This document shows, in pieces, positions 1 through 64,000 of a stretch of DNA of 64,000 bases. The notes below the pieces were generated by a model, which was given only the letters and a program-made list of their open reading frames with translations, ran no database searches and had not been told where the DNA came from. Origin of the DNA: Gemmatimonadota bacterium (GTDB lineage Bacteria; Gemmatimonadota; Gemmatimonadetes; Longimicrobiales; Gaopeijiaceae); NCBI GenBank assembly GCA_022826005.1, contig JAJDVT010000097.1:62001-126000 (forward strand). Direction: 5' to 3'. The position numbers and the translations under genes were made by a program. Numbering within the stretch: the first letter of the stretch is position 1; the number at the start of each line of letters is the position of its first letter.

Positions 1-1
1 T

Positions 2-694
2 GTGGCGGCGACGTTCGTGAGCGACGCCCTGCCCCCCGAGGACCGGGCTGTACCGGACACCGTGCTGCCCGTCGGCGATGTCGATAGCAACCAAACCAAC
101 GGATCCCACGTCACCTCCGGAAACGACGTTTACCGACCGGAGCCGGCCCGCGCCAAACGAGACATCGACATCGGTGCTTTCCGAAGGGGTGAGGGGTTTG
201 AAACCGTCCTCGAGCAATTCGGCCCACTGATTCACTCCGTGGCTCACCGGTACGCGGGAGACGCCGACGAGGAAGAGGATCTCTACCAGGTAGCCTGCAT
301 ACGCATCTACGAGCAGTGCCACACGTTCCAGGACGGCTCGCTGTCTGTCTGGATCTACAGGACTGCGGACCGTTGGTGCCGCAACCTTGCCCGGGCTCGC
401 AAGTCGAGGCAGGCTGCGACGGAGCGGTTCTCCTCCGCGAGCCAGAATGGGCACCCGAACAACGAAGCGACCGACCCGTGGGAACACGTGCTGAGAGTGG
501 AGACCGACCTGCGACTCAGACGGGGGCTTGCCAAACTAAGCGCTCGCCAGGCGAACGCCTTCGTCCTGACTCAGCTCGACGGGTACTCAGCTCGCCAGGC
601 GGCGCGGATCATGGACGCCAGTGTTTCCACGGTCAGATCCAACGTGCGGCACGCAAAGAAGAAGCTCAGGGAGTATTGGGAGGAGGAAGAATGA
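2..694 (+). CDS. ECF-type sigma-70 family RNA polymerase sigma factor (5' end may lie outside window)
   Basis: Residues about 60-140 form a sigma-70 region 2 (LIHSVAHRY, then the acidic EEEDLYQVACIRIYEQ helix). Residues about 170-225 form region 4 with a helix-turn-helix (LSARQANAFVLTQLDGYSA, then TVRSNVRHAKKKLREYW). This domain pair is typical of extracytoplasmic-function sigma factors, which direct RNA polymerase to stress or envelope regulons. The first 55 residues are poorly conserved and the GTG at base 2 abuts the window edge, so the true start may be upstream or internal. The stop overlaps the anti-sigma start by ATGA, indicating translational coupling. No target promoter could be identified here. 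Confidence 0.85.
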   Translation: MAATFVSDALPPEDRAVPDTVLPVGDVDSNQTNGSHVTSGNDVYRPEPARAKRDIDIGAFRRGEGFETVLEQFGPLIHSVAHRYAGDADEEEDLYQVACIRIYEQCHTFQDGSLSVWIYRTADRWCRNLARARKSRQAATERFSSASQNGHPNNEATDPWEHVLRVETDLRLRRGLAKLSARQANAFVLTQLDGYSARQAARIMDASVSTVRSNVRHAKKKLREYWEEEE

Positions 695-1197
695 GCTGTC
701 CGGAGTTGACCTCGTTGGCCAAGGTCGCCGACGGCAGTGCCGATCCCGCGTTGTCGCGACACCTTGAGGAATGCGCCGCGTGCCGGAGGGACTTGGAGAT
801 TGCGGAAGCCGTCCGCAAACTCCTGTACCCGGACACCCAGGTCCCGGCCAGACTGAATGCCCGCGTGATGGCGCGCGTCCGCGACCGGGCGGCGAGGCTG
901 ATGGCGCGTGCGGGTCCGCTGGACCTCGTCATCTCCGCCATTCTGGCTGGAGCAGGCGCGTATGCTGCCTTCGTGGCTGCCGGTGGAGGAGGTTTCCTCG
1001 CGCCGAACGTGCCTGCGGTGGTCTACGCGGTAATCGGCGCTGTCGTCGGCGCGTGGTATCACCGATGGCGGGTCGACAGAGAGAGAGCGCGCGAGCAGAT
1101 CGCCCAGCGCGCGCGCAGCACACCGGTACTGCTGTATGGTAGGGGCACAACGGCGTCGGTCTCGCGGTCTCGCAGGAACCCCTGGGGAGCGCCTTGA
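691..1197 (+). CDS. zinc-finger anti-sigma factor, membrane protein
   Basis: This 168-aa protein begins in a 4-bp overlap with the sigma factor. Residues about 24-32 carry HLEECAAC, the HxxxCxxC zinc-binding motif of anti-sigma domains that hold an ECF sigma inactive. Two hydrophobic stretches follow (about residues 78-97 and 107-122), consistent with inner-membrane anchoring, and the C-terminal tail is basic. Overlap, motif and order make it the cognate anti-sigma factor. The C-terminal 40 residues show no recognisable domain, so the sensed signal is unknown. Confidence 0.85.
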   Translation: MSCPELTSLAKVADGSADPALSRHLEECAACRRDLEIAEAVRKLLYPDTQVPARLNARVMARVRDRAARLMARAGPLDLVISAILAGAGAYAAFVAAGGGGFLAPNVPAVVYAVIGAVVGAWYHRWRVDRERAREQIAQRARSTPVLLYGRGTTASVSRSRRNPWGAP

Positions 1198-1590
1198 GTG
1201 CACTCTGGTTCCCGAGCTGTAGGCCATCGGCGGGAACCCCAAGCCGTAATGCGTGATGTGACCGGAGAGCCCTTCGGGGCGCGGCGACAGCTGTCGGACG
1301 GGCGCGTTGCCGTGCTGGACGGGGAGAGCTGCGAGCTACGCTTCTTCGGCCCGGACGGCGTCTTCCTGAACCGTACCGGAGGGATGGGCGAGGGTCCCGG
1401 TGAATTCAGGAGACGGTGCTTCTGGGCGCCGTCGTCCGTCCTGGACTCGCTCTTCGTCTTCGACGGCCCGCGATTGAGTGCTTTCGACGAACAGGGCCGC
1501 TTCGGCCACCGGATGCTGATATCGTGGAATGGAGCACGCGTTTCGCGCGTCCGGGGCGTCGCGCGGCGGAGGGTGCTGGCAGGTTATGCG
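1198..1590 (+). pseudogene. truncated 6-bladed beta-propeller fragment
   Basis: The reading frame starting right after the anti-sigma stop contains blades typical of the 6-bladed propeller lipoproteins found throughout this window, including a GEGPGEFR hallmark about 60 residues in. It lacks a signal peptide and lipobox. The similarity ends near base 1590, after which the frame is low-quality sequence. It is most simply a gene relic with both ends lost. The break lies close to an IS-end-like motif at 1640-1682. Confidence 0.6.
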
Positions 1591-1639
1591 TTTTTTTCCA
1601 CTCCTGGGCTGTTTCTTCAGCGGTCTCAGCAAGCCAAGT

Positions 1640-1682
1640 CAGTAAAGTCGACGCTACATTCTGACAAGCCGACATTACATCG
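1640..1682. repeat. IS-end-like motif (GTCGGCTT/TTTAC type)
   Basis: On the minus strand this stretch reads ATGTCGGCTTG, then a second GTCGACTTTAC block about 20 bases on. Similar doubled blocks occur at 35112-35150, and single or diverged blocks at 44338-44352 and 50701-50728. Repeated short terminal blocks like these are typical of some insertion-sequence ends. Here the stretch sits where a propeller gene is truncated. Origin from a lost mobile element is inference. Confidence 0.35.
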
Positions 1683-1876
1683 TTCCATCGAAACAGCCCA
1701 AGATTCCGACATCCACCGACCGCGTGGAACGCAGCAATGCTCTACCACCCCAGCGGTGACGTCGCCCTCGGGCTCATCCTCCTTTACACCGTCCTGAGCC
1801 TGTTCGAGCCCCACACGGACAATCACCGCCAAGGGCAGGCCGGAGCGGGTCGCCCGCGACGCGGGCTATGCCAGCA

Positions 1877-1931
1877 AGCCCAACTCCAGCGACCGATTGC
1901 ATGGTTTTCGTCCGGGAGGTATCTATCTGGA
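1877..1931 (+). repeat. dispersed intergenic repeat, copy 1
   Basis: First of four similar elements (others at 2106-2147, 4420-4470, 5800-5837), all on the plus strand. The shared core is CGATTGCA followed by GTTTTCG, then GAGAAGT-like and TCTATC-like ends. Its first 25 bases are identical to 4420-4444. Three of the copies lie 130-290 bp upstream of propeller genes or relics, so they may mark a duplicated promoter region. Confidence 0.55.
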
Positions 1932-1940
1932 AAGAGCGTC

Positions 1941-2024
1941 GTGGCGGCCCAGGAGGAGGGACCCGCCACCGTCACCATATACCGGCTGGACGGCAGCGTG
2001 GACAGCCTGGAGGTCCCCGTTGAA
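1941..2024 (+). pseudogene. 84-bp propeller gene fragment (copy of 5227-5310)
   Basis: These 84 bases match 5227-5310, inside the intact propeller gene at 4606-5694, with only two visible substitutions. They encode one blade segment beginning VAAQEEGPATVTIY. Nothing before or after continues the homology in frame, so this is an isolated gene fragment left by recombination. Most of 1590-2393 holds nothing else coding that I can support. Confidence 0.75.
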
Positions 2025-2105
2025 TTGGAGACCCGACACCTTCCGAGGACGAAGGCTTTCTCTCAACTGAGATACGGAAGCGGGGAAATGCAGGGACACC
2101 TTCCG

Positions 2106-2147
2106 CAGCCCGATTGCACGTTTTCGACCTGAGAAGTGTCTATTATA
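2106..2147 (+). repeat. dispersed intergenic repeat, copy 2
   Basis: Carries the core CGATTGCACGTTTTCGAC followed by GAGAAGTGTCTATTA. It is nearly the same as copy 4 at 5800-5837. It lies 247 bp upstream of the propeller gene start at 2394. Confidence 0.5.
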
Positions 2148-2393
2148 CAAAGCCGCCACCGAAAGGCTGCTGAACTGGAAGGACGATTGGCAAGCTGGTC
2201 ACCGATTCTGCGGTGTAACCGATCGGTTTTCCCGGGACTCTATTCACCCTTCTGATCCGAATAAGGCTGCAGGGTGGCGCGACGGTATACTGTCGCGAGC
2301 CTAAAGAGGGCGGAGAGGGCGGCCCGCCCAATTGAACCGGCCACCCGCATCAATCGCGAGCGCGAAGGACACCATGCCCGGAGTACGAATACC

Positions 2394-3434
2394 ATGAGCC
2401 CGACCTTGTTGATCCGGCAGCCGCCGTCACGCATTAGCCTGCTCCTCTTGATTGGGCTGTGCGTGTGGCCAGGACACGCCGATTCCCAGGAAGTCCGGCG
2501 TCGCTGGCTGGCAGAACCAATACTCAGCGCTACGATAACGGATCGGGAGGGCGATCTGTTCGGCGATCCCTGGCGGTTGATCAGCGATCCGGGCGGAGGG
2601 TTTCTCATCGCCGAGGCCGCGACCCTTCACGCATTCCATGTTGACGGGACGAAACGCTGGAGCGTAGGACGGTCGGGTCAGGGCCCTGGGGAGTTCAGGG
2701 TAATTGAGGATGTCAAGGTCGCCCCGGATGGTCGTGTGCTCGCTCTCGATAGGGAGCAGCCTCGGGTGACGGTGTTCGACGGAGCCACGGGCGAGTTCGT
2801 GGCCACGGTTCTCCTGCGCCGGGAGGTCGCGAGGACCCGGCGAATCATCCCGGCGCACGGTGCCCTCGCTCGAGTAGAGGTTCACCTCCCCCAGGAGGAA
2901 GGGACCACCTGGTGGACGGTATCGGAGAAGGGTGAGATCGTGGATGAGACGCGTGGCCCGTCCGCCTGCTCACAGGACCTCACTTGCGAGTCATCCTCCG
3001 CGAGTGACTCGGGGTGGGGTAGTGTGCAGGCTTACCGCTGGTCAAGTCAAATAGTATTCCATGATGGCGATGGCTCGACGCGGGTGGTTGAGGGCGTCGA
3101 TTCGATCCCATTCCCGCGCGTGGCCTCGTATTCGCTTGACGCAACGGGGCTGGAAGGAATCAGGTCGCTCCGTGCAACCAGAATCGACCCCAAGGCCCCT
3201 GAGGTCGGCCGGTCGGTTGCCACCGATGGATCTCAAGCTGTCGTTCTCGTGATGACCGGTGATGCCAAGGATCCACGAAGAGTCCTGGACTTCTACCGGG
3301 TGGCAGACGGTGCGTACCTGGGATCGAGGCGGCTTCCAGAGACCGTCGGAGCCATCGCATTTCTTTCGGACGGGCGCCTCGCCACATTGCGCTCGGTGTT
3401 GTTTCCCGAGGTCAAGATCTGGGAGCTCCCATGA
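2394..3434 (+). CDS. 6-bladed beta-propeller protein, exported
   Basis: 346 aa. An N-terminal signal peptide (basic start, LLLLIGLCVWPGHADS core, cleavage near ADSQE about residue 26) precedes a propeller domain. The hallmark GQGPGEFR lies near residue 85, followed by PDGRVLALD-type strands. The family is widespread as exported or surface proteins, and its molecular role is generally unknown. The ATG at 2394 was chosen because it starts directly at the signal peptide. The stop overlaps the next gene (thioredoxin-like lipoprotein) by ATGA, so the two form an operon. A damaged second copy of the locus lies at 5919-6517. Confidence 0.8.
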   Translation: MSPTLLIRQPPSRISLLLLIGLCVWPGHADSQEVRRRWLAEPILSATITDREGDLFGDPWRLISDPGGGFLIAEAATLHAFHVDGTKRWSVGRSGQGPGEFRVIEDVKVAPDGRVLALDREQPRVTVFDGATGEFVATVLLRREVARTRRIIPAHGALARVEVHLPQEEGTTWWTVSEKGEIVDETRGPSACSQDLTCESSSASDSGWGSVQAYRWSSQIVFHDGDGSTRVVEGVDSIPFPRVASYSLDATGLEGIRSLRATRIDPKAPEVGRSVATDGSQAVVLVMTGDAKDPRRVLDFYRVADGAYLGSRRLPETVGAIAFLSDGRLATLRSVLFPEVKIWELP

Positions 3435-3907
3435 TGAGAACTCGGTACTTTAGCCGGGTGCCAGCATTCCTGTGGGTTTTCATCGTCGTTTCAGCGGGAT
3501 GCGGCGAGCAACTCGGCGATCCGTCCTTCCGCCGGGCAAATGGCGGTGGGATCACGGCGTTAGTGCCTCATGGCTACACCGGGGTGACAGTGGTCGCTAA
3601 CGCGTTCTCGTGCGCCCTTGGACTTCGAGAGATTGACGCGCTTAACGCCTTGCATCAGGACGGAACACCAGTCGAGATGATCCTCGTGGCAGAACGCGAG
3701 GACAGTGCATCGGTTGTTTTGGCTGCCGATGACTTGGGGCTGCAGATGCCCTACCGCGCTGTCTCCAGCGCTGAGCTCGCCGGACTCGGAGGAACTAGTC
3801 CATTTGGACTACCGGTCGTCGCCCTGTTCCGGCGGGGACGGGTAGTGGTGATCACGGGCGGCGAGACTCATGGAGCAGTCGCAGCGATACAATCGTTAAT
3901 AGAGTAG
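3431..3907 (+). CDS. thioredoxin-fold-like lipoprotein
   Basis: 158 aa. The N-terminus is a lipoprotein signal (FLWVFIVVSAGC, lipidated Cys about residue 23). The mature part has the alternating strand/helix pattern of a redoxin-like domain: a beta strand TVVANAFSC, a helix REIDALNALHQ, a strand VEMILVAE, and late strands FGLPVVALFRRGRVVVITG resembling the cis-Pro region of thioredoxins. Only one cysteine (AFSCALG) sits in the active-site position, so a CxxC redox pair is absent. It overlaps the propeller gene by 4 bp. Reduced-thiol or carrier functions are possible but unproven. Confidence 0.55.
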   Translation: MMRTRYFSRVPAFLWVFIVVSAGCGEQLGDPSFRRANGGGITALVPHGYTGVTVVANAFSCALGLREIDALNALHQDGTPVEMILVAEREDSASVVLAADDLGLQMPYRAVSSAELAGLGGTSPFGLPVVALFRRGRVVVITGGETHGAVAAIQSLIE

Positions 3908-3947
3908 TGTCCAGAAGAAACCGGTCTAAACAGAGGTCAGATCCAGA

Positions 3948-4235
3948 ATGTCCCGAAGAATATCCCGAGTGTTGAGCGCGATACTGGCAATGGCGGGTGC
4001 GGCGGTTCCGATGGTAGCTTTGGTGCTGGGGTTACCAAGTCTCCCTCAAGACCCGCCACCTCAAGATCCAGTGGATCTGTTTCTGGCTCAGCTGGGACTG
4101 CCACCGTATGCCGAAGTGTGCGAAGAGTTCGGTTGTCCGGGTGGCGAGCAGTCCTGTATGGACTTCACCGTCGATACTGGCCGAAGAGGCGAGGGCGCTA
4201 TTGTGGCGGTAACCTATATCTGCATGGAACCATGA
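3948..4235 (+). CDS. small secreted protein with four cysteines
   Basis: 95 aa, no family recognised. Residues 1-30 look like a signal peptide (SRRISRVLSAILAMAG, then a hydrophobic VALVLGL run). The mature part is proline-rich and then has cysteines spaced as C-x4-C-x6-C and a final C near the end (YICMEP). It sits 40 bp after the thioredoxin-like lipoprotein on the same strand. Like the larger Cys-rich proteins at 37075, 42001 and 43877, it is a small exported cysteine protein next to propeller genes, but no sequence similarity to them is obvious. Confidence 0.5.
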   Translation: MSRRISRVLSAILAMAGAAVPMVALVLGLPSLPQDPPPQDPVDLFLAQLGLPPYAEVCEEFGCPGGEQSCMDFTVDTGRRGEGAIVAVTYICMEP

Positions 4236-4605
4236 GGCGCAGTTCTCTCTTCCTCCGATTCGGCCCACCCACAGCGCGAATCGGCAATACCCCTCAACGG
4301 TATTGATCGTCAGCGTCGATCCGAGGGACGAGTACAATGGTTTACGACTGTCCGCCCCCCCTGCTCCACCAGGTTGCTCGCCGTAACGCATAGGCGACGA
4401 CCCGCAGTAACAACGGGGTAGCCCAACTCCAGCGACCGATTGCACGTTTGGTCCCAGACGTGCCTATTTCAGAGGCAGCGTCAGTGGAGCTCAGAATCCT
4501 CATCGCCCCCGGTTTCGCTGCGCATGTGGCTATTCTCGCCCGTAACTACGGGGAACTGTGGGAAGACCTACCACGTCCAGTCATTCGAATAGAAAGGAAC
4601 CGGCC
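4236..4605. other. intergenic stretch with repeat copy 3
   Basis: No credible coding sequence was seen in these 370 bases. They contain repeat copy 3 (4420-4470) and the ribosome-binding site AGAAAGGA at about 4591, just upstream of the propeller start at 4606. Confidence 0.5.
4420..4470 (+). repeat. dispersed intergenic repeat, copy 3
   Basis: Its first 25 bases equal those of copy 1 (1877-1901). The second half, after CGATTGCACGTTT, is more diverged and ends GTGCCTATTTC. It lies about 135 bp upstream of the propeller gene at 4606. Confidence 0.55.
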
Positions 4606-5694
4606 ATGCCAAGGCTATCGCTCCTCGGGGCCGCGCTCGCGCTCGTCGCGTCGGGCAGCAACGTGCACGCCCAGGAGGTCGTGAAGATCGACACGGAGTC
4701 CGGTCGGACGGTCATCGACGACGAGTGGAGGTCCATGTACCGCGGACTGGCAGCGGTGGATTGGGACAGGAAGCTGCTGTACGTGGGCGACCGGGAGGAG
4801 CCGGACGGGATCATGGTGTTCTCTCTGGAAACGGGAGAACACGTCAGGACGATCTCGACCCCGAGGGGCGATGGCCCGCAGGAACTCAGGGACGGAAGAC
4901 AGGGCATAGCGCTGAAGCCGGACGGGGGTGCCTACATCTCCGGGTACCTCCGTGTGCTGGAGTTCGATCCGGCCGGCAACTACCTGGCCAGCTGGTCGCC
5001 GGTTCGTCCGCCGAGCCAACGTGTGTGCGACTTCGGCGGGGCGCCGGCAGTGGCTATTCAGGACGGGGTGGTGCGGCGCGGCCCGAACGGCGAGGACCAA
5101 GTGCTCGGTTCCGTGGGCGAGAGCGGCGAGTCCATCCGCGCGACCACGGTAGCCGAGGGCATCAGGATCAGCACCATGCTCCTGGCCGAAACCCACATCG
5201 TCTGCACGGACGATGCCGCCTACCTCGTGGCGGCCCAGGAGGAGGGACCCGCCACCGTCACCATATACCGGCTGGACGGCAGCGCGGGCAGCCTGGAGGT
5301 CCCCGTTGAAGGCGCAGCATCGAGGCCATGCACGATCGGCGGACAGCCCTGCCCCCACTGGTCACGGCGGCCAAGGGTCTCGCTCGACGACCATGACAAC
5401 CTCGTGATCCTCGGCGCGGACTCGCGCACGCACGGGAGCATCATCGACCCCGAGACCGGTTGCTACGCACTCATCCACGCAGACGGCAACAGGCTCTTTG
5501 CCCCGGGCGCCATCCATGCGGACAGCGCCCTGGTGTTCTACGATCTCGTCACCGAGACCCGGGACAGCAGCACGGGAAGGATCCGCCGGAACATTCGGCC
5601 CAACTCGTCACCGAAGATCGCCATGCACCCGATCCGGCGGTACAGCGGAGAGCCGTGCGAGGGCATCCTGCCGAACGTTCCGCCGGCGCTCTGA
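4606..5694 (+). CDS. 6-bladed beta-propeller protein, secreted
   Basis: 362 aa with a clear signal peptide (MPRLSLLGAALALVASG, cleavage after VHA near residue 24) but no lipobox. The propeller hallmark is altered: GDGPQEL at about residue 90 replaces the usual GPGEF. Several cysteines occur in pairs (TIGGQPCPHW region, CDFGG, IVCTDD), suggesting disulfides in the exported protein. The start at 4606 has AGAAAGGA about 7 bases upstream. An 84-bp segment of this gene is duplicated at 1941-2024. Confidence 0.75.
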   Translation: MPRLSLLGAALALVASGSNVHAQEVVKIDTESGRTVIDDEWRSMYRGLAAVDWDRKLLYVGDREEPDGIMVFSLETGEHVRTISTPRGDGPQELRDGRQGIALKPDGGAYISGYLRVLEFDPAGNYLASWSPVRPPSQRVCDFGGAPAVAIQDGVVRRGPNGEDQVLGSVGESGESIRATTVAEGIRISTMLLAETHIVCTDDAAYLVAAQEEGPATVTIYRLDGSAGSLEVPVEGAASRPCTIGGQPCPHWSRRPRVSLDDHDNLVILGADSRTHGSIIDPETGCYALIHADGNRLFAPGAIHADSALVFYDLVTETRDSSTGRIRRNIRPNSSPKIAMHPIRRYSGEPCEGILPNVPPAL

Positions 5695-5799
5695 CTCCGG
5701 TCCAGCCTCTCTCCGACGCCGCCAGTCCGCGTCTGATAGCCTCCGTCGCCCCCTCCAGGAGTAGCGGCCCCGCCACGAGTATGCGGGGTGGCTGGTGCC

Positions 5800-5837
5800 G
5801 GGAATTGCACGTTTTCGACGCGAGAAGTATCTATCAT
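5800..5837 (+). repeat. dispersed intergenic repeat, copy 4
   Basis: Reads ATTGCACGTTTTCGAC followed by GCGAGAAGTATCTATCA, close to copy 2. It lies upstream of the damaged propeller duplicate at 5919-6517. Confidence 0.5.
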
Positions 5838-5918
5838 TCAGTGCTGCTACCGTCCAAATCACCCCCACCGTCCGGATGTGCGGAGAATCCGTCGTTCGAC
5901 GACACGGTAATCGCGATC

Positions 5919-6517
5919 ATACTGTCGCGAGCCTGAAGAGGGAGGAGAGGGCGGCCCGCCCAATTGAACCGGCCACCCGGACCGATCGCGAGCGCGAAGG
6001 ACACCATGCCCGGAGTACGAATACCATGGCGAGTTCGTGGCCACGGTTCTCCTGCGCCGGGAGGGCGCGAGGACCCGGCGCATCATCCCGGCCCACGGTG
6101 CTCTGGCTCGAGTAGAGGTTCACCTCCCCCAGGAGGAGGGGACCACCTGGTGGACGGTATCGGAGAAGGGTGAGATCGTGGATGTGCAACCAGAATCTAC
6201 CCCAAGGCCCCTGAGGTCGGCCGGTCGGTTGCCACCGATGCATCTCAAGCTGTCGTTCTCGTGATGACCGGTGATGCCAAGGATCCACGAAGAGTCCTGG
6301 ACTCCTACCGGGTGGCAGACGGTGCGTACCTGGGATCGAGGCGGCTTCCAGAGACCGTCGGAGCCATCGCATTTCTTTCGGACGGGCGCCTCGCCACATT
6401 GCGCTCGGTGTAGTTTCCCGAGGTCAAGATCTGGGAGCTCCCATGATGAGAACTCGGTACTTTAGCCGGGTGCCAGCATTCCTGTGGGTTTTCATCGTCG
6501 TTTCAGCGGGATGCGGC
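5919..6517 (+). pseudogene. degenerate duplicate of the 2287-3505 propeller/lipoprotein locus
   Basis: This segment follows 2287-3505 closely but lacks two internal blocks, equivalent to 2397-2791 (395 bp) and 2947-3172 (226 bp). Each junction has at most one base of shared sequence. The late part also has TTG to TAG at 6411-6413. The homology includes the upstream region, the propeller body and the first codons of the thioredoxin-like lipoprotein, and stops abruptly inside its signal peptide. It cannot make a propeller, so it is a pseudogene from a locus duplication followed by deletions. Confidence 0.85.
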
Positions 6518-6520
6518 TGA

Positions 6521-6862
6521 TTGAGCTGCGACGACGAGGTGCTGTCGATCGATGCGAACGGCGACACCGCCCGGGTCAGCTTGACCGACTACGGGCCCCT
6601 GCGCCGCCCGCTGACCATCCGGGTCCTGCGCCGCCGCGACCTTGAATCGCAACGCTTTGCGGACCCGTGGGGGCTCGTCCTGCAACACTTCTCCATTCTG
6701 CTCTCGGACTTCGCGGAGGAGAACGTCGCCTTCAACCCGAAGACGCTGCTCGCGGTCTCGCTCGTCTTCGACCGGACGGAAAAGGGCACGGTGGTCGTGG
6801 ACGACTTGGGGCTCGCGCAGCTCCATCCGGGATTCCTGACGGCAAGGGTGCCGCGGGGATAG
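6521..6862 (+). pseudogene. C-terminal fragment of a beta-sandwich-type protein
   Basis: The frame (about 113 codons from a TTG) has good coding character: strands such as PLTIRVLRRRDLE, and FNPKTLLAVSLVFDRTEKG followed by TVVVDDLGL. The last pattern resembles the end of carbohydrate-binding-like jelly-roll domains. There is no signal peptide and no usual start. It begins exactly where the preceding pseudogene homology ends, suggesting a truncated gene joined to it. Function is not assigned. Confidence 0.4.
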
Positions 6863-6983
6863 ACTCGGGGCTGGCCAGACTCAATGCGGTTACGGTTTCA
6901 AGGGGTCTGACGGTCAAGGCGAGGGACCTGGTCTCCGTCAGGTGTCGATACTTGTCCAGGTGAGCAAGCCGGTTGCGCCGAGT

Positions 6984-8045
6984 TCAGCTCCCTCCAGACC
7001 CTCGCACCAGCCTGAGCTCGAGCAGATGGATGTATGGTACGCCGGCCTCGGTCTCCTGGTAGGCGACCACGTACCTCGAGCCGTAGGCAAACCCCTTCAG
7101 GCCGGAGTCCCCACTATACCGAGCCACCGTGAGCCCCGTGGCGGGGTCCACCAGGTCTATCCATCCGTCTACAAACTCTTCGCGCGACCCCATCGGGATG
7201 GAAGCGTTCCGTTCTCTCTCGGGGGCCTCGGGGTCGGGGGCGCTCCAGACGATTCACAGCCCGTCGGCGCCACGACGAATTGCAACGTTGCCGACTCCAG
7301 GCCAGTCCAGTGGGCCCAGATGCGAATGCCGGTCGAACTCCTCGACCGTGCGCCGGAGGACCCTCGCCAGCGTCGGTTGCGGATGTAGGTTCCAGCGAAG
7401 CAGCTCGTTTCGGTCTGTTGCGACGAACCACAGACTCTCGTAGTCGGCCGCGGCCTTGAACCCCTCGCCGGCGCCGATATGGAATGAAGTAAACGCTCCC
7501 AGCGTATCCGGAATGTGGAACCGGTATCCCGCCTGAGCGCGCGTGCCGACCATCGCCGAGAAGGCCACGGCGTCCGTCTCCAGCACGGTCGTATTGTGAA
7601 TCTGACCCGGGAACGGGTCGACCCGCACGACGTTGAAGTCGTAGTCCAGCATGGTTCGGCCATTGTCACGGTCGAAGACGTGGATGTACCGGGGGCCAGC
7701 GTTGATGTGCGAGATTGATCTGTACTCGCCCGGCCCGTCTCCCGCGCGGCCGAACGAACGAATGAAGCGACCCGACGCGTCAAAGACGGAGACGGAGGGG
7801 GGACGGTGAATACCGATGTAGATCCGGTTCCGCCGGTCGACCGCAACCATGGACAGCGGATGGACCGTCTCAAGCCCCGGCCCGTCCAGCCCGCCGATCG
7901 TGACCACCGTTCCCAGCACGATCAGGCACTCCCGGCACGTGACTTCGCCGGACACGGTGATGGTATCCTGGGCCGTTGTGCGCGTGGTCGCTACGGAGAT
8001 TCCTGCTATGACCGGCAGGGCCCTGAGGACCGCGTGTTCGGTCAT
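6984..8045 (-). pseudogene. 6-bladed beta-propeller gene interrupted by a TGA stop
   Basis: From 8045 downward the frame encodes a secretory N-terminus, a CRECLI motif, a GDGPGEYR propeller hallmark and following blades. An in-frame TGA lies at 7256-7254. Beyond it the same frame continues without another stop to 6984, with plausible propeller sequence (DGWIDLVDPATGL, VPYIHLLEL). Together this would be about 353 codons, the normal length of the family. The TGA falls between L and IVWSA, where Trp is plausible, so a TGG to TGA mutation is the simplest reading. A truncated but still exported product cannot be excluded. Confidence 0.7.
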
Positions 8046-8099
8046 ATGAATTGCTCGCAATAGCTGCAGTCGCGCGACCCGGGGAGGAGACCCCGGGAA

Positions 8100-8478
8100 A
8101 GGAACGCCGTCGCACGAGGGAAGCTACGCGGGGAAGCGGGTGGAAGTCCAGTGATCTGTGGGAGACGCTGGAGCAGATGGACCGCGGGAGGTTCCAGGAG
8201 TTCATCCAGGGGATCCTGGAAGACGAGAGACGGTGCGCCGCTGTCGAAGTCCACGGTGCGCCGCCTGCGGGGGCGGTGGGTCGCGGAGCACGCCGAGTCG
8301 AGGGCCGGGGCCGCGGAGGCTCGCGACGCCTTCGGTGACCGCTACGCCGACACCCATCCCAAGGCGGTCGAGATCCTGGCCGGCGACTGGGACCGGATGA
8401 CCGCGTTCTACGACTTTCCCGCCGGGCACTGGAGGCACCTGCGCACGACGAACGTGGTCGAGAGCCCGTTCGCGGCGG
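8100..8478 (+). pseudogene. IS256-family transposase relic
   Basis: Two parts of an IS256-type (mutator-like) transposase are fused. N-terminal pieces (WETLEQMDRGRFQEFI in one frame, LSKSTVRRLRGRWVAEH in another) are joined near 8319 to the C-terminal motif region HPKAVEILAGDWDRM, FYDFPAGHWRHLRTTN and VESPFA. The central catalytic part is missing, there is a frameshift near 8225, and the usual end after the ES-FA motif is absent. No terminal inverted repeats were seen. It is inactive. Confidence 0.75.
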
Positions 8479-8511
8479 CCGCGCTCGGCGCTATTCGGTC
8501 CGCCCCCTGTC

Positions 8512-8682
8512 CTGCCAGAATGGCAGCTGCCTGTCCACCTCCTGCCACAATGGCAGGCCTCGCCGCTCCCTGGCTGCCCGGACAGCAGCTCGCCGGAGCG
8601 ATTCCCTGCCAAAATGGCAGCCCCTTGCCCGGACTTCCTGCCAAAATGGCAGTCTCGCCGCCATTTCCTGCCAGAATGGCCG
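8512..8682. promoter_or_regulatory. array of six phased CTGCCA-N3-TGGCAG palindromes upstream of lon
   Basis: Four perfect 15-bp dyads CTGCCA-N3-TGGCAG lie at 8512-8526, 8542-8556, 8606-8620 and 8638-8652. One degraded copy is at 8574-8588 and one imperfect copy (right arm TGGCCG) at 8668-8682. Centres are at 8519, 8549, 8581, 8613, 8645 and 8675, so spacing is 30, 32, 32, 32 and 30 bp, about three helical turns. The array ends 180 bp before the lon start. It most resembles a multi-site operator for a dimeric regulator on one DNA face, but the regulator is unknown. It does not match CIRCE or HAIR heat-shock operators. Confidence 0.6.
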
Positions 8683-8862
8683 AATCGTGGCGCCCTGGCT
8701 GTCGCGCCAACCCGTGGCGCACTCCGACACCGGGTCTGGCAAGGATCGTGCATGTATCGCATCTTCACCCCTGCGACGGGTGGTATTGGCGCCGTCGCTC
8801 AGATGTGGAACGAGTCAACAGGCGGACGATGAGGAATGAGTGGACGAGGAGGTGACGACAAG

Positions 8863-11451
8863 ATGAGCAGACGGTTTTCGCTGCCGGTGCTCCCCCTTCG
8901 GGAGACGGTGGTTTTTCCCGGCGTGGCCGTGCCGATTTCGGCCGGCAGGGCGGGTACGGTCGAAGCCGTTCAGGAGGCGCTGGACGGGGACCGGCGACTC
9001 TTCGCGGTGGCCCAGCACGAGAATCAGGACGACCCCGATCCGCAGATCCTCTACGCGGTGGGCACGGTGGTCCGCATCATCCAGACCCACCGGGCGCGCG
9101 GTGGGATCCAGCTCCTGGTTCAGGGCGAGTCGCGGGCGCGGGCCGTGCAGTACTCCCGCTACGGGGAGTCGATGCTGCGAGCCACGCTGCTGCCCCTGCA
9201 GCGCCATTGCCCGGTCGACAAGGCCGACCCCGGCTTCAAGGCCCTCGACTCCGAACTCAGGCAGCGCGCGGCCGAACTGGGCACGCGGCGCGGCCAGTCC
9301 GCGGAGGCCCTCAACCAGGTGATCCAGGGCGTCGACGAACCCGGCGCGTTCGCGGATCTGGTGGTCTTCTACCTGGAACTGCCCACCGCCGAGAAGCAGC
9401 GGCTCCTCGAAACGCTCGACGACGAAGAGCGGATGCGGGCCGCCCTGGTCGCGGTAGAGCGCGAACTCGTGCGCATCGATGCCCAGGAGGACATCCAGGC
9501 CAAGGTCCAGGAGGAGCTGGGGGAACGCCAGCGCGAGATGCTGCTGCGAGAGCAGATGAAGCAGATCCGCAAGGAGCTGGGCGAGGAGGGCGAGCGGGAG
9601 GACGCCGACGAACTGCGGGAGCGGATCGAGGCGCTGCCGCTCACCGAGACAGCCCGCAACGAGGTCGAGCGCGAACTCCGGCGGCTCAATCGCACCTCTC
9701 CGCAGTCCGCCGAGTACCAGGTCATCCGCACCTACCTGGAGTGGATCACCGAACTGCCCTGGGGAGAGCGGACCGACGACAAGATCGACCTTCAGCGCGC
9801 CCAGGACATCCTGGAGGAGGACCACTACGGCCTCGAGGACGTGAAGGACCGGGTGCTGGAGTTCCTGGCCGTGCGGAAGCTGCAGCAGGAACGGTTCGCG
9901 GTGGACGACGAGGACGAGGAGGACGCGGATCCGGCGGGCGCGACAGCGGCGTCGGCCGAAGACGGGGACCGACCGGACGAAGGTCTTGACGCCGCGGACC
10001 CGACGCGTGACCGCGCATCTGAAGACGCCACCGGACCGGGCGCCGGCGAGCCGGACTCCGACCCGCTTCCCCACCCGGACGACCTTCTCGACACCGCCGG
10101 CGGCAAGGGGCCCATCCTGCTCTTCGCCGGCCCGCCCGGCGTGGGCAAGACGAGCATCGCGCGGTCGATCGCCCGTTCGGTGGGACGGAAGTACGTCCGC
10201 ATCTCGCTCGGCGGTGCCCGCGACGAAGCCGACATCCGGGGGCACCGACGGACCTACGTGGGCGCCATGCCGGGCCGCATCGTTCAGGGGATGAAGGAAG
10301 CCGGCAGCAAGAACCCGGTGTTCCTCCTCGACGAGGTGGACAAGCTGGGCGTGTCCTTCCAGGGCGACCCGAGCGCGGCGCTCCTCGAAGTGCTCGACCC
10401 CGCGCAGAACTCCACCTTCATCGACCACTATCTGGGCGTGCCCTTCGACCTCTCCGAGGTGCTCTTCATCGCGACCGCGAACTACGAGGACCGGATCCCC
10501 GGACCGCTCCGCGACCGGATGGAGACGGTCGAATTCCGCGGGTACACGGAGAACGAAAAGCTGGAGATCGCGCGGCGCTATCTGCTTCCGCGCCAGATGC
10601 GGCAGTCGGGGCTCCACGACGAGGAGCTCGAGATCGGCGACGACGCCATCCTGAGCGTAATCCAGAACTACACGCACGAGGCGGGTGTGCGGCAGCTGGA
10701 ACGGGAGCTGGGCAAGCTGGGGCGCAAGGTGGCGCGCAAGATCGCATCGGGCGAGTCCGACGGGCTGGAGATTACCCCGGCGGTCGGACAGGATCTCCTC
10801 GGCCGGCCGCGCGTCCACCCGGAGCGGAGGGCGACGGAGGACACGGTGGGGGTAGCTACGGGCATGTTCTACACCCCGATGGGGGGAGACATCATGTTCG
10901 TGGAGGCCAGCGTGATGCCCGGCGAGGGCGGGCTGGTGCTGACCGGGCAGCTGGGCGACGTGATGAAGGAGTCCGCGCGCGCGGCCCTCTCGTACGCGAA
11001 GAGCAACTACGCAGCGCTCGGAATCGACGAGGACGCGCTGGAAAAGCGCGAAATCCACATCCACGTGCCCGCCGGCGCGGTGCCGAAGGACGGACCCTCG
11101 GCCGGGATCACGATGGCCACCGCGCTGATCTCCGCCGTGTCGGGACGCAGGGTGCGCGCCGACCTGGCGATGACCGGCGAACTCACGCTGACCGGCCGGG
11201 TGCTGCCGATCGGCGGCGTGAAGGAGAAGGTGCTGGGCGCGGTGCGGGCCGGTATCACCGACATCATCCTGCCGCAGGAGAACGAGGCCCACCTGGAGGA
11301 CCTCCCGGACGCCGTGCGCAACGACCTGACGGTCCACCTGGTGGAGGACCTGCACCGGGTGGTGGAGCTGTCGATCCGGAGCCCCAGGCGCCAGGGCCGG
11401 CCGACAAGGGCGGCGACGCCGACGGAAGAGGTCACGCCGATCCAGGCGTAG
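8863..11451 (+). CDS. lon: ATP-dependent protease La (Lon)
   Basis: 862 aa. An N-terminal LON substrate-binding domain (LPVLPLRETVVFPGV) and a coiled-coil linker precede an AAA+ module with Walker A GPPGVGKTS near residue 425 and Walker B VFLLDEVDK. The C-terminal protease domain has the catalytic Ser in DGPSAGI (about S746) and Lys in GGVKEK (about K787). Lon degrades misfolded and regulatory proteins in the cytoplasm. ATG 8863 was preferred over 8836 because GAGGAGG lies about 10 bases before it. About 65 acidic, Asp/Glu/Ala/Pro-rich residues (about 346-412) are inserted just before Walker A, where typical Lon is contiguous. A palindrome array precedes the gene. Confidence 0.95.
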   Translation: MSRRFSLPVLPLRETVVFPGVAVPISAGRAGTVEAVQEALDGDRRLFAVAQHENQDDPDPQILYAVGTVVRIIQTHRARGGIQLLVQGESRARAVQYSRYGESMLRATLLPLQRHCPVDKADPGFKALDSELRQRAAELGTRRGQSAEALNQVIQGVDEPGAFADLVVFYLELPTAEKQRLLETLDDEERMRAALVAVERELVRIDAQEDIQAKVQEELGERQREMLLREQMKQIRKELGEEGEREDADELRERIEALPLTETARNEVERELRRLNRTSPQSAEYQVIRTYLEWITELPWGERTDDKIDLQRAQDILEEDHYGLEDVKDRVLEFLAVRKLQQERFAVDDEDEEDADPAGATAASAEDGDRPDEGLDAADPTRDRASEDATGPGAGEPDSDPLPHPDDLLDTAGGKGPILLFAGPPGVGKTSIARSIARSVGRKYVRISLGGARDEADIRGHRRTYVGAMPGRIVQGMKEAGSKNPVFLLDEVDKLGVSFQGDPSAALLEVLDPAQNSTFIDHYLGVPFDLSEVLFIATANYEDRIPGPLRDRMETVEFRGYTENEKLEIARRYLLPRQMRQSGLHDEELEIGDDAILSVIQNYTHEAGVRQLERELGKLGRKVARKIASGESDGLEITPAVGQDLLGRPRVHPERRATEDTVGVATGMFYTPMGGDIMFVEASVMPGEGGLVLTGQLGDVMKESARAALSYAKSNYAALGIDEDALEKREIHIHVPAGAVPKDGPSAGITMATALISAVSGRRVRADLAMTGELTLTGRVLPIGGVKEKVLGAVRAGITDIILPQENEAHLEDLPDAVRNDLTVHLVEDLHRVVELSIRSPRRQGRPTRAATPTEEVTPIQA

Positions 11452-11510
11452 CCGCCGATGGCCAGGACCCGGCTGGCGTCGGGACGGCGGACCACCCGAG
11501 TGGGACTGCT

Positions 11511-11534
11511 CCCCGGATTGCACCGGGGGCTTTC
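11511..11534. terminator. possible terminator after lon
   Basis: CCCCGG (11511-11516) and CCGGGG (11523-11528) form a short GC hairpin with a 6-base loop, followed by GCTTTCC. It lies between the convergent ends of lon and the Ig-like lipoprotein gene. The T tract is weak, so this is tentative. Confidence 0.35.
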
Positions 11535-12857
11535 CTACCTCCCGGGCCCGAACAGCTCGCTGAGCTCTTTCTCCACCACCTTCAGTTCCCCGTCCGCCAG
11601 GAGACGCCGGATCACGTCGAAGCCGGAGGTCTCCGGCGCAACGCGGTCAAGAGCTGGAGCGCCCGCCGGCGTTCCGTCCACCTCGATCCAGTCGAAGAGG
11701 GCCGTTCTGCCGGGCGGTCCCCGGCTGACCAGCGCAACCGACGTGACTTGCCCCAGGACCTGTCTAAAGTAGAAGGACCCCCGCGAATCGATGAGTTCGG
11801 TTTGTCCCACGACGGCCCGGAGCCGGCCTCCGCTTAAGCTCAGTTCGATCTCCGTCAGTTCGCCAGTCCCTTCGTTGATGATGTCCGAGAAACCCGATAG
11901 ACCGGGAATCCGATACACCGTTTCGCTCTGCGAATCGAAGAGGTAGAAGCTGTAGTTGTTGGTGAGGACGGAACCGATCTCGAAGGAGGCGATCGTGTAG
12001 ACCGGGTGTCCGGTAAGCCACCACACGCCGACGTGAGAGTCGTCCTGGTTGCGCCCCATGCTCACGTTGATCGTCCAGGGAGAAAGCGGCGCGGCAACGG
12101 ACCGCTCGGCCAGGCCGGCGTCGGTGGTATTGGTGAGCTCCAGCCGTCCGTGGGCGACCAGAGCCGTGGCATCGTTCAACAGCCAGCTGTCCAGACTCGC
12201 CGGCGTTTCGAAGTCGTCGCGGTAGCGGTCTTCCGGCGGCCGCACCGTAACCGTGACGGGCTGGATGCCGCTAAGGCCTTCGGGGTCCGTGGCGGTGATC
12301 ACGACCACGGCCTTTCCGGCTCCGGTCGCCACAAGGGTGACCACGCTCCCGTCCAGCGACGCGGTGACCACCGCATGATCGGGGGAGACGGCCTCATAGG
12401 TCAGCGGCTGTTCATCCGGCTCGTGGAAGAACGGCGACACGTCCAGGGAGTCGGTCCCGCCGACGGTCGTGTTGAAGGCCGGGATGAATCCCCGCGCCAC
12501 CGGCGGGCGGTTGGGCACGAGGACCCGGAAGCTCACTGTGGCCTTCAGCCCGCCTGGATCGGTGGCCGTGACTGAAATCGTAGCGCTGCCGGGGCCTACC
12601 GCCGTGACCGTGATGTCCGGCCCCGATGTGCTGGCTGTTGCCACTCTCCGGATCGACGAAGTCGCGGCGTAGGTCAGCTTGTCGCCGTTGGGGTCGTTGA
12701 AGCAGGCGGTCACGATGGAAGACTCGCCGGTGTGGATCCTGACCTGTGGTATGGAGCCGCAGGAGCCGGGAGGTTCCGCGCCTTCGCATGCCGCGAGGGC
12801 GATGGCGCACGCTCCAAGCAGTCCGTGGACAAAGCCCCGCGAGCCCCGCGGATGCAT
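11535..12857 (-). CDS. lipoprotein with two Ig-like/cadherin-like repeats and a C-terminal lectin-like domain
   Basis: 440 aa. The signal peptide ends in a lipobox (ACAIALAAC, Cys about residue 23). Two tandem Ig-like modules follow (about residues 40-120 and 125-210), each ending with strands like ATISVTATDPGGLKATV and AVVVITATDPEGLSGI. Residues about 220-380 look like a beta-sandwich domain (DDFETPASLDSWLL, WTINVSMGR, YTIASFEIGS, TALFDWIEVDG), as in concanavalin-like laminin-G folds. It probably sits at the cell surface and binds a polymer or partner. ATG 12857 was chosen because it starts at the signal peptide. Confidence 0.7.
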   Translation of the reverse strand: MHPRGSRGFVHGLLGACAIALAACEGAEPPGSCGSIPQVRIHTGESSIVTACFNDPNGDKLTYAATSSIRRVATASTSGPDITVTAVGPGSATISVTATDPGGLKATVSFRVLVPNRPPVARGFIPAFNTTVGGTDSLDVSPFFHEPDEQPLTYEAVSPDHAVVTASLDGSVVTLVATGAGKAVVVITATDPEGLSGIQPVTVTVRPPEDRYRDDFETPASLDSWLLNDATALVAHGRLELTNTTDAGLAERSVAAPLSPWTINVSMGRNQDDSHVGVWWLTGHPVYTIASFEIGSVLTNNYSFYLFDSQSETVYRIPGLSGFSDIINEGTGELTEIELSLSGGRLRAVVGQTELIDSRGSFYFRQVLGQVTSVALVSRGPPGRTALFDWIEVDGTPAGAPALDRVAPETSGFDVIRRLLADGELKVVEKELSELFGPGR

Positions 12858-12963
12858 CGCCGCTCGAATGCCGCGGGTGTCTTGTCCACGGGCTGCCGGA
12901 CCACCGTTGAGACGGAAACAGGGTCTTGACTGCATAGCGTACCTCAACATTCGCTTGGGGCAA

Positions 12964-14055
12964 TCACCGCGTTCGCCAGCCCGCGCGCCTGTCGTCAGGC
13001 CAGGAAACTACGATCCGCCCGGCAGGCCCGTCAATCACCTCGCCCACCATGTGGCCCGGCTCCCCCCTGGCCTCCAACTCGCCCAGGAGCGCCGGCGTCC
13101 GGCTGCGGGGGCACGCGATCAGGAGGCCGCCGGAGGTCTGTGCGTCGGCCAGGAGGATTCTGGTGGTTTCGTCGATATCGCCTTCGTAGCTTACGGTCTC
13201 AGCCGAATCCGTCCGGTTGCGGCGGGTGCCTCCAGGGACGTGGCCGGCTTCGGCAAGCGCGCGGACGCCGGGGAGCAGCGGGACTCTGGCAGCGTCGATG
13301 CGGGCGGATGCACCGGAGGCGCGCAACATGTTGCCGAGGTGCCCGCTCAGGCCGTAGCCGGTGACGTCGGTGGCTGCGCGGGCACCGGCAGCCTCGGCGG
13401 CTTGTGCGGCGGCGCGGTTGAGGCGGGCCATGGTGAGGACCGCGCCCGCGAGCACGTCGTCGGGACAGGCTCCCGCCTTGACCGCGGTGGCCACGATCCC
13501 GCTGCCGAGCGGCTTGGTGAGGACGAGGTCGTCTCCGGGACGGACGCGGTCGATGGCGAGCATCCGCCCGGGATCGACCTCACCGACCGCAACCATCCCG
13601 TACTTGGGCTCGGCGTCGTCGATCGAGTGCCCCCCGACCACCGGGATGCCGGCCTCGCGCGCTTTTTCGGCCCCGCCCCGGATGATCTCCTCGGCGATCC
13701 CCTCGGGGAGCAGCTTGCGCGGAAAGGACAGGAGGTTGAGGGCGAAGAGCGGCCGTCCGCCCATCGCGTACACGTCCGAAAGCGCGTTCGCGGCGGCGAT
13801 CCGGCCGAAGTCGTACGGGTCGTCGACGATCGGAGTGAAGAAGTCCAGGGTGACGACCAGCGCCCGCCCCCCGTCGAGACGGTACACGGCGGCGTCGTCC
13901 CCGGCGTCGACGAGGACGTGGGGATCTTCCGAGGGAAGGAGGTGACGCAGCACCTGCGCCAGCTCGGCCTGGCCGAGCTTGCAGGCTCAGCCGGCGCCGT
14001 GCGAGAGCTGCGTCAGCCGGATCTTCGGTCGCTGGTCCCGGGGGTCGGTGGTCAT
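12964..14055 (-). CDS. selD: selenide, water dikinase (SelD), selenocysteine-containing
   Basis: SelD makes selenophosphate from selenide and ATP, the selenium donor for Sec-tRNA and 2-selenouridine. Read from ATG 14055, the frame gives an N-terminus IRLTQLSHGAG, then TGA (13989-13987), then ACKLG and the rest of a typical SelD (DDAAVY, DFFTPIVDDPYDFGRIAAANALSDVYAMGG, TDVTGYGL, DAQTSGGL). In SelD the TGA position is the catalytic Cys/Sec of the GAG(C/U)GCK loop. Read through as Sec at residue 23, the protein is 363 aa, the normal family length. A start at GTG 13953 would remove the whole catalytic loop. A SECIS-like hairpin follows the TGA. Confidence 0.9.
13953..13989 (-). promoter_or_regulatory. 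candidate bacterial SECIS element with Sec UGA
   Basis: Directly after the UGA (13989-13987) the minus strand folds into a stem with perfect 8-bp arms AGCTCGGC and GCCGAGCT (13979-13972 and 13968-13961) around a CAG loop. An outer 5-bp stem CCTGC/GCAGG extends it. The apical loop begins 15 nt after the UGA, within the spacing usual for bacterial SECIS elements read by SelB. No selA, selB, selC or other selenoprotein gene was seen in this window. Confidence 0.75.
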
Positions 14056-14221
14056 GGGGGAAAGCTAACCGAGTGCGGGCATCGCCGCCGCGTGATGCGG
14101 ATGACGGCGCGTCGGAGTGGCCGGGTGGCGCGTGCCCGCCGGACTCCGGGGTTTACATTCCGGGTGGTCTGACGCAGGATCGTAGCATGGAGACGGTGCA
14201 AATGAGGTCCGGAATCTTGCC

Positions 14222-15070
14222 GTGAGCGCGCCCGCCTGGTCGTCGCGCCGCGAGTTCGCCCGTGAGCTGGAGCATCCCGATGAGGAGCTCAACCTCGCCC
14301 GGGCGGCGCTTCTGATCGCCCGGGAGGAATACCCCCAGCTGCCGATCGACCGCTACCTCATGCGCCTCGACGTGCTCGCCGAGGAGACGCGGGACCGGCT
14401 CGGGTCGGAGAGCGCGCCGCCCGTGGTGCTCGCCGAGCTGATCCGGCACCTCTTCGTGGTCCGGAAGCTGCGCGGCAACCGCGACCACTATCACGACCCG
14501 CGCAACTCGTTCCTGAACGACGTGCTGGACCGCGGGCTGGGCATTCCTCTCACCCTGGCGGTCGTGCTGCTGGAAGTTGGGTGGCGTCTCGGGCTGCCGA
14601 TGGAAGGGGTCAACTTCCCGGGCCACTTCCTGGTGCGCTATCCGGGAGAGGCGGTGGAGTTCCTGATCGACCCGTTCCACGGCGGCAGGATCCGGTTGCG
14701 CGAAGATGCGCAGAAGATCCTCGACCGGCAGCACGGGGGTATCGTCCGGCTCGAGGAGCACCACCTCAAGACGGCCAGGAAGCGCGACATGGTCGTGCGG
14801 CTGCTCCTCAACCTGAAGGGGATCTACCACCGTGCGGAAGACAACTCCCGCGCCTTGTCCGTGGTGGAGCGCATCCTGATCGTACGGCCGACCGCGCCGT
14901 CGCAGATCCGCGACCGCGGCTATCTGCTCGCCAGGCTCGGCCGCCCCGACGAGGCGGTCACCGAGCTGGAGACCTACCTGACCTTCGCTCCGGCCGCGCG
15001 GGACGTGGGCCGCGTCGAGGCGCTGGTGCGCGAGCTGAAGGCCAACGGGCGGGCCAGCAGCTCGCCGTGA
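14222..15070 (+). CDS. SirB1-like transglutaminase-fold/TPR protein
   Basis: 282 aa. Residues about 20-190 match the SirB1/YchA-type family: LIRHLFVVRKLRGNRDHYHDPRNSFLNDVLDRGLGIPLTLAVVLLEVG and the VNFPGHFLVRY motif. Residues about 195-275 hold TPR-like helices (NLKGIYHRAEDNSRAL, RDRGYLLARLGRPDEAV). The family has a degenerate transglutaminase fold of unclear role. The start is a GTG. The stop overlaps the ygfZ GTG start (GTGA), so this is the first gene of a three-gene overlapping run. Confidence 0.85.
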   Translation: MSAPAWSSRREFARELEHPDEELNLARAALLIAREEYPQLPIDRYLMRLDVLAEETRDRLGSESAPPVVLAELIRHLFVVRKLRGNRDHYHDPRNSFLNDVLDRGLGIPLTLAVVLLEVGWRLGLPMEGVNFPGHFLVRYPGEAVEFLIDPFHGGRIRLREDAQKILDRQHGGIVRLEEHHLKTARKRDMVVRLLLNLKGIYHRAEDNSRALSVVERILIVRPTAPSQIRDRGYLLARLGRPDEAVTELETYLTFAPAARDVGRVEALVRELKANGRASSSP

Positions 15071-16146
15071 AGCCGGGACCCCGGCGCCATTACGGGGATC
15101 CTGCGCGGGAGTACCGGGCCGCCGTGCAGGGGTGTGGGGTGGTGTGGCGGGAGGACCGGCGGCTGCTCAGGGTGTACGGGCGCGCGCCGGCGCAGATGCT
15201 GAACGGGATCCTGACGTGCCGGGTGCCGGAGCCGCCGGTGGGGGTGGGGGGGGGTGGTGAGGGGGGGCGGGAGCCGGGTGGGGCGCTGGCCGGGGACGCC
15301 GTCTACGGGGCGATTCTGACGCCCAGGGGCCGCATGGTCACCGATCTCGCGACCCTCTGGTTGGGGGCTGGCGGGGAGGAGGGGCTGGGGCTGAGTGTCG
15401 CCACGTGCGGGGTGGAGGCCGTTTTGGGGCACTTTTCCCGCTTCCTCCCCCCACGGCTCGCCCGCGTCGAGGACCTGGGGGACCGGACGGGGCTGCTCAC
15501 CGTGTTGGGTCCGGGGGCGGGGGACGCGGTGGCGGCGGTCTTCGGCGTGGCGCCTGCGGACGGGTTCGTGCTCGCGGACGGCGGGCCGTGGAGTGGCGGG
15601 AGCGAGGCTGGCTGCGGCTCGCCGGACGGAGTGCTGGTAGCGAGGGCGGTCGAGCAGGTGCCGTCCTGGGACGTTTGGCTGTCGGCGGCCGGGATGGAGG
15701 CGGCGTGGGATCGGCTCGGGCAGGCCGGGGCGGTACCGGTGGGCCGGGGAGCCTGGGACACGCTGCGGGTCGAGGCGGGGTACCCGGCGTTTGGGGTGGA
15801 CATGGACGAGACGACGATTCCGGTCGAGGCCGGGCTGGTGGACCGGGCGTTCGACCACGGAAAGGGGTGCTACACGGGGCAGGAGGTGATCGTGCGGATT
15901 CGGCATCGCGGGCGAGTCAATTGGCATTTGCGCGCGCTGCGCTTCGGCGAGGCGGCGGCCAGGCCCGGTGATGAGCTCTTCGAGGCGGGCGGCGAGAAGG
16001 CGCGCGGGCGGGTGACCTCGGTGGCGCAGTCTCCCCGGTTCGGGCAGGCGGTCGGGCTCGGGTACGTGCGGCGCGAGGTGGAGCCGCCGGCCGCGCTGCG
16101 GCTCGGGAGCGGGTCGGGGCCTGAGGTCGGGATCCTCCACCGATGA
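15067..16146 (+). CDS. ygfZ: YgfZ/GcvT-like folate-binding Fe-S maintenance protein
   Basis: 359 aa with the aminomethyltransferase-like fold. The family signature K-G-C-Y-x-G-Q-E is present as KGCYTGQEVIVRI near residue 265, with RHRGRVNWHLRAL following. YgfZ proteins use tetrahydrofolate to support repair or assembly of certain Fe-S enzymes. GTG start in a 4-bp overlap with the SirB1-like gene, and its stop overlaps the hydrolase start by ATGA. A Gly/Glu low-complexity stretch at about residues 57-77 is encoded by G9 and G7 runs (15246-15254, 15261-15267), which are frameshift-prone but currently in frame. Confidence 0.85.
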   Translation: MKPGPRRHYGDPAREYRAAVQGCGVVWREDRRLLRVYGRAPAQMLNGILTCRVPEPPVGVGGGGEGGREPGGALAGDAVYGAILTPRGRMVTDLATLWLGAGGEEGLGLSVATCGVEAVLGHFSRFLPPRLARVEDLGDRTGLLTVLGPGAGDAVAAVFGVAPADGFVLADGGPWSGGSEAGCGSPDGVLVARAVEQVPSWDVWLSAAGMEAAWDRLGQAGAVPVGRGAWDTLRVEAGYPAFGVDMDETTIPVEAGLVDRAFDHGKGCYTGQEVIVRIRHRGRVNWHLRALRFGEAAARPGDELFEAGGEKARGRVTSVAQSPRFGQAVGLGYVRREVEPPAALRLGSGSGPEVGILHR

Positions 16147-17330
16147 TCGAGGTTTTCTATCCGCTGCTCGCCCACCGCTGGGGCGGGGTAATTGTTGCAG
16201 GCTTCCTGGTGTTGGCCGGGGTCTTTCTGTTGTCGTGGGCGCGCCGGTCGAAGTCGCCTCACAAGGGGTTGGGCAAGCTGCTCGCGTGGATCGTGTGCGG
16301 GGGTGCGGGACTCGTGCTTGCGGGCGCTGTAGTGTCGCTGGCGATCGTCGCCTACCAGGGGTCGAAGCACCCGCCGCCGGGGGAGTTGATCGATGTCGGC
16401 GGATACCGGATGCACATCCTTGCCGAGGGGGACGACCGGGGTGGGCCGACGGTGGTCTGGATTCCGGGGGCGCACAGCCAGGGGCTCGCGATGTATCACC
16501 TGCACAGCGCGCTGCGGGGCGAGGCGCGGTCGATCCTCTTTGACCGCCCGGGCACCGGGTGGAGCGATCCCGGGCCGTTTCCGCGGCGGACGGCGGTTGA
16601 GGCGGTCGAGCTTGCCAGGCTGCTGCGGCGGGCGGACGAGAAGGGGCCGTTCGTCGTGGTGGGACACTCCTACGGCGGACTGCTGGCGGCGAACTTCGCG
16701 CGCCGCTACCCGGAGCAGATTGCGGCAGTGGTGCTGCTGGATGCATCACCTCCTGACGCGTTTGTCTACGCACCGGTGTACGGGGCGGGCGAGTTGCGGG
16801 ACCTCGCCGGGCAGGCGGAGCGGGAGGGTCTCGCCAAGCTGGTCGGCGTGTGGCGGAACCGGGACGACGCAATAGCGGAATCGGACACCGAGCTGGGCGA
16901 GGTGCTCCAGCGCCAGCGCAACGTGCTGGCCGACGTGGGTGACGCCATGGCCGCGAACCGGCGGCGCCCGGCAACCTCCTTCGCGGAGGCCTCGATCTTC
17001 CGGGAATTCGGCGCGGGCAACGTCACGGAGACCGCTCCCGGCCTGGTCGTCTACGACGGCGAGCTGGGCGACCTGCCCATCCTGGTGGTCATCCCCGGCG
17101 AGGGCGCGGCGGGGGTCATCGAGCCGCTCGGACTGGATGAGGCCGCGGCAGCGCGCGCACGGAACTTCTTCGAGCGGGCGCGGGTGCGGTACCTTGCGGT
17201 GTCGAGCGACGCGCGGCTCATCCACACGCCCCCGGGGACAGGCCACAACTTCCCGTACGAAACGCCGGATTTCGTGGTGGAGGTGGTGCTCGGGTTGCTG
17301 GAGGAGTTGCGGGGGGCGGTGGCGAGGTAA
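16143..17330 (+). CDS. membrane-anchored alpha/beta-hydrolase
   Basis: 395 aa. Two N-terminal membrane segments (about residues 14-32 and 46-70) precede an alpha/beta-hydrolase domain. The oxyanion/HG-like stretch is VVWIPGAHSQGLAMYHL, the nucleophile elbow is VVGHSYGGLLA (Ser about residue 177), and a late His lies in GTGHNFP. The catalytic site probably faces outward from the membrane, but orientation is not certain. The substrate is unknown. Translationally coupled to ygfZ by ATGA. Confidence 0.8.
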   Translation: MIEVFYPLLAHRWGGVIVAGFLVLAGVFLLSWARRSKSPHKGLGKLLAWIVCGGAGLVLAGAVVSLAIVAYQGSKHPPPGELIDVGGYRMHILAEGDDRGGPTVVWIPGAHSQGLAMYHLHSALRGEARSILFDRPGTGWSDPGPFPRRTAVEAVELARLLRRADEKGPFVVVGHSYGGLLAANFARRYPEQIAAVVLLDASPPDAFVYAPVYGAGELRDLAGQAEREGLAKLVGVWRNRDDAIAESDTELGEVLQRQRNVLADVGDAMAANRRRPATSFAEASIFREFGAGNVTETAPGLVVYDGELGDLPILVVIPGEGAAGVIEPLGLDEAAAARARNFFERARVRYLAVSSDARLIHTPPGTGHNFPYETPDFVVEVVLGLLEELRGAVAR

Positions 17331-17363
17331 CGACCTCACACTGTGGTTACCGATGCTGAATGA

Positions 17364-17558
17364 GTCACATGTACACTGGATGCTGCGGCTGGTCAGCTCA
17401 AGCGAAGCCGTGCCGCGATCGTTCGCCAGGCGCTCGAACGCTAGGTGGAGGACGTCGACGACCTCACAGTCGCGCTGGAGCGGCTTCGTGATCCCGCCGA
17501 TCCCGTACTGGACTGGGACGATGTCCGGCGTGACCTACTCGATACGGATCAAGCGTAG
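17364..17558 (+). pseudogene. decayed ribbon-helix-helix (RelB-type) antitoxin
   Basis: One frame reads TLDAAAGQLKRSRAAIVRQALER, stop (TAG 17442-17444), then VEDVDDLTVALERLRDPADP and VLDWDDVRRDLLD. This is the shape of a RelB/ParD antitoxin, with an RHH domain and then a toxin-wrapping tail. It lacks a start codon and some of the first helix and has the internal TAG, so no complete antitoxin can be made. The tail could only be translated from GTG 17445. It overlaps the RelE toxin start by 38 bp. Confidence 0.6.
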
Positions 17559-17790
17559 CGCCGCGGGGGAAATCGGACGGATTCCCCGCGATGATCGGAT
17601 CCGCATCGTCGGCGCCATCGACCGGCTGGCGGAACAACCGCTGACGGGAAGTGTGCTGAAGGGCGGATTGCGCGGCCTCAGGAGAGTCCGAGTTGGTCGC
17701 TACCGGGTGTTATACGAAGTGCTGGACGATGAGTTGGTCGTCCTCGGGGTAGGCGTGTTCCACCGGCGGGAAGCCTATCGGTCGCGGTAG
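17521..17790 (+). CDS. RelE/ParE-family toxin
   Basis: 89 aa, full length for the family. The pattern is typical: N-terminal strand TYSIRIKRSAAGEI, helical hairpin IRIVGAIDRLA, then LKGGLRGLRRVRVGRYRVLYEVLDDELVVLGVGVFHRREAY. RelE-type toxins cleave ribosome-bound mRNA, whereas ParE types act on gyrase; this sequence is nearer RelE. Its upstream antitoxin appears broken, so the toxin may be silent, inactive or controlled elsewhere. Confidence 0.8.
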   Translation: MSGVTYSIRIKRSAAGEIGRIPRDDRIRIVGAIDRLAEQPLTGSVLKGGLRGLRRVRVGRYRVLYEVLDDELVVLGVGVFHRREAYRSR

Positions 17791-17794
17791 GCGC

Positions 17795-18160
17795 CTACCG
17801 TTCAACCTCTGCCTGCCGCCGGTAGTGCAGCATGCGGGCAGCGTAGCCGAAGCCGAAGAAGTACTTGCGGAGCCCTTCCGCGGAATCAGGCGGAACCTCG
17901 GGGTCGAAGAAGAGGCGGCAGAACTCCTCGCGGGCGCGCAGAATCTCCTGGCATTGGTGCCCGTGCCAGCGGGGATCCTCCGCCGTAAGGTCGAAGAGCT
18001 CAAGCGCTCGTTCGAAGGCGCCCTCGAACCGGCTGGCGCGACCGGCCTGGTGGGCGCGAATGGCGCGTTCCACCTCGCTTCCGATGTTGCCCAGTTGCTC
18101 GACCAGCTCAAGGCGGGCCCAGCCCCCACTGGCCGCTTCCTTGTGGAGGGTGCGCGGCAT
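17795..18160 (-). CDS. helical partner protein of the DUF5674 gene
   Basis: 121 aa, all-helical in appearance. The sequence around LELVEQLGNIGSEVERAI, RFEGAFERALELFDLTAEDP and FFGFGYAARMLHYRRQ suggests a helical bundle. It starts 1 base after the upstream DUF5674 stop (TGA-C-ATG), so the two are co-translated. Paired small proteins of this sort, next to other toxin-antitoxin genes, suggest a toxin-antitoxin-like module. This is inference; no HEPN RxxxxH motif was found. Confidence 0.5.
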   Translation of the reverse strand: MPRTLHKEAASGGWARLELVEQLGNIGSEVERAIRAHQAGRASRFEGAFERALELFDLTAEDPRWHGHQCQEILRAREEFCRLFFDPEVPPDSAEGLRKYFFGFGYAARMLHYRRQAEVER

Positions 18161-18161
18161 G

Positions 18162-18548
18162 TCAGCCGCCCTGCCCGGCCACGATGAGCCGTTCCACAAT
18201 CGCGCGGATACGGGCGCGCGTCCCCTCGTCGTCCACTCCGCGAGAATGGTTGCCGTCCCGGGGGCGGATGTTGATCATCGAGTCGAACTCGATCCAATCG
18301 TCGCCCTGCTCCTCCGGGTAGAGATTGATTCCCCAGAGATCCTGCTGGCGCGAACCTCCGGCCAGGAGCAACGCTTCGTCGTCCGCGTGCAAGCCGCCGC
18401 CTGCGGCCATGATGCCGCGTGACACGTCGACCACGGCCTTGATCCAATCACCGAACTGCTCTTCCGCCAGGTCCAAAAGATCCTCGCGCGTGATTGGTGC
18501 CGAGACGATGTGTCCGTGGGTCAAGTCCGGGGGCTCCTGGGTGTGCAT
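18162..18548 (-). CDS. DUF5674 family protein
   Basis: 128 aa. Recognised by the core ITREDLLDLAEEQFGDWIKAVVDV, the motif GGGLHADDEALLL, then QQDLWGINLYP and FDSMINIRP. These features match the DUF5674 family as I recall it; its function is not established. ATG 18548 was preferred to 18572, but either is possible. It directly precedes the helical partner gene. Its promoter must lie in the short divergent region before the S9 peptidase gene. Confidence 0.7.
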   Translation of the reverse strand: MHTQEPPDLTHGHIVSAPITREDLLDLAEEQFGDWIKAVVDVSRGIMAAGGGLHADDEALLLAGGSRQQDLWGINLYPEEQGDDWIEFDSMINIRPRDGNHSRGVDDEGTRARIRAIVERLIVAGQGG

Positions 18549-18642
18549 GGGCGGAATCAGGGTGGATACCAAGTTGCCCCCCGCGCGCGGCCTGCGAAAG
18601 TTTCAAGTCGTCCTCCCACCCACGACTTCCACGAGTGATGAA

Positions 18643-20763
18643 ATGCACCGAATCTCCCTGGCCATCCTCGCTGCCCGCCTGACGGCCCTCTCCGTCGCAT
18701 CAGCCTCCCTGGGCGTCGTCGCCATCCTCGCCGCCCTCGCGGCGATCGCCGCCCCCACCGCCGCCCAGTCCCGCTTCGAGCCCATGGACGTCTTCCAGCT
18801 CGAGTACGCGGCGGACCCGCAGATCGCCTTCGCCGGCGACCGGATCGTCTATGTACGCACCTCGATGGACATCATGACGGACCGCAAGCGCTCGGAGCTG
18901 TGGGTCGTGAGCCTGGGCGGGAGCGGACACCGGCGGCTGGCCGCGGGCAGCTCGCCGCGCTGGACCCGGGACGGCAGAAGGCTCGCCTACATCGCCGACG
19001 GGCAGATCCAGGTGCGCTGGATGGACACCGGGGAAACCTCGACGCTGACCCAGCTGACCGAGTCCCCGAGCGGGATCCGCTGGTCGCCGGACGAGCGCTA
19101 CATCGCCTTCAACATGCTGGTGCCGCATGCGCCGCCGAGTCTGGCCGCGCCGCCGAAGCCGCCCGCCGGGGCCGAGTGGGCCGATCCGCCGATCATGGAG
19201 GACCGCTTCAAGAGCACGCAGGACGGGGTCGGGTATCTCGACTTCGGCTACAGCCACATCTTCGTGGTCTCGGCCGACGGCGGAACGCCGATACAGGTCA
19301 CTTCGGGCGACTTCAACCACTCCTCGGCGGCGGCGTGGACCTCTGACAGCCGCCATCTCATCTTCTCGTCCAACCGCAATCCGGACTGGGAGCGGGACTT
19401 CCGGAACTCGGAGTTGTACATCGCCGCGGTGCCCGGGCTGGATGGAGGAACCGAGGGCGGCGCGCCCGAGGCGAACGCGGTGCCCGCCGGCGAGATCCGC
19501 GCCCTCACCGACCGGCCCGGGCCGGACCACAGCCCCGCCGTCTCTCGGGACGGCCGCCAGATCGCCTTCATCGGCTATGAGGACCGTACCCGCACCTACC
19601 AGGTCAGCCAACTGCAGGTCATGAACCTGGACGGCAGCGGCCACCGCGTCCTCACCGCCGACCTCGACCGCAGCGTCTCCAACCCCGTGTGGGCCGAGTA
19701 CGGCGAGGGGCTCTACTTCCAGTACGATGACGAGGGCAACACGAAGGTCGGCTTCGTCACGCTGAACGGCGAGACCAGCGTCGAGGTGGAGGACGTCGGC
19801 GGCACCTCCTACGGGAGGCCCTACGGCGGCGGTTCATTCTCGGTATCGTGGGAGGGCAGAATCGCGTTCAACCAGACCCGCCCCGACATGCCCGGCGAAG
19901 TGGCGATCGGTTCCGACGGGTCCGCGCGCACGGTCACATCGCTCAACGCGGACCTGCTGGCCACCAAAACCCTCGGCGCGGTCGAGGAGATCTGGTGGGA
20001 ATCGTCCTTCGACGGCCGCCCGATCCAGGGCTGGGTCGTCAAGCCGCCGGACTTCGACCCGCGCCGCCGCTATCCGCTCGTTCTCGAAATCCACGGCGGC
20101 CCGATCTCGAACTATGGCGACAGGTTTTCGGCCGAGATCCAGCTTCTGGCGTCCGCCGGCTACGTCGTGCTGTACGCCAACCCGAGGGGAAGCACGAGCT
20201 ACGGCGAAGAGTTCGGCGACCTCCTCTACCGCAACTACCCCGGCGAGGACTACGACGACCTGATGTCCGGCGTCGACGCCGTGATCGCGCAGGGGTACAT
20301 CGACGAGAACAACCTGTTCGTTACCGGCGGCAGCGCGGGCGGAATCATGACCGCCTGGATCGTCGGCAAGACGGACCGCTTCCGGGCCGCGGTGGCGCAG
20401 AAGCCCGTCGTCAACTGGATCAGCAAGACGCTCACCGCCGACAACTGGTACGGCTACTATTTCAGCCGTTACGAGGGGTTGCCGTGGGAGAATCCGGACC
20501 CCTACTGGGAGTTCTCGCCGATCTCGCTGGCCGGAAACGTGAACACGCCCACCATGATCATCACCGGCGAAGAGGACCTGCGCACCCCGCTGTCGGAGTC
20601 CTACCAGCTATACCACGCGCTGAAGTTCCGCGGGATCGACACGGCCGTGATCCGGCTCCCCGGCGCTTCGCACGACATGAGCCGGCGGCCCAGCCAGCTG
20701 ATGGCGAAGATCGCGAATGTCGTGGCGTGGTTCGAGCGGTACCGGGTCGCCGGGGTAAGTTGA
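18643..20763 (+). CDS. secreted S9 family prolyl oligopeptidase-type peptidase
   Basis: 706 aa. The signal peptide (to about APTAAQS, residue 43) precedes a TolB/WD-like beta-propeller (about residues 50-430, repeats such as SRDGRQIAFIGYED). A C-terminal alpha/beta-hydrolase follows, with nucleophile GGSAGG (Ser about 564), Asp in TGEEDLRTP and His in GASHDMS. S9C-type enzymes cleave short peptides, often from the N-terminus, in the periplasm. ATG 18643 gives the signal peptide directly, although no strong RBS is visible. Confidence 0.92.
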   Translation: MHRISLAILAARLTALSVASASLGVVAILAALAAIAAPTAAQSRFEPMDVFQLEYAADPQIAFAGDRIVYVRTSMDIMTDRKRSELWVVSLGGSGHRRLAAGSSPRWTRDGRRLAYIADGQIQVRWMDTGETSTLTQLTESPSGIRWSPDERYIAFNMLVPHAPPSLAAPPKPPAGAEWADPPIMEDRFKSTQDGVGYLDFGYSHIFVVSADGGTPIQVTSGDFNHSSAAAWTSDSRHLIFSSNRNPDWERDFRNSELYIAAVPGLDGGTEGGAPEANAVPAGEIRALTDRPGPDHSPAVSRDGRQIAFIGYEDRTRTYQVSQLQVMNLDGSGHRVLTADLDRSVSNPVWAEYGEGLYFQYDDEGNTKVGFVTLNGETSVEVEDVGGTSYGRPYGGGSFSVSWEGRIAFNQTRPDMPGEVAIGSDGSARTVTSLNADLLATKTLGAVEEIWWESSFDGRPIQGWVVKPPDFDPRRRYPLVLEIHGGPISNYGDRFSAEIQLLASAGYVVLYANPRGSTSYGEEFGDLLYRNYPGEDYDDLMSGVDAVIAQGYIDENNLFVTGGSAGGIMTAWIVGKTDRFRAAVAQKPVVNWISKTLTADNWYGYYFSRYEGLPWENPDPYWEFSPISLAGNVNTPTMIITGEEDLRTPLSESYQLYHALKFRGIDTAVIRLPGASHDMSRRPSQLMAKIANVVAWFERYRVAGVS

Positions 20764-20803
20764 GGGGCGACAACACAGGCCGGTATCAGCGGAGGGTCGA
20801 ACG

Positions 20804-22000
20804 ATGGACACCAGAACCAGCGATGGCACCAACACCGCGCTTTTCTTCGCACTGATCGCCCTTGCCCTGGCGGCCTGCGATTCCGCGGACCGGTCCACAG
20901 ACACCGCGGCATCCGACGATTCCCGTGAAGAGGCACGACGGGTGGCGGACGTTGAGTTCCGCATAGGCGGACACACGAACAATCCCGCCTATCAATTCGT
21001 GGAAGTACGGGACATTGCGATCCTGGCCGACCACGGATTCGTGGTAGCCGACCCGGGCGGACGGCGTGCGGCGCGGTTCGATGCCGGTGGGCTGCACCTC
21101 GGCGAACTCGGTGGGCTCGGCGAGGGTCCGGGAGAGTTTGCAGGAGGGTTTGACCTGCCGTCCCGCGTGGCCGTCCACCCGGACGGCGATGTCTGGGTGA
21201 ACACGTCCAGGGAATATCTGATCTTTGCCTTGGCGCCGACCGGCGCAACGTACGTCAGGTCGATGCCGAGTCGGGGAACGTACAGCGGCAAGCCCATGTT
21301 CTCAGCCGATGGCCGAATCGGCCTGACGGTTCTGGGTGTGCATGGCCATTTCGGCACCCGCGTCTGGATGGATTCCGCATGGAGCATTCTGAGTGTGGAC
21401 ACGTTGCCGGCTAACACGGACGAGGACCTGGGGTACAGTCTGGTAACCTGGGAACAGGGTGACGGCCGGGAGAGCTATAGCGCGACCCCCGCGCCCTTCG
21501 GCCCTCGTGAGCGATTGGCGCATGCCCGTACCGGCGGGTATGCAGGAGCTGTCACGTCACGCTACGAAATCGACCTGTATGGTGCGGACGGGGCTCTGCT
21601 TCGAACGATCCGCCGTGACCATTCAGGGCCCATTGTGTCGAATGCCGAACGACGGCGCGAGGAATTCGTGATCGACAGCATGACGGCTGTGTTCGAGCAG
21701 TACCCATTCCGGGTTGAGTATGAACCGGGCGAAATCCCCGAGCAGAAGCCGCCGATCGACAATCTGTGGTTCGACGAAGACGGCCGACTGTGGGTCAAGC
21801 TCTGGGATACGGACGGCGATCAGCTCGCAAGGGCGCATGTCTACGGTGGCGATGGCGAGTTCCGCTTCCATGCCGCGTGGCCGCGGGACGTGTCCCTGCG
21901 GCACGGGGCGATCCGCGGTGATGTCGCCATCGGGTTCACGACGGACGAGTTCGATGTCCCGGAGATCGTGAGGGTGGTGTTCGGGCCGGGGTCGTCCTGA
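20804..22000 (+). CDS. 6-bladed beta-propeller lipoprotein
   Basis: 398 aa with a lipobox (LIALALAAC, Cys about residue 25). The propeller hallmark GEGPGEFAGG lies near residue 107. Blades continue to the end, with a C-terminal WFDEDGRLWVKLWD motif shared with other copies in the window. It starts 40 bp after the S9 peptidase stop and may be co-transcribed. It is convergent with the next propeller gene, with only 6 bp between the stops. Confidence 0.8.
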   Translation: MDTRTSDGTNTALFFALIALALAACDSADRSTDTAASDDSREEARRVADVEFRIGGHTNNPAYQFVEVRDIAILADHGFVVADPGGRRAARFDAGGLHLGELGGLGEGPGEFAGGFDLPSRVAVHPDGDVWVNTSREYLIFALAPTGATYVRSMPSRGTYSGKPMFSADGRIGLTVLGVHGHFGTRVWMDSAWSILSVDTLPANTDEDLGYSLVTWEQGDGRESYSATPAPFGPRERLAHARTGGYAGAVTSRYEIDLYGADGALLRTIRRDHSGPIVSNAERRREEFVIDSMTAVFEQYPFRVEYEPGEIPEQKPPIDNLWFDEDGRLWVKLWDTDGDQLARAHVYGGDGEFRFHAAWPRDVSLRHGAIRGDVAIGFTTDEFDVPEIVRVVFGPGSS

Positions 22001-22006
22001 GGTCCC

Positions 22007-23044
22007 TCAGCGCCTCCCCCCGCTGAACCGCAGTCGCCCCACCCGGACCACCCGATTCCCGTCTGGCGTATCGGCCAGGTCGAAGGCCATGTCCCCGTCA
22101 CCCAGCGGGCGCACCAGGGTGTCCAGCTGATCCGTTCCAACGAGGGTCATGCCGCTCGGGTCGAGGCGAACCGAGTAGATGAAGGTGTCTCCCAAACGTT
22201 CAAAACTGGGCTCTCGACCCTGTGCTTCCAGTCTATCCAGCTCTTCCAGGAGATCGCTTACGCTCATGGCAGTCCCGAATGCGAACACCCAGACGCCCGA
22301 GCCGTCGGGTGCAAGCCGGAGATCGCTGACGAAGGCGGGATAACCGCCGCGGCCTGCCCGATTCCATTCATCCATCCCGGGCAGTTCCAGTTCCAGGCTG
22401 CCCTGGAGTCGCAGATTCTCGTCGAAGACCTCCACCAGCCCGTCCCCGGTGACGGTCCAAATCGTGCCGTCCGCGCCCCGGATCGCGTCCGCTACACGGA
22501 GCACGGGGGATTCGTCGTCGGTCTGCATGGAACGGATCGAGTCTCCACCCTCATCAAGGAGCAGGATGCGCGCGTCCAGTTGTGGGTTGTCCGGCTCCGA
22601 CTCTTCGCCGACCGCAACGTAGTTGATCAGCCAGGCCTCGGTCACAGAGTCCCAAAAGACCGCGTGCACGGACCCGGCCAGCTGGGTGGTCCTCGTAAAC
22701 CCGAGGTCGTGCGAATACAGGTGCAGCCTGGGCGTGCCCGGCTCATACAGAAGGACCCCGCCCGATCCCATGGCGAACTTCGGCTCCCCCCGGAGCTCGC
22801 CGGGGCCATCTCCCTCACGGGTCAGCTCCCGCTGGTAGCGCCCCTCCGAGTCGTAGACGATCACCAGGCCGCCGAGGACGTCGGAACTGACGAGGTATCC
22901 TCGGTCTCCCATGTCGAGAACCTCCGCGAAGAACCCCACGCCGGCGGGGTCCTCCCTCGCACCCAGCGTATCCGTCGGGACGAAGTCCACGCTGCATCCG
23001 GCACACAGCTGGGTTGCTGCGGTAGCGGTCAGAAGCAGGCTCAT
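22007..23044 (-). CDS. 6-bladed beta-propeller lipoprotein
   Basis: 345 aa. The N-terminus MSLLLTATAATQLCAGC ends in a lipobox (Cys about residue 17). The hallmark is GDGPGELRG near residue 80, and later blades include DGSGVWVFAFG and VRLDPSGMTLVG. The internal ATG at 23044 is preferred to 23071 because it begins the signal peptide. It is more diverged from the 37-44 kb propellers than they are from each other. Confidence 0.78.
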   Translation of the reverse strand: MSLLLTATAATQLCAGCSVDFVPTDTLGAREDPAGVGFFAEVLDMGDRGYLVSSDVLGGLVIVYDSEGRYQRELTREGDGPGELRGEPKFAMGSGGVLLYEPGTPRLHLYSHDLGFTRTTQLAGSVHAVFWDSVTEAWLINYVAVGEESEPDNPQLDARILLLDEGGDSIRSMQTDDESPVLRVADAIRGADGTIWTVTGDGLVEVFDENLRLQGSLELELPGMDEWNRAGRGGYPAFVSDLRLAPDGSGVWVFAFGTAMSVSDLLEELDRLEAQGREPSFERLGDTFIYSVRLDPSGMTLVGTDQLDTLVRPLGDGDMAFDLADTPDGNRVVRVGRLRFSGGRR

Positions 23045-23289
23045 TCGGGGTTTCTCCTCGGGTGTGCGCAAACGGGATCGCTTGGACCTGATACACTATT
23101 CCGGTACTTGCGGTCCAAGGGATTTGAAGTTCATCTAAAGTTCATCTTTGCCGGATCGATGACGCTAGCGCTCTGCTGCCGGTAGCCAAAAGCTGCCCAG
23201 GACCAAACCATGCCGACCACAATATGGGGCCGAGGCGGTCGGCCAATCGAAGGACGGGCTGGCATCCGCGGATCATGACCGGGTTCTCT

Positions 23290-23591
23290 ATGGCCAATCG
23301 ACCGAGTAGCCCTTCGCTCTTCGTCGATACCGCGGGCTGGATGGCCATGGCGGACGGATTCGGTGGGAGCGCATCGGTGCTGCCCGGGCGGAGAAGGCGC
23401 GCGAGCGGTTCTTCGAGTGGACCGACAGGGGCTTCTCGTTTACGGATTGCACGATCTTCGTCGTCATGAAGGAGCTCGGGCTTCGGAGGGTGTTGACGAC
23501 GGAGCGCCACTTCCTGCAGGCCGGGTTCGAGGTGGTGCCGATGGAAGCCTTGCGGCGCCGGGACTGTCTACTATCGGAGAGAATGAAATGA
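23290..23591 (+). pseudogene. VapC/PIN-domain toxin relic
   Basis: From ATG 23290 the frame begins like a PIN toxin (SLFVDTAGWMAMADGF, with the first catalytic Asp). It then shifts frame near 23385 to the C-terminal part ARERFFEWTDRGFSFTDCTIF, VVMKELGLRRVLTTERHF and LQAGFEVVP. About 70 central residues are missing. Its stop overlaps the start of the following large amidohydrolase by ATGA. No antitoxin lies upstream. Confidence 0.75.
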
Positions 23592-26500
23592 AGAGCCCAC
23601 CCACGATCGCGCGTAACGGTGCGGCCGGCCTCGGTCTCCGGCGCGGATTCGGCGTCCGGGGCGGATTCGGCGTCGGGTGCGGATTCGGTGTCCGATCCGA
23701 CTCGAGCGTCCAGCGCACCTTCAGCACCGCCGCGGCCATGATGGCGTGCGCCTGCCTCGTGACCCCGGCCCTCGCCCAGGAAACCCCGGCGCAAGACGAC
23801 TCCCTCGCCACCGAATCGCTTCCCCTCGAGCCCACGCGCGAGATCCGCTTCACGACCAGCGAGGGGTCGTGGATGTCGGTGGACATCAGTCCCGACGGCA
23901 CGACCCTCGTTTTCGACCTTCTCGGTGACCTGTACACCCTGCCGGCAGGGGGCGGAACCGCGACGCCGCTCATGACCGGGCCCGCCTTCGAGAGCCAGCC
24001 GCGGTTCAGCCCGGACGGATCGGAGATCGTGTTCGTGTCGGACCGCAGCGGGGGACAGAATCTGTGGGTGATCAGCGCCGACGGGTCGGACACGACGCAG
24101 ATCACGCGCGGCAACGGGAACCTGTACACGTCGCCGGAGTGGTCGCCGGACGGGGGCTACCTGGTCGCATCGCGGACGTTCAGCCCGCTCGGTGGCGCGG
24201 CGAAGCCGTGGCTGTTTCACCGGGAGGGCGGGAGCGGGGTGGCGCTGATCGGCGAGCCCGCGAACCTCAAGGCGATCGGGGCCGCTTTCGACCCGACGGG
24301 ACGCTACATCTACCTGGCCCAGGGGACTGGGGACTGGACCTATGACGCGGCGTTCCCGAAGTACCAACTGACTCGCTACGACCGCGAGACGGGGCGGCGG
24401 GCGACCGTTACAGGCCGTTATGGCTCGGGATTCCGGCCGGCGGTGTCGCCGGATGGGTCGACGCTGGTTTATGGGACTCGGCACGAGGACGCAACGGGGC
24501 TGCGGGCGCGGGACCTGGCCACCGGCGGCGAGCGCTGGCTGGTCTACCCGGTGCAGCGCGACGACATGGAGAGCCGAGCGACGCTGGACCTGTTGCCCGG
24601 GTATGCCTTCACGCCGGATGGCGCGGCGCTGGTTGCCTCGTATGGCGGGCGGCTGTGGCGGGTGCCGATGGATGGGGGTGACCCGGTCGAGATCGCCTTC
24701 GAGGCGGAGGTCGTGGTGCACGTGGGGCCGCGGCTCGACTTCGACTACCCCCTCGCCGATGCGCCGACGTTCAGGGTGCGTCAGATCCGCGACGTTGCAT
24801 TGTCGCCGGACGGGGGGGAGATCGCGTTTACGGCGCTGGGGAGGTTGTATGTGATGGGGGTGGAGGGGGGCGAGCCGGAGCGGATCGGCGCGGGGATCGA
24901 GGCCGCGCTGTTCCAGCCGGCGTGGTCGCCGGATGGAGGGGAGCTGGCGGTGGTGAGCTGGCAGGAACCGGATGGCGGGCAGCTTTGGGTGGTGGAGAGG
25001 GGTGGGGATGCGCGCCGGGTGTCGGTGGCGCCGCGCTACCTGCAGTCGCCCGTGTGGTCGCCGGGGGGCGACAGGATTGTGGTGTTGCAGGGGCCGGTGC
25101 GGGGGCGGCTGGGTGGGGCGGGTGGGGGTGGGCAGACCGACATCGTCTGGTACGAGGCCGGCGGCGGCGGTGAGCCGACCGTGGTCGCTGAAGCGGTGGG
25201 GCGGTCGCGTCCGCACTTCCGGGCGGACGCACCCGACCGCATCTACCTGCACGCGGGCGGACGCGGGCTTGTTTCGGTGCGCTGGGACGGCACCGAGGAG
25301 AAGGAACACCTGCAGGTGACCGGCTTTTCGGCGAACCGGGGCGGGGGCCCGGCGAACGCCTCCTCGATCACGATGGCGCCGATGGGTGACCGCGCCCTGG
25401 CCAAGGTCGGCAACGACCTCTACGTGGTGACAGTGCCCCGTGTGGGCGCAGAGGCGCCGACGGTCTCTGTGCGCAACCCCTCCAACGCGGCGGTGCCGGT
25501 CACTCGCGTCACCGAATTCGGCGGCGAATTCCCCTCCTGGAGCAGCGACGGCAACACCGTGGTCTGGGCGCTGGGCAACGCGTACTTCCGCTACGACCTG
25601 GAGGCGGCGCGCGCCTTTGCGGACAGCGTCGAAGCGGCGGAAGAGGAAGCGGCGGACACGGGCGCCGGGGCGAATCCGGCGGCCGGCGACGAGCCCGATG
25701 ACCCCGCCGCCGAGGAAGCTGCAGACGACCCCGAGGGCGCCGACCCCAACCCACCCCGCTACCACCCCACCGAGGTCCGGGTCGATCTCCGCGCCCCCCG
25801 CGATCTCCCCACCGGAACACTCCTCCTCACCGGCGCCCGGGTCATCACCATGCGTGGCGACGAGGTCCTCCAACGGGGAGACATCCTCCTGGACGGCCAC
25901 CGCATCGCCGCGGTAGGCCCGACCGGCTCCCTGGATGTCCCGGACGGCACCGTCACCCGCGACGTCAGCGGCATGACCATCACGCCCGGCTTCGTCGATA
26001 CGCACGCCCACCTTCGTCCGCCTGCCGGCATCCACACCACGCAGCCGTGGGGCTACCTCGCGAACCTGGCCTTCGGCGTCACCACCACGCGCGACCCCCA
26101 GACCGGCGTGTCGGACGTGCTCACCTACGCCGACCGGGTGCGCTCCGGCGACATCCTCGGCCCGCGCATCTACTCCACCGGCCCCGGCGTCTTCGGCGAC
26201 TACCAGGCCCTCGAAGGCATCCGCGACCTCGACCACGCCCGCGACATCCTCCGGCGCTACTCCGACTATTACGACACCAAGACCTTCAAGATGTACCTGG
26301 CCGGCAACCGCCAGCAGCGGCAGTGGCTCATCATGGCGGCCCGCGAACTGGAGCTGATGCCGACCACCGAAGCCGGCCTCGACTACCAGGCCGACCTCAC
26401 GCACGCGATGGACGGCTACCCCGGGATCGAGCACAACCTGCCCATCTACCCGCTCTACAACGATGTCGTCCGCCTCTTCTCGGAGACGAGAGTCCTCAAC

Positions 26501-27082
26501 ACTCCGACGCTGATCGTCTCCTTCGGCGGCCCGATGGGCGAGATCTACTGGTTCACCCGCGAAAACGTCCACGACAACGAGCGCCTCGCGCGCTTCACGC
26601 CCCACGAAACCCTCGACCGGCGCACCCGGCGGCGGTCGGGAGCGGCCGGTGCGGTCGCCTGGGCCGTTGACGAGGAATACGTCTTCGAGGACCACGCCCG
26701 CTTCCTGAATGATGTCGTACTCGATGGCGGCTTCGCGGGCGTCGGCAGCCACGGCCAGCTCCAGGGACTCGGCTTCCACTGGGAGTTGTGGATGGTCGCG
26801 TCCGGCGGCATGTCGAACCACGACGCGCTGCGGTCCGCCACGATCTTCGGCGCCAACGGCATCGGCCTGGAGACGGAGCTGGGCTCGATTGAGCCCGGCA
26901 AGCTCGCGGACCTCGTCATCCTGTCCCGCAATCCGCTGGACGACCTGCGCAACACGCTGTCGGTGGAGCAGGTGATGATCAACGGACGGCTCTTCGAGGC
27001 CGCGACGCTGGACGAGGTGTGGCCGCGGGAGCGGGCGCTGGGGTACAAGGGGTTCGTGGAGGATGAGCCTCCGGGACGTTAG
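23588..27082 (+). CDS. exported TolB-type propeller/amidohydrolase fusion
   Basis: 1164 aa. Residues about 85-690 are TolB/WD40-like beta-propeller repeats (SPDGSEIVFVSDRSGGQNLW and similar). An acidic Ala/Glu/Asp-rich linker follows at about 685-720. Residues about 740-1160 are an amidohydrolase with the metal motif PGFVDTHAHLRP and the end SIEPGKLADLVILSRNPL. This architecture is common in secreted amidohydrolases acting on peptide-like or cyclic amides. The signal core is MMACACLVTPALAQ at residues about 51-64, preceded by an unusual GFGV-repeat N-terminus. A start at the internal ATG near 23738 is therefore possible. The 5' end overlaps the dead vapC. Confidence 0.88.
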   Translation: MKSPPTIARNGAAGLGLRRGFGVRGGFGVGCGFGVRSDSSVQRTFSTAAAMMACACLVTPALAQETPAQDDSLATESLPLEPTREIRFTTSEGSWMSVDISPDGTTLVFDLLGDLYTLPAGGGTATPLMTGPAFESQPRFSPDGSEIVFVSDRSGGQNLWVISADGSDTTQITRGNGNLYTSPEWSPDGGYLVASRTFSPLGGAAKPWLFHREGGSGVALIGEPANLKAIGAAFDPTGRYIYLAQGTGDWTYDAAFPKYQLTRYDRETGRRATVTGRYGSGFRPAVSPDGSTLVYGTRHEDATGLRARDLATGGERWLVYPVQRDDMESRATLDLLPGYAFTPDGAALVASYGGRLWRVPMDGGDPVEIAFEAEVVVHVGPRLDFDYPLADAPTFRVRQIRDVALSPDGGEIAFTALGRLYVMGVEGGEPERIGAGIEAALFQPAWSPDGGELAVVSWQEPDGGQLWVVERGGDARRVSVAPRYLQSPVWSPGGDRIVVLQGPVRGRLGGAGGGGQTDIVWYEAGGGGEPTVVAEAVGRSRPHFRADAPDRIYLHAGGRGLVSVRWDGTEEKEHLQVTGFSANRGGGPANASSITMAPMGDRALAKVGNDLYVVTVPRVGAEAPTVSVRNPSNAAVPVTRVTEFGGEFPSWSSDGNTVVWALGNAYFRYDLEAARAFADSVEAAEEEAADTGAGANPAAGDEPDDPAAEEAADDPEGADPNPPRYHPTEVRVDLRAPRDLPTGTLLLTGARVITMRGDEVLQRGDILLDGHRIAAVGPTGSLDVPDGTVTRDVSGMTITPGFVDTHAHLRPPAGIHTTQPWGYLANLAFGVTTTRDPQTGVSDVLTYADRVRSGDILGPRIYSTGPGVFGDYQALEGIRDLDHARDILRRYSDYYDTKTFKMYLAGNRQQRQWLIMAARELELMPTTEAGLDYQADLTHAMDGYPGIEHNLPIYPLYNDVVRLFSETRVLNTPTLIVSFGGPMGEIYWFTRENVHDNERLARFTPHETLDRRTRRRSGAAGAVAWAVDEEYVFEDHARFLNDVVLDGGFAGVGSHGQLQGLGFHWELWMVASGGMSNHDALRSATIFGANGIGLETELGSIEPGKLADLVILSRNPLDDLRNTLSVEQVMINGRLFEAATLDEVWPRERALGYKGFVEDEPPGR

Positions 27083-27133
27083 GCGTTCCGGGGACGGTGC
27101 AGGTCCGCCTTCCCCCACCAGGTTCAACGCCCC

Positions 27134-28375
27134 TCAGTTCCTCCGCAGCCGATACCCCTCGATCCTCTGAACGTCGGTATCCGGGTCGGTAAGGGTCAGG
27201 ATGATCATCTCCTCGTCGATCCACTGTGGATGGGCCGGGACGCCCTCGACTCTGCCCAACCACCGCCCTTTGGGGTCGAAAACGCCGGGTCCGGAGAAAC
27301 CCGGCTCCCACACCCACAAGTAGCCCTCGGTGTCCACAAGTAGCCAAAGAATAGCCGGGTGAAACTCACGGGGCGGTGCGGTGGCGAGGGTCCGTTCCCA
27401 GTCTGCCCAGTCGGCGTTGGGGGTGCTTTCCGCGGCTCTCGCCTTCCAATCCGCGAGTTCCTCACTCGTGATGGGTACCGGGGCGGCGTCGCGCCGCAGG
27501 ATCCGATCGAGAGTACCGTCCGCCGCAAACTGCCGTACCTCGAATCCGTCGCCGTCGGTGACGTACACCGAAGTGGGGAACCCCCCGGCCGCGATGAAGG
27601 ACCGGCGCGGAAAGGGGGGCCACGGGAACCGGACCCACCGGCTCCTCAAGCCGATGACCTCGCCAGACCTCCACCACCCAAACGAATGAAGAACATAGGC
27701 AGTATCGATGCGGAGGTATTCCACGGGAGATCGCCGGATCTCGCCCGGCTGGAGCAGGGGACGGTCCCGCAGGCCGCGCCCCACGATGAAGGAGCCGTCC
27801 AGGAGGGGGATCCTGATCGACTCCGGCGAGGTTTCCGCGGCCGTCCGCGTCCTGGCGAGAACGGTCGCGACATCGATCGGGCGTTTGCGCAGAAAACGGC
27901 CCGTTGAGTCGAAGTGGTTGACCCCGGTGAACATGTAGTCCCACACCGCTATGGTGTCGCCCGGCAGGACCTGGATGTGCTGGGGGCGGACGAACTCGCC
28001 CGGGCCTTCCCCTGTGCGCCCGATCATCGTCACCAGCTCGCCGGTCGGCTCGAAGAGGAAGACCGCCTCCTCACCGCCGGAGTGGACCAGGATGTTCCCG
28101 TTTGAGAGACGGGCCAGACCGCGCACCTGCCAGATCAGCTGCGACGGATCGTCGGGCGATTCAATGACATTGGTGCCCCCGATCACGAATTCGGGGTCCG
28201 GATCCACGCTCCAGAGCGCGGAGTCGCCCCACTCGGGGGCGTGGTTCTCGACGATTTCGATGCCGGCCGAGTCCCACACCGTTACGCGCGGCGCCTCGGG
28301 TTCGAGCGGAGGCTGGTCGCAGGCGATCCCGGCGATCGCCAGGGCGATCAGGGTTCGCGAGCCGGTGACCCTCAT
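27134..28375 (-). CDS. 6-bladed beta-propeller lipoprotein coupled to vapBC
   Basis: 413 aa. Signal and lipobox ALAIAGIAC (Cys about residue 19), then the subfamily signature WDSAGIEIVENHAPEW. The hallmark GEGPGEFVRPQHIQVLPGD lies near residue 125, and the C-terminal motif is DPDTDVQRIEGYRL. It belongs to the same subfamily as the genes at 29102, 37690, 39084, 40466 and 42569. Its ATG overlaps the vapC stop (ATGA), so it is the third gene of a vapB-vapC-propeller operon. Confidence 0.85.
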   Translation of the reverse strand: MRVTGSRTLIALAIAGIACDQPPLEPEAPRVTVWDSAGIEIVENHAPEWGDSALWSVDPDPEFVIGGTNVIESPDDPSQLIWQVRGLARLSNGNILVHSGGEEAVFLFEPTGELVTMIGRTGEGPGEFVRPQHIQVLPGDTIAVWDYMFTGVNHFDSTGRFLRKRPIDVATVLARTRTAAETSPESIRIPLLDGSFIVGRGLRDRPLLQPGEIRRSPVEYLRIDTAYVLHSFGWWRSGEVIGLRSRWVRFPWPPFPRRSFIAAGGFPTSVYVTDGDGFEVRQFAADGTLDRILRRDAAPVPITSEELADWKARAAESTPNADWADWERTLATAPPREFHPAILWLLVDTEGYLWVWEPGFSGPGVFDPKGRWLGRVEGVPAHPQWIDEEMIILTLTDPDTDVQRIEGYRLRRN

Positions 28376-28776
28376 CGATCCCCCCGCAACACCACGCACC
28401 CGACGCGTTCGACCCGCGAGAAGTGAGCGTCGCAGGTCAGGATCACGCTCGATGTGCGCGCCGCGCAGGCAGCGATCCAGATGTCGTTGGCTGGCAGCGG
28501 TGTTCCGGCAGTCCGCAGTTCCGCGACCAGATGAGCGTACTCGTGGGCGACTTCGTCGTCCAGCGGGATGGTTTCGACCACGGGGTGCGCCAGGAACTCT
28601 CTCAGGCGCTCCGCATCCCGCTCGTGCCGTCTGCCCAGCACGAATCCCGTGTACAGCTCTCCCAGGGCGATCACGGGGAAGCCGATCCAGCTGGCCCCGT
28701 CTATCGCCGCGACGGCACGGGAGTCGCCCCGCAGGAACTCGATGTAGGCGGACGTGTCGAGACAGTAGCGGCTCAC
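28372..28776 (-). CDS. vapC: VapC-type PIN-domain toxin
   Basis: 134 aa. The PIN acidic residues are all present: Asp in YCLDTSAYIEFL, Glu in ALGELYTGF, Asp in PANDIWIAACA and Asp in ILTCDAHFSRV. VapC toxins are Mg-dependent RNases, often acting on tRNA or rRNA. The GTG start overlaps the vapB stop (GTGA) and the stop overlaps the propeller start, so translation of all three is probably coupled. Confidence 0.9.
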   Translation of the reverse strand: MSRYCLDTSAYIEFLRGDSRAVAAIDGASWIGFPVIALGELYTGFVLGRRHERDAERLREFLAHPVVETIPLDDEVAHEYAHLVAELRTAGTPLPANDIWIAACAARTSSVILTCDAHFSRVERVGCVVLRGDR

Positions 28777-29018
28777 TTCCACATCTCGGGGTCGATGTCG
28801 CCGAACGGGGCGAGGAGGCAGGTGAACTCCCGGGCGCGCTCTTCGCTCCACTCGCCGGCCAGCCGGCCCAGGCCGTTGGAACGGCGGGTTCCGACGCCCA
28901 GGCTCTGCTTGAGCAGGTCGATCGCGGTGCGATTCAGCGACTGACCGCGCCGCCGCTTTTCGCGCTCGAGAGCGGCGGCGAGCTCGGGCGGTACGTTGCG
29001 GATGGTGATGGCCTTCAT
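28773..29018 (-). CDS. vapB: ribbon-helix-helix VapB-type antitoxin
   Basis: 81 aa. The N-terminal half is an Arc/MetJ-like ribbon-helix-helix domain (MKAITIRNVPPELAAALERE, then RRGQSLNRTAIDLLKQSL). The C-terminal tail (WSEERAREFTCLL, FGDIDPEMW) would wrap VapC. It neutralises the toxin and should repress its own promoter. A short dyad GATGA-N2-TCATC just upstream (near 29055) could be part of its operator. Confidence 0.88.
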   Translation of the reverse strand: MKAITIRNVPPELAAALEREKRRRGQSLNRTAIDLLKQSLGVGTRRSNGLGRLAGEWSEERAREFTCLLAPFGDIDPEMWK

Positions 29019-29101
29019 GATGACTCCGGAGTAATGCTTTCAACTGAAGTCAAATGATGATGTCATCGGAGTCGGCGGTCAAGGTGGGGGCGTCATCCCA
29101 C

Positions 29102-30355
29102 TCAATCCCGCCGAAGCCGATACCCCTCGATCCTCTGAACATCGGTATCCGGATCCGACCTGAGCACGAGGATCATCTCCTCGTCAATCCACCGTACACC
29201 GGCGGGCACGCCCTCCACGCTCCCCAGCCACCGTCCGCCAGAGTCGAATACGTCGGCTCCGGAATCTCCCGGGCCCCAGACCCACAGGAAGCCTTCGGTG
29301 TCCACGACGAGCCACCGGATTGCCGGGTGGAACTCCCGCGGCGGCGCCGAGGCCAGCGAGCGCTCCCATTCCGGCCAACCCAAGTCGGGGTAACCGTCAA
29401 TCGCGGAGCGCTTCCATTCGCTCAGCTCCTCGGGGGTTATGGGAACGGGATCTGTCTCGCGCCTGATGATCCGCCGGAGGGTGCCATCCGGTGCGAACTG
29501 ATGGATGCCGTACCATTCTCCGTCCGCCACATGGACCGACAGCGGGTCTCCGCCGGCCGCTACGCGGGGGTACACCGGGAAGGGTGGCCACGGGTAGGAG
29601 AGCTGGTGCGTCGAACCGAGCCTTTCTCCCCATCTCCACCACCCGAACGAATGAAGGGAGTAGTCAGTGTCGATACGCAGGTACTCCTCAGGACGCCGCT
29701 GTATTTCGCCCGGAGCAGGCGGGGCTTGGTCCCGAAGCCCGCGTTGCACAACGAAGGAGCCGTCCGGAAGGGGAATCAGGATGGACTCCGGGGAGTATTC
29801 CGTGGCCGTCCGGGTAATGGCGAGCACGGTCGCGACATCAAGCTGCCGCGCGCCGACGAAGGTCCCCGTCGGGTCGAAGTGGTTGACCCGGGTGAAGCCG
29901 TAGTCCCACACCGCAATGGTGTCGCCGGGCAGCACCTGAATGTGCTGGGGTCGGACGAACTCGCCGGGACCCTGGCCCTTGCGCCCGATCCTCGTCACCA
30001 GTTCGCCGGTCGGCTCGAAGAGGAAGACCGCCTCCTCACCGCCGGAGTGCACCAGCACCCTGCCGTTCGAGAGACGGGTCAGGCCCAGCACCCGCCACAC
30101 GAGGTGGGACGGATCGGCCCGCGTATCCACCACGGCCGAGCCGCCGATCACGAATGCGGGCTCCGGATCCACGCTCCAGAAGGCGGAGTCGCCCGATTCG
30201 GGGGCGTGGTTCTCGACGATTTCGATGCCGGCCGAGTCCCACACCGTGACGCGCGGGGCCTCGGGCTCAGGTGGGGGCTGGTCGCAGGCGACACCGAAGA
30301 TGGCCAGTGCGGCCGAAAATCGGAGCCGCCGGGACGAGACTGGCAGAGAAAGCAT
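29102..30355 (-). CDS. 6-bladed beta-propeller lipoprotein
   Basis: 417 aa with lipobox ALAIFGVAC (Cys about residue 24), WDSAGIEIVENHAPES and the hallmark GQGPGEFVRPQHIQVLPGD. It is very similar over its whole length to the neighbouring 27134-28375 gene, so the two are recent tandem duplicates separated by the vapBC pair. It is divergent from the shortened propeller gene at 30468, with a 112-bp promoter region between. Confidence 0.85.
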   Translation of the reverse strand: MLSLPVSSRRLRFSAALAIFGVACDQPPPEPEAPRVTVWDSAGIEIVENHAPESGDSAFWSVDPEPAFVIGGSAVVDTRADPSHLVWRVLGLTRLSNGRVLVHSGGEEAVFLFEPTGELVTRIGRKGQGPGEFVRPQHIQVLPGDTIAVWDYGFTRVNHFDPTGTFVGARQLDVATVLAITRTATEYSPESILIPLPDGSFVVQRGLRDQAPPAPGEIQRRPEEYLRIDTDYSLHSFGWWRWGERLGSTHQLSYPWPPFPVYPRVAAGGDPLSVHVADGEWYGIHQFAPDGTLRRIIRRETDPVPITPEELSEWKRSAIDGYPDLGWPEWERSLASAPPREFHPAIRWLVVDTEGFLWVWGPGDSGADVFDSGGRWLGSVEGVPAGVRWIDEEMILVLRSDPDTDVQRIEGYRLRRD

Positions 30356-30467
30356 GACCTCTCCAAGGGGATGCTGCCGCGAAACCCGTGTTACCGATAT
30401 CTCGTTGTGGGCGGTAGCGGTCTGGCTCGCCCCGCCGGTCCAACAACTGCAAACGTGGGAGGATCGA

Positions 30468-31070
30468 ATGTCCCGTGCAAGAACCGCACCGATCCTCGCG
30501 CTGCCCGCCTTGGCCGCCTGCGCCGACGGCTCCCCAGCTCACATCACCGAGCTGTCCATCGACACGCTCCCGAACGGGTCGACTTCCCCGAGCAGACGGT
30601 CCGATGGCGAAGACCGGGGCGGGCGCTATGAGATTCGCCACATCGACCTGGCAAGCGGCGACACGCTGCGCACGATCGTCCGGCAGTACGAGCCCGTCGC
30701 GATATCCGACGCCATGCGGGTTGCCGGGGTGGAGGCGGCGTTGCAGAACGTCCGGGTCGACCGAGGCCTTCGGTTGGCCGAACGGCCCTCGGAAAGGGCG
30801 ATGCGGGTGGTGCCCCACGTGTATCCGCCCTTCGAGAGCTTCTACCGATCCCGGGACGGCACGCTGTGGGTGCGTCGCTACATCGGGGAAGGCGTCCAGA
30901 GCTTCGACATCTTCGACGAGCAGGGGAGACTTCTCGGGCAGCCCGAACTCCCGGCCGGCTTCGGCTCGATGTCGGTGAGGGGGATCAGGGAGGACCGGAT
31001 GTACGTGATCGACACGGACGAGCTGGGGGTGGACTACGTGGTGCGGCTGGAGATCGTGAAGCCGGAATAG
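30468..31070 (+). CDS. internally shortened propeller-like lipoprotein
   Basis: 200 aa, about half the usual length. Lipobox ALPALAAC (Cys about residue 18), a start with GGGAGGA upstream, then an N-terminal piece HITELSIDTLPNG. The sequence then jumps to late-blade sequence RYEIRHIDLASGDTLRTIVR and ends with RDGTLWVRRYIGE and [24 protein letters not shown]. The GPGEF blade is absent. An internal deletion that kept the frame is likely. It may be a pseudogene or a partial propeller, and no function is claimed. Its 3' end overlaps the convergent lipoprotein gene by 37 bp. Confidence 0.5.
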   Translation: MSRARTAPILALPALAACADGSPAHITELSIDTLPNGSTSPSRRSDGEDRGGRYEIRHIDLASGDTLRTIVRQYEPVAISDAMRVAGVEAALQNVRVDRGLRLAERPSERAMRVVPHVYPPFESFYRSRDGTLWVRRYIGEGVQSFDIFDEQGRLLGQPELPAGFGSMSVRGIREDRMYVIDTDELGVDYVVRLEIVKPE

Positions 31071-31717
31071 GATTGGTCCGCCACATCCGCGGGCACCGCC
31101 GCCACGGGCTCCTCGCACGGAGCCCAATCGGGCAACGGACCGCGTGCCGTCGTCTGCGGTGCCTCCAGAAAGTGCGCCACCGGAGCCGCGAATTCGGCCA
31201 GCCAGACGCGCGTGATCAGCGTGGCCAACCCCGGCCCCGCGTCTCCGATCGTCGTGATCTGGAGTTCAACCGCGGCCTCGAGCTGCCCGCCAGCCTCCCG
31301 AAACATGGCCCTTCGCCAGACGAGGCGACCGTAGGCGATGCTTGCACACCCGGGCTCGGCGCTCAGCTCGACCGCCATGCTGTCCGCAAGCGTGTCCCAT
31401 CGGTCCGCGGCATCGTCGCCGGATAGCTCCTCGTCGACCCGGTGGACGTAGATCAGCCTCGACTGCCGGGCGGGCGGCCACTGGTCGCCGGTGAACTCGT
31501 ATTGGAACCGGCCCCGGGTGTGCTCTTCCAATACCCACCCGCTGTCCGGCTCCAACCAGATGCCGGGACGGGCGAGGCGAAGGTCCTGGAAGGTCATCCC
31601 CAACTGCACGTTGTACGGGAAGGGACTTGAATCCGGCAGGTCGACAGGCGGGTCGGCACAGGCGGCCGCCACGATGGCCAGGCCGATAACGATCCGTGAA
31701 GAGTTTCTTCTGATCAA
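31034..31717 (-). CDS. lipoprotein of unknown function
   Basis: 227 aa from TTG 31717, which follows AGGAAAGG and begins a lipoprotein signal ([18 protein letters not shown], Cys about residue 20). The mature part starts with [21 protein letters not shown], a pattern like small envelope proteins that measure sequence or ligand fit, followed by beta-rich sequence. No family was recognised. A longer start at 31786 is possible but would put about 23 polar residues before the signal. Confidence 0.55.
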
Positions 31718-31935
31718 GAGGTCACCTTTCCTCGGTACGCCGCCGCGGGTCTCACCGATCCGGTCGGAACACGATGCATCCCACACGTGTGATCCGCGTG
31801 ATGTGGAAATCGGTTGTCAGTGCAGCAGTCGACTTGCTCGCGGCGCAGGCCGTCGACCGGGCCCGCCACCTGAGCGGTGATACGTTACAGTTCGCGTGTG
31901 ATGTCGACTACCACCAGGAGGTTTGCGACGTGCCG

Positions 31936-32220
31936 ATGAAGAACCCACCCCATCCGGGCCTGTCCGTGCGCCATGATTGTCTGGAGCCGCTGGGGCTCAC
32001 CGTGACGGCGGCGGCGCAGAGGCTCGGAGTCAGCCGAAAGCAGCTTTCGGAACTGGTCAACGGCCGTTCGGGCATCTCTCCCGAAATGGCGATCCGTCTG
32101 GACAAGGCGTTCGGAGGCGGCGCGGATACCTGGTATCGCCTTCAATCGGCGTATGAGCTTGCGCAGGCCATGAAGAACGCCGACCGGATCCATGTCGAGA
32201 GGATACCGACCCCGGTTTGA
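31936..32220 (+). CDS. higA: HigA-type helix-turn-helix antitoxin
   Basis: 94 aa. The N-terminus [19 protein letters not shown] and the HTH ([26 protein letters not shown]) followed by [13 protein letters not shown] and [14 protein letters not shown] match the HigA/VapI family. HigA represses its operon and neutralises the HigB RNase. The upstream frame ends in CDVDYHQE, which resembles only the last residues of HigB (VDYH), so the toxin seems lost and higA is an orphan. GTG 31930 is an alternative start. Confidence 0.85.
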
Positions 32221-32254
32221 TGTCTTGGCAAAAAGGCCGTCGGGACCCTGATAC

Positions 32255-33382
32255 CTATTGCTGCGCTACCACCGCCGCCGCGATCAATCCCCCGTGCTCG
32301 CGCCCGTTCTCGATGAAGATCTTGTTCGCGTTGAACCCGGCCGCGATCACGCCCGCGATGTAGACGCCCGGCACGTTCGTCTCCATGGTGGCGCGGTCGT
32401 GGTCGGGGATGCCGGTGCGGGAGTCGGTGTGGACGCCGAGGCTGTGCAGCAGGGTGCGGTCGGGGCGCCAGCCGGTCATGGCGAGCACCCAGTCGCAGGG
32501 GACTTGGGTGGCTGCGCCGGGGTCGGGGAGTGCCTCGGTGGCCGGGGCAGGGTCCGCCGGCGCCTCGGTGGCTGTGCTGGTGGCGTCCCCTGGCGTGGCC
32601 ATGCCGGTGGAGTCGCGCACGATCGTGGCCGTGCCGGGGCCAAGCCGGGCGACCCGCGATCCCCAGTGCATGGGGATCTCGCCGCTCGCGATGCGGTTGT
32701 CGATGTCGGGCCGGACCCATGGCTTGACGCCGCGGTCGAAGACGTCCAGGAAGTGCACCATGCGCACCCGCACGCCGTTGCGGTAGAGCTCCAGCGCGGC
32801 TTCGACCGCCGAGTTTCCGCCACCCACGACCGTCACGTCCTGGTCGAAGAACGGGTAGGGCTCCTTGTAGTAATGGATGACGCGGTCGTGCGGCTGTCCG
32901 TCCTCCAGATCAAGGCGGTTGGGCTTGCCGAATCCGCCGGTGGCGATGACGACGGCCTGGGCGCGAATGCGGTGATCGCGGCCCGCGCGGGTGCGGGTGG
33001 AGAGGACGAACCCGCTGTCCGCCGACGTGGTTGCTGACTGGTCCTGGGGGTCGGTCATGGCACCCGGTCGAGCGCGGTCAATCCCCGTCACCTCCTCATA
33101 CTGCCGCACCTTCAGCCCATGATGCGCGACCACGCGGCGATAGTAGGCCAGCGCCTGTTGCCTCGTCGGCTTCGCATCCGGGATTGTGAACGGCACGCCG
33201 CCGATCTCCAGCCGCTCGGCAGTGGAGAAGAAGGTCATGTAGTAGGGGTAGTGCGTCAGCGATTCCGTGATGCAGCCGCGGTCGAAGACGGCGTAGCGGA
33301 GTCCTTCCTTCTTCGCGGCCACAGCCACGGCCAGGCCGCACGGCCCGGCCCCGACGATTGCCAGGTCAAGCGGCCCGGCCAT
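32255..33382 (-). CDS. ypdA: YpdA-like FAD/NAD(P)-dependent disulfide reductase
   Basis: 375 aa. The N-terminal FAD site is IVGAGPCGLAVAVA (residues about 9-22), and a second nucleotide site VTVVGGGNSAVEAALEL lies near residue 185. The family-specific stretch YPYYMTFFSTAERLEIGG-PF is present. YpdA (Bdr) reduces bacillithiol disulfide in organisms that make that thiol; here the thiol is not known. An Ala/Thr/Pro-rich insertion at about residues 262-300 is not typical. The gene abuts the amidohydrolase upstream of it (stop 33383, start 33382), suggesting co-transcription. Confidence 0.85.
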   Translation of the reverse strand: MAGPLDLAIVGAGPCGLAVAVAAKKEGLRYAVFDRGCITESLTHYPYYMTFFSTAERLEIGGVPFTIPDAKPTRQQALAYYRRVVAHHGLKVRQYEEVTGIDRARPGAMTDPQDQSATTSADSGFVLSTRTRAGRDHRIRAQAVVIATGGFGKPNRLDLEDGQPHDRVIHYYKEPYPFFDQDVTVVGGGNSAVEAALELYRNGVRVRMVHFLDVFDRGVKPWVRPDIDNRIASGEIPMHWGSRVARLGPGTATIVRDSTGMATPGDATSTATEAPADPAPATEALPDPGAATQVPCDWVLAMTGWRPDRTLLHSLGVHTDSRTGIPDHDRATMETNVPGVYIAGVIAAGFNANKIFIENGREHGGLIAAAVVAQQ

Positions 33383-35158
33383 TCAGCTGATCGGCCGCCC
33401 CTGCCGCAGCACCACTTCGCCCGGCAGCGCGTCCGTGAACTCGCCGGCATCGACCGTCAGCACCCCGTTCACCATCACGTAGTCGACCCCTTCGCTGTAC
33501 AGCGCCGGCTCCAGCACGGTCGCGCGGTCCTGGATGCGGTCGTAGTCGAAGACGACGATGTCCGCCTTGAACCCCTCGCGCAGCAGGCCGCGGTCCTCCA
33601 GCCCGATGATGCGCGCCGGCAGCCCGGTCATCGAACGGACGGCGAAGGGCAGCGAAATCGCGTTCAGCTCCTTCACGTAGCGCGCGATCTTGCGGGTGAA
33701 GGCGCCGAAATGCCGCGGGTGCGCCCCCGGGACCGACGCGAAGCCGGGAACGCCGTCGATCCCGCTCACTCCGGCGTCGGACGCCGTCGCGGTGTAGTCC
33801 TGCCGATAGTAGTTGACGACGTCCATGTCGTGCATCCCGTAGCCGCGCGTCCGCGCCCCGCCGAGGAGGCCCGGATAGCCGTTGAGCGCCATGTGCACGA
33901 CCACTTCCTGGTAGGTCATGCCCATCTCGGTGCCGAGTTCGGCGAGCGTCTTGCCCACGAAGTCGCGGTCGGGATAGTCCACCACCACCACCCGGTCCGC
34001 CCCGCCGTTGTGGTCCACGATCCAGGCGATGTCCCGCTCGATGAGGCCGCGGGTGGCGGGGTCGTTCCAGCGCCGGGTGAGGTGCTGGCGGGCGTTGTCG
34101 AACATGCCGTCCGCGTTGTAGACGGGACTGTCGCGCCCGCCGCTGGTGTCGACGCTGTCGTGCACGAGGCTCCAGCGGGGGATCATCGGGCGCGCGCCGC
34201 CTCCGAAGGTTTCGTAGGGATAGACGTCGAGGTACACCTCCAGCCCTTCGGCGCGGGCCGCGTTCACGATCACCGTGTCGTAGGCCGAGCGCCCGAAGCT
34301 GGAACGGCCGCGGGACTTGTGGTGGCTGGCGACGACGCGAATCCCCGTCTCGCGCGCGATGTTGATCGTCTCCTCCAAGCCCTGCAGTCCGTCCACCGGC
34401 CAGTCGTCGACCATGCTGGGGAGCTGCCAGAGCGGCATGATCGCCTCGCTGCGCTGGTGCGCGATGTAGAAGCCGTCGTACGGCGCCACCACCGACGCGA
34501 GCGCCACGATCTCCTCGGGCTCGCTGAAGCGGGCGGGACGGTATTCGACGCCTGCGCCGAGCCCCCAGGCTCCCGCCTCCATTCCCTCCCGGACGTATTC
34601 CTGCATCCGCGCGATCTCCTGCTCGGTGGCCGGGCGTTCGTAGTCGCTCCCCATGACGTAGCCGCGCACCGTGCTGTGGCCGACCATCGGGACGAAGTTC
34701 ATCGCGTGTCCCTGGGACCGGAGCGCCGAGATTTCTGCGGTGATCGGCCAGCGGGCGTTGCGGCCGTCCGGGGCCCCGATCACCGTGGTAAGACCCTGGC
34801 TGTTGAGGCTCCTTGCCCGCCGCGGTTCGAGGTAGAGGGACGTCATGGCGCGGTCGGCGTGCGAGTGCAGGTCGATGAAGCCGGGGCTGACGTACATGCC
34901 GCTCGCGTCGATGACTCGCCGGGCGGTGGCGCCGGGCATTCGGGCGATGCGGACGATGCGGTCCCCGTTGATGGCGATGTCGGCGCGGAACCAGTCGTTG
35001 CCGGTGCCGTCGAGGACGCGGCCGTTGCGGATGAGGATGTCGTAGTCCTGGGCGGCGGCGGGGGTGGGGGCGGCTGCGGTGAGGAGGGCGGCCGCGAGCA
35101 GGCCGAGGAAATGTAAAGACGGCTTTACCAAATGTCGTGTCGGCTTTACAGTTCTCAT
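33383..35158 (-). CDS. secreted D-aminoacylase-type amidohydrolase
   Basis: 591 aa. A signal peptide (about residues 15-36, LLAAALLTAAAPTPAAA) precedes an amidohydrolase of the N-acyl-D-amino-acid deacylase type. The metal motif is SPGFIDLHSHADRAM, then MVGHSTVRGYVMG, HHKSRGRSS, and PGAHPRHFGAFTR with GLPARIIGLEDRG-LREGFKADIVVFD. These zinc enzymes release D-amino acids from N-acyl forms. The start overlaps the upstream amidohydrolase stop (ATGA). Codons about 3-15 coincide with an IS-end-like repeat (35112-35150), giving an odd VKPTRHLVKPS leader. Confidence 0.88.
   Translation of the reverse strand: MRTVKPTRHLVKPSLHFLGLLAAALLTAAAPTPAAAQDYDILIRNGRVLDGTGNDWFRADIAINGDRIVRIARMPGATARRVIDASGMYVSPGFIDLHSHADRAMTSLYLEPRRARSLNSQGLTTVIGAPDGRNARWPITAEISALRSQGHAMNFVPMVGHSTVRGYVMGSDYERPATEQEIARMQEYVREGMEAGAWGLGAGVEYRPARFSEPEEIVALASVVAPYDGFYIAHQRSEAIMPLWQLPSMVDDWPVDGLQGLEETINIARETGIRVVASHHKSRGRSSFGRSAYDTVIVNAARAEGLEVYLDVYPYETFGGGARPMIPRWSLVHDSVDTSGGRDSPVYNADGMFDNARQHLTRRWNDPATRGLIERDIAWIVDHNGGADRVVVVDYPDRDFVGKTLAELGTEMGMTYQEVVVHMALNGYPGLLGGARTRGYGMHDMDVVNYYRQDYTATASDAGVSGIDGVPGFASVPGAHPRHFGAFTRKIARYVKELNAISLPFAVRSMTGLPARIIGLEDRGLLREGFKADIVVFDYDRIQDRATVLEPALYSEGVDYVMVNGVLTVDAGEFTDALPGEVVLRQGRPIS
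35112..35150. repeat. doubled IS-end-like motif inside the amidohydrolase 5' end
   Basis: TGTAAAGACGGCTTTACC is followed by AAATGTCGTG and TCGGCTTTACAG, so a GGCTTTAC block occurs twice in 39 bp. It encodes the repeated VKP of the leader of the downstream amidohydrolase. Related blocks lie at 1640-1682, 44338-44352 and 50701-50728. Confidence 0.4.
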
Positions 35159-36654
35159 CTCTCGATCATCCTTCCCACGATGGCCTGGCCCGGCATCGCA
35201 CCCTCGACGTTCTCTCCGTCGCGAACGACGAACTCGCCGCCAACCAGCACATGCATTACTCCGACGGAATAGGACAGGTCCTCTTCGAAGGTGGCGGTAT
35301 CGATGATGCGGTCCGGCTCGAACACCGCGATATCGGCGTCCATCCCGACCTGCAACCGCCCCTTGCGGGCCGCCTGGTCGGTCATCCCTTCCAGCCGCCG
35401 GGCGGGCATGATGGTGATCTTCGCCAGCGCGTCCATCAGCGGCAGGAGACCGCCGTCCCTCGCATAGTGTCCCAGGAAGCGCGAAAAGGTGCCCGCGCCC
35501 CGGGGATGCGCGCCCGGAGCATAGCGCATTCCGTCGGAAGCGACCATCACGAAATCGCTCGCGAGCGCCTCGCGGATCCACTCGTCCCTCATCATGTGGA
35601 TGATCACCGTGCCGCCCTGCTGACGGTTGCTGCGGAAGGTCTCGGCCGTCAGCCGCTCGCCGGAGTCCTGCAATTGGACATCACCGTAGCTGATCTGGAG
35701 TTTCTCCTGCCAGCCGGGGTCGAAGATGGCGGACTCGATGCCGGTCGACGCCGCGGTGTAGGGGTAGGCCTCGGTGGTGACGTCGAATCCGCGGCTCTGG
35801 ACGCCGCCGATGAGGTCGAGGACGGGTGCGATGTTCCAGAGGCTGGAGCTGTTGACGTGGACGATGTGGAGCGACGCGCCGGTGGCCACCGCGTTGGCGA
35901 GCACCTCCTGCATGGCGCTGATGGTCATGTCGCGGACGTGCGTGTAGATGGTCGTGTTGGTTTCGGCCGCGAACTTGAAGACTTCGAGGATCTCCTCCAG
36001 CGAGGCGCCCGGGTAGTACTGGTGCGCCATCCCGATCCCGAGGGCGCCTTCGGAGAGGCCGCGTTGCAGGGCGTTGCGGAGCGCGGGGTAGTCCTCGCGG
36101 GCGACCGGATCGTAGCGGCCCGCCGACCCCGCGGACCCGAGTTCGCGCTGCCCGGCGTTCCGATCGGTGTCGAGCATCGCGCGGGCCTGCTCCAGCGCGG
36201 CGACCCGTTCCGGCATGGCCCAGGCCCGATTGGACATGTGCGAAACGGTCGCGCCGTAGTTGAGGATCGCGCCCTCGCCCCTCCGTGCCAGGAACGCCGC
36301 CGGACTCGCTGCTCCGCTCTCCAGCTCGAGCGCGGTGGTGACCCCGTCCCGCGCCTGGAACTCGTTGGCACGGTTGGACTGCCCGTGCGCGTGCAGGTCG
36401 ATGAAGCCCGGCGCGACGACCAGCCCCGTGACGTCCACCACGATCTCGCCCGTGAGCGGATCCTCCGAGATCGCGACGATCTCCGAACCGCGAATCCCCA
36501 CGTTGCGGACCGCGTCGAGGCCCGTTTCGGGGTCCATGACGCGCCCTCCCGACAGCACGATGTCGTAGCTGTTCTGCGCGGTGAGGGGGGCGGGGAGGGG
36601 GAGGGTGGCGGTGGCCGCGACGAGCGGGGTAAGGAGGGTGGACGGTCGGCGCAT
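35155..36654 (-). CDS. secreted D-aminoacylase/dihydroorotase-like amidohydrolase
   Basis: 499 aa from ATG 36654, which begins a signal peptide (LLTPLVAATATLPLPAPLTAQ). Motifs: APGFIDLHAHGQSN (metal HxH), TTALELESGA, YTHVRD, HIVHVNSS, and SDGMRYAPGAHPRGAGTFSRFLG with PARRLEGMTDQAARKGRLQVGMDADIAVF. It is a paralogous type to the downstream gene, which it overlaps by 4 bp. Both probably act on N-acylated or D-amino acid peptides outside the cytoplasm. An upstream start at 36690 would add 12 residues. Confidence 0.87.
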   Translation of the reverse strand: MRRPSTLLTPLVAATATLPLPAPLTAQNSYDIVLSGGRVMDPETGLDAVRNVGIRGSEIVAISEDPLTGEIVVDVTGLVVAPGFIDLHAHGQSNRANEFQARDGVTTALELESGAASPAAFLARRGEGAILNYGATVSHMSNRAWAMPERVAALEQARAMLDTDRNAGQRELGSAGSAGRYDPVAREDYPALRNALQRGLSEGALGIGMAHQYYPGASLEEILEVFKFAAETNTTIYTHVRDMTISAMQEVLANAVATGASLHIVHVNSSSLWNIAPVLDLIGGVQSRGFDVTTEAYPYTAASTGIESAIFDPGWQEKLQISYGDVQLQDSGERLTAETFRSNRQQGGTVIIHMMRDEWIREALASDFVMVASDGMRYAPGAHPRGAGTFSRFLGHYARDGGLLPLMDALAKITIMPARRLEGMTDQAARKGRLQVGMDADIAVFEPDRIIDTATFEEDLSYSVGVMHVLVGGEFVVRDGENVEGAMPGQAIVGRMIER

Positions 36655-36683
36655 CGGGCCGGGTCGAAGCCTCTTGTGCAGTG

Positions 36684-36770
36684 CGTTCAAGGGGGGTGGG
36701 CCTCTGTATTGGGGTGGTCGGTGGGAGACTAGAGCTACACACGAGGGGGTCCTGCCGCAACCGGGGTGCG
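36684..36770 (+). repeat. cassette leader repeat, copy A
   Basis: About 87 bp that align with 44374-44459. The common blocks are TGCGTTCAA-GGGG at the start, ACTAGAG-TACAC in the middle and TGCCGCAACCGGGG at the end. Copy A lies upstream of the first Cys-rich/propeller cassette, and copy B before the decayed last cassette. It probably contains the cassette promoter or a leader RNA, though no clear -35/-10 pair was found. Confidence 0.55.
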
Positions 36771-36862
36771 GTGAAGGGTGGGTCCAGGCCTGTCAACGGT
36801 GCAGCGGCGGGCATCGGTAGTGTCCCTAACATTGGCGTGACGGGTATTCTCTGTGGCGTCCA

Positions 36863-36903
36863 AGCGCCGACGGGTCGGCACCGTACGCCGACCCGTCGGC
36901 GCT
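36863..36903. other. 17-bp perfect inverted repeat upstream of a Cys-rich gene
   Basis: Arms 36863-36879 and 36887-36903 are perfectly complementary (core GCCGACGGGTCGGC), with a 7-base loop ACCGTAC. No T tract follows, so it is not a standard intrinsic terminator. It lies about 170 bp before the start at 37075, between the cassette leader and the gene. It could be an attenuator, an mRNA-stability hairpin or the relic of a small mobile repeat. The rest of 36655-37074 shows no gene. Confidence 0.6.
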
Positions 36904-37074
36904 CCCTGGAAGGGCGGGTTGCCACCCACATATTCGCAAGTGCTTTCGTGGAAGTGTCTTACGGTTGGTCCAACAAGGTGGCACGCCAGTTGCCGTGAGA
37001 AGAGAGTACGCAACGGCGTCCCAGCGGAGACTCGCTCCGGCGGGACGCAGCATGCCTCACGAAAGGAGACCACC

Positions 37075-37623
37075 GTGGCGATCGCAAGAAAGATGTTCCT
37101 GAGCCTGGCCGCGCTGTTCCTGCTTTTCGCATCCGCGCAGCAGACCGAAGCGCAGTTTCTGGGGGAGGTGGTCTGCTGGTGGTGCATCGAGACGGAGGAC
37201 GGTCAACACGGCTTTACGATGAACGTAAGAGGTTGTGGGTCTGAAGGCGAATACCCGGATCACCCGATTCCTGCACAGTGTGTCCGCTGCGGGAAGACGT
37301 CGGAGTGCCATGAAGAGAACTGGCCCGGACCGTGCCACATCGCGTGTGGCCCCGCCGGTGATGCCGTCATGGCTCAAGCAGAACTACAGGGGGCTTTGGA
37401 AAGTGAGGACATCTCGATAGTTGCTGCGACGCTGTTGAAGGAGAGATCAGGTGTTATTGCCGAGTTCATTCCCGACGGTGGCCGCATCGACCTCCTCCTA
37501 AGCTGCGACCCCAACAAGCCGTTTCGAACCATCCCGGTGGTGCCAACACTTCGCGAAGCGCTGGTAGCCGCGCTCGACCTACATTCGTTGCAAGGGCATC
37601 CAGGGACGCTTGCGGCCTCATAG
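37075..37623 (+). CDS. secreted Cys-rich protein, cassette family member A
   Basis: 182 aa, no known family recognised. Signal peptide (LSLAALFLLFASAQQTEAQ, cleavage near residue 24). The mature part carries eight cysteines conserved in members B (42001) and C (43877): CWWC, then GCG, QCVRCG, SECHE, GPCHIACGP. A helical region GDAVMAQAELQGALES follows, then the conserved tail EFIPDGGRIDLLLSCDP and FRTIPVVPTLREAL. GTG start with AAAGGAG about 8 bases before. Paired CxxC motifs and two CH steps suggest metal binding or disulfides. The next gene is a propeller lipoprotein. Confidence 0.75.
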   Translation: MAIARKMFLSLAALFLLFASAQQTEAQFLGEVVCWWCIETEDGQHGFTMNVRGCGSEGEYPDHPIPAQCVRCGKTSECHEENWPGPCHIACGPAGDAVMAQAELQGALESEDISIVAATLLKERSGVIAEFIPDGGRIDLLLSCDPNKPFRTIPVVPTLREALVAALDLHSLQGHPGTLAAS

Positions 37624-37689
37624 CGTTTCCCAGTATGTGCAGCTACAATTGGTTAGAATCGAGTCCCCCCCTGGTTACCTGTATAGACC

Positions 37690-38934
37690 ATGTTTCGATC
37701 ACGCCCGCACCCACTACATGTTGCACCCTCGCTTGTGTTTCTTGCGCTAGCCGGGTGCGACAGAGCCGATCCGGCACCCATGCCCGCCGCTGCTACCGTC
37801 CGGGACTCGGCCGACATCCAAATCGTTGAGAACCTTGCCCCACGCTGGCGCGATGGTGGCTCGTGGACGGTCGCTCCGGATCCTACAGTTGTGATCGGCG
37901 GCTACGGGGCCGGGGGCGAAACCTCGGATTCGAGCCATCTGGTTTGGTCTGTCGCCGATGTTGCTCCGTTGTCGGACGGCAGGATAGCCGTCCTTTCCAG
38001 CAGAGAGAAAAAGCTATTCCTGTTCTGGCCCTCCGGCGGATTTGCGGGATCGATCGGGCGGGAGGGACGCGGCCCGGGAGAGTTCGGCTATCCGGAACAC
38101 CTTCAGGTCCTCCCGGGGGACACCCTCGTGGTCTGGGACTTCATGTTGGGCCCGATTGCCTACTTCGATCCTTCAGGTCAGTTGCTGCGATCCTGGCGCA
38201 TTGATGTCGGAGCCCTGTTTGCCGAGGTGCGAAAGCGACACCAGCGAGTGCCCGAACGCGTACACTTGCCGTTGGCAGATGGGTCCTTCATTGTCCAAGT
38301 GTACCTCAATCCGGGTGGCTTTAGTCCGCCACGCGGGGTGCGGTACAGGTCACCGGTGGAGTTCATCACGATTGACTCCACCTACACTGCGCGATCGTTG
38401 GGTCGATGGGAGGAGAGGGAGTATGTGTACCAGGAGGGGATCCAACCGTCGGTCCCTTACGCATTCGGCGTGCAGTTGGCGGTGGGGAGTAGCCCGCAAT
38501 CGGTCTACATCAGCAGCGGCGACCGATATGAAGTGCAACAATTCTCCGCAACCGGATACCTCACCCGGATAGTCCGCCGCAAAGCGGAACCGGTCCCCAT
38601 CACGGCCGCCGACATCGAACAATGGAAGGATGGATTCTCACTCCCCTGGAATTGGGACGCCTGGGACGAACTGATGGCCGAGCTCCCGCCACGAGAGTTC
38701 CGCCCGCCGATCGTGGGGCTCCTCGTGGACTCGGAAGGCCATCTGTGGGTAGCGGACAGGAAGGACCGAACAGACAGCGAGTGGAGCGTTTTCGACCCGG
38801 CCGGACACTGGCTCGGCACGCTGAAAGTGCCTCTGCAGCGCGTCGAATGGATCGGAGAGGATCTGATTCTCGGGATCAACGAGGATCCGGATACGGGAGT
38901 GGAGGTGGTGGAGGGGTATCGGCTGAGCCGCTAG
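37690..38934 (+). CDS. 6-bladed beta-propeller lipoprotein, cassette 1
   Basis: 414 aa. Lipobox VFLALAGC (Cys about residue 23), then RDSADIQIVENLAP, the hallmark GRGPGEFGYPEHLQVLPGD near residue 127, and the C-terminal block WSVFDPAGHWLGTLKVPLQRVEW with NEDPDTGVEVVEGYRLSR. It lies 66 bp after the Cys-rich gene and is closely similar to the propellers at 39084 and 42569. The family may act as a surface scaffold or binding protein, but no ligand is known. Confidence 0.85.
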   Translation: MFRSRPHPLHVAPSLVFLALAGCDRADPAPMPAAATVRDSADIQIVENLAPRWRDGGSWTVAPDPTVVIGGYGAGGETSDSSHLVWSVADVAPLSDGRIAVLSSREKKLFLFWPSGGFAGSIGREGRGPGEFGYPEHLQVLPGDTLVVWDFMLGPIAYFDPSGQLLRSWRIDVGALFAEVRKRHQRVPERVHLPLADGSFIVQVYLNPGGFSPPRGVRYRSPVEFITIDSTYTARSLGRWEEREYVYQEGIQPSVPYAFGVQLAVGSSPQSVYISSGDRYEVQQFSATGYLTRIVRRKAEPVPITAADIEQWKDGFSLPWNWDAWDELMAELPPREFRPPIVGLLVDSEGHLWVADRKDRTDSEWSVFDPAGHWLGTLKVPLQRVEWIGEDLILGINEDPDTGVEVVEGYRLSR

Positions 38935-38981
38935 GGCGAGGGCCCCTTCAGGTTTCGGAAGCTCAATCCAGGGAGACAGAC

Positions 38982-39077
38982 ATGGCGATCGCAAGAAGAA
39001 ACTATAACGTTCGTACGATCGACACTCGTGAGCAGCCTCCCAAGAGAAGACCCCTTGGAGTAGCACGAGTGGAATGA
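38982..39077 (+). pseudogene. leftover 5' end of a Cys-rich cassette gene
   Basis: The RBS region (GGGAGA) and first codons (MAIARR) match the starts at 37075, 42001 and 43877 at nucleotide level, including ATGGCGATCGCAAGAAG. After six codons the frame is unrelated and stops after 31 codons, just before the next propeller start. The cysteine-containing body has been deleted, leaving a short open frame that could still couple translation to the propeller gene. Confidence 0.65.
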
Positions 39078-39083
39078 AATGAG

Positions 39084-40343
39084 ATGAGATCATCCATAAC
39101 TCGCACTCCGACGCAGATACCGGCGCTTGCCGCGTTGGCGTCCCTGGCCGCCGCGGCCGCCTGTGATCAAGCGCATTCACCGCCCAAGACGCCGACCGTC
39201 GCCCTGCGGGACTCCGCCGGAATCCAGATCGTCGAGAACCACGCCCCGGAATGGAATGAAGGCGAGCGATGGACGGTCGCAGCGGAGCCGTCGGTCGTCG
39301 TCGGCGGTTACCGGGGGGCGGACGAACCCGCGGACTCGAGTCACCTGGTCTGGGCCATCGGGGGCTTGGCTCCCCTTTCGGACGGCCGGATAGCCGTACT
39401 TTCCAGCGAAGAAAAGAAGCTGTTTCTCTTCGAGCCCTCGGGCGCGTTCGCGGGCTCAATTGGGCGCGAGGGACGCGGGCCCGGCGAGTTCTGGCATCCG
39501 CAACACCTGCAGGTCCTTCCGGGCGACACGCTCGTGGTATGGGACTACATGTTCGGCGCGATCGCCTACTTCAACGCGTCGGGGGAGCTGCTCAGGGACT
39601 GGCGGGTCGATGTCGGTAGACTGATGACCTCGCTTGAGAAGTGGAACAGGCGTTTGCCCGAGAGCATTCAGTTGCCCTCGACGGGTGGCTCCTTCTTTGT
39701 GGCAGCCCACCTTGCACCCCTTGGTTTCTACCCACCCTCGCCGTACAGGTCACCGATCGAGTACTACAGGATCGATTCACTCTACGTGGCTCACCCGTTC
39801 GGTCGGTGGGAGGAGCGTGAGCACATCTACGAGCCGGGAGTCCCCGCGTCAGTACCATTCGCTCCGGAAGCGCATCTGGCGGTGGGCGGAGACCCGATCT
39901 CGGTGTACATCAGCAACGGCGACGACTACGAAGTCCACCAATTCTCCGACACCGGGACACTCCGCAGAATCATCCGGCGGAACGCGGATCCGATTCCAAT
40001 AACGGCCAGCGACGTCGAGAGGTGGAAGGAAGGTTGGGAGCGCCGGAACGCTCAGTACAGCTGGGAGCCATGGGACGCTGTGATGGCGGAGCTCCCACCC
40101 CGCGAGTTCCGGCCGGCCGTCGCAGGGCTTCTCGTGGACTCGAAGGGCTACCTTTGGGTGGCGGACCGAAAAGACGCCACGACAAGCGAATGGAGCGTAT
40201 TCGACGCGACCGGGCGCTGGCTGGGCACTGTGGAGCTCCCACTGCAGCGCGTCGAGTGGATCGGGGAGGATCTGATTCTCGGAGTGAACGAGGATCCCGA
40301 TACCGGAGTGGAGGTTGTCGAGGGGTATCGGCTGAGCCGGTAG
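39084..40343 (+). CDS. 6-bladed beta-propeller lipoprotein, cassette 2
   Basis: 419 aa. Lipobox ALASLAAAAAC (Cys about residue 28), RDSAGIQIVENHAPEW, hallmark GRGPGEFWHPQHLQVLPGD, and the C-terminal DRKDATTSEWSVFDATGRWLG block. It is closely related to the cassette 1 and 3 propellers, with a near-identical last 20 codons. Its own Cys-rich partner is reduced to a 31-codon remnant just upstream, so the propeller has outlived its partner. Confidence 0.85.
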   Translation: MRSSITRTPTQIPALAALASLAAAAACDQAHSPPKTPTVALRDSAGIQIVENHAPEWNEGERWTVAAEPSVVVGGYRGADEPADSSHLVWAIGGLAPLSDGRIAVLSSEEKKLFLFEPSGAFAGSIGREGRGPGEFWHPQHLQVLPGDTLVVWDYMFGAIAYFNASGELLRDWRVDVGRLMTSLEKWNRRLPESIQLPSTGGSFFVAAHLAPLGFYPPSPYRSPIEYYRIDSLYVAHPFGRWEEREHIYEPGVPASVPFAPEAHLAVGGDPISVYISNGDDYEVHQFSDTGTLRRIIRRNADPIPITASDVERWKEGWERRNAQYSWEPWDAVMAELPPREFRPAVAGLLVDSKGYLWVADRKDATTSEWSVFDATGRWLGTVELPLQRVEWIGEDLILGVNEDPDTGVEVVEGYRLSR

Positions 40344-40465
40344 GATGGTGTAGTCGTCCGACCCCTCGGAAGCAAGTTGGGCCTGGCCTGCTTGGGGCGA
40401 GGGCGACTCGCGGACGGTTGTCGCGGACACCACACCAGCCAGTCGCACGAGCGGACCCGTGGCGC

Positions 40466-41726
40466 TTAACCGGCACGCCGGTCCAGCCTGTAACCCTCCA
40501 CAGTCTCCACATCCGTGTCGGGGTCGCGCTTCACGCCCACGATGAGATCCCTTCCCAGCCAGGTGATGCGCGACAACGGCACCTTGAGCGTCCCCAGCCA
40601 GTGTCCATCGGGATTGAAGATGCTCCACTCGCTCTCCTCGGGGTCCAGCCGGTTTGCGACCCACAGGTTGTCGTCGGTGTCCGTGAGCAGTCCGGCGACA
40701 GCGGGGCGGAAGGCCATTGGCGTATTCCCGGCCATCGCGCGATCCCACCCTTGCCAATCCACTCGCTGCCTCGCGGACACCGCCACCTTCCATGCCTCGA
40801 CTTCCTCGGGCAGGATGGGGATCGGCTCCACAGCCATGTGCCGGATGATTCGGCGAAGGACACCCTGCGGGGAGAACTGGTGAATCTCGTATCGGTCCCC
40901 GGGACTGATGTAGACGGACAGGGAGCCTCTCGCGGCCGCCGCCCAGGATTCCGTCCGAAAGGGCAGAACGGGAGGGATGATGGGGCGGACGAACAGCAGC
41001 TCGGTATCAGCCCACCAACCGCCGAAGGAATGGGCGTTGTAGGCGGGGTCGATCCTCATGAATTGTGTGGGCCGTCTGTATAGCTCCCCCTCCGCCGGGG
41101 GTTGCCAATCGCGGTCACCCACCTTGACCAGGAACGACCCGTCGCGAAGCGGCAGATGTACCGTTTCGGGAGGCTGCCGGTTGTCCGTTCGTGTTGTGGC
41201 AAACACCGCACCCAGGTCGATGCTCCGCTCCCGCAGAAGGGCCCCGGATGGATCGAAGTAGCTGACACGACCGAACATGTAGTCCCAGACGACGATGGTG
41301 TCTCCCGGAAGCACCTGGAGGTGCTGAGGCGCCGAGAATTCGCCGGGGCCTCGCCCTCTGCGCCCGAACGATGCGGCCATGGCGCCCGACGTCTCGAAGA
41401 CCAGCACCGATGCTTCTCCCTTGGAAAGCACCGCCACTCTGCCGTCCGAAAGAGGCGCGGCACCCCCGACCTCCCACACCAGATGCGCGACGTCGTCAAC
41501 CGCCGCGGCCGCCCCGCGATACCCTCCGATCACAAACGCCGGTTCGGGGTCCACGGCCCAGAACCCGGAATCCCGCCCGAAGGCATGATTCTCGACGATC
41601 TCGATGTCAGCCGAGTCCCGCATCGTCACTGTGGGGGACCGGTCTTCGGCCGCGGGGGGGGGCACACGTTGTCGACATGGCGAGGACCGGCACCACAACG
41701 AGCAGACGCTCAATTGGTCGACACAC
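40466..41726 (-). pseudogene. 6-bladed beta-propeller lipoprotein, frame-shifted at a C9 run (possibly phase-variable)
   Basis: From GTG 41726, with GGAGG about 8 bases upstream, the frame encodes a lipoprotein signal MCRPIERLLVVVPVLAMSTTC. Directly after this Cys lies a run of nine C (minus strand of 41654-41662). The propeller body (RDSADIEIVENHAF, GRGPGEFSAPQHLQVLPGD, DPDTDVETVEGYRL) is in another frame. Removing one C restores a 419-aa lipoprotein, the length of its paralogs. As it stands, translation from 41726 ends early, and any body translated from a nearby TTG would lack export. The body has no other defect, which favours recent or reversible slippage. Confidence 0.75.
41654..41662. 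repeat. mononucleotide tract G9 (C9 in the gene)
   Basis: A run of nine identical bases directly after the lipobox Cys codon of the 40466-41726 gene. Such tracts are slippage hot spots and are used as on/off switches in phase-variable surface genes. C8 or C11 would be in frame, so the assembled C9 is the off state. Confidence 0.7.
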
Positions 41727-42000
41727 TGTTGGCACCTCCGGGAATCGAGGCGGGACCGGGAAACGGTGGTTGAGTGGAATCTACAGGAGAGATGCCTGAG
41801 TCGCTGTCGCGGCCGACTCAGTACGAACCCTCAGTTCCAGCTTGGCCCGTGCTTCCGGCGGTACAGGGATGGTTCGGAACGCCGTGGTGCGCAACAACGC
41901 CGTGCTGAAGCGCCTGGCGCTGCCGGCGATGGAAGTTGCGAGAGGTGCCTCAGCCCCCTACCTTCCCCTCAACCCGGAAGTTCATGAATAAGGCGGGGTC

Positions 42001-42549
42001 ATGGCGATCGCAAAGAAGCTGCTTTTGTTCCCGGTTGCACTGTTCATGGTTCTGATGGGCAGTGCCGAACTGACGGCACAGGGCGGTGAGGAAGACGAAG
42101 GGGGCCTGACCTGCATGTGGTGCAAGGAGGGTGTTGGCTGGTTCGGTGAGACAACACACGGATTCCTGCTGGGTGGAGACCTGTGTGGCTGGGTAGGCAG
42201 CGGCGAGGGCAATCAGTGTGCGCGGTGCGGGGGCACTTCTACTTGCCACCACGTCTATTGGACTGGCGAATGCCACATTGCCTGTGGTCCGGAAGGTGAT
42301 GCCATGGCGGCTCTGACGGAAATCCAGCAAGCTCTGGCGGGAGACGACGCGACCGTAGTTGCGTCGGTCTTGTTGCGTGAGAGATCCGATGTGCACATCG
42401 AATTCATCCCGGAGGGTGGCCGCATCGATCTGATGCTTCCTTGTGATCTTACCCAGACGTTCCGCACTATCCCAGTCGTGCCCGCACTGCGCGAAGCACT
42501 GGAAGACCACTTGCAAGCGCATGCGGGAAAAGCAGCACCCGAGCCATAG
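42001..42549 (+). CDS. secreted Cys-rich protein, cassette family member B
   Basis: 182 aa. Signal peptide LLLFPVALFMVLMGSAELTAQ (cleavage near residue 24). The eight conserved cysteines appear as CMWC, DLCG, QCARCG, STCHH, GECHIACGP. The tail VHIEFIPEGGRIDLMLPCD and FRTIPVVPALREALE is shared with members A and C. It is the best intact example, with full length and ATG start. The propeller gene follows 19 bp after its stop. The 274 bp upstream (41727-42000) show no other gene. Confidence 0.75.
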   Translation: MAIAKKLLLFPVALFMVLMGSAELTAQGGEEDEGGLTCMWCKEGVGWFGETTHGFLLGGDLCGWVGSGEGNQCARCGGTSTCHHVYWTGECHIACGPEGDAMAALTEIQQALAGDDATVVASVLLRERSDVHIEFIPEGGRIDLMLPCDLTQTFRTIPVVPALREALEDHLQAHAGKAAPEP

Positions 42550-42568
42550 CTCAGCGTTTGCACCAACG

Positions 42569-43828
42569 ATGACCGAATCGAAATCGTGGGGGTCGTGGCG
42601 TTTCCTGTTCCCAATGGCCGTGTTTGTGGCCATGTGGGCGTGCGGTCGTCCCGAGACCGCAGGGCGGTCACCCGCCGTCACCATCCAGGACTCGGCCGGC
42701 ATCCAGATCGTCGAGAGCAATGCCCCTCAGTGGAACGAGGGCACCGCGTGGACGGTCGCGGCGGAGCCCGAAATCGTCATCGGGGGCTACAGGGGCGCGG
42801 GCCAACCCCCTGATTCGAGTCACCTGGTATGGGACATCAGGGACGTTGTGCCCCTCTCGGACGGTCGGGTTGCCATGCTATCCCGCGGGGAGAAGAAGGT
42901 GCTTGTCTTCGAGTCCTCGGGGGTGTTCTTCACCTCGATCGGTCGCGTGGGACGCGGTCCGGGTGAGTTCAGCAACCCGGAACACCTTCAGGTCCTCCCG
43001 GGCGATACTCTTGTGGTGTGGGATTTCATGCTCGGTCCGGTGGCCTACTTCGATCCATCCGGCGAGCTGCTGCGGGACTGGCGGATTGATGTCGGCGCGC
43101 TGTTCGCAGCAACGCGCAAGCCGAACCAGATTCCACCCGAGAGTGTGTACCTGCCCCTTGCGGACGGGTCATTCATCGTGGAAGTCGGCCTCGTACCAGG
43201 CGACTTCATCCCACCCTTCGGCGACGTTTACCGCGTACCGGTAGAGTTCCTCAGGATTGATTCCACCTACGCCGCTCTATCGTTGGGCCGGTGGGAGGAA
43301 AGGGAAATGATCTACTTGCAGGGACCCGGTCCTCCGATCGTCCCTTTCCCCTTCGGAGTGCAGCTGGCGGCGGGGGGAACCCCAACCGCGGTTTACATAA
43401 GCAACACCGACCGATACGAAGTCCACCGGTACTCCACCACAGGTGTGCTTTCCAGGATAGTCAGGCGTAGGGCAGATCCAATCCCCATCACAACCGAGGA
43501 GGTCCAGGAATGGAAGGACGGATACCCCACAAGCCAGGATTGGAGGACCTGGGATCGGGCAATGGACGAGCTGCCTCCGCGAGAATTCAGGCCACCGATC
43601 GTCGGGCTTCTCCTGGATTCCCTGGGCTACCTGTGGGTCAAGGACAGCTACAGCCTGGACCGTTCAGGAAGTGAATGGAGCGTATTCGATCCGGCCGGCC
43701 ACTGGCTGGGGACGCTGGAGATACCTTTGGGGCGCGTGGAGTGGATTGGAGAGAATCTGATTCTGGGAGTCAACCAGGATCCGGATACCGGGGTCCAGGT
43801 GGTGGAGGGGTTTCGGCTGAGCCGTTAG
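42569..43828 (+). CDS. 6-bladed beta-propeller lipoprotein, cassette 3
   Basis: 419 aa. Lipobox PMAVFVAMWAC (Cys about residue 23), QDSAGIQIVESNAPQW, hallmark GRGPGEFSNPEHLQVLPGD near residue 128, and the C-terminal NQDPDTGVQVVEGFRLSR. ATG 42569 was chosen because it gives the signal peptide. A longer frame extends upstream into the Cys-rich gene but has no support. Its stop codon lies within an inverted repeat (43814-43849) before the next Cys-rich gene. Confidence 0.85.
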   Translation: MTESKSWGSWRFLFPMAVFVAMWACGRPETAGRSPAVTIQDSAGIQIVESNAPQWNEGTAWTVAAEPEIVIGGYRGAGQPPDSSHLVWDIRDVVPLSDGRVAMLSRGEKKVLVFESSGVFFTSIGRVGRGPGEFSNPEHLQVLPGDTLVVWDFMLGPVAYFDPSGELLRDWRIDVGALFAATRKPNQIPPESVYLPLADGSFIVEVGLVPGDFIPPFGDVYRVPVEFLRIDSTYAALSLGRWEEREMIYLQGPGPPIVPFPFGVQLAAGGTPTAVYISNTDRYEVHRYSTTGVLSRIVRRRADPIPITTEEVQEWKDGYPTSQDWRTWDRAMDELPPREFRPPIVGLLLDSLGYLWVKDSYSLDRSGSEWSVFDPAGHWLGTLEIPLGRVEWIGENLILGVNQDPDTGVQVVEGFRLSR

Positions 43829-43849
43829 GGCGGGAGGACGGCTCAGCCG
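43814..43849. other. 12-bp inverted repeat spanning the propeller stop codon
   Basis: CGGCTGAGCCGT (43814-43825) and ACGGCTCAGCCG (43838-43849) are perfectly complementary, with a 12-base loop. The left arm includes the last codons of the propeller gene. The hairpin would sit between the propeller and the next Cys-rich gene and might reduce read-through. There is no T tract. Equivalent second arms are not seen after the propellers ending at 38934 and 40343. Confidence 0.55.
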
Positions 43850-43876
43850 TTCGCAAGTTCATCCAAGGAGGCAAAG

Positions 43877-44374
43877 ATGGCGATCGGAAGAAGAATGTAC
43901 GTGTTCGTGGCGGTGCCATTCCTGTTTCTGGCGGCGAGCGGGTCGGTCGAGGCACAGAGCGGGGAGGTGACCTGCTGGTGGTGCGCCGAGGCGGGGGAAG
44001 GAGAGGAAATCCGTCACGGATTCACTTTGGGTGGGGAGCTTTGTGGGCTCGAAGGAAGACTTGATGACCACCCAGGTTCCACCCAGTGTGTCCGGTGCGG
44101 CTGGAAATCAGAATGTCACTACGAATTCCTGGAGGGTGAGTGCCACAGAGCCTGTGGTCCCACCGGTGACGCGGTTGCCGCCCTGACGGAAATCCAGCAA
44201 GCCCTGGAAACCGGCGATATTGCAGTAGTCGCGTCGGCACTGTCCAAGAAGAGAACCGGTGTGTCGGTCGAGTTCATACCGGAAGGAGGTCGCATCGATC
44301 TTCTTCTTCCCTGTGATCCCCACAAGCCATATCACGTAATGTCGGCTTTACAATGCGACCGGTGGTTCTCCTGA
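43877..44374 (+). CDS. secreted Cys-rich protein, cassette family member C (3'-truncated)
   Basis: 165 aa. Signal peptide (VFVAVPFLFLAASGSVEAQS) and all eight conserved cysteines (CWWC, ELCG, QCVRCG, SECHY, GECHRACGP) are present, as is EFIPEGGRIDLLLPCDPHKP. The remaining family tail (FRTIPVVP-LREAL) is replaced by about 14 unrelated residues. The break coincides with a TGTCGGCTTTACA motif at 44338-44352. The RBS AAGGAGG precedes the ATG. The product may still fold because the Cys part is complete. Confidence 0.65.
   Translation: MAIGRRMYVFVAVPFLFLAASGSVEAQSGEVTCWWCAEAGEGEEIRHGFTLGGELCGLEGRLDDHPGSTQCVRCGWKSECHYEFLEGECHRACGPTGDAVAALTEIQQALETGDIAVVASALSKKRTGVSVEFIPEGGRIDLLLPCDPHKPYHVMSALQCDRWFS
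44338..44352. repeat. IS-end-like motif at the Cys-rich gene break
   Basis: ATGTCGGCTTTACA lies exactly where the third Cys-rich gene loses homology with its paralogs. It matches the blocks at 35112-35150 and, less closely, 1640-1682 and 50701-50728. Confidence 0.4.
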
Positions 44375-44459
44375 AATGCGTTCAAAGGGGATTCCCTCCG
44401 CATCGGGTGACTGTGTGGACACTAGAGGTACACGGGAGGGAATGGTGCCGCAACCGGGG
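44374..44459 (+). repeat. cassette leader repeat, copy B
   Basis: Aligns with 36684-36770 over its whole length (TGCGTTCAA, ACTAGAG, TGCCGCAACCGGGG blocks in the same order and spacing). No intact cassette follows; only a propeller tail fragment remains at 44860-44965. Between them (44460-44860) no supported gene was seen. Confidence 0.55.
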
Positions 44460-44859
44460 CTGATGACGGAGTGACGGAGGCCAGACGCGTTATCTTCCGG
44501 TGAGTGAGTTTCCTTACGGTGGAGTAGCCGATGCAATACCCCTCTGAGACGGTGCGACCCCACGACGAGACGGTTGGCGATCCGATCGGGGTAAAGCGTA
44601 CCAGGCGGCAGGTGACCTGGAGTTTACGGTCGGCGACTGTCTGTTCACCAACAGGCCCACGAAGCATGGCAGCGACAGGTTCAGATTGGCCGAACTGGCC
44701 GACCGCAACTGTACCGCACCGCCTATCGTGGAACTCGTGGATTTCGAGGTGAGACACCGGTCGATGCCGATGACTTGTTCGTTGGCCGATGTGAGAGATA
44801 CCGGGGACGAGACGGGGGACCCACCGCCACCGACGCGTACGTACAATTGCTCCTGGCGG

Positions 44860-44965
44860 ACGGGGATCCGGGAGGTCGCCAGTTTTTCGGACGGCTACCT
44901 ATGGGTCGCGGACAGAGTGGATCGCAACGCCAGCGAGTGGAGTGTCTTTGACCCCACGGGACGGT
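44860..44965 (+). pseudogene. propeller C-terminal fragment
   Basis: A short frame contains SDGYLWVADRVDRNASEW followed by SVFDPTGR, which matches the C-terminal region of the 37690, 39084 and 42569 propellers. Nothing upstream or downstream continues the gene. It is the last remnant of a cassette and is cut off just before the convergent ATPase gene. Confidence 0.7.
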
Positions 44966-44980
44966 GCCACCCTCACCCGC

Positions 44981-46207
44981 TCACCCCCACAGCGCCCCAA
45001 TCGGCACCGCGAACAGTCCGTCGCCGAACGCGGTCGTGTGATCGCCGTCGTAGAGGAGGACCCCGATCCGGAACCGCCTCCCCGCCACGCGCCGGAGCCG
45101 GCGCAGGCCGGTGAAGTCCGCGAAGCGAAGCGAGGCCGCCGCCTTGACCCCGACCCCGTAACACCAACCCCGTGCGGTCTCCATCACGATGTCCACCTCG
45201 ACCTTGTCCTTGTCGCGGTAGTGGTGGAAGGTCAAGGGCTCCTCGGCCCAGAGCGCCTGCTTCCTCAACTCGTTGTAGACGAACGATTCCAGGAGCGGGC
45301 CGAGCAGGACAGGACTGCCGAGCAGCCTCTCTCGCGTGATGCCGCGAAGCGCGCACATCATGCCGGTGTCGACCCCGTGCATCTTCGGCGTCTTGACCAG
45401 CCGCGTGAACTCGCCGGCGTGCCATGCGGAGATGCGCTCCACGAGGAAGAGCTGCTCCAGAAGCGCCAGGTACTTGCCCGCCGTGAGGCGGTTCAGGCCC
45501 AGTCTGCCGCCGAGGTCGGTCAGATTGACCAGCTGACCCGAGAGGATGGCGGCCAGGCCGAGCAGCCTGGTCACGCCTTCCGTGTTGGCGATCCCGGGCA
45601 GGTCGCTCAGATCCCGCTGAATGAGGGTGTTGACATACTGCCGGTACCAGGCGCGCGTCCGCCGTTCGCTCGCCCGCAGCAGAGGTTCGGGGAAGCACCC
45701 GGTCACAATCCGCTGCACCAGATGTTCCCTCACGCGCACCTCGCCAGCCACCGGCGCTTCACCCTGGAGCAGACTTGCGAGGAAGGTCGGCTCCCGGCCC
45801 TCGATTTCGCATTCGGACAACGACATCAACCGCACCGCCTCCATCCTTCCGACCAGCGCACCGGACACCTTCGGCCGCAGGAACGCATTCGCCGACCCGG
45901 TGAGCAGGAAGCGGCCGGGGATCCGGTTCTCGTCCACCGCCTGCTTGATGGCGAGGAGAGTCTCGGGAACGCGCTGCACCTCGTCGATGGCGACCCTCCC
46001 TGGCGGAAGATTGCGGATGAAGCCGACGGGATCGGCACTGGCCACCACCGCCTGAGCCATGTCGTCAAGGGTGATGTACTCCCAATCGCCGTCGATCAGA
46101 TCCCTGACCAGGGTCGTCTTTCCCACCTGCCGGGCACCCATGATGAAGACGACGGGCGTGTCGGCCAGGGCTTCTCGCACGAGGCGGGCGGTGAATCGCG
46201 GGAACAT
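44981..46207 (-). CDS. AAA+ ATPase with DUF4143 C-terminal domain
   Basis: 408 aa. Walker A MGARQVGKTTL (residues about 23-33), Walker B VAIDEVQRVP, sensor LLTGSANAFLRPKVSGALVGRM. The winged-helix/DUF4143 half contains YVNTLIQRDLSDL, LGLNRLTAGKYLALLEQLFLVERI and the late EVDIVMETARGWCYGVGVKAAAS. In the family the end often keeps a nuclease-like E-x-K; here Gly replaces the Glu, so that site is probably lost. These ATPases are frequent accessory genes of unclear role. Three 22-23-bp repeats lie upstream. Confidence 0.85.
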   Translation of the reverse strand: MFPRFTARLVREALADTPVVFIMGARQVGKTTLVRDLIDGDWEYITLDDMAQAVVASADPVGFIRNLPPGRVAIDEVQRVPETLLAIKQAVDENRIPGRFLLTGSANAFLRPKVSGALVGRMEAVRLMSLSECEIEGREPTFLASLLQGEAPVAGEVRVREHLVQRIVTGCFPEPLLRASERRTRAWYRQYVNTLIQRDLSDLPGIANTEGVTRLLGLAAILSGQLVNLTDLGGRLGLNRLTAGKYLALLEQLFLVERISAWHAGEFTRLVKTPKMHGVDTGMMCALRGITRERLLGSPVLLGPLLESFVYNELRKQALWAEEPLTFHHYRDKDKVEVDIVMETARGWCYGVGVKAAASLRFADFTGLRRLRRVAGRRFRIGVLLYDGDHTTAFGDGLFAVPIGALWG

Positions 46208-46277
46208 GACGGTGAAATCATCTGCCGAGAGGGACGTTTCACAGGAAACCGGTTTTCGGCTGATTGTCAATCGTAAC

Positions 46278-46345
46278 AGCGTCCAATCGTTATCGGAAGA
46301 GCGTCCAATTGTCGATTGAGAGAGCGTCCGATCGTTATTGGTGTC
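46278..46345. repeat. three imperfect 22-23-bp tandem repeats
   Basis: AGCGTCC begins at 46278, 46300 and 46323, each followed by (A/G)AT(C/T)GT and a variable end (TATCGG, CGATTG, TATTGG). They lie 70-140 bp upstream of the ATPase start on the minus strand and could be operator sites. Between 46208 and 46551 no gene was seen; the rest of that region holds the vapC-module promoter. Confidence 0.55.
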
Positions 46346-46410
46346 GTGTGCGGGTTCGCTGTGGAGTGGCATGGCCGATCAGCCGAGCACAGACAGCCGA
46401 GCTGGCCGCG

Positions 46411-46439
46411 TTGACGGCAACCAATCTAGCTAGTACATT
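46411..46439 (+). promoter_or_regulatory. promoter of the Phd/VapC module
   Basis: TTGACG (46411-46416), a 17-bp spacer and TACATT (46434-46439) fit a sigma-70-type promoter and resemble the promoter before the ACIII operon. It lies about 110 bp before the antitoxin start, with palindromes immediately downstream. Confidence 0.5.
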
Positions 46440-46440
46440 C

Positions 46441-46472
46441 GGCTAGCCAGATTATCTGGATAGATCATCCAG
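46441..46472. promoter_or_regulatory. candidate antitoxin operator palindromes
   Basis: GGCTAGCC (46441-46448) is a perfect 8-bp palindrome. CTGGAT-N5-ATCCAG (46456-46472) is a perfect dyad. Both lie just after the -10 box, where antitoxins usually bind to repress their own operon. Confidence 0.45.
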
Positions 46473-46551
46473 CCGGATTGTGAAATTCGCCGGACGTCTG
46501 CCCGGAAACCCGCTGCCAGGCGCCCGGAAGCACCGAATGGAGAGTCCAAAC

Positions 46552-46842
46552 ATGACCGCATGGAAGCTGCAGGACGCGAAGAACCGTTTCAGCGAGGTGG
46601 TGCGAGAAGCGGTGGCCGGCTACCCGCAGCATGTGACCCGGCGGGGGAAGCCGGCTGTCGTGGTCCTTGCGACGGGAGAATACGAACGCCTCAGCCGCCT
46701 TGATGCCGCGAACGCATCCACATTCGCGGAGGTCTTGCTGGCGATCCCGCAGGACGACCGTGAGTTCGAACGACGCGGTCCGCAGCTGCGGCCTGTCGAA
46801 TTCGGCGGGGGGTACGGCGCTTCGGCGAATCCGGAGGGTTAG
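46552..46842 (+). CDS. Phd/YefM-type antitoxin
   Basis: 96 aa. Core MTAWKLQDAKNRFSEVVREA followed by YPQHVTRRGKPAVVVLATGEYERL is the standard Phd/YefM fold that binds operator DNA. The C-terminus would bind the toxin. The start at 46552 matches the family; ATG 46537 is an alternative. It ends one base before the VapC GTG, with GGAGGG at its end serving as the VapC ribosome-binding site. Confidence 0.88.
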   Translation: MTAWKLQDAKNRFSEVVREAVAGYPQHVTRRGKPAVVVLATGEYERLSRLDAANASTFAEVLLAIPQDDREFERRGPQLRPVEFGGGYGASANPEG

Positions 46843-46843
46843 C

Positions 46844-47296
46844 GTGTTCCTCATCGACACCGACGTTCTCTCCGCGCTCCGGAGGCGCGAGCGGAATCCG
46901 GAGGTTGCCCGCTGGCTCGCCGGACAGCGGACCTCGGACCTGTACCTGAGTGTCGTCTCGATCGGGGAAATCGAGCGGGGACTCGCCGGGGTCGAGTGCA
47001 GGGATCCCGCTTTCGCGGCCCGGTTGGAAGAGTGGCTGGATGCTCTCCTGCGGCTCTACCGGGACCGCATTCTGCCGATCGACCTGTCTGCCGCCAGGCG
47101 GTGGGGCCGGCTATCGGCGGACATCGGCCACGCGGGGGCCGATCTGTTGATCGCGGCCACGGCGCTGAAACACGGATTGACGGTCGTCACGCGCAACACC
47201 CGGCACTTCGCCGCGGCGGGCGTTCCGGTACTCGACCCGTCCGCACCGGCTTCACCGTCGGCAACGGACTCACCGTCAGGACAGGGTTTACCGTAG
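46844..47296 (+). CDS. VapC-type PIN-domain toxin
   Basis: 150 aa. PIN motif residues: Asp in LIDTDVLSALRR, Glu in SIGEIERGL, Asp in GADLLIAATALKHG, and the TRNTRHFAAAGV end. The last 20 residues (Ser/Pro/Thr-rich, ATDSPSGQG) exceed the usual family length and are probably a non-conserved tail. It is the toxin partner of the preceding Phd-type antitoxin and a probable RNase. Confidence 0.88.
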   Translation: MFLIDTDVLSALRRRERNPEVARWLAGQRTSDLYLSVVSIGEIERGLAGVECRDPAFAARLEEWLDALLRLYRDRILPIDLSAARRWGRLSADIGHAGADLLIAATALKHGLTVVTRNTRHFAAAGVPVLDPSAPASPSATDSPSGQGLP

Positions 47297-47317
47297 GCAG
47301 CGGCTACCCCGCCGGCG

Positions 47318-48451
47318 TCATGAATCCGGCGTTTTTCCCAGGCGGGTGGCGACCCAGAAGAAGAGGATCGCGGTAAAGGCCAGCGCGAGCACCGTCCCGA
47401 GCCGTTCCCCCGCGTCGACTCCCAGATACCAGGCCGCGCACAGGATGGTCACGCAGGAACACAGCACCAGCGGCCGGGCGTCCCTGGCCAGCCCGTACCC
47501 GAGCCCACAAGCGCCCGCCCCGGCCAGCACCGCCGCCGCCCCCAGTGGCGGCATTTCAAACACCTCGAGCGTGGTCCCGAAACCGAGCGGGATGGCGAGC
47601 AGGACCGATGCCGCAAGGTGATAGCCATAGCGGGGGTTCCGCAGCGCCGCCGGTGCCCGGTGGATTCCCCACAGAGCCAGCGCCGTGACCACCACCAGCC
47701 AGGCGTCCAGGGCCAGCAGGGCGTTGTCGTCTAGTTCGAGGGGCCCGACCGCCGTCATGCCGGCCATCGGATAGCCCGCGTAGAGGCTGACCGCGAAGGC
47801 GTAGAGCGCTGGGCGCGAGACGGACTCTGTGCGACCGGCGTGTAGCAGCAGGCCGAGCACCGCCAGCGTCGCAACCAGTACGCCGTCGAGGATCCAGATG
47901 ATGACGTCGGCGTCCAGATCGAAGGCGCGGAAGAGAAACGCCGCCAGGAAGACGTAGCCAAGAGCCGCGGAAACCGCGGGCATGACCGGGTTGCGTCGCA
48001 CGAAGAAGGGAATGGTAGCGGCCGGAGTGGCCAGTGCGAGCAGGCCGACAGCGACGCCCCCCGCCGTCGTGTTGTCCCAGGCCTCCATGGAGTACATGAA
48101 GGCCAGGAGGAGCAGGATCAGCCCGCTGGTCTGGAGCGCGTAGGTCACCGGCACAAAGCGCCGCGCGGCCTCGAGACGCATCCCCAGCAGCAGGGTCGCG
48201 ACCCCCGCACCGGCAATCACGCACGTGCGCGTCCCGGGTCCCAGAACGGGCCACGTCCAGGCGAAGAAGGTGCTTGCGGCGATTATCAGCAGAACGGCGG
48301 CTGTCCCCGAGACCGCAAACTGAAGGAACCGGCGACGGTCCGGCCGCAGGCGGCTGGCGTGCGCGGTGCGCAGTCGTTCCGCCAACTCGTCGGAGATCAA
48401 CCCGCTGTCCCGCCACTCCTCAAGCGCGGAGTCGATATCGGATTTACTCAT
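47318..48451 (-). CDS. polytopic membrane protein, DUF2157/DUF4401-like
   Basis: 377 aa. A short cytoplasmic helix-turn region (MSKSDIDSALEEWRDSGLISDELAERL) is followed by about ten to twelve hydrophobic segments from residue 45 to the end (for example FAVSGTAAVLLIIAASTFFA, SGLILLLLAFMYS). The pattern of a dimer-like N-terminal segment plus many transmembrane helices resembles DUF2157-type proteins of unknown role. ATG 48451 gives this N-terminus directly. Confidence 0.7.
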   Translation of the reverse strand: MSKSDIDSALEEWRDSGLISDELAERLRTAHASRLRPDRRRFLQFAVSGTAAVLLIIAASTFFAWTWPVLGPGTRTCVIAGAGVATLLLGMRLEAARRFVPVTYALQTSGLILLLLAFMYSMEAWDNTTAGGVAVGLLALATPAATIPFFVRRNPVMPAVSAALGYVFLAAFLFRAFDLDADVIIWILDGVLVATLAVLGLLLHAGRTESVSRPALYAFAVSLYAGYPMAGMTAVGPLELDDNALLALDAWLVVVTALALWGIHRAPAALRNPRYGYHLAASVLLAIPLGFGTTLEVFEMPPLGAAAVLAGAGACGLGYGLARDARPLVLCSCVTILCAAWYLGVDAGERLGTVLALAFTAILFFWVATRLGKTPDS

Positions 48452-48574
48452 TCTGGCTGCCCACCCCTGGCTGGGAATGTCCAGCCTTGCGTTCGCACTG
48501 CGGACCCCTAATCGAATCAAATGTGTCCCGTTTCGCCATTGATCCGCCCCCGGCCTCGGCCCATCCTTCATGGC

Positions 48575-48958
48575 ATGAAGACTCCGGAGGCAGAGACCCG
48601 CCGCGCGCTGGCCAGGCTGCGCAGGGCGCTCGAGAAGGCGAAGCGCGAGGTGCGGGGGCTCCGCCAGGGGTTGGATGAGTCCGAGGCGGACGGCTATCCC
48701 GGGGACGACTACGCCGAAATGGAAGGACATCTCGACGCGGTGACGGAGCTCGTGAACCGCGAGCAGGCGCGCCAGCAGGCGAAGATCCTGAGGGCTGGCG
48801 GAATCGGTCCCGGGCGGTTGCAGCGTTCCGCATTGCAGCGCTCGGGGTCGCACGGCTCGGGATCGCGGGGCGATGGATCACGCGGCGCTCGCCCGCAAGG
48901 TTCCGCGGAGCCCGTCTTGCGGGCCGAAGGGGATGGGGAGGGAGGGCGGCGATCGTGA
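48575..48958 (+). CDS. small coiled-coil protein with Gly/Ser-rich tail
   Basis: 127 aa. Residues 1-75 are strongly charged and likely a coiled coil (RRALARLRRALEKAKREVRGL and VTELVNREQARQQAKIL). The tail is Gly/Ser/Arg-rich and comes from a short DNA repeat (GGATCGCGG-like units). No family was recognised. The stop overlaps the following amidohydrolase GTG (GTGA), so it could be a leader gene of that operon. The tail may not be conserved. Confidence 0.45.
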   Translation: MKTPEAETRRALARLRRALEKAKREVRGLRQGLDESEADGYPGDDYAEMEGHLDAVTELVNREQARQQAKILRAGGIGPGRLQRSALQRSGSHGSGSRGDGSRGARPQGSAEPVLRAEGDGEGGRRS

Positions 48959-50658
48959 AGCGGCGCGATTTCGTAGCCGGCGGCACGAAGGGTGTGTTCG
49001 TCGGGCTGGCGGGGCTGGCGGGCCTCGGGGCGAGGCCCGCCACGCCCTTCGTCGCGGCGAGGGGGCGGCGCAACGACCTCGTCGTCCGCGGCGGTACGAT
49101 CTACGACGGCACGGGAGGCCCCCCGCGCGACGGCGACATCGCCATCGTCGGCAGCCGCATCACGCGGATCGGGCGCGGCGTCGCGGCGGGCACCACCGAG
49201 ATCGACGCGCGGGGAATGGCGGTCGCGCCCGGCTTCATCGACATCCACTCCCACGCGGACCTCTCACTGCTGGTTAATCCGCGCGCGGAGAGCCGGGTGC
49301 GGCAGGGCATCACGCTCGAGGTGGTCGGCCAGGACGGCTCGTCGATCGGACCCTGGAGCGACGGCAACTTCGCTTACACGCGGGACCGCTACCGGAACGA
49401 CTTCGACGTGGAGATCGACTTCCGCGACATCGGGGGGTTCCTCGACCGGATCGACCGGGAGCGCCCGGCGGTGAATGTCGCGTCGATGATCGGGCACGGC
49501 GCCGTCCGGGGGTACGTTGTGGGCGGCACGGACCGGCCCGCGACCGAGGCGGAGGTGGCGCGGATGCGCGCGCTGGTGCGCGAAGCACTCGCGCAGGGTG
49601 CGGTGGGGCTGTCGACCGGGCTCGAATACACGCCGGGGAGCTTCGCCACCCGGGACGAGCTGGTTGCGGTGGCGTCCGAGCTCCGCGGCACGATCTACCC
49701 GTACGCGTCGCACATGCGCAACGAGGACGACCGCCTTCTCGCGGCGCTCGAGGAGGCGCTGCACGTGGGCCGTGTGGCCGGGGTGGCGGTGCAGGTCTCG
49801 CACCTCAAGGCGCAGGGCGAGCGCAACCACTGGAAGGCAGAAGGCGCCTTCGCGGCGATCGAGGCCGCGCGGGCCGCCGGCGTGGACGTGCACTTCGACC
49901 GCTATCCCTACGTGGCGTACGCGACGGGGCTCTCGAACCTCTTCCCCGCGTCGGCGCGGGCCGGCGGCACGGCGAGATTCCTCGCGCGGCTCGCCGATCC
50001 GGAGACCGCCCCGGCGCTGGAACGGGCGTGCCGGGACAAGATCGCGCTGCTGGGGTCGTGGGACGCGGTTCAGATCACCCGGATCGGCGGGGCCAACGGG
50101 GCCGCACGGGGGCGGCGGCTCGGGGAGCTGGCGGCCGAACTCGGCGAGGACCCCTACGCGCTCACCGTGCGGCTGCTGCGGGAAGCCAACGGGAGCGTGG
50201 GGATGATCGGGTTCGGCATGTCCGAGGAGAACACGGAGCGGATGCTGGCCCACCCGCTCGGCATGGTGTGCTCGGACGGGGGCGCCTACGCGCCGTACGG
50301 TCCGCTCTCGCGGTCGTCACCGCACCCGCGCGGCTACGGCAGCTTCCCGCGCGTGCTGGGCCACTATGTGCGGGAGCGGCGGGCGATGCCGCTGGAGACG
50401 GCCGTGCACAAGATGTCGGGGCTGCCGGCGCGCAAGCTCGGGCTCGCGGACCGGGGAGTGCTCCGCGAGGGGGCCGCGGCGGACGCGGTGGTCTTCGATC
50501 CGGACCGCGTGGCGGACCGGGCCACCTTCGACAACCCGCACCAGTACCCGGAGGGGATCGCGCACGTTGTGGTGGGGGGTGTGCACACGATCCGGGACGA
50601 GGAGCAGACGGGGCGGATGGGGGGGCGGGCGGTGCGGGGGTTGGGGGTGGGCCGGTGA
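48955..50658 (+). CDS. Tat-exported D-aminoacylase-type amidohydrolase
   Basis: 567 aa. The N-terminus KRRDFVAGGTKGVFVGLAGLAG is a twin-arginine signal. The metal motif is APGFIDIHSHADLSLL, then MIGHGAVRGYVVG, HMRNEDDRLL, QVSHLKAQGERNH, and the late CSDGGAYAPYG, HPRGYGSFPRVLG and GLADRGVLREGAAADAVVFD. It belongs to the N-acyl-D-amino-acid deacylase group, like the two genes at 33383 and 35155. GTG start overlaps the upstream coiled-coil gene. Confidence 0.9.
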   Translation: MKRRDFVAGGTKGVFVGLAGLAGLGARPATPFVAARGRRNDLVVRGGTIYDGTGGPPRDGDIAIVGSRITRIGRGVAAGTTEIDARGMAVAPGFIDIHSHADLSLLVNPRAESRVRQGITLEVVGQDGSSIGPWSDGNFAYTRDRYRNDFDVEIDFRDIGGFLDRIDRERPAVNVASMIGHGAVRGYVVGGTDRPATEAEVARMRALVREALAQGAVGLSTGLEYTPGSFATRDELVAVASELRGTIYPYASHMRNEDDRLLAALEEALHVGRVAGVAVQVSHLKAQGERNHWKAEGAFAAIEAARAAGVDVHFDRYPYVAYATGLSNLFPASARAGGTARFLARLADPETAPALERACRDKIALLGSWDAVQITRIGGANGAARGRRLGELAAELGEDPYALTVRLLREANGSVGMIGFGMSEENTERMLAHPLGMVCSDGGAYAPYGPLSRSSPHPRGYGSFPRVLGHYVRERRAMPLETAVHKMSGLPARKLGLADRGVLREGAAADAVVFDPDRVADRATFDNPHQYPEGIAHVVVGGVHTIRDEEQTGRMGGRAVRGLGVGR

Positions 50659-50700
50659 CCCGTTTCAGAGCACCGGCCGGCCTTGGCGACGGTTGGCTGG

Positions 50701-50728
50701 TGTAAAGAAAACCTTACCAATTGTCATG
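50701..50728. repeat. diverged IS-end-like motif upstream of luxE
   Basis: TGTAAAGAAAACCTTACC followed by AATTGTCATG resembles 35112-35139 at most positions. It includes the ATG of the luxE-like gene. Confidence 0.3.
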
Positions 50729-51799
50729 TTTACCATACATCGCGACGCTGCCCGGGACGCCGACGCCGCCTTCAACCGCCTTGCCCTGAGGGTCCACGCC
50801 GTCCAGCGCGCCAACAACCCCGTCCTGCGGCGGTACTGGGATGCCGTCTCGGACGGGCAACCCGTCGCCTGGGACGAGATCCCCCCGGTGCCGGTTCGAG
50901 CGTTCCGGGATATGCCGATTGTCTCGGGCACGGCCGAAGTCATCTTCCGCACCAGCGGCACGACGGGGGGCGGGGCGGGCGGCGGCGGCGGCAACGCCCG
51001 TCGCGGCGAGCATCACGTCGCGAGTCTGGAGCTCTACCGCGCGGCGGCCCGGGACAACTACCGCCGCCACCTCTTCGCGGGAGCGCCCGCTCTCCGCCTC
51101 ATCTCACTGGTCCCGAACCCCGCGGATGTCCCGGATTCCTCGCTGGCCACCATGGCCGGCTTCATCTCCCGGGAGAGGGAAGTCGCGCGCACGGTGTGGG
51201 CCTTCGACCCGGAGAGCGGCGTCGATGTCGCCGCGGTGCGCGAGGCGGTCGCGTCCCCCCCGCCCCCACCCATCCTCCTCCTGACCACCGCCTTCGCGCT
51301 CGTCCAGCTCCTCGACGCGCTGGCGCACTCGCCCCTCCCCCTCCCGCACGGCTCGCGCGTCATGGAAACGGGCGGCTTCAAGGGCCGCGCTGCCGAGGTC
51401 GACCGTTCCACCCTCCACCGGCGCGTTCACGGCACACTCGGCGTCCCGGAGTCGCACATCGTCAACGAGTACGGCATGACCGAGATGCTGTCGCAGGCCT
51501 ATGACTGCGTCGCTGGGCAGGGCCCGCCGGCCGGCGAGCGCGTGCACCGGTTCCCTCCCTGGGTGCGCACCCGCGCGCTCGACCCCGCCGATCTCTCCCC
51601 GCTGCCGCCGGGACGCCCCGGGCTGCTTGCCCACTTCGACCTGGCCAACGCAGCCTCGGTCTGCCACCTGCTCACCGAGGACTACGGATCCGTGACCGCC
51701 GATGGCGGCGTGCGCCTCCTCGGGCGGGCGCCGGGCGCCGCGTTGCGGGGCTGCTCGCTGGCCGCGGAGGCCTTCCTGCGGATGACGGGGGCGGCGTGA
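50726..51799 (+). CDS. LuxE-type acyl-protein synthetase
   Basis: 357 aa. LuxE enzymes adenylate a fatty acid and pass the acyl group to a reductase. Matching features: the N-terminal FNRLALRVHAVQRANNPVLRRYWDA, the phosphate-binding TSGTTGG (followed by a Gly-rich insertion), METGGFKGR, and the NEYGMTEMLSQAYD motif. GTGA overlap with the luxC-like gene places both in one operon. No luxAB luciferase or luxD is present, so the aldehyde product has another use. Confidence 0.85.
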   Translation: MFTIHRDAARDADAAFNRLALRVHAVQRANNPVLRRYWDAVSDGQPVAWDEIPPVPVRAFRDMPIVSGTAEVIFRTSGTTGGGAGGGGGNARRGEHHVASLELYRAAARDNYRRHLFAGAPALRLISLVPNPADVPDSSLATMAGFISREREVARTVWAFDPESGVDVAAVREAVASPPPPPILLLTTAFALVQLLDALAHSPLPLPHGSRVMETGGFKGRAAEVDRSTLHRRVHGTLGVPESHIVNEYGMTEMLSQAYDCVAGQGPPAGERVHRFPPWVRTRALDPADLSPLPPGRPGLLAHFDLANAASVCHLLTEDYGSVTADGGVRLLGRAPGAALRGCSLAAEAFLRMTGAA

Positions 51800-53364
51800 C
51801 CCCGTCCGGAGCCGTGCGTGAACCGACTGGCGCGGGAGAGGCGCTGGCCGGCCGCTTGACCGACGCCTGGGTTCTGCCGCCGGGGATCCCCGCCCCCGAC
51901 GCGTACGACAGACTCCGCGCGGGCGATCTCCCCGTCCGCCACCCCACACGGGACGCCCTCGACGCGGACACGCTGATCTCCGCACTGCGCGACGCCCACC
52001 TCGGCCTCGCGGCGATCCCGACGGCCGGGATGGTGCGCATCCTGGGCGGCGCGGCCGAGGCCCTCACCCGGGAACTCGATCGCGCGGACCTCCGGGACAT
52101 CGCCGCCAACGGCCGCCTCTCGGCCGCGATGGCGCGCGCGGTGGTCGAAGGCATGGCCCTTTCGTGGACCACCGCCGCGCTCGACCACCTGGTGCGCGCC
52201 GAGTTCCCCGACCCGCGCATGCTCGGCGGGTTCGTGGCCGAAACGGGTGGGCGCGAGGGCGCGGCCGACGAAGCCGCACCGGGGGTGCGCGATGACGCGG
52301 GCGAACCGGGACAGCCCGCTCGCGCGGCCGCCGCAGCCGCGCCACGGCGGTACGTCCGCGCGGCGGCCCCGGCCGTGACCCTGCACTTCGGCGCGGGGTC
52401 CGTCCCGGGAGTGACGGTGACGTCCATGATCAGGGCGCTGCTGGTGCGCTCGGCGGTGCTGGTCAAGCCCGGGGCCGGCGACATCGCGCTCACCGTGCGG
52501 TTCGCGCGGCTCCTTCACCGTGCCGACCCCCGTCTGGCCCGCGCGGTGGCGGTCCAGTACTGGCCGGGGGGCGCACCCGAATGGGACGGGTGGGAGCGCG
52601 ACCTGGTGCGCGCCGCCGACCAGGTCGTCGTGTACGGCGGCGACGGCGCGATCGAGTCCGTGCGCGCCCGCGCCCCCGCCTCAACCCGCGTGATCGAGCA
52701 CCCCCACCGGATCGGGGTCGCGATCGTCGACGCGCGGGCGCCCGGCCCGGATGACGCTGACGCCCCGCCCGGCGATGCAACCGTTCCCGGGTCCGACCTC
52801 CTGGCCCGAGCGGCCCAGGCCACGGCCCGCGCTGCCGCCCTCTTCGAACAGCGCGGTTGCGTCAGCACCCACCTCGTACTTCTCGTGGGCGGGGAAGCGG
52901 CGGCCAGTGCGTTCTGCGCGGAATTGGCCGACGGCCTGGCTGCCCTCGAGACCGAACTGCCTCCAGGCCCGCGCACCCCCGCGGAAATGTCATCGCTGCA
53001 TCAGATCCGCGGGCGCCTGGCGATGAAGGGAGCGGCCCTCGGGACCGCGGCAACAGGGAGCTGGACCGTCATCCTGGCCTCCGCCGAGGCGTTCGAGCCC
53101 ATTGACGGCAGAAGCGTCTGGGTCGTACCGGTCGACGGCCTGGAGCCCTGCCGGGAACTGCTCGCCCCTCTGTCCCCCGTCCTGCAGACGATCGGCCTGG
53201 CCGGATTCGACGGCAGCCGCGCGGCGGCGCTGGCCGAAGACCTCGTCGCCATCGGCGCGACCAGAATCGTCCCCCTTGACCAGGTTCCCTTCCCCGCCGC
53301 CGACTGGCTTCACGACGGCGCCCGGCCGTTGCGGGAACTGGTCCGCTGGAGCGAACTGCGGTAA
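51796..53364 (+). CDS. LuxC-type acyl-CoA/acyl-protein reductase
   Basis: 522 aa. LuxC reduces an activated acyl group to aldehyde with NADPH. The catalytic Cys lies in the typical context FEQRGCVSTHLVLL (about residue 355). The nucleotide-binding half includes LHFGAGSVPGVTVTSMIRALLVRSAVLVKPGAGD. It is longer than many LuxC proteins because of an Ala/Gly-rich insertion at about residues 152-185. With the preceding LuxE-type gene it forms a two-enzyme fatty aldehyde unit. Confidence 0.87.
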   Translation: MTPSGAVREPTGAGEALAGRLTDAWVLPPGIPAPDAYDRLRAGDLPVRHPTRDALDADTLISALRDAHLGLAAIPTAGMVRILGGAAEALTRELDRADLRDIAANGRLSAAMARAVVEGMALSWTTAALDHLVRAEFPDPRMLGGFVAETGGREGAADEAAPGVRDDAGEPGQPARAAAAAAPRRYVRAAAPAVTLHFGAGSVPGVTVTSMIRALLVRSAVLVKPGAGDIALTVRFARLLHRADPRLARAVAVQYWPGGAPEWDGWERDLVRAADQVVVYGGDGAIESVRARAPASTRVIEHPHRIGVAIVDARAPGPDDADAPPGDATVPGSDLLARAAQATARAAALFEQRGCVSTHLVLLVGGEAAASAFCAELADGLAALETELPPGPRTPAEMSSLHQIRGRLAMKGAALGTAATGSWTVILASAEAFEPIDGRSVWVVPVDGLEPCRELLAPLSPVLQTIGLAGFDGSRAAALAEDLVAIGATRIVPLDQVPFPAADWLHDGARPLRELVRWSELR

Positions 53365-53393
53365 GCAGCCAGTTGCGGCCGCTTCAGGCCGAC

Positions 53394-53585
53394 TCAGTCG
53401 TCCGGTTCGGGATTGTTCCGCCACATGACCAGCTGGCGGGTCCCTCTCGGCGTCTCCTCCACGCGAACTGTCAGTGTGTCACCCTTGCGGATTCCGCAGT
53501 CGGAGCGGATGCCCAGCGGGATCGTCAGCCGACCGCCGGTTCCGACCGTTACGTCGCCGTAGTAGAGCGTTCGATAGATTGCCAC
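53394..53585 (-). CDS. SpoVT/AbrB-type swapped-hairpin DNA-binding protein
   Basis: 63 aa. The AbrB-like core TVGTGGRLTIPLGIRSDCGIRKGDTLTVRVEE is clear. Such small proteins act as antitoxins (MazE/VapB type) or transition-state regulators. No toxin gene lies on either side, so this is an orphan. It is convergent with luxC and could regulate its surroundings, but this is not shown. Confidence 0.8.
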   Translation of the reverse strand: MAIYRTLYYGDVTVGTGGRLTIPLGIRSDCGIRKGDTLTVRVEETPRGTRQLVMWRNNPEPDD

Positions 53586-53800
53586 TCAAACTCCTTGTTG
53601 GTCACGTCCCATGGGGCCCTGCGACCCAAAAAAATAGTCAAAGTGCCCCACCGAAGTGTAACAGCAGGGGCTCCGCATGGTCCCCGCGGGCCATCCGGGC
53701 GTACTGGTCCGGGCCGCTACCTTGAACAGTCTCCGTCGACAATTCGTACGTTCCAAGAGTTTTGGGATCACCTTCCCCACTGCGCACGGGGGCGCCTCGC

Positions 53801-53860
53801 GACTCGCACGGGGAGGCCGAGACTCGCACGACGGGGCGGAGACTCGCACATGGGAGAACA
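53801..53860. repeat. three 20-bp tandem repeats before the ABC transporter
   Basis: GACTCGCAC recurs at exactly 53801, 53821 and 53841, with G-rich variable halves. The 20-bp period ends 4 bases before the GTG start, so the repeats lie in the 5' leader and the last unit contains the ribosome-binding site. Confidence 0.6.
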
Positions 53861-53863
53861 AAA

Positions 53864-54814
53864 GTGAACGAAACGGCAGTCCGGCTGTCGGGCGTCACCA
53901 AGTCCTTCGGGACGCACACGGCGGTTTCGGACTTCGACCTGGAGATCCCCAAGGGTACGATTCTGGGGCTGCTGGGACCGAACGGATCGGGCAAGACGAC
54001 CACGATCCGCATGATCATGGCCATTCTTCTGCCGGACGCGGGCTCCGTGGAACTCCTCGGCGGCTCCCCCGATATGAGTCGCAGGAGCCGGGTGGGGTAT
54101 CTCCCGGAGGAGCGGGGCGTCTACCCGAAGATGAAGGTCATCGAACAGCTCGTCTTCCTCGGCGAACTGCGGGGTCTGGCCCGCGGTGACGCGCGGCAGC
54201 GGGCGGCAGAGTGGCTGGATCGGCTGGGTCTCGGGGACTGGGCGGCGAAGAAGGTGCAGGATCTGTCGAAGGGGATGCAGCAGAAGGTCCAGTTCATCGG
54301 CACGATCCTTCACGACCCCGACCTCCTCATCCTCGACGAGCCCTTCAGCGGGCTCGATCCGATCAACCAGGACGTGCTGGAATCGATCGTCCGCGAGGAG
54401 AGCGCGCGGGGCAAGACGATCCTCTTCTCCACCCACCTCATGGAGCAGGCCGAACGGCTCTGCGAGCGCGTCTGCATGATCTCCAGGTCGCGCAAGGTAA
54501 TCGACGGCGACCTCAAGGAGCTCAAGCGGCGGGAACGGACCGGCGCGGTGGCCGTCGAATTCGAAGGCGACCCGGGCTGGCTCGACCGGGCGGGCGTCGT
54601 CGAGCGCGAGCGGGCCGGCGACGCCTGGCACATCCCTCCGAACCGGGTCCGGCCCGACGAACTGCTTGCCGCCGCCGTGCGGGACGGGGTCATGCTGCGG
54701 CGCTTCGAGGTGCTGGAGCCGCGGCTCCACGAGATCTTCGTGCGTCACGCAGGAGAGGACGCAGCCGGGGAATCGACCGAACCGGCCATGCGCCCGAAGG
54801 GAGGTGCGCGATGA
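53864..54814 (+). CDS. ABC transporter ATP-binding protein, NatA-like
   Basis: 316 aa. Walker A GLLGPNGSGKTTTIRM, Q-loop region VGYLPEERGVYPKM, signature LSKGMQQKVQF, Walker B DLLILDEPFSGLDP and switch His ILFSTHLMEQAE. The SKGMQQK signature and the C-terminal accessory domain are typical of NatA/YhaQ-type exporters of ions or antimicrobial compounds. GTG start with GGGAGAA upstream; ATGA overlap with the permease gene. Confidence 0.9.
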   Translation: MNETAVRLSGVTKSFGTHTAVSDFDLEIPKGTILGLLGPNGSGKTTTIRMIMAILLPDAGSVELLGGSPDMSRRSRVGYLPEERGVYPKMKVIEQLVFLGELRGLARGDARQRAAEWLDRLGLGDWAAKKVQDLSKGMQQKVQFIGTILHDPDLLILDEPFSGLDPINQDVLESIVREESARGKTILFSTHLMEQAERLCERVCMISRSRKVIDGDLKELKRRERTGAVAVEFEGDPGWLDRAGVVERERAGDAWHIPPNRVRPDELLAAAVRDGVMLRRFEVLEPRLHEIFVRHAGEDAAGESTEPAMRPKGGAR

Positions 54815-56070
54815 GACAGGTCTGGGTAGTGCTGCGTCGGGAGTACCTTGAGCGGGTCAAGACGAAGGGGTTCATCTTCGGCACGATCGCCATTCCGCTG
54901 CTCATGATCGGGCTGATGGCGGTCAACATCCTCATCGCGGTGCAGGTTGCGAGCTCGGACCGCGAACTGGCGCTGGTGGACTTCACGGGCCGCATCGGCG
55001 AGGAGGTGGCCGGCCGCCTCGGCGAGCTCGGTTACGACATCGAGCTGATGGGCCGGGAGGCGAGCCTGGACGAGCTGGACCGCCAGGTTATCGAAGACGA
55101 GCTCGAGGGCTACCTGGTGCTCGACGACCTCACACTGTCGGAGGGCGTGTTCAGCTACCGGGCGAAGAACTCCCCCGGAGGCACGCGGGTGGCGCTCTTC
55201 GAGTCGGCGGTGAACGAAATCGCGCTGGACAGCTACCTGGCGACGATCAGCACCGGGGAAGCCCTGCGGTCGCTCATCGAAGGCGGCCGGCTGGAGTTCG
55301 AGTCCGTGCTGGAGGTGGAGGACCAGGCGGAGGCCGAGGCGGCCCGGAGGTCGGGAATCGCGTTCGGCTTCGGCGGAGCCATGTTCCTGTACATCACGAT
55401 GCTGCTCTACGGGGCGTTCGTGCTCCGTTCAGTCCTGGACGAGAAGCGGAACCGGGTGGTGGAAGTGGTGATTTCGTCGATCACGCCGTGGCGTCTCCTG
55501 CTGGGCAAGGTGCTCGGCGTGGGATCGATGGGGCTGACCCAGATGGGAATCTGGGCGGCTTGCGCGGGACTGCTGCTTCTCGTCGCGGCGCCCATGATCG
55601 CGCCGCAGATCCCCGGGGCGGACCTCGCGCGCCTGGCGGAGTTCGTGCCCGGGCCGGGCGTCCTGCTGCTCCTCACGGCCTTCTTCCTCCTGGGCTACTT
55701 CCTGTACGCGTCCCTCTTTGCGGCGGTCGGAGCCATGTGCGCCACCGAGGAGGAGGCGGGCCAGGCGCAGTTCCCGATCATCATGCTCCTCATAGTCCCG
55801 TTCGTCCTGCAGTCGGCCACCCTCGGGGGAGGCTCGATGAAGTGGATGGACTGGGTGGCGCTCTTTCCGTTCTTCAGCCCGGTCATGATGTTCCCGCGGG
55901 CGGTGGAGGGAGCAGTGCCCTGGTGGATGACGGGGCTGTCCCTCGTCTTCATGGCGGCCGCCCTGGTGGGCACGTCCTGGGTGGCGGGCAGGATCTACCG
56001 CGTGGGGATCCTCATGCAGGGGAAGAGGCCCACACTGCGCGAGCTGGTGCGGTGGGTGAGGGAGGCATGA
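54811..56070 (+). CDS. ABC transporter permease, NatB-like
   Basis: 419 aa. One N-terminal membrane helix (TIAIPLLMIGLMAVNILIAV), a large extracytoplasmic region (about residues 45-190), then five membrane helices containing LDEKRNRVVEVVISSITPWRLLLGKVLG, a motif of the ABC2-type NatB permeases. It forms an exporter with the preceding ATPase. Substrate unknown; sodium, multidrug or lipid-linked export are the usual options for this family. Confidence 0.88.
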   Translation: MRQVWVVLRREYLERVKTKGFIFGTIAIPLLMIGLMAVNILIAVQVASSDRELALVDFTGRIGEEVAGRLGELGYDIELMGREASLDELDRQVIEDELEGYLVLDDLTLSEGVFSYRAKNSPGGTRVALFESAVNEIALDSYLATISTGEALRSLIEGGRLEFESVLEVEDQAEAEAARRSGIAFGFGGAMFLYITMLLYGAFVLRSVLDEKRNRVVEVVISSITPWRLLLGKVLGVGSMGLTQMGIWAACAGLLLLVAAPMIAPQIPGADLARLAEFVPGPGVLLLLTAFFLLGYFLYASLFAAVGAMCATEEEAGQAQFPIIMLLIVPFVLQSATLGGGSMKWMDWVALFPFFSPVMMFPRAVEGAVPWWMTGLSLVFMAAALVGTSWVAGRIYRVGILMQGKRPTLRELVRWVREA

Positions 56071-56119
56071 TATAGATTTTTATATATCCACGAGCTGAAT
56101 TTATACATTTCTATATCAT
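56067..56119. terminator. AT-rich inverted repeat between convergent genes
   Basis: ATGATATAGA (56067-56076) and TCTATATCAT (56110-56119) are perfectly complementary. They enclose a strikingly AT-rich 33-bp segment in an otherwise very GC-rich region. It spans the stop codons of two convergent genes. A bidirectional terminator is plausible, but the low-GC stem is unusual for one. Confidence 0.35.
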
Positions 56120-56865
56120 CAGCCGGATTTTCCGGTCACATGGAGGTCCACAAACCTGCGGATCAGCCCGTTTGCCAGGGGTGTTTCCTCCATCCCGGAG
56201 CTCACTTCATCCAGGGTGGCGCCGGCGACGACCTCCACGTACCGCGGGTAGGCCGCGAAGCGCGTGTGGATCCCGGCCACGTCGAGCTCGGGGTGGAACT
56301 GGGTGCAGTAGATGGGGGCGTCGTCGAAGCGGTACGCCTGGTTGGGAACCCTCGCCGAGGAAGCGAGCAGGGTGGTCCGGGGAGGCAGCGTTTGCACGAG
56401 GTCCTCGTGGCCGAGCTGTGCCTTGAAGGCGCTGCCCAGCGTGCGGAAGAGCGGATCGGCCCGCCCGGCGGGGGTGAGCACGAGATCATGGGTGCCCAGC
56501 TCGGCCCGGCCCCGGTCGTTGATCACCTCGCCCCCCATCGCGGCCGCCATTCCCTGAAAGCCCCAGCAGGAGGCGAAGGAGGGGACGCCCGAAGCGTGCA
56601 CCTCGCGCAGGGAATCGAGTGCCCGTTCGAGCCAGGGATCGGTACTAGCGGCCGAATAGTCGCCGCTGCCGCCCATGAGGACGAAGTCGACGCCGGCCAG
56701 GTCCCGCCGGACGAGCGCCCGGCCGAGCAGGTCGAAGACGGAGATGTCCACGACCAGCGGCTGGAGAACGCGCAGAAAGGAGGTGATCTCGTGGGGTCCC
56801 ATGGGGTCGCCGGGGTCGCGAACCTGGAGGAGCAGGCAGCGCAGGGGCTCGGCGGGGCGATTCAT
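56119..56865 (-). CDS. class I glutamine amidotransferase domain protein
   Basis: 248 aa. The GATase-1 triad is present: nucleophile Cys in FASCWGFQGMA (about residue 99) and His-Glu in IYCTQFHPEL. Stand-alone proteins of this kind, often annotated GMP synthase-like, remove ammonia from glutamine or act as gamma-glutamyl hydrolases. No synthetase partner is next to it, so the substrate is unknown. Confidence 0.85.
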   Translation of the reverse strand: MNRPAEPLRCLLLQVRDPGDPMGPHEITSFLRVLQPLVVDISVFDLLGRALVRRDLAGVDFVLMGGSGDYSAASTDPWLERALDSLREVHASGVPSFASCWGFQGMAAAMGGEVINDRGRAELGTHDLVLTPAGRADPLFRTLGSAFKAQLGHEDLVQTLPPRTTLLASSARVPNQAYRFDDAPIYCTQFHPELDVAGIHTRFAAYPRYVEVVAGATLDEVSSGMEETPLANGLIRRFVDLHVTGKSG

Positions 56866-56919
56866 GGGGCCGTCGGGGCGTCTCCGGACGTGGTTGGCGA
56901 GCCCGGAAGGATGGGGGGC

Positions 56920-57252
56920 TCAGGTCACCGAGCGCAACAAGGCGGTGAGGTGGTAGCGGTCCAGGGCCTGCGCGGCCTCGCATGCCTCGCGCGGGTTGGC
57001 CTCGATAATGATCACGGCGGTGCGGACCGGCTCTTCGTGCTCGGCCCGGTCGGTGGGGACGTAGCAGAGGCGGGCCCTGCAGGAGTCCGGGTCGCCGGGC
57101 TCGTCCACGAACTCGAGGAACACCTCCCAGAAGCGCCCCTCATGGGTGAGGGTGGTGAGGTGCATGCCCTGGTCAGGGCCGTATTCGTGGCCCTTGGGGG
57201 GACTGTCCGGCGGCGGACGGTCAGGGGACTGGGACCTCGGCTCCATGGTCAT
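56920..57252 (-). CDS. hypothetical protein
   Basis: 110 aa, family not recognised. The first 28 residues are Pro/Ser/Asp-rich and probably disordered. The rest looks like a compact alpha/beta fold (LTTLTHEGRFWEVFLEFVDEP, ARLCYVPTD, VRTAVIIIEANPREACEAAQAL, HLTALLRSVT). It sits between the amidotransferase and the ACIII operon, transcribed away from the latter. Coding character is good, but no function is suggested. Confidence 0.55.
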   Translation of the reverse strand: MTMEPRSQSPDRPPPDSPPKGHEYGPDQGMHLTTLTHEGRFWEVFLEFVDEPGDPDSCRARLCYVPTDRAEHEEPVRTAVIIIEANPREACEAAQALDRYHLTALLRSVT

Positions 57253-57312
57253 ACTAGTCTAGCAAAGCGCGGTTGCAGGCGCACCCCGCGCAGTCATCCG
57301 CGGGGCTTCGCG

Positions 57313-57341
57313 TTGACATCGCCCGAGGCGGTTCCTACCTT
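57313..57341 (+). promoter_or_regulatory. promoter of the Alternative Complex III operon
   Basis: TTGACA (57313-57318), a 17-bp spacer and TACCTT (57336-57341) lie about 72 bp before the actA start. The -35 is a perfect consensus match, and the -10 resembles that of the promoter at 46411-46439. Confidence 0.5.
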
Positions 57342-57413
57342 GCTTCGGCTTTTTCCGCCAACCTTCGCGAACCTTCGATCCAAAGTTCAACCGGGCCCGG
57401 CGACGGGTTCTTG

Positions 57414-57986
57414 ATGCCTACCGCACTAATGAAAAGGTTGTGGCTGGTGGCCGGGGCGGGAGCGATCTCCGTCCTCCTTGGAATCGCCCTGATCGGTGGC
57501 CGGCAGGCTCCGGGCGAGGCGGATGGCGTGCAGGCCGCCGACCCCCTGGCACAGTCGCAGCCGATCCAGTTCCCCCACGACACCCACGCGGGCCAGTTCC
57601 TGATCGACTGCCAGTACTGCCACTACTCGGCGGAACGCTCGGTGGACGCGGGGATTCCTCCTGTGGAGACCTGCATGGGATGCCACTACGAGGGCAGGGT
57701 CGAGGGGAGGAACAACCCGGAGGAGATTGCGAAGGTTCGGGATTTCCACGCCCGCGGCGAGCCGATCCCGTGGCGGCGCATCTACAAGGTCTCGGACCAT
57801 GTACACTTCCCGCACATGCGCCATGTGGCGGCCGGAATCGAGTGCCAGACCTGCCACGGTGAAGTGCAGGAGATGGGCGTGCTGGAAGAGATGGCGCCGG
57901 AGGCCGGGAATCTGAAGATGGGATGGTGCATTTCCTGCCACCTGGAGCGCGGAGCTTCCCGCGACTGCACGGTATGCCACTACTAG
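57414..57986 (+). CDS. actA: Alternative Complex III pentaheme cytochrome c subunit ActA
   Basis: 190 aa. An uncleaved N-terminal membrane anchor (LWLVAGAGAISVLLGIALIGG) precedes five c-type heme motifs: CQYCH, CMGCH, CQTCH, CISCH and CTVCH. In ACIII the ActA hemes pass electrons from the quinol site to the terminal acceptor on the periplasmic side. First gene of the operon; ATG 57429 (MKRLWL) is an alternative start that would drop five residues. Confidence 0.92.
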   Translation: MPTALMKRLWLVAGAGAISVLLGIALIGGRQAPGEADGVQAADPLAQSQPIQFPHDTHAGQFLIDCQYCHYSAERSVDAGIPPVETCMGCHYEGRVEGRNNPEEIAKVRDFHARGEPIPWRRIYKVSDHVHFPHMRHVAAGIECQTCHGEVQEMGVLEEMAPEAGNLKMGWCISCHLERGASRDCTVCHY

Positions 57987-58005
57987 CCGCCCGGGACGCG
58001 ACTCG

Positions 58006-61000
58006 ATGAGCGGCGGTTTCGAGCGGCGCGATTTCCTCAAGGTGCTCGGGGTTGGGGGCGCCGGTGCGGCCCTCACGGGCTGTTCCACCGACGAGGTCGA
58101 GCGGCTGATGCCGTACGTGACGGCTCCGGAGGAGATCACGCCGGGGGTGGCGACCTGGTACGCGTCGACCTGCGGGGAGTGCGCGAGCGGGTGCGGTGTC
58201 CGGGTGCGGACGCGGGAGGGCCGGGTGGTGATGGTGGAGGGGAACCCGGATCATCCGGTGTCCGGCGGCGGCCTCTGCTCGCGGGGTGTCTCGGCGCTGC
58301 AGGGACTCTACAACGCGGACAGGATCGCGACGCCGCTTCGCGCCGGAGCCGACGGCTTCGAGGCGATCGGGTGGGATGAGGCGCTGGAACTCCTGGCCAA
58401 CCGGCTGGGGGGCGGAGGGCGGTCCCTCTTCCTGACCGGGCGCAAAGGGCCCACCGAGTCGGTGCTACTGAACGACTTCGTGGAAGCGGTGGGGGGAAGG
58501 CGCGTGGTCCACGACGGGCTCGACGACTCGGCGCTGCGGGCGGCCGTCAGCATCGCCTTCGGGGTGAACGCGCTGCCGCGCTACGAGATGGCCGGGGCGC
58601 GCTACCTGGTGTCGTTCGGCGCCGATTTCCTCGAGACCTGGCTGTCACCGGTCAGATTCGCAGCCGATTTCGCGGGAATGCACGGGGTCGGGGGCGGAGC
58701 GAAGGGCCGGTTCGTCTTCGTGGGTCCGCGCCTTTCGCTCACCGGGCAGAACGCCGACGAGTGGATCCCGGCGCGGCCGGGCTCCGAAACCGCGATCGCG
58801 CTGGCGGTGGCGGGGGAGCTGGTGCGGCGCGGCGGCGACGCGGGGCCGTACAACGATTTCGTCTCCGGCTACAGCCTGGAGGACGCGGCGGCGGCGGCCG
58901 GGGTGGAGACCGAGGCGCTGTCCTCGCTTGCCGACCACTTCGCGGAGGGCGGCGCGCTGGCCCTCGGACCGGGCCTGGCGGGGAACCACCGCGCGGCAAC
59001 GGCGGCCAACCTTGCCGTGCTGATCCTCAACGCGGCAGCGGGCAGCCTGGGCGACACGCTGCACATCGACGACGCCCCGGACGGGGAGGCCTCCTCGTAC
59101 GGCAACCTGGCCAGCGCGGTCGCGCAGATGCGCGCTGGGAGCTTCGGCGTGGCGGTGGTTGCGGGCACGAACCCCGCCTACTCGCTGCCTGCCGCCGCGG
59201 GGTTCGGCGACGCCTTCGGCGCGGTGCCCTTCAAGGTGGCCTTCGCCACGACCCTGGACGAAACGGCATCGATGGCCGACCTGGTGCTGCCCGACGCCCA
59301 CCCCCTCGAGTCGTGGGGCGACAGCCGCCCCGCACCGGGGACCTACGCGGTGAGGCAGCCCGCCATGCGCCCGGTGCCGCTCTTCGATTCGCGCCCCATG
59401 GCGGACGTGCTTCTGGAGACCGGGCAGCGGCTGGGCCACGATTTCGGCGCGGCCACCTTCCGCGACTACCTGCGCGGCGCCTTCGACCGCTGGCTCGCGG
59501 AGGACGGGATGCGCGCCGGGCTGGCGGGGGACCCGAACCGGCTGTGGCGTACCGCGCTGAGGACGGGGTCGGTGTCGCACGTCGACCTGTCGGACAAGAT
59601 CACGGCGCTCCAGCCGCCGGTTACCGCGGTGGACTTCGACGCGCCGGACGTGGTGGGAGGCGGCATGGAGGGCGACAGCGGCCTGACGCTGCTGGTCTAC
59701 CCGTCCTCCAGGTTCGGCGACGGCACCCACGCCAACCGGCCCTGGCTCCAGGAGCTGCCCGATCCCGTCTCCAAGGTGATGTGGCACTCCTGGGTGGAGA
59801 TGAACCCGGCCACCGCCGAGCGGCTCGGCCTGCGCCAGGGGGACATCGTGAGCGTGGCCACCGCGGAGGGCTCGGTCGACGTTCCGGTGTGGGCCTATCC
59901 CGGCATCCGCGAGGACGCGGTGGCGATCGCCATGGGCGCTGGCCACACGGACTACGGGCAGTTCGCCACCGGCAAGGGTGTCAACCCGATGGCGCTCCTG
60001 CCGGGTGACATGGACGGCGCCTCGGGCGCGCTGTCCCTGCTGACCGCCGGCGTGACGATCACGGCGACCGGAGCCTGGCAGCGGCTGGTCACGAACGAGG
60101 GATCGAGCGACCAGGACGACCGCAACGTCGCCCCGGCGATCGCGCTGTCGGCGCTCGGCCACGCCCCGGAGGAGGAGGAGCATGCCCAGGGTGAGCACGG
60201 CCAGCTGCGGGAGCTCCAGGAGATGGGCGGCTTCCGGCCGGTCGACACCGAGGGCCGCGCGGAGGACTTCCCGCTGCCCGGCTCCGACTTCGGACAGTAC
60301 GACCGGGACCAGCCGCGCTGGGCCATGGCGATGGACCTGGACAAGTGCACCGGGTGCAGCGCCTGCGTGACCGCCTGCCAGGCCGAGAACAACATCCCCT
60401 GGGTCCACGAGCACCAGGCCGCGATCGGCCGCGAGATGCACTGGCTGAGGCTGGAGCGCTACTACGAGACGGTCGACGCATCGCATTCGGGCCCGGTGGA
60501 CATCCGCTTCCTGCCGATGCTCTGCCAGCACTGCAACAACGCGCCCTGCGAGCCGGTCTGTCCCGTCTTCGCGGCATACCACACCCCCGACGGGCTGAAC
60601 GCGCAGGCGTACAACCGCTGCGTGGGCACGCGCTACTGCGCCAACAACTGCCCGTACAAGGTCCGCGTCTTCAACTGGTACCGGTACACGCAGGATCCCG
60701 CGGATGGGGGGAACATCCCGGAGCCGATGAACTGGCAGTTCAACCCGGACGTGACGGTGCGCAACAACGGCGTCATGGAGAAGTGCACCTTCTGCGTGCA
60801 GCGGATCCGCGAGGCCCAGAACCGGGCCGCCGTCGAAGGGCGCGAGGTGCGCGACGGGGAGATCCACACCGCCTGCCAGAGCGTCTGCCCCGCGGACGTG
60901 ATCACCTTCGGGAACATCCGCGACCATGACTCGCAGGTGGCGGCGCGTGCCGGCGACGAACGCACCTACCGGGTGCTCGATGCCCTGATCAATACGCAGC

Positions 61001-61059
61001 CGGCGGTGCACTACCTGAAGAAGGTGACGCACCACGATGTGGAGGATGCGGGGCACTAG
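58006..61059 (+). CDS. actB: Alternative Complex III Fe-S/molybdopterin-like subunit ActB
   Basis: 1017 aa. A Tat signal (FERRDFLKVLGVGGAG) is followed by a domain with the molybdopterin-oxidoreductase fold (about residues 45-750), beginning with CGECASGCGV. In ACIII this part lacks the cofactor. The C-terminal ferredoxin-like part (from about residue 775) has four cysteine groups: CTGCSACVTAC, CQHCNNAPCEPVCP, CVGTRYCANNCPYK and CTFCVQR with CQSVCPADV. These bind three [4Fe-4S] and one [3Fe-4S] cluster in known complexes. The fused ActB1-ActB2 layout is the common one. Confidence 0.93.
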   Translation: MSGGFERRDFLKVLGVGGAGAALTGCSTDEVERLMPYVTAPEEITPGVATWYASTCGECASGCGVRVRTREGRVVMVEGNPDHPVSGGGLCSRGVSALQGLYNADRIATPLRAGADGFEAIGWDEALELLANRLGGGGRSLFLTGRKGPTESVLLNDFVEAVGGRRVVHDGLDDSALRAAVSIAFGVNALPRYEMAGARYLVSFGADFLETWLSPVRFAADFAGMHGVGGGAKGRFVFVGPRLSLTGQNADEWIPARPGSETAIALAVAGELVRRGGDAGPYNDFVSGYSLEDAAAAAGVETEALSSLADHFAEGGALALGPGLAGNHRAATAANLAVLILNAAAGSLGDTLHIDDAPDGEASSYGNLASAVAQMRAGSFGVAVVAGTNPAYSLPAAAGFGDAFGAVPFKVAFATTLDETASMADLVLPDAHPLESWGDSRPAPGTYAVRQPAMRPVPLFDSRPMADVLLETGQRLGHDFGAATFRDYLRGAFDRWLAEDGMRAGLAGDPNRLWRTALRTGSVSHVDLSDKITALQPPVTAVDFDAPDVVGGGMEGDSGLTLLVYPSSRFGDGTHANRPWLQELPDPVSKVMWHSWVEMNPATAERLGLRQGDIVSVATAEGSVDVPVWAYPGIREDAVAIAMGAGHTDYGQFATGKGVNPMALLPGDMDGASGALSLLTAGVTITATGAWQRLVTNEGSSDQDDRNVAPAIALSALGHAPEEEEHAQGEHGQLRELQEMGGFRPVDTEGRAEDFPLPGSDFGQYDRDQPRWAMAMDLDKCTGCSACVTACQAENNIPWVHEHQAAIGREMHWLRLERYYETVDASHSGPVDIRFLPMLCQHCNNAPCEPVCPVFAAYHTPDGLNAQAYNRCVGTRYCANNCPYKVRVFNWYRYTQDPADGGNIPEPMNWQFNPDVTVRNNGVMEKCTFCVQRIREAQNRAAVEGREVRDGEIHTACQSVCPADVITFGNIRDHDSQVAARAGDERTYRVLDALINTQPAVHYLKKVTHHDVEDAGH

Positions 61060-61062
61060 GCG

Positions 61063-62430
61063 ATGGCGACCGCGGACGTGACGAACCGGGGGGCGCTGCC
61101 CAACCCCGACGTGGGCACCTACGAGGAGGTCAACCGGGACATCCTCAAGGTGCTGGGGCGGCCCGGGAAGGGGTGGTGGATGCTCTTCGGGATCGCCGCC
61201 GCGGGGGTGGGGCTCTTCCTGGCGTCCTGGTTCTGGCAGATCTCCAAGGGCATCGGCGTCTCGGGGCTGAATGCGCCGGTGGGGTGGGGGGTCTACATCA
61301 CCACCTTCGTCTTCTGGGTCGGGATCGCGCACTCGGGCACGCTGATCTCGGCGATCCTCTTCCTCTTCCGCGCCCCGTGGCGGCAGGCGATCTACCGTGC
61401 GTCGGAGGCGATGACGGTCTTCGCGGTCATGACCGCCGGGCTCTTCCCGCTCATTCACGTGGGGCGCGTCTGGCACGCCTACTGGCTGATCCCGTATCCG
61501 AACGACCGCTTCCTGTGGCCCAACTTCCGCTCGCCGCTGGTGTGGGACGTCTTCGCGATCACAACCTACTTCACCGTGTCGGCCGTGTTCTTCTACCTGG
61601 GCACGATCCCCGATCTGGCGGCGGCCCGCGACCACGCGCGCGGCCTGCGCAAGCGGTTCTACCAGGTCATCTCGCTGGGGTGGCGGGGGACGGACCGCGA
61701 GTGGCACCACTTCTCCAAGGCGTACATCTACCTGGCCGCGCTCGCGACGCCGCTGGTGCTTTCGGTGCACTCGGTGGTGTCGTGGGACTTCGCGATGGCG
61801 ATCGTGCCGGGGTGGCACACGACGATCTTCGCACCGTACTTCGTGGCCGGCGCGATCTTCTCGGGGGTCGCCCTGGTGATCACGCTCGCCGTGCCGATGC
61901 GCAAGTTCTTCGGGCTGGAGAAGTACCTGACGGTGAAGCACTTCGAGGCCATGGCCAAGCTGTGCATGCTCACCAGCGCCATCGTCCTGTACGCGTACAT
62001 GACCGAGTACTTCCTGGCCTGGTATTCGGGCGAGCCGCCCGAGCGCGGGTCGTTCTGGAACCGCGTCTTCGGCCACTACTGGTGGGCCAACTGGATCATG
62101 CTCACCTGCAACGGTCTGGTGCCGCTCATGCTGTGGTTCCGGCGGGTGCGCAGATCGATCTCCGCGCTCTTCGTGATCTCGATCTTCATCAACATCGGGA
62201 TGTGGTTCGAGCGCTACGTGATCATCGTGACGTCGCTGTCCCATGAATACGAACCGTGGGCCTGGGGCCTCTACCGTCCATCGATCGTGGAGATGGGGAT
62301 CCTCATCGGGAGCTTCTGCTGGTTCGGGTTCTGGTTCCTGCTCTTCACCCGGCTGCTGCCGCCGGTGGCGATCGCCGAGATGAAGGAAGTCGTGCCACCG
62401 CCGATGCGCGGTAGGGAGACCGAATCATGA
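61063..62430 (+). CDS. actC: Alternative Complex III NrfD-like membrane subunit ActC
   Basis: 455 aa, with about ten transmembrane helices of the NrfD/PsrC type (WWMLFGIAAAGVGLFLASWFW, VGWGVYITTFVFWVGIAHSGTLISAILFLFR, and others). ActC forms the quinol-oxidation site with ActB. It lies 3 bp after actB. The conserved segment HSVVSWDFAMAIVPGWHTTIFAPYFVAGAIFSG is typical for ACIII ActC. Confidence 0.93.
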   Translation: MATADVTNRGALPNPDVGTYEEVNRDILKVLGRPGKGWWMLFGIAAAGVGLFLASWFWQISKGIGVSGLNAPVGWGVYITTFVFWVGIAHSGTLISAILFLFRAPWRQAIYRASEAMTVFAVMTAGLFPLIHVGRVWHAYWLIPYPNDRFLWPNFRSPLVWDVFAITTYFTVSAVFFYLGTIPDLAAARDHARGLRKRFYQVISLGWRGTDREWHHFSKAYIYLAALATPLVLSVHSVVSWDFAMAIVPGWHTTIFAPYFVAGAIFSGVALVITLAVPMRKFFGLEKYLTVKHFEAMAKLCMLTSAIVLYAYMTEYFLAWYSGEPPERGSFWNRVFGHYWWANWIMLTCNGLVPLMLWFRRVRRSISALFVISIFINIGMWFERYVIIVTSLSHEYEPWAWGLYRPSIVEMGILIGSFCWFGFWFLLFTRLLPPVAIAEMKEVVPPPMRGRETES

Positions 62431-62446
62431 TTCATGAGGTCGTATC

Positions 62447-62992
62447 ATGATTGGAGCCAAACGGCGGCAGGGGCATAGCGGATTCTTCGCGCTCTTCGAG
62501 CACCTGGACTCGACGATCGACGCGTGCAAGGCGCTGCGTAAGGCGGGTCACAAGCGGTTCCGCGCCTACGCGCCCCTCCCGGAACACCACCTTCTCGAAG
62601 AAGGCCTGGCGAAGAAGCACAGCCCGGTGAGGGTGTTCACCCTGGCCGGCGCGATGACGGGTGCGGCGACCGGCTTCGCATTCACGACGTGGACCTCGCT
62701 CGACTGGCCGCTCATCACGGGTGGAAAGCCGCTGATGTCGATCCCCGCGTACGTGGTGATCGCCTTCGAATGCGCGATCCTCTTCGGCGCTCTGTCGACC
62801 GTGATCGGTCTGTTCATCAACGCGGGGCTGCCCAACTTCCGCCCGATGGTGGCCTATCACCCCGCTTGCTCGGACGGCAGCTTCGGGGTGTACGTGACGG
62901 CGCCGCCCGCCGAGGCCGAGGCCGTGAAGGATCTGCTGAGCGGTTTCGAACCCGCCGAATTGCGGGAGGATCCGGAGGGGTTCGATGTGTAG
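62447..62992 (+). CDS. actD: Alternative Complex III subunit ActD (DUF3341)
   Basis: 181 aa. The DUF3341 pattern is clear: an N-terminal ferredoxin-like domain (GFFALFEHLDSTIDACKALRKAGHK, then AYAPLPEHHL) and two membrane helices (LAGAMTGAATGFAFT, SIPAYVVIAFECAILFGALSTVIGLF), then NFRPMVAYHPACSDGSFGV. It contributes a membrane helical pair to ACIII. Its end overlaps the start of actE by 8 bp. Confidence 0.93.
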   Translation: MIGAKRRQGHSGFFALFEHLDSTIDACKALRKAGHKRFRAYAPLPEHHLLEEGLAKKHSPVRVFTLAGAMTGAATGFAFTTWTSLDWPLITGGKPLMSIPAYVVIAFECAILFGALSTVIGLFINAGLPNFRPMVAYHPACSDGSFGVYVTAPPAEAEAVKDLLSGFEPAELREDPEGFDV

Positions 62993-63716
62993 GCGCCCGT
63001 CGATGTATCCGCGCGGCCACCGGGAGCGGACGGCCGTCACGCCGGGGGCAGCGCTGGTGCTGGCCCTTGCGCTCCTGCCCGTCGCTTCCGGCGCGTGCAC
63101 GCCCCTGGACGATGCCATGGCGGCGATCTTCGGGCGCAGCATGCGCGACCAGCGGTCTTTCGACCCCTACGAGAACACGCTGATGCCGCCGGAAGGGTCT
63201 GTGCCGCTGTCGGCGGGGAACTACGCGGCCGGGCACTTCGATGTGAACGTGGGACAGCCGGAGGGGGCCACGGACGTGCCGCCGCCCTTCACGCAGCTCG
63301 ACATGACCCAGCGGCCGGAGGTGGTGGACAGTCTCACCAACCCTGTCCCGCCGACCCACGAGTCGCTGGCGCGCGGCGAGCAGATCTACGAGCGCGTGTG
63401 CATCGTCTGCCATGGGCCGGACGGCAACGGGGCGAACGCGTACATCGTCTCCGTCCATCCGGCGCTTGTGGCCCAGAACCTGCGGAACGAGATCTCGCTT
63501 GAGCGGAGCGACGGCTACATCTACGGGATCATCCGCGTCGGCAGGACGCTGATGCCGCCCTACGGCCACCAGATCGGCCACTACGACCGCTGGCACGTCG
63601 TGAACTACGTCCGCCAGCTCCAGGGTCTGCTTCCGGAGGCGGGCCGGGAGGAGACGGGCGAGTCGCCGAGCGAGGCCCGGTCCGAGCCGCCGGAAGCGAA
63701 CGGGGCGGCCAGGTGA
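62985..63716 (+). CDS. actE: Alternative Complex III monoheme cytochrome c subunit ActE
   Basis: 243 aa. An N-terminal signal or anchor (GAALVLALALLPVASGAC) includes a lipobox-like Cys. The cytochrome c domain has CIVCH (about residue 139) and an axial Met in RTLMPPYGHQIG. The C-terminal tail is Glu/Ala/Pro-rich. ActE is the mobile or peripheral cytochrome of ACIII. An alternative start at ATG 63003 would remove six residues. It is followed 4 bp later by actF. Confidence 0.9.
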   Translation: MCRRPSMYPRGHRERTAVTPGAALVLALALLPVASGACTPLDDAMAAIFGRSMRDQRSFDPYENTLMPPEGSVPLSAGNYAAGHFDVNVGQPEGATDVPPPFTQLDMTQRPEVVDSLTNPVPPTHESLARGEQIYERVCIVCHGPDGNGANAYIVSVHPALVAQNLRNEISLERSDGYIYGIIRVGRTLMPPYGHQIGHYDRWHVVNYVRQLQGLLPEAGREETGESPSEARSEPPEANGAAR

Positions 63717-63720
63717 AACC

Positions 63721-64000
63721 ATGATGCACCAGCCGATTCCCCGGGAAGTCGAACTCCGCCACCTCGAGCGGGGACGGACCGGAACCATGGTTCTGCGCCT
63801 CATGGTGCTGGTCGGCGCGGTCACCTTCTTCTACACGCTCGTTAGCGACCCGGCGCTGGCCTGGAAGTCGTACGTGGTGAACTGGAGCTACTTCGCCTCG
63901 ATCGCGCTGGGCGGGATCCTTGTCGCGGTGGTGACCTGGATCGTGAAGGCTAAGTGGAACTGGCCGCTGCGCCGCGTCCACCAGTCGTTCGCGGCCTACC
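63721..64000 (+). CDS. actF: Alternative Complex III membrane subunit ActF (3' end outside window)
   Basis: The visible 93 codons encode a soluble N-terminal segment (IPREVELRHLERGRTGTM) and two hydrophobic helices (VLRLMVLVGAVTFFYTLVSD and YFASIALGGILVAVVTWIVK). They end in KWNWPLRRVHQSFAAY, the pattern of the ActF/ActC-like ten-helix subunit. The gene runs off the window. It starts immediately after actE. Confidence 0.85.
   Translation, partial: MMHQPIPREVELRHLERGRTGTMVLRLMVLVGAVTFFYTLVSDPALAWKSYVVNWSYFASIALGGILVAVVTWIVKAKWNWPLRRVHQSFAAY

What the first reader, a model, noticed from the sequence alone, without database searches (positions are those of the whole stretch)
36684..44965. Tandem two-gene cassette: secreted 8-Cys protein plus propeller lipoprotein
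A Cys-rich exported protein of about 180 aa (37075, 42001, 43877, and a leader-only remnant at 38982) directly precedes a propeller lipoprotein of about 415 aa (37690, 42569, 39084, relic 44860). Eight cysteines (CxWC, CG, QCxRCG, CH, CHxACGP) and the EFIP-GGRIDL tail are invariant. The fixed order and short spacing argue that the two proteins work together, for example as a disulfide- or metal-stabilised ligand and its surface scaffold. I do not recognise the Cys-rich family.
Basis: partly seen in the sequence, partly recalled or inferred. Interest (0 to 1): 0.8.

Follow-up and report, generated by a model that had tools for sequence, protein, structure and literature searches.

The report
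Exported Cys-rich protein paired with propeller lipoprotein
A little-known group of bacteria (Gemmatimonadota) carries a fast-changing pair of neighbouring genes, one for a small exported cysteine-rich protein with no known relatives and one for a propeller-shaped lipoprotein, and the two are gained, copied and altered together, which suggests they form one cell-surface recognition unit.

Summary
The window has three exported Cys-rich genes (37075, 42001, 43877), two of them directly followed by a six-bladed NHL-type propeller lipoprotein, plus decayed copies. The Cys family matches nothing in Pfam, NCBIfam, PADLOC or the PDB. It is confined to 7 genomes: 6 of 23 in the window's genus and 1 other in its family. 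Of its 22 members, 19 are directly followed by a same-strand propeller, and two of the three exceptions are visibly damaged. Cys and propeller distances correlate (Mantel r 0.90), and both genes are under purifying selection (dN/dS 0.16 and 0.18), so the pair is inherited as a unit. The array sits in a variable slot: flanks are conserved, several relatives have an empty or nearly empty slot, and cassette dS is about 1.1-1.3 against 0.2-0.45 for most flank genes. Propellers persist after the Cys gene is lost (at least five decayed copies); an intact Cys gene without a downstream propeller is rare. Every intact Cys protein has an odd number of cysteines. Best reading: a disulfide-stapled soluble partner of a surface propeller, used in recognition or competition. 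Toxin-immunity is the main rival. No interface was predicted, and function is inferred.

The parts
37075..37623 (+). Cys-rich exported protein 1 (182 aa, GTG start; signal peptide ending ..TEA|Q; 9 Cys in the mature part)
   Evidence: dN/dS 0.16 against the nearest relative
37690..38934 (+). Propeller lipoprotein 1 (414 aa; lipobox LAGC; only one Cys)
   Evidence: PF17170 1.9e-9; NHL-type propeller in the model, Z 19.4 to Brat NHL; Cys position
38982..39077 (+). Leader-only remnant of a Cys-rich gene (MAIARR...), Cys domain deleted
   Evidence: translation and RBS context, repeat D8
39084..40343 (+). Propeller lipoprotein 2, without a Cys partner; kept as an ortholog in G008 (83% identical)
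   Evidence: PF17170 6.1e-10; dS 0.40, dN/dS 0.24 against G008; G008 locus
40466..41713 (-). Propeller of the same subfamily, without a full Cys partner
   Evidence: A3 alignment and profile
41793..41918 (-). Relic of a Cys-gene C-terminal tail upstream of the 40466-41713 propeller
   Evidence: profile match 148-175 of 179 in L003
42001..42549 (+). Cys-rich exported protein 3 (182 aa, 9 Cys in the mature part)
   Evidence: C-terminal domain modelled with high confidence
42569..43828 (+). Propeller lipoprotein 3 (419 aa), 19 nt after the Cys gene
   Evidence: PF17170 1.2e-8
43877..44374 (+). Cys-rich protein 4 (165 aa), 3' truncated at the array end
   Evidence: tail derived from the flank intergenic sequence
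44794..44979 (+). Relic of a propeller gene
   Evidence: profile match in L002; 94% identical over 81 nt to a G022 propeller
36680..36766 (.). Left copy of a direct repeat flanking the array
44335..44465 (.). Right copy of the flanking repeat; single copy in G020 and G008

Best explanation
This is a two-gene cassette. Gene 1 makes a Sec-exported protein of about 140-165 residues after cleavage, with an N-terminal module of eight conserved Cys (C-x2-C, H-x-F, C, C-x2-C-G, CH, CH-x2-C-G), probably stapled by disulfides, and a C-terminal helix-helix-strand-strand-strand-helix domain. Gene 2 makes a six-bladed NHL-type propeller anchored by its N-terminal lipidated Cys. SHOWN: the pair is real, under purifying selection, found almost only as a pair, and duplicated and diverging as a unit at a variable chromosomal slot; propellers persist after the Cys gene is lost, while an intact Cys gene without a downstream propeller is rare. 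INFERRED: the soluble Cys-rich protein docks on the lipid-anchored propeller in the envelope or on the cell surface, the odd cysteine making an intermolecular disulfide or a free thiol, and the pair works in cell-surface recognition (between strains or with a host), which would keep divergent alleles of the cassette at one locus.
For: 19 of 22 members are directly followed by a same-strand propeller, in several different chromosomal settings and in a second genus; two of the three exceptions are damaged (window copy 4 truncated; IS21-type transposase genes follow the G018 copy). Distance matrices correlate at r = 0.90, 0 of 20,000 permutations. dN and dS of the closest pair match for the two genes (Cys 0.207/1.26, propeller 0.197/1.10). 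At the same locus most flank genes have dS 0.2-0.45 while cassette genes have about 1.1-1.3. Several genus members have an empty or nearly empty slot. Propellers lost their Cys gene at least five times (window 39084 and 40466, G020 C56, G018 C74, G022 C37), and the orphan at 39084 is kept in G008 at dN/dS 0.24. Window propellers carry no Cys but the lipobox one; intact Cys proteins have 9 or 11 Cys. Surface propeller lipoproteins that capture ligands are established in Bacteroides (BtuG, PMC6143338; XusB, PMC13142918).
Against: No direct evidence of contact: a single-chain model of the pair gave pTM 0.62 with the Cys module still below pLDDT 60. dN/dS is low throughout, with no signal of positive selection. 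Most of the many propellers in the genome have no such partner. Mantel correlation is also expected if the genes are merely co-inherited. Neither surface exposure nor disulfides were measured.
Confidence: 0.42

Rival explanations
1. Toxin and immunity: the Cys-rich protein is an exported antibacterial protein and the propeller lipoprotein protects the producer; propellers without a Cys gene are orphan immunity genes.
For: Order (small exported gene first, lipoprotein second), tandem arrays with decay of the Cys gene but retention of the propeller, a variable slot next to a Phd/PIN toxin-antitoxin pair and an AAA_14/DUF4143 ATPase, divergent alleles at one locus, and a constant leader with diverse mature parts.
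Against: No toxin or defence model matches. Propellers belong to a very large general family in the genome. dN/dS is about 0.2 throughout, and the Cys protein has no known killing or pore-forming domain.
Confidence: 0.25
2. Nutrient or metal capture: the Cys/His module binds a metal or cofactor outside the cell and the propeller is its docking lipoprotein, as siderophores dock on XusB.
For: CxxC and CH motifs like zinc knuckles; an odd cysteine; propeller lipoproteins that capture B12 or siderophores exist in Bacteroides (PMC6143338, PMC13142918).
Against: Two of the three conserved His are lost in the G135 C66 member while its Cys stay; no zinc-finger family matches (best E 0.18). Presence of a TonB transporter next to the cassette was not tested.
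Confidence: 0.12
3. The two proteins have separate jobs and are neighbours only because the cassette moves and duplicates as one DNA piece.
For: The array lies in a variable slot and is flanked by a direct repeat that is single in G020 and G008; co-inheritance alone gives correlated trees.
Against: The Cys gene is almost never found without a propeller although propellers live without it; the pair also occurs in another genus, once with a propeller of a different subfamily (L029).
Confidence: 0.15

Closest known systems
PF17170 / NHL-type six-bladed beta-propeller proteins (BF0058, PDB 4raa; Brat NHL, PDB 1q7f)
   Same: Window propellers match PF17170 above its cut-off and the model aligns with Brat NHL at Z 19.4, rmsd 3.4 A over 258 residues.
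   Different: Bacterial lipoproteins with a Cys-rich gene directly upstream; no known function.
NVEALA small exported proteins (PF14055) of Bacteroidota, recalled as neighbours of six-bladed propeller lipoproteins
   Same: Works-like resemblance only: a small exported Cys-containing protein beside a propeller gene (from memory, not tested here).
   Different: No sequence match; PF14055 is absent from 21 related genomes, and these proteins are about twice as long with a folded C-terminal domain.
BtuG and XusB surface propeller lipoproteins of Bacteroides
   Same: Lipid-anchored propellers; BtuG2 and XusB bind ligands at the cell surface (PMC6143338, PMC13142918).
   Different: Seven blades, and encoded with TonB-dependent transporters; no Cys-rich partner.
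NHL-repeat 'eukaryotic-like' proteins reported as enriched in sponge metagenomes
   Same: NHL-type propellers in large numbers; enrichment is stated in PMC9944714.
   Different: That literature concerns NHL repeats in general; no exported Cys-rich partner was found in what was read.

Membership tests
PF17170 six-bladed propeller | Profile match above the curated cut-off of 22.9 bits | tested here: met
   37.6, 39.2 and 35.0 bits
PF17170 six-bladed propeller | NHL-like propeller fold | tested here: met
   model of 37690 as part of a single-chain model; Brat NHL Z 19.4, BF0058 Z 15.3
Bacterial lipoprotein | Lipobox Cys after a hydrophobic N-terminal stretch | tested here: met
   invariant Cys in five window propellers; canonical LAGC only in 37690, weaker boxes in 39084 and 42569
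NVEALA (PF14055) | Match to the Pfam model | tested here: not met
   no match in window proteins or 20 family members at E<=1; none in 21 genomes
NVEALA (PF14055) | Adjacency to propeller lipoproteins in Bacteroidota | not tested
   recalled only; no suitable genome collection was left
Toxin-immunity pair | Toxicity of the first gene, neutralised by the second | not testable with these tools
   needs expression; no PADLOC match is not decisive
Zinc-finger domain | Match to a known zinc-finger family | tested here: inconclusive
   only zf-AtTam37 at E 0.18 in one member
TonB-linked capture lipoprotein (BtuG/XusB type) | Encoded with a TonB-dependent transporter | not tested
   neighbours were not scanned for TonB receptors

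The most novel reading that the evidence does not exclude
A previously undescribed two-component recognition or competition system: a constant-leader, variable-body exported Cys-rich protein (toxin or ligand) with a cognate NHL-propeller lipoprotein (immunity protein or receptor), kept as divergent alleles and orphan receptors at a chromosomal hotspot in one Gemmatimonadota genus.
Probability: 0.3. Interest if true: 0.75.

Novelty: new variant of a known kind. Interest (0 to 1): 0.55.

Why it matters
Propeller lipoproteins are very numerous in this genome and have no known role here. A dedicated soluble partner with an allele-like history gives a first concrete handle on what a propeller of this group binds, and it is simple to test with two small genes. 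If it is toxin-immunity or self-recognition, it would be a new protein type in that field.

Tried and rejected
Pfam, NCBIfam and PADLOC scans of the Cys proteins: no match; isolated hits to YjgF_endoribonc (E 7e-4, one member, below cut-off) and CATASP (E 1e-3, two members) were judged chance. PDB sequence and fold searches of the Cys protein: nothing significant (best VIA Z 5.0 for the C-terminal domain against GspE); the Cys module itself was not modelled well enough to be tested. Plasmid, phage and IMG/VR searches: no relatives. Searching the Cys module alone over 150 phylum genomes gave only the known members plus marginal hits, most of them with stop codons in the match. A first large single-chain alignment was discarded because the Cys rows were misaligned. 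The codon-based gene caller written here missed the Cys genes and was replaced by profile searches. The paper library holds nothing on NVEALA.
Full report
OBSERVATION. Translation confirms three Cys-rich ORFs and three plus-strand propellers at the stated places. The three Cys proteins share about 60 invariant positions, among them nine Cys. The propellers match PF17170 above its cut-off; the Cys proteins match nothing. The 38982 leader remnant and the propeller relic near 44.8-45.0 kb are real.

EXTENT OF THE FAMILY. The window lies in a 4.85 Mb draft genome (G000) with seven Cys-family matches. Searches found the family in 6 of 23 genomes of the genus and in one genome of another genus of the same family (G135), with nothing convincing in 395 genomes of the phylum, 121 of the family, or 150 searched with the Cys module alone; in the phylum search only eight candidates per genome were scored, so weak relatives may be missed. 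Two relatives carry public names: MAGs of Gemmatimonadota (RHO3_bin_73 and jk18x27bins.35). The name RHO3 suggests a sponge source, but this was not verified. No relatives were seen in plasmids, phages or IMG/VR.

PAIRING. Twenty-two full, near-full or truncated members were counted (G000 7, G022 5, G018 3, G020 3, G135 2, G012 1, G021 1). Nineteen are followed on the same strand by a propeller within about 200 nt. The exceptions are window copy 4 (truncated, with a propeller relic further on), a G018 copy followed by IS21-type transposase genes, and a G022 copy with the propeller upstream. In G135 one member adjoins a propeller of a distant subfamily (L029). For the 15 pairs analysed, pairwise distances of Cys proteins and their propellers correlate at r = 0.90 (0.88 in the genus alone; 0 of 20,000 permutations in each).

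SELECTION AND THE LOCUS. Cassette 1 and its nearest relative in G022 have dN/dS 0.16 (Cys) and 0.18 (propeller), with similar dS, about 1.26 and 1.10. At the same locus most flanking genes have dS 0.2-0.45. Thus the cassettes are not simple orthologs of each other; they look like old alleles or replaced copies in a conserved setting. Both flanks are present in nearly all genus genomes. In G002, G015, G004 and others they are separated by a few hundred bases; some carry only the Phd/PIN pair; G020, 96% identical at the left flank, has no cassette; G008 has one propeller without a Cys gene; G003 has two propellers; G022 has two cassettes. A repeat of roughly 90-130 bp lies on both sides of the window array and is single in G020 and G008, consistent with insertion, or with loss by recombination between the repeats.

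ASYMMETRY. Propellers 39084 and 40466 in the window, and others in G020, G018 and G022, keep only a leader or a tail of a Cys gene, and those placed in the tree nest among Cys-linked propellers. Propeller 39084 has an ortholog in G008 with dS 0.40 and dN/dS 0.24, so it is kept without a Cys partner. Loss of the propeller with the Cys gene intact is rare.

ANATOMY. All eight Cys of the N-terminal module are kept in members that have the region (one is shifted by one residue in G135 C66). Total Cys in intact mature proteins is 9, or 11 in one member with a gained pair: always odd. The two tandem G018 members that lost the tail Cys gained one in the N-terminal module, so the total stays 9 (probably one event). 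Propellers 1-3 of the window have no Cys beyond the lipobox, so a disulfide between partners is unlikely there; inference: an intermolecular bond between Cys proteins, a free thiol, or a bound cofactor. The first 18 codons of the Cys genes are unusually conserved at third positions: 78% identical against 39% in the mature part, higher in 44 of 45 pairs, leaving out two divergent leaders (68.5% against 38% with them in, higher in 58 of 66 pairs); window propeller leaders show no such effect. This points to recombination at the leader or to a constraint on the mRNA start.

STRUCTURE. AlphaFold2 on 20 sequences gives a confident C-terminal domain (helices 73-86 and 90-98, strands 105-109, 114-118 and 126-131, helix 134-150; most 10-residue blocks above 90) and a poorly defined Cys module. 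No significant PDB match was found. Reading the three in-frame TAG stops between 37075 and 37690 as Gly gave a single chain for a crude docking test: both domains folded, pTM was 0.62, and the Cys module stayed poorly defined, so there is no evidence for or against an interface. The propeller part matches NHL domains.

INTERPRETATION. Shown: a real, co-inherited, lineage-restricted cassette at a variable locus, with the Cys gene dependent on the propeller but not the reverse (as judged by which gene survives alone). Inferred: the Cys protein is a soluble, disulfide-stapled partner of the anchored propeller, working in surface recognition (0.42). Toxin-immunity (0.25) explains the asymmetry and the variable slot about as well but lacks any known toxic domain. 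Co-inheritance without joint function (0.15) and metal or nutrient capture (0.12) are less likely.

KNOWN KINDS. The propeller is a member of PF17170 and NHL-like. The Cys family is not a member of any family tested. The pair works like other exported-partner plus surface-propeller arrangements, but membership in NVEALA was tested by profile and not met. Novelty: a new variant of a known kind.

Noticed in passing
G000 genome; The propeller profile gives 170 matches in this one genome, a very large paralogous family, about 20 of them close to the window subfamily.
   Followed up: partly
window 36680-36766 and 44335-44465: A direct repeat flanks the cassette array; relatives G020 and G008 have one copy.
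   Followed up: partly
Cys genes, first 18 codons (window 37075, 42001, 43877 and relatives): Synonymous positions of the leader are far more conserved than those of the mature part.
   Followed up: partly
A4 alignment, G018 members L113: Loss of the tail Cys is matched by gain of a Cys in the N-terminal module; all intact members have an odd number of Cys.
   Followed up: yes
L055 about 2.5-3.0 kb, L081 about 0.6-0.9 kb, L071 minus strand, L121 minus strand: Other propeller genes have other small exported Cys-rich ORFs directly upstream; the L055 one resembles the C-terminal half of this family.
   Followed up: partly
window 44981-46372 (-), 46480-47296 (+): An AAA_14/DUF4143 ATPase and a Phd/PIN toxin-antitoxin pair share the variable slot; the pair is present in several genomes without the cassette.
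   Followed up: partly
window 31930-32220 (+): A small HTH_3 protein, HigA-like antitoxin type, upstream of the slot.
   Followed up: no
window 47318-48853 (-): The open frame gives dN/dS above 1 in the analysed frame against three relatives, so the reading frame or gene call there is probably wrong.
   Followed up: no
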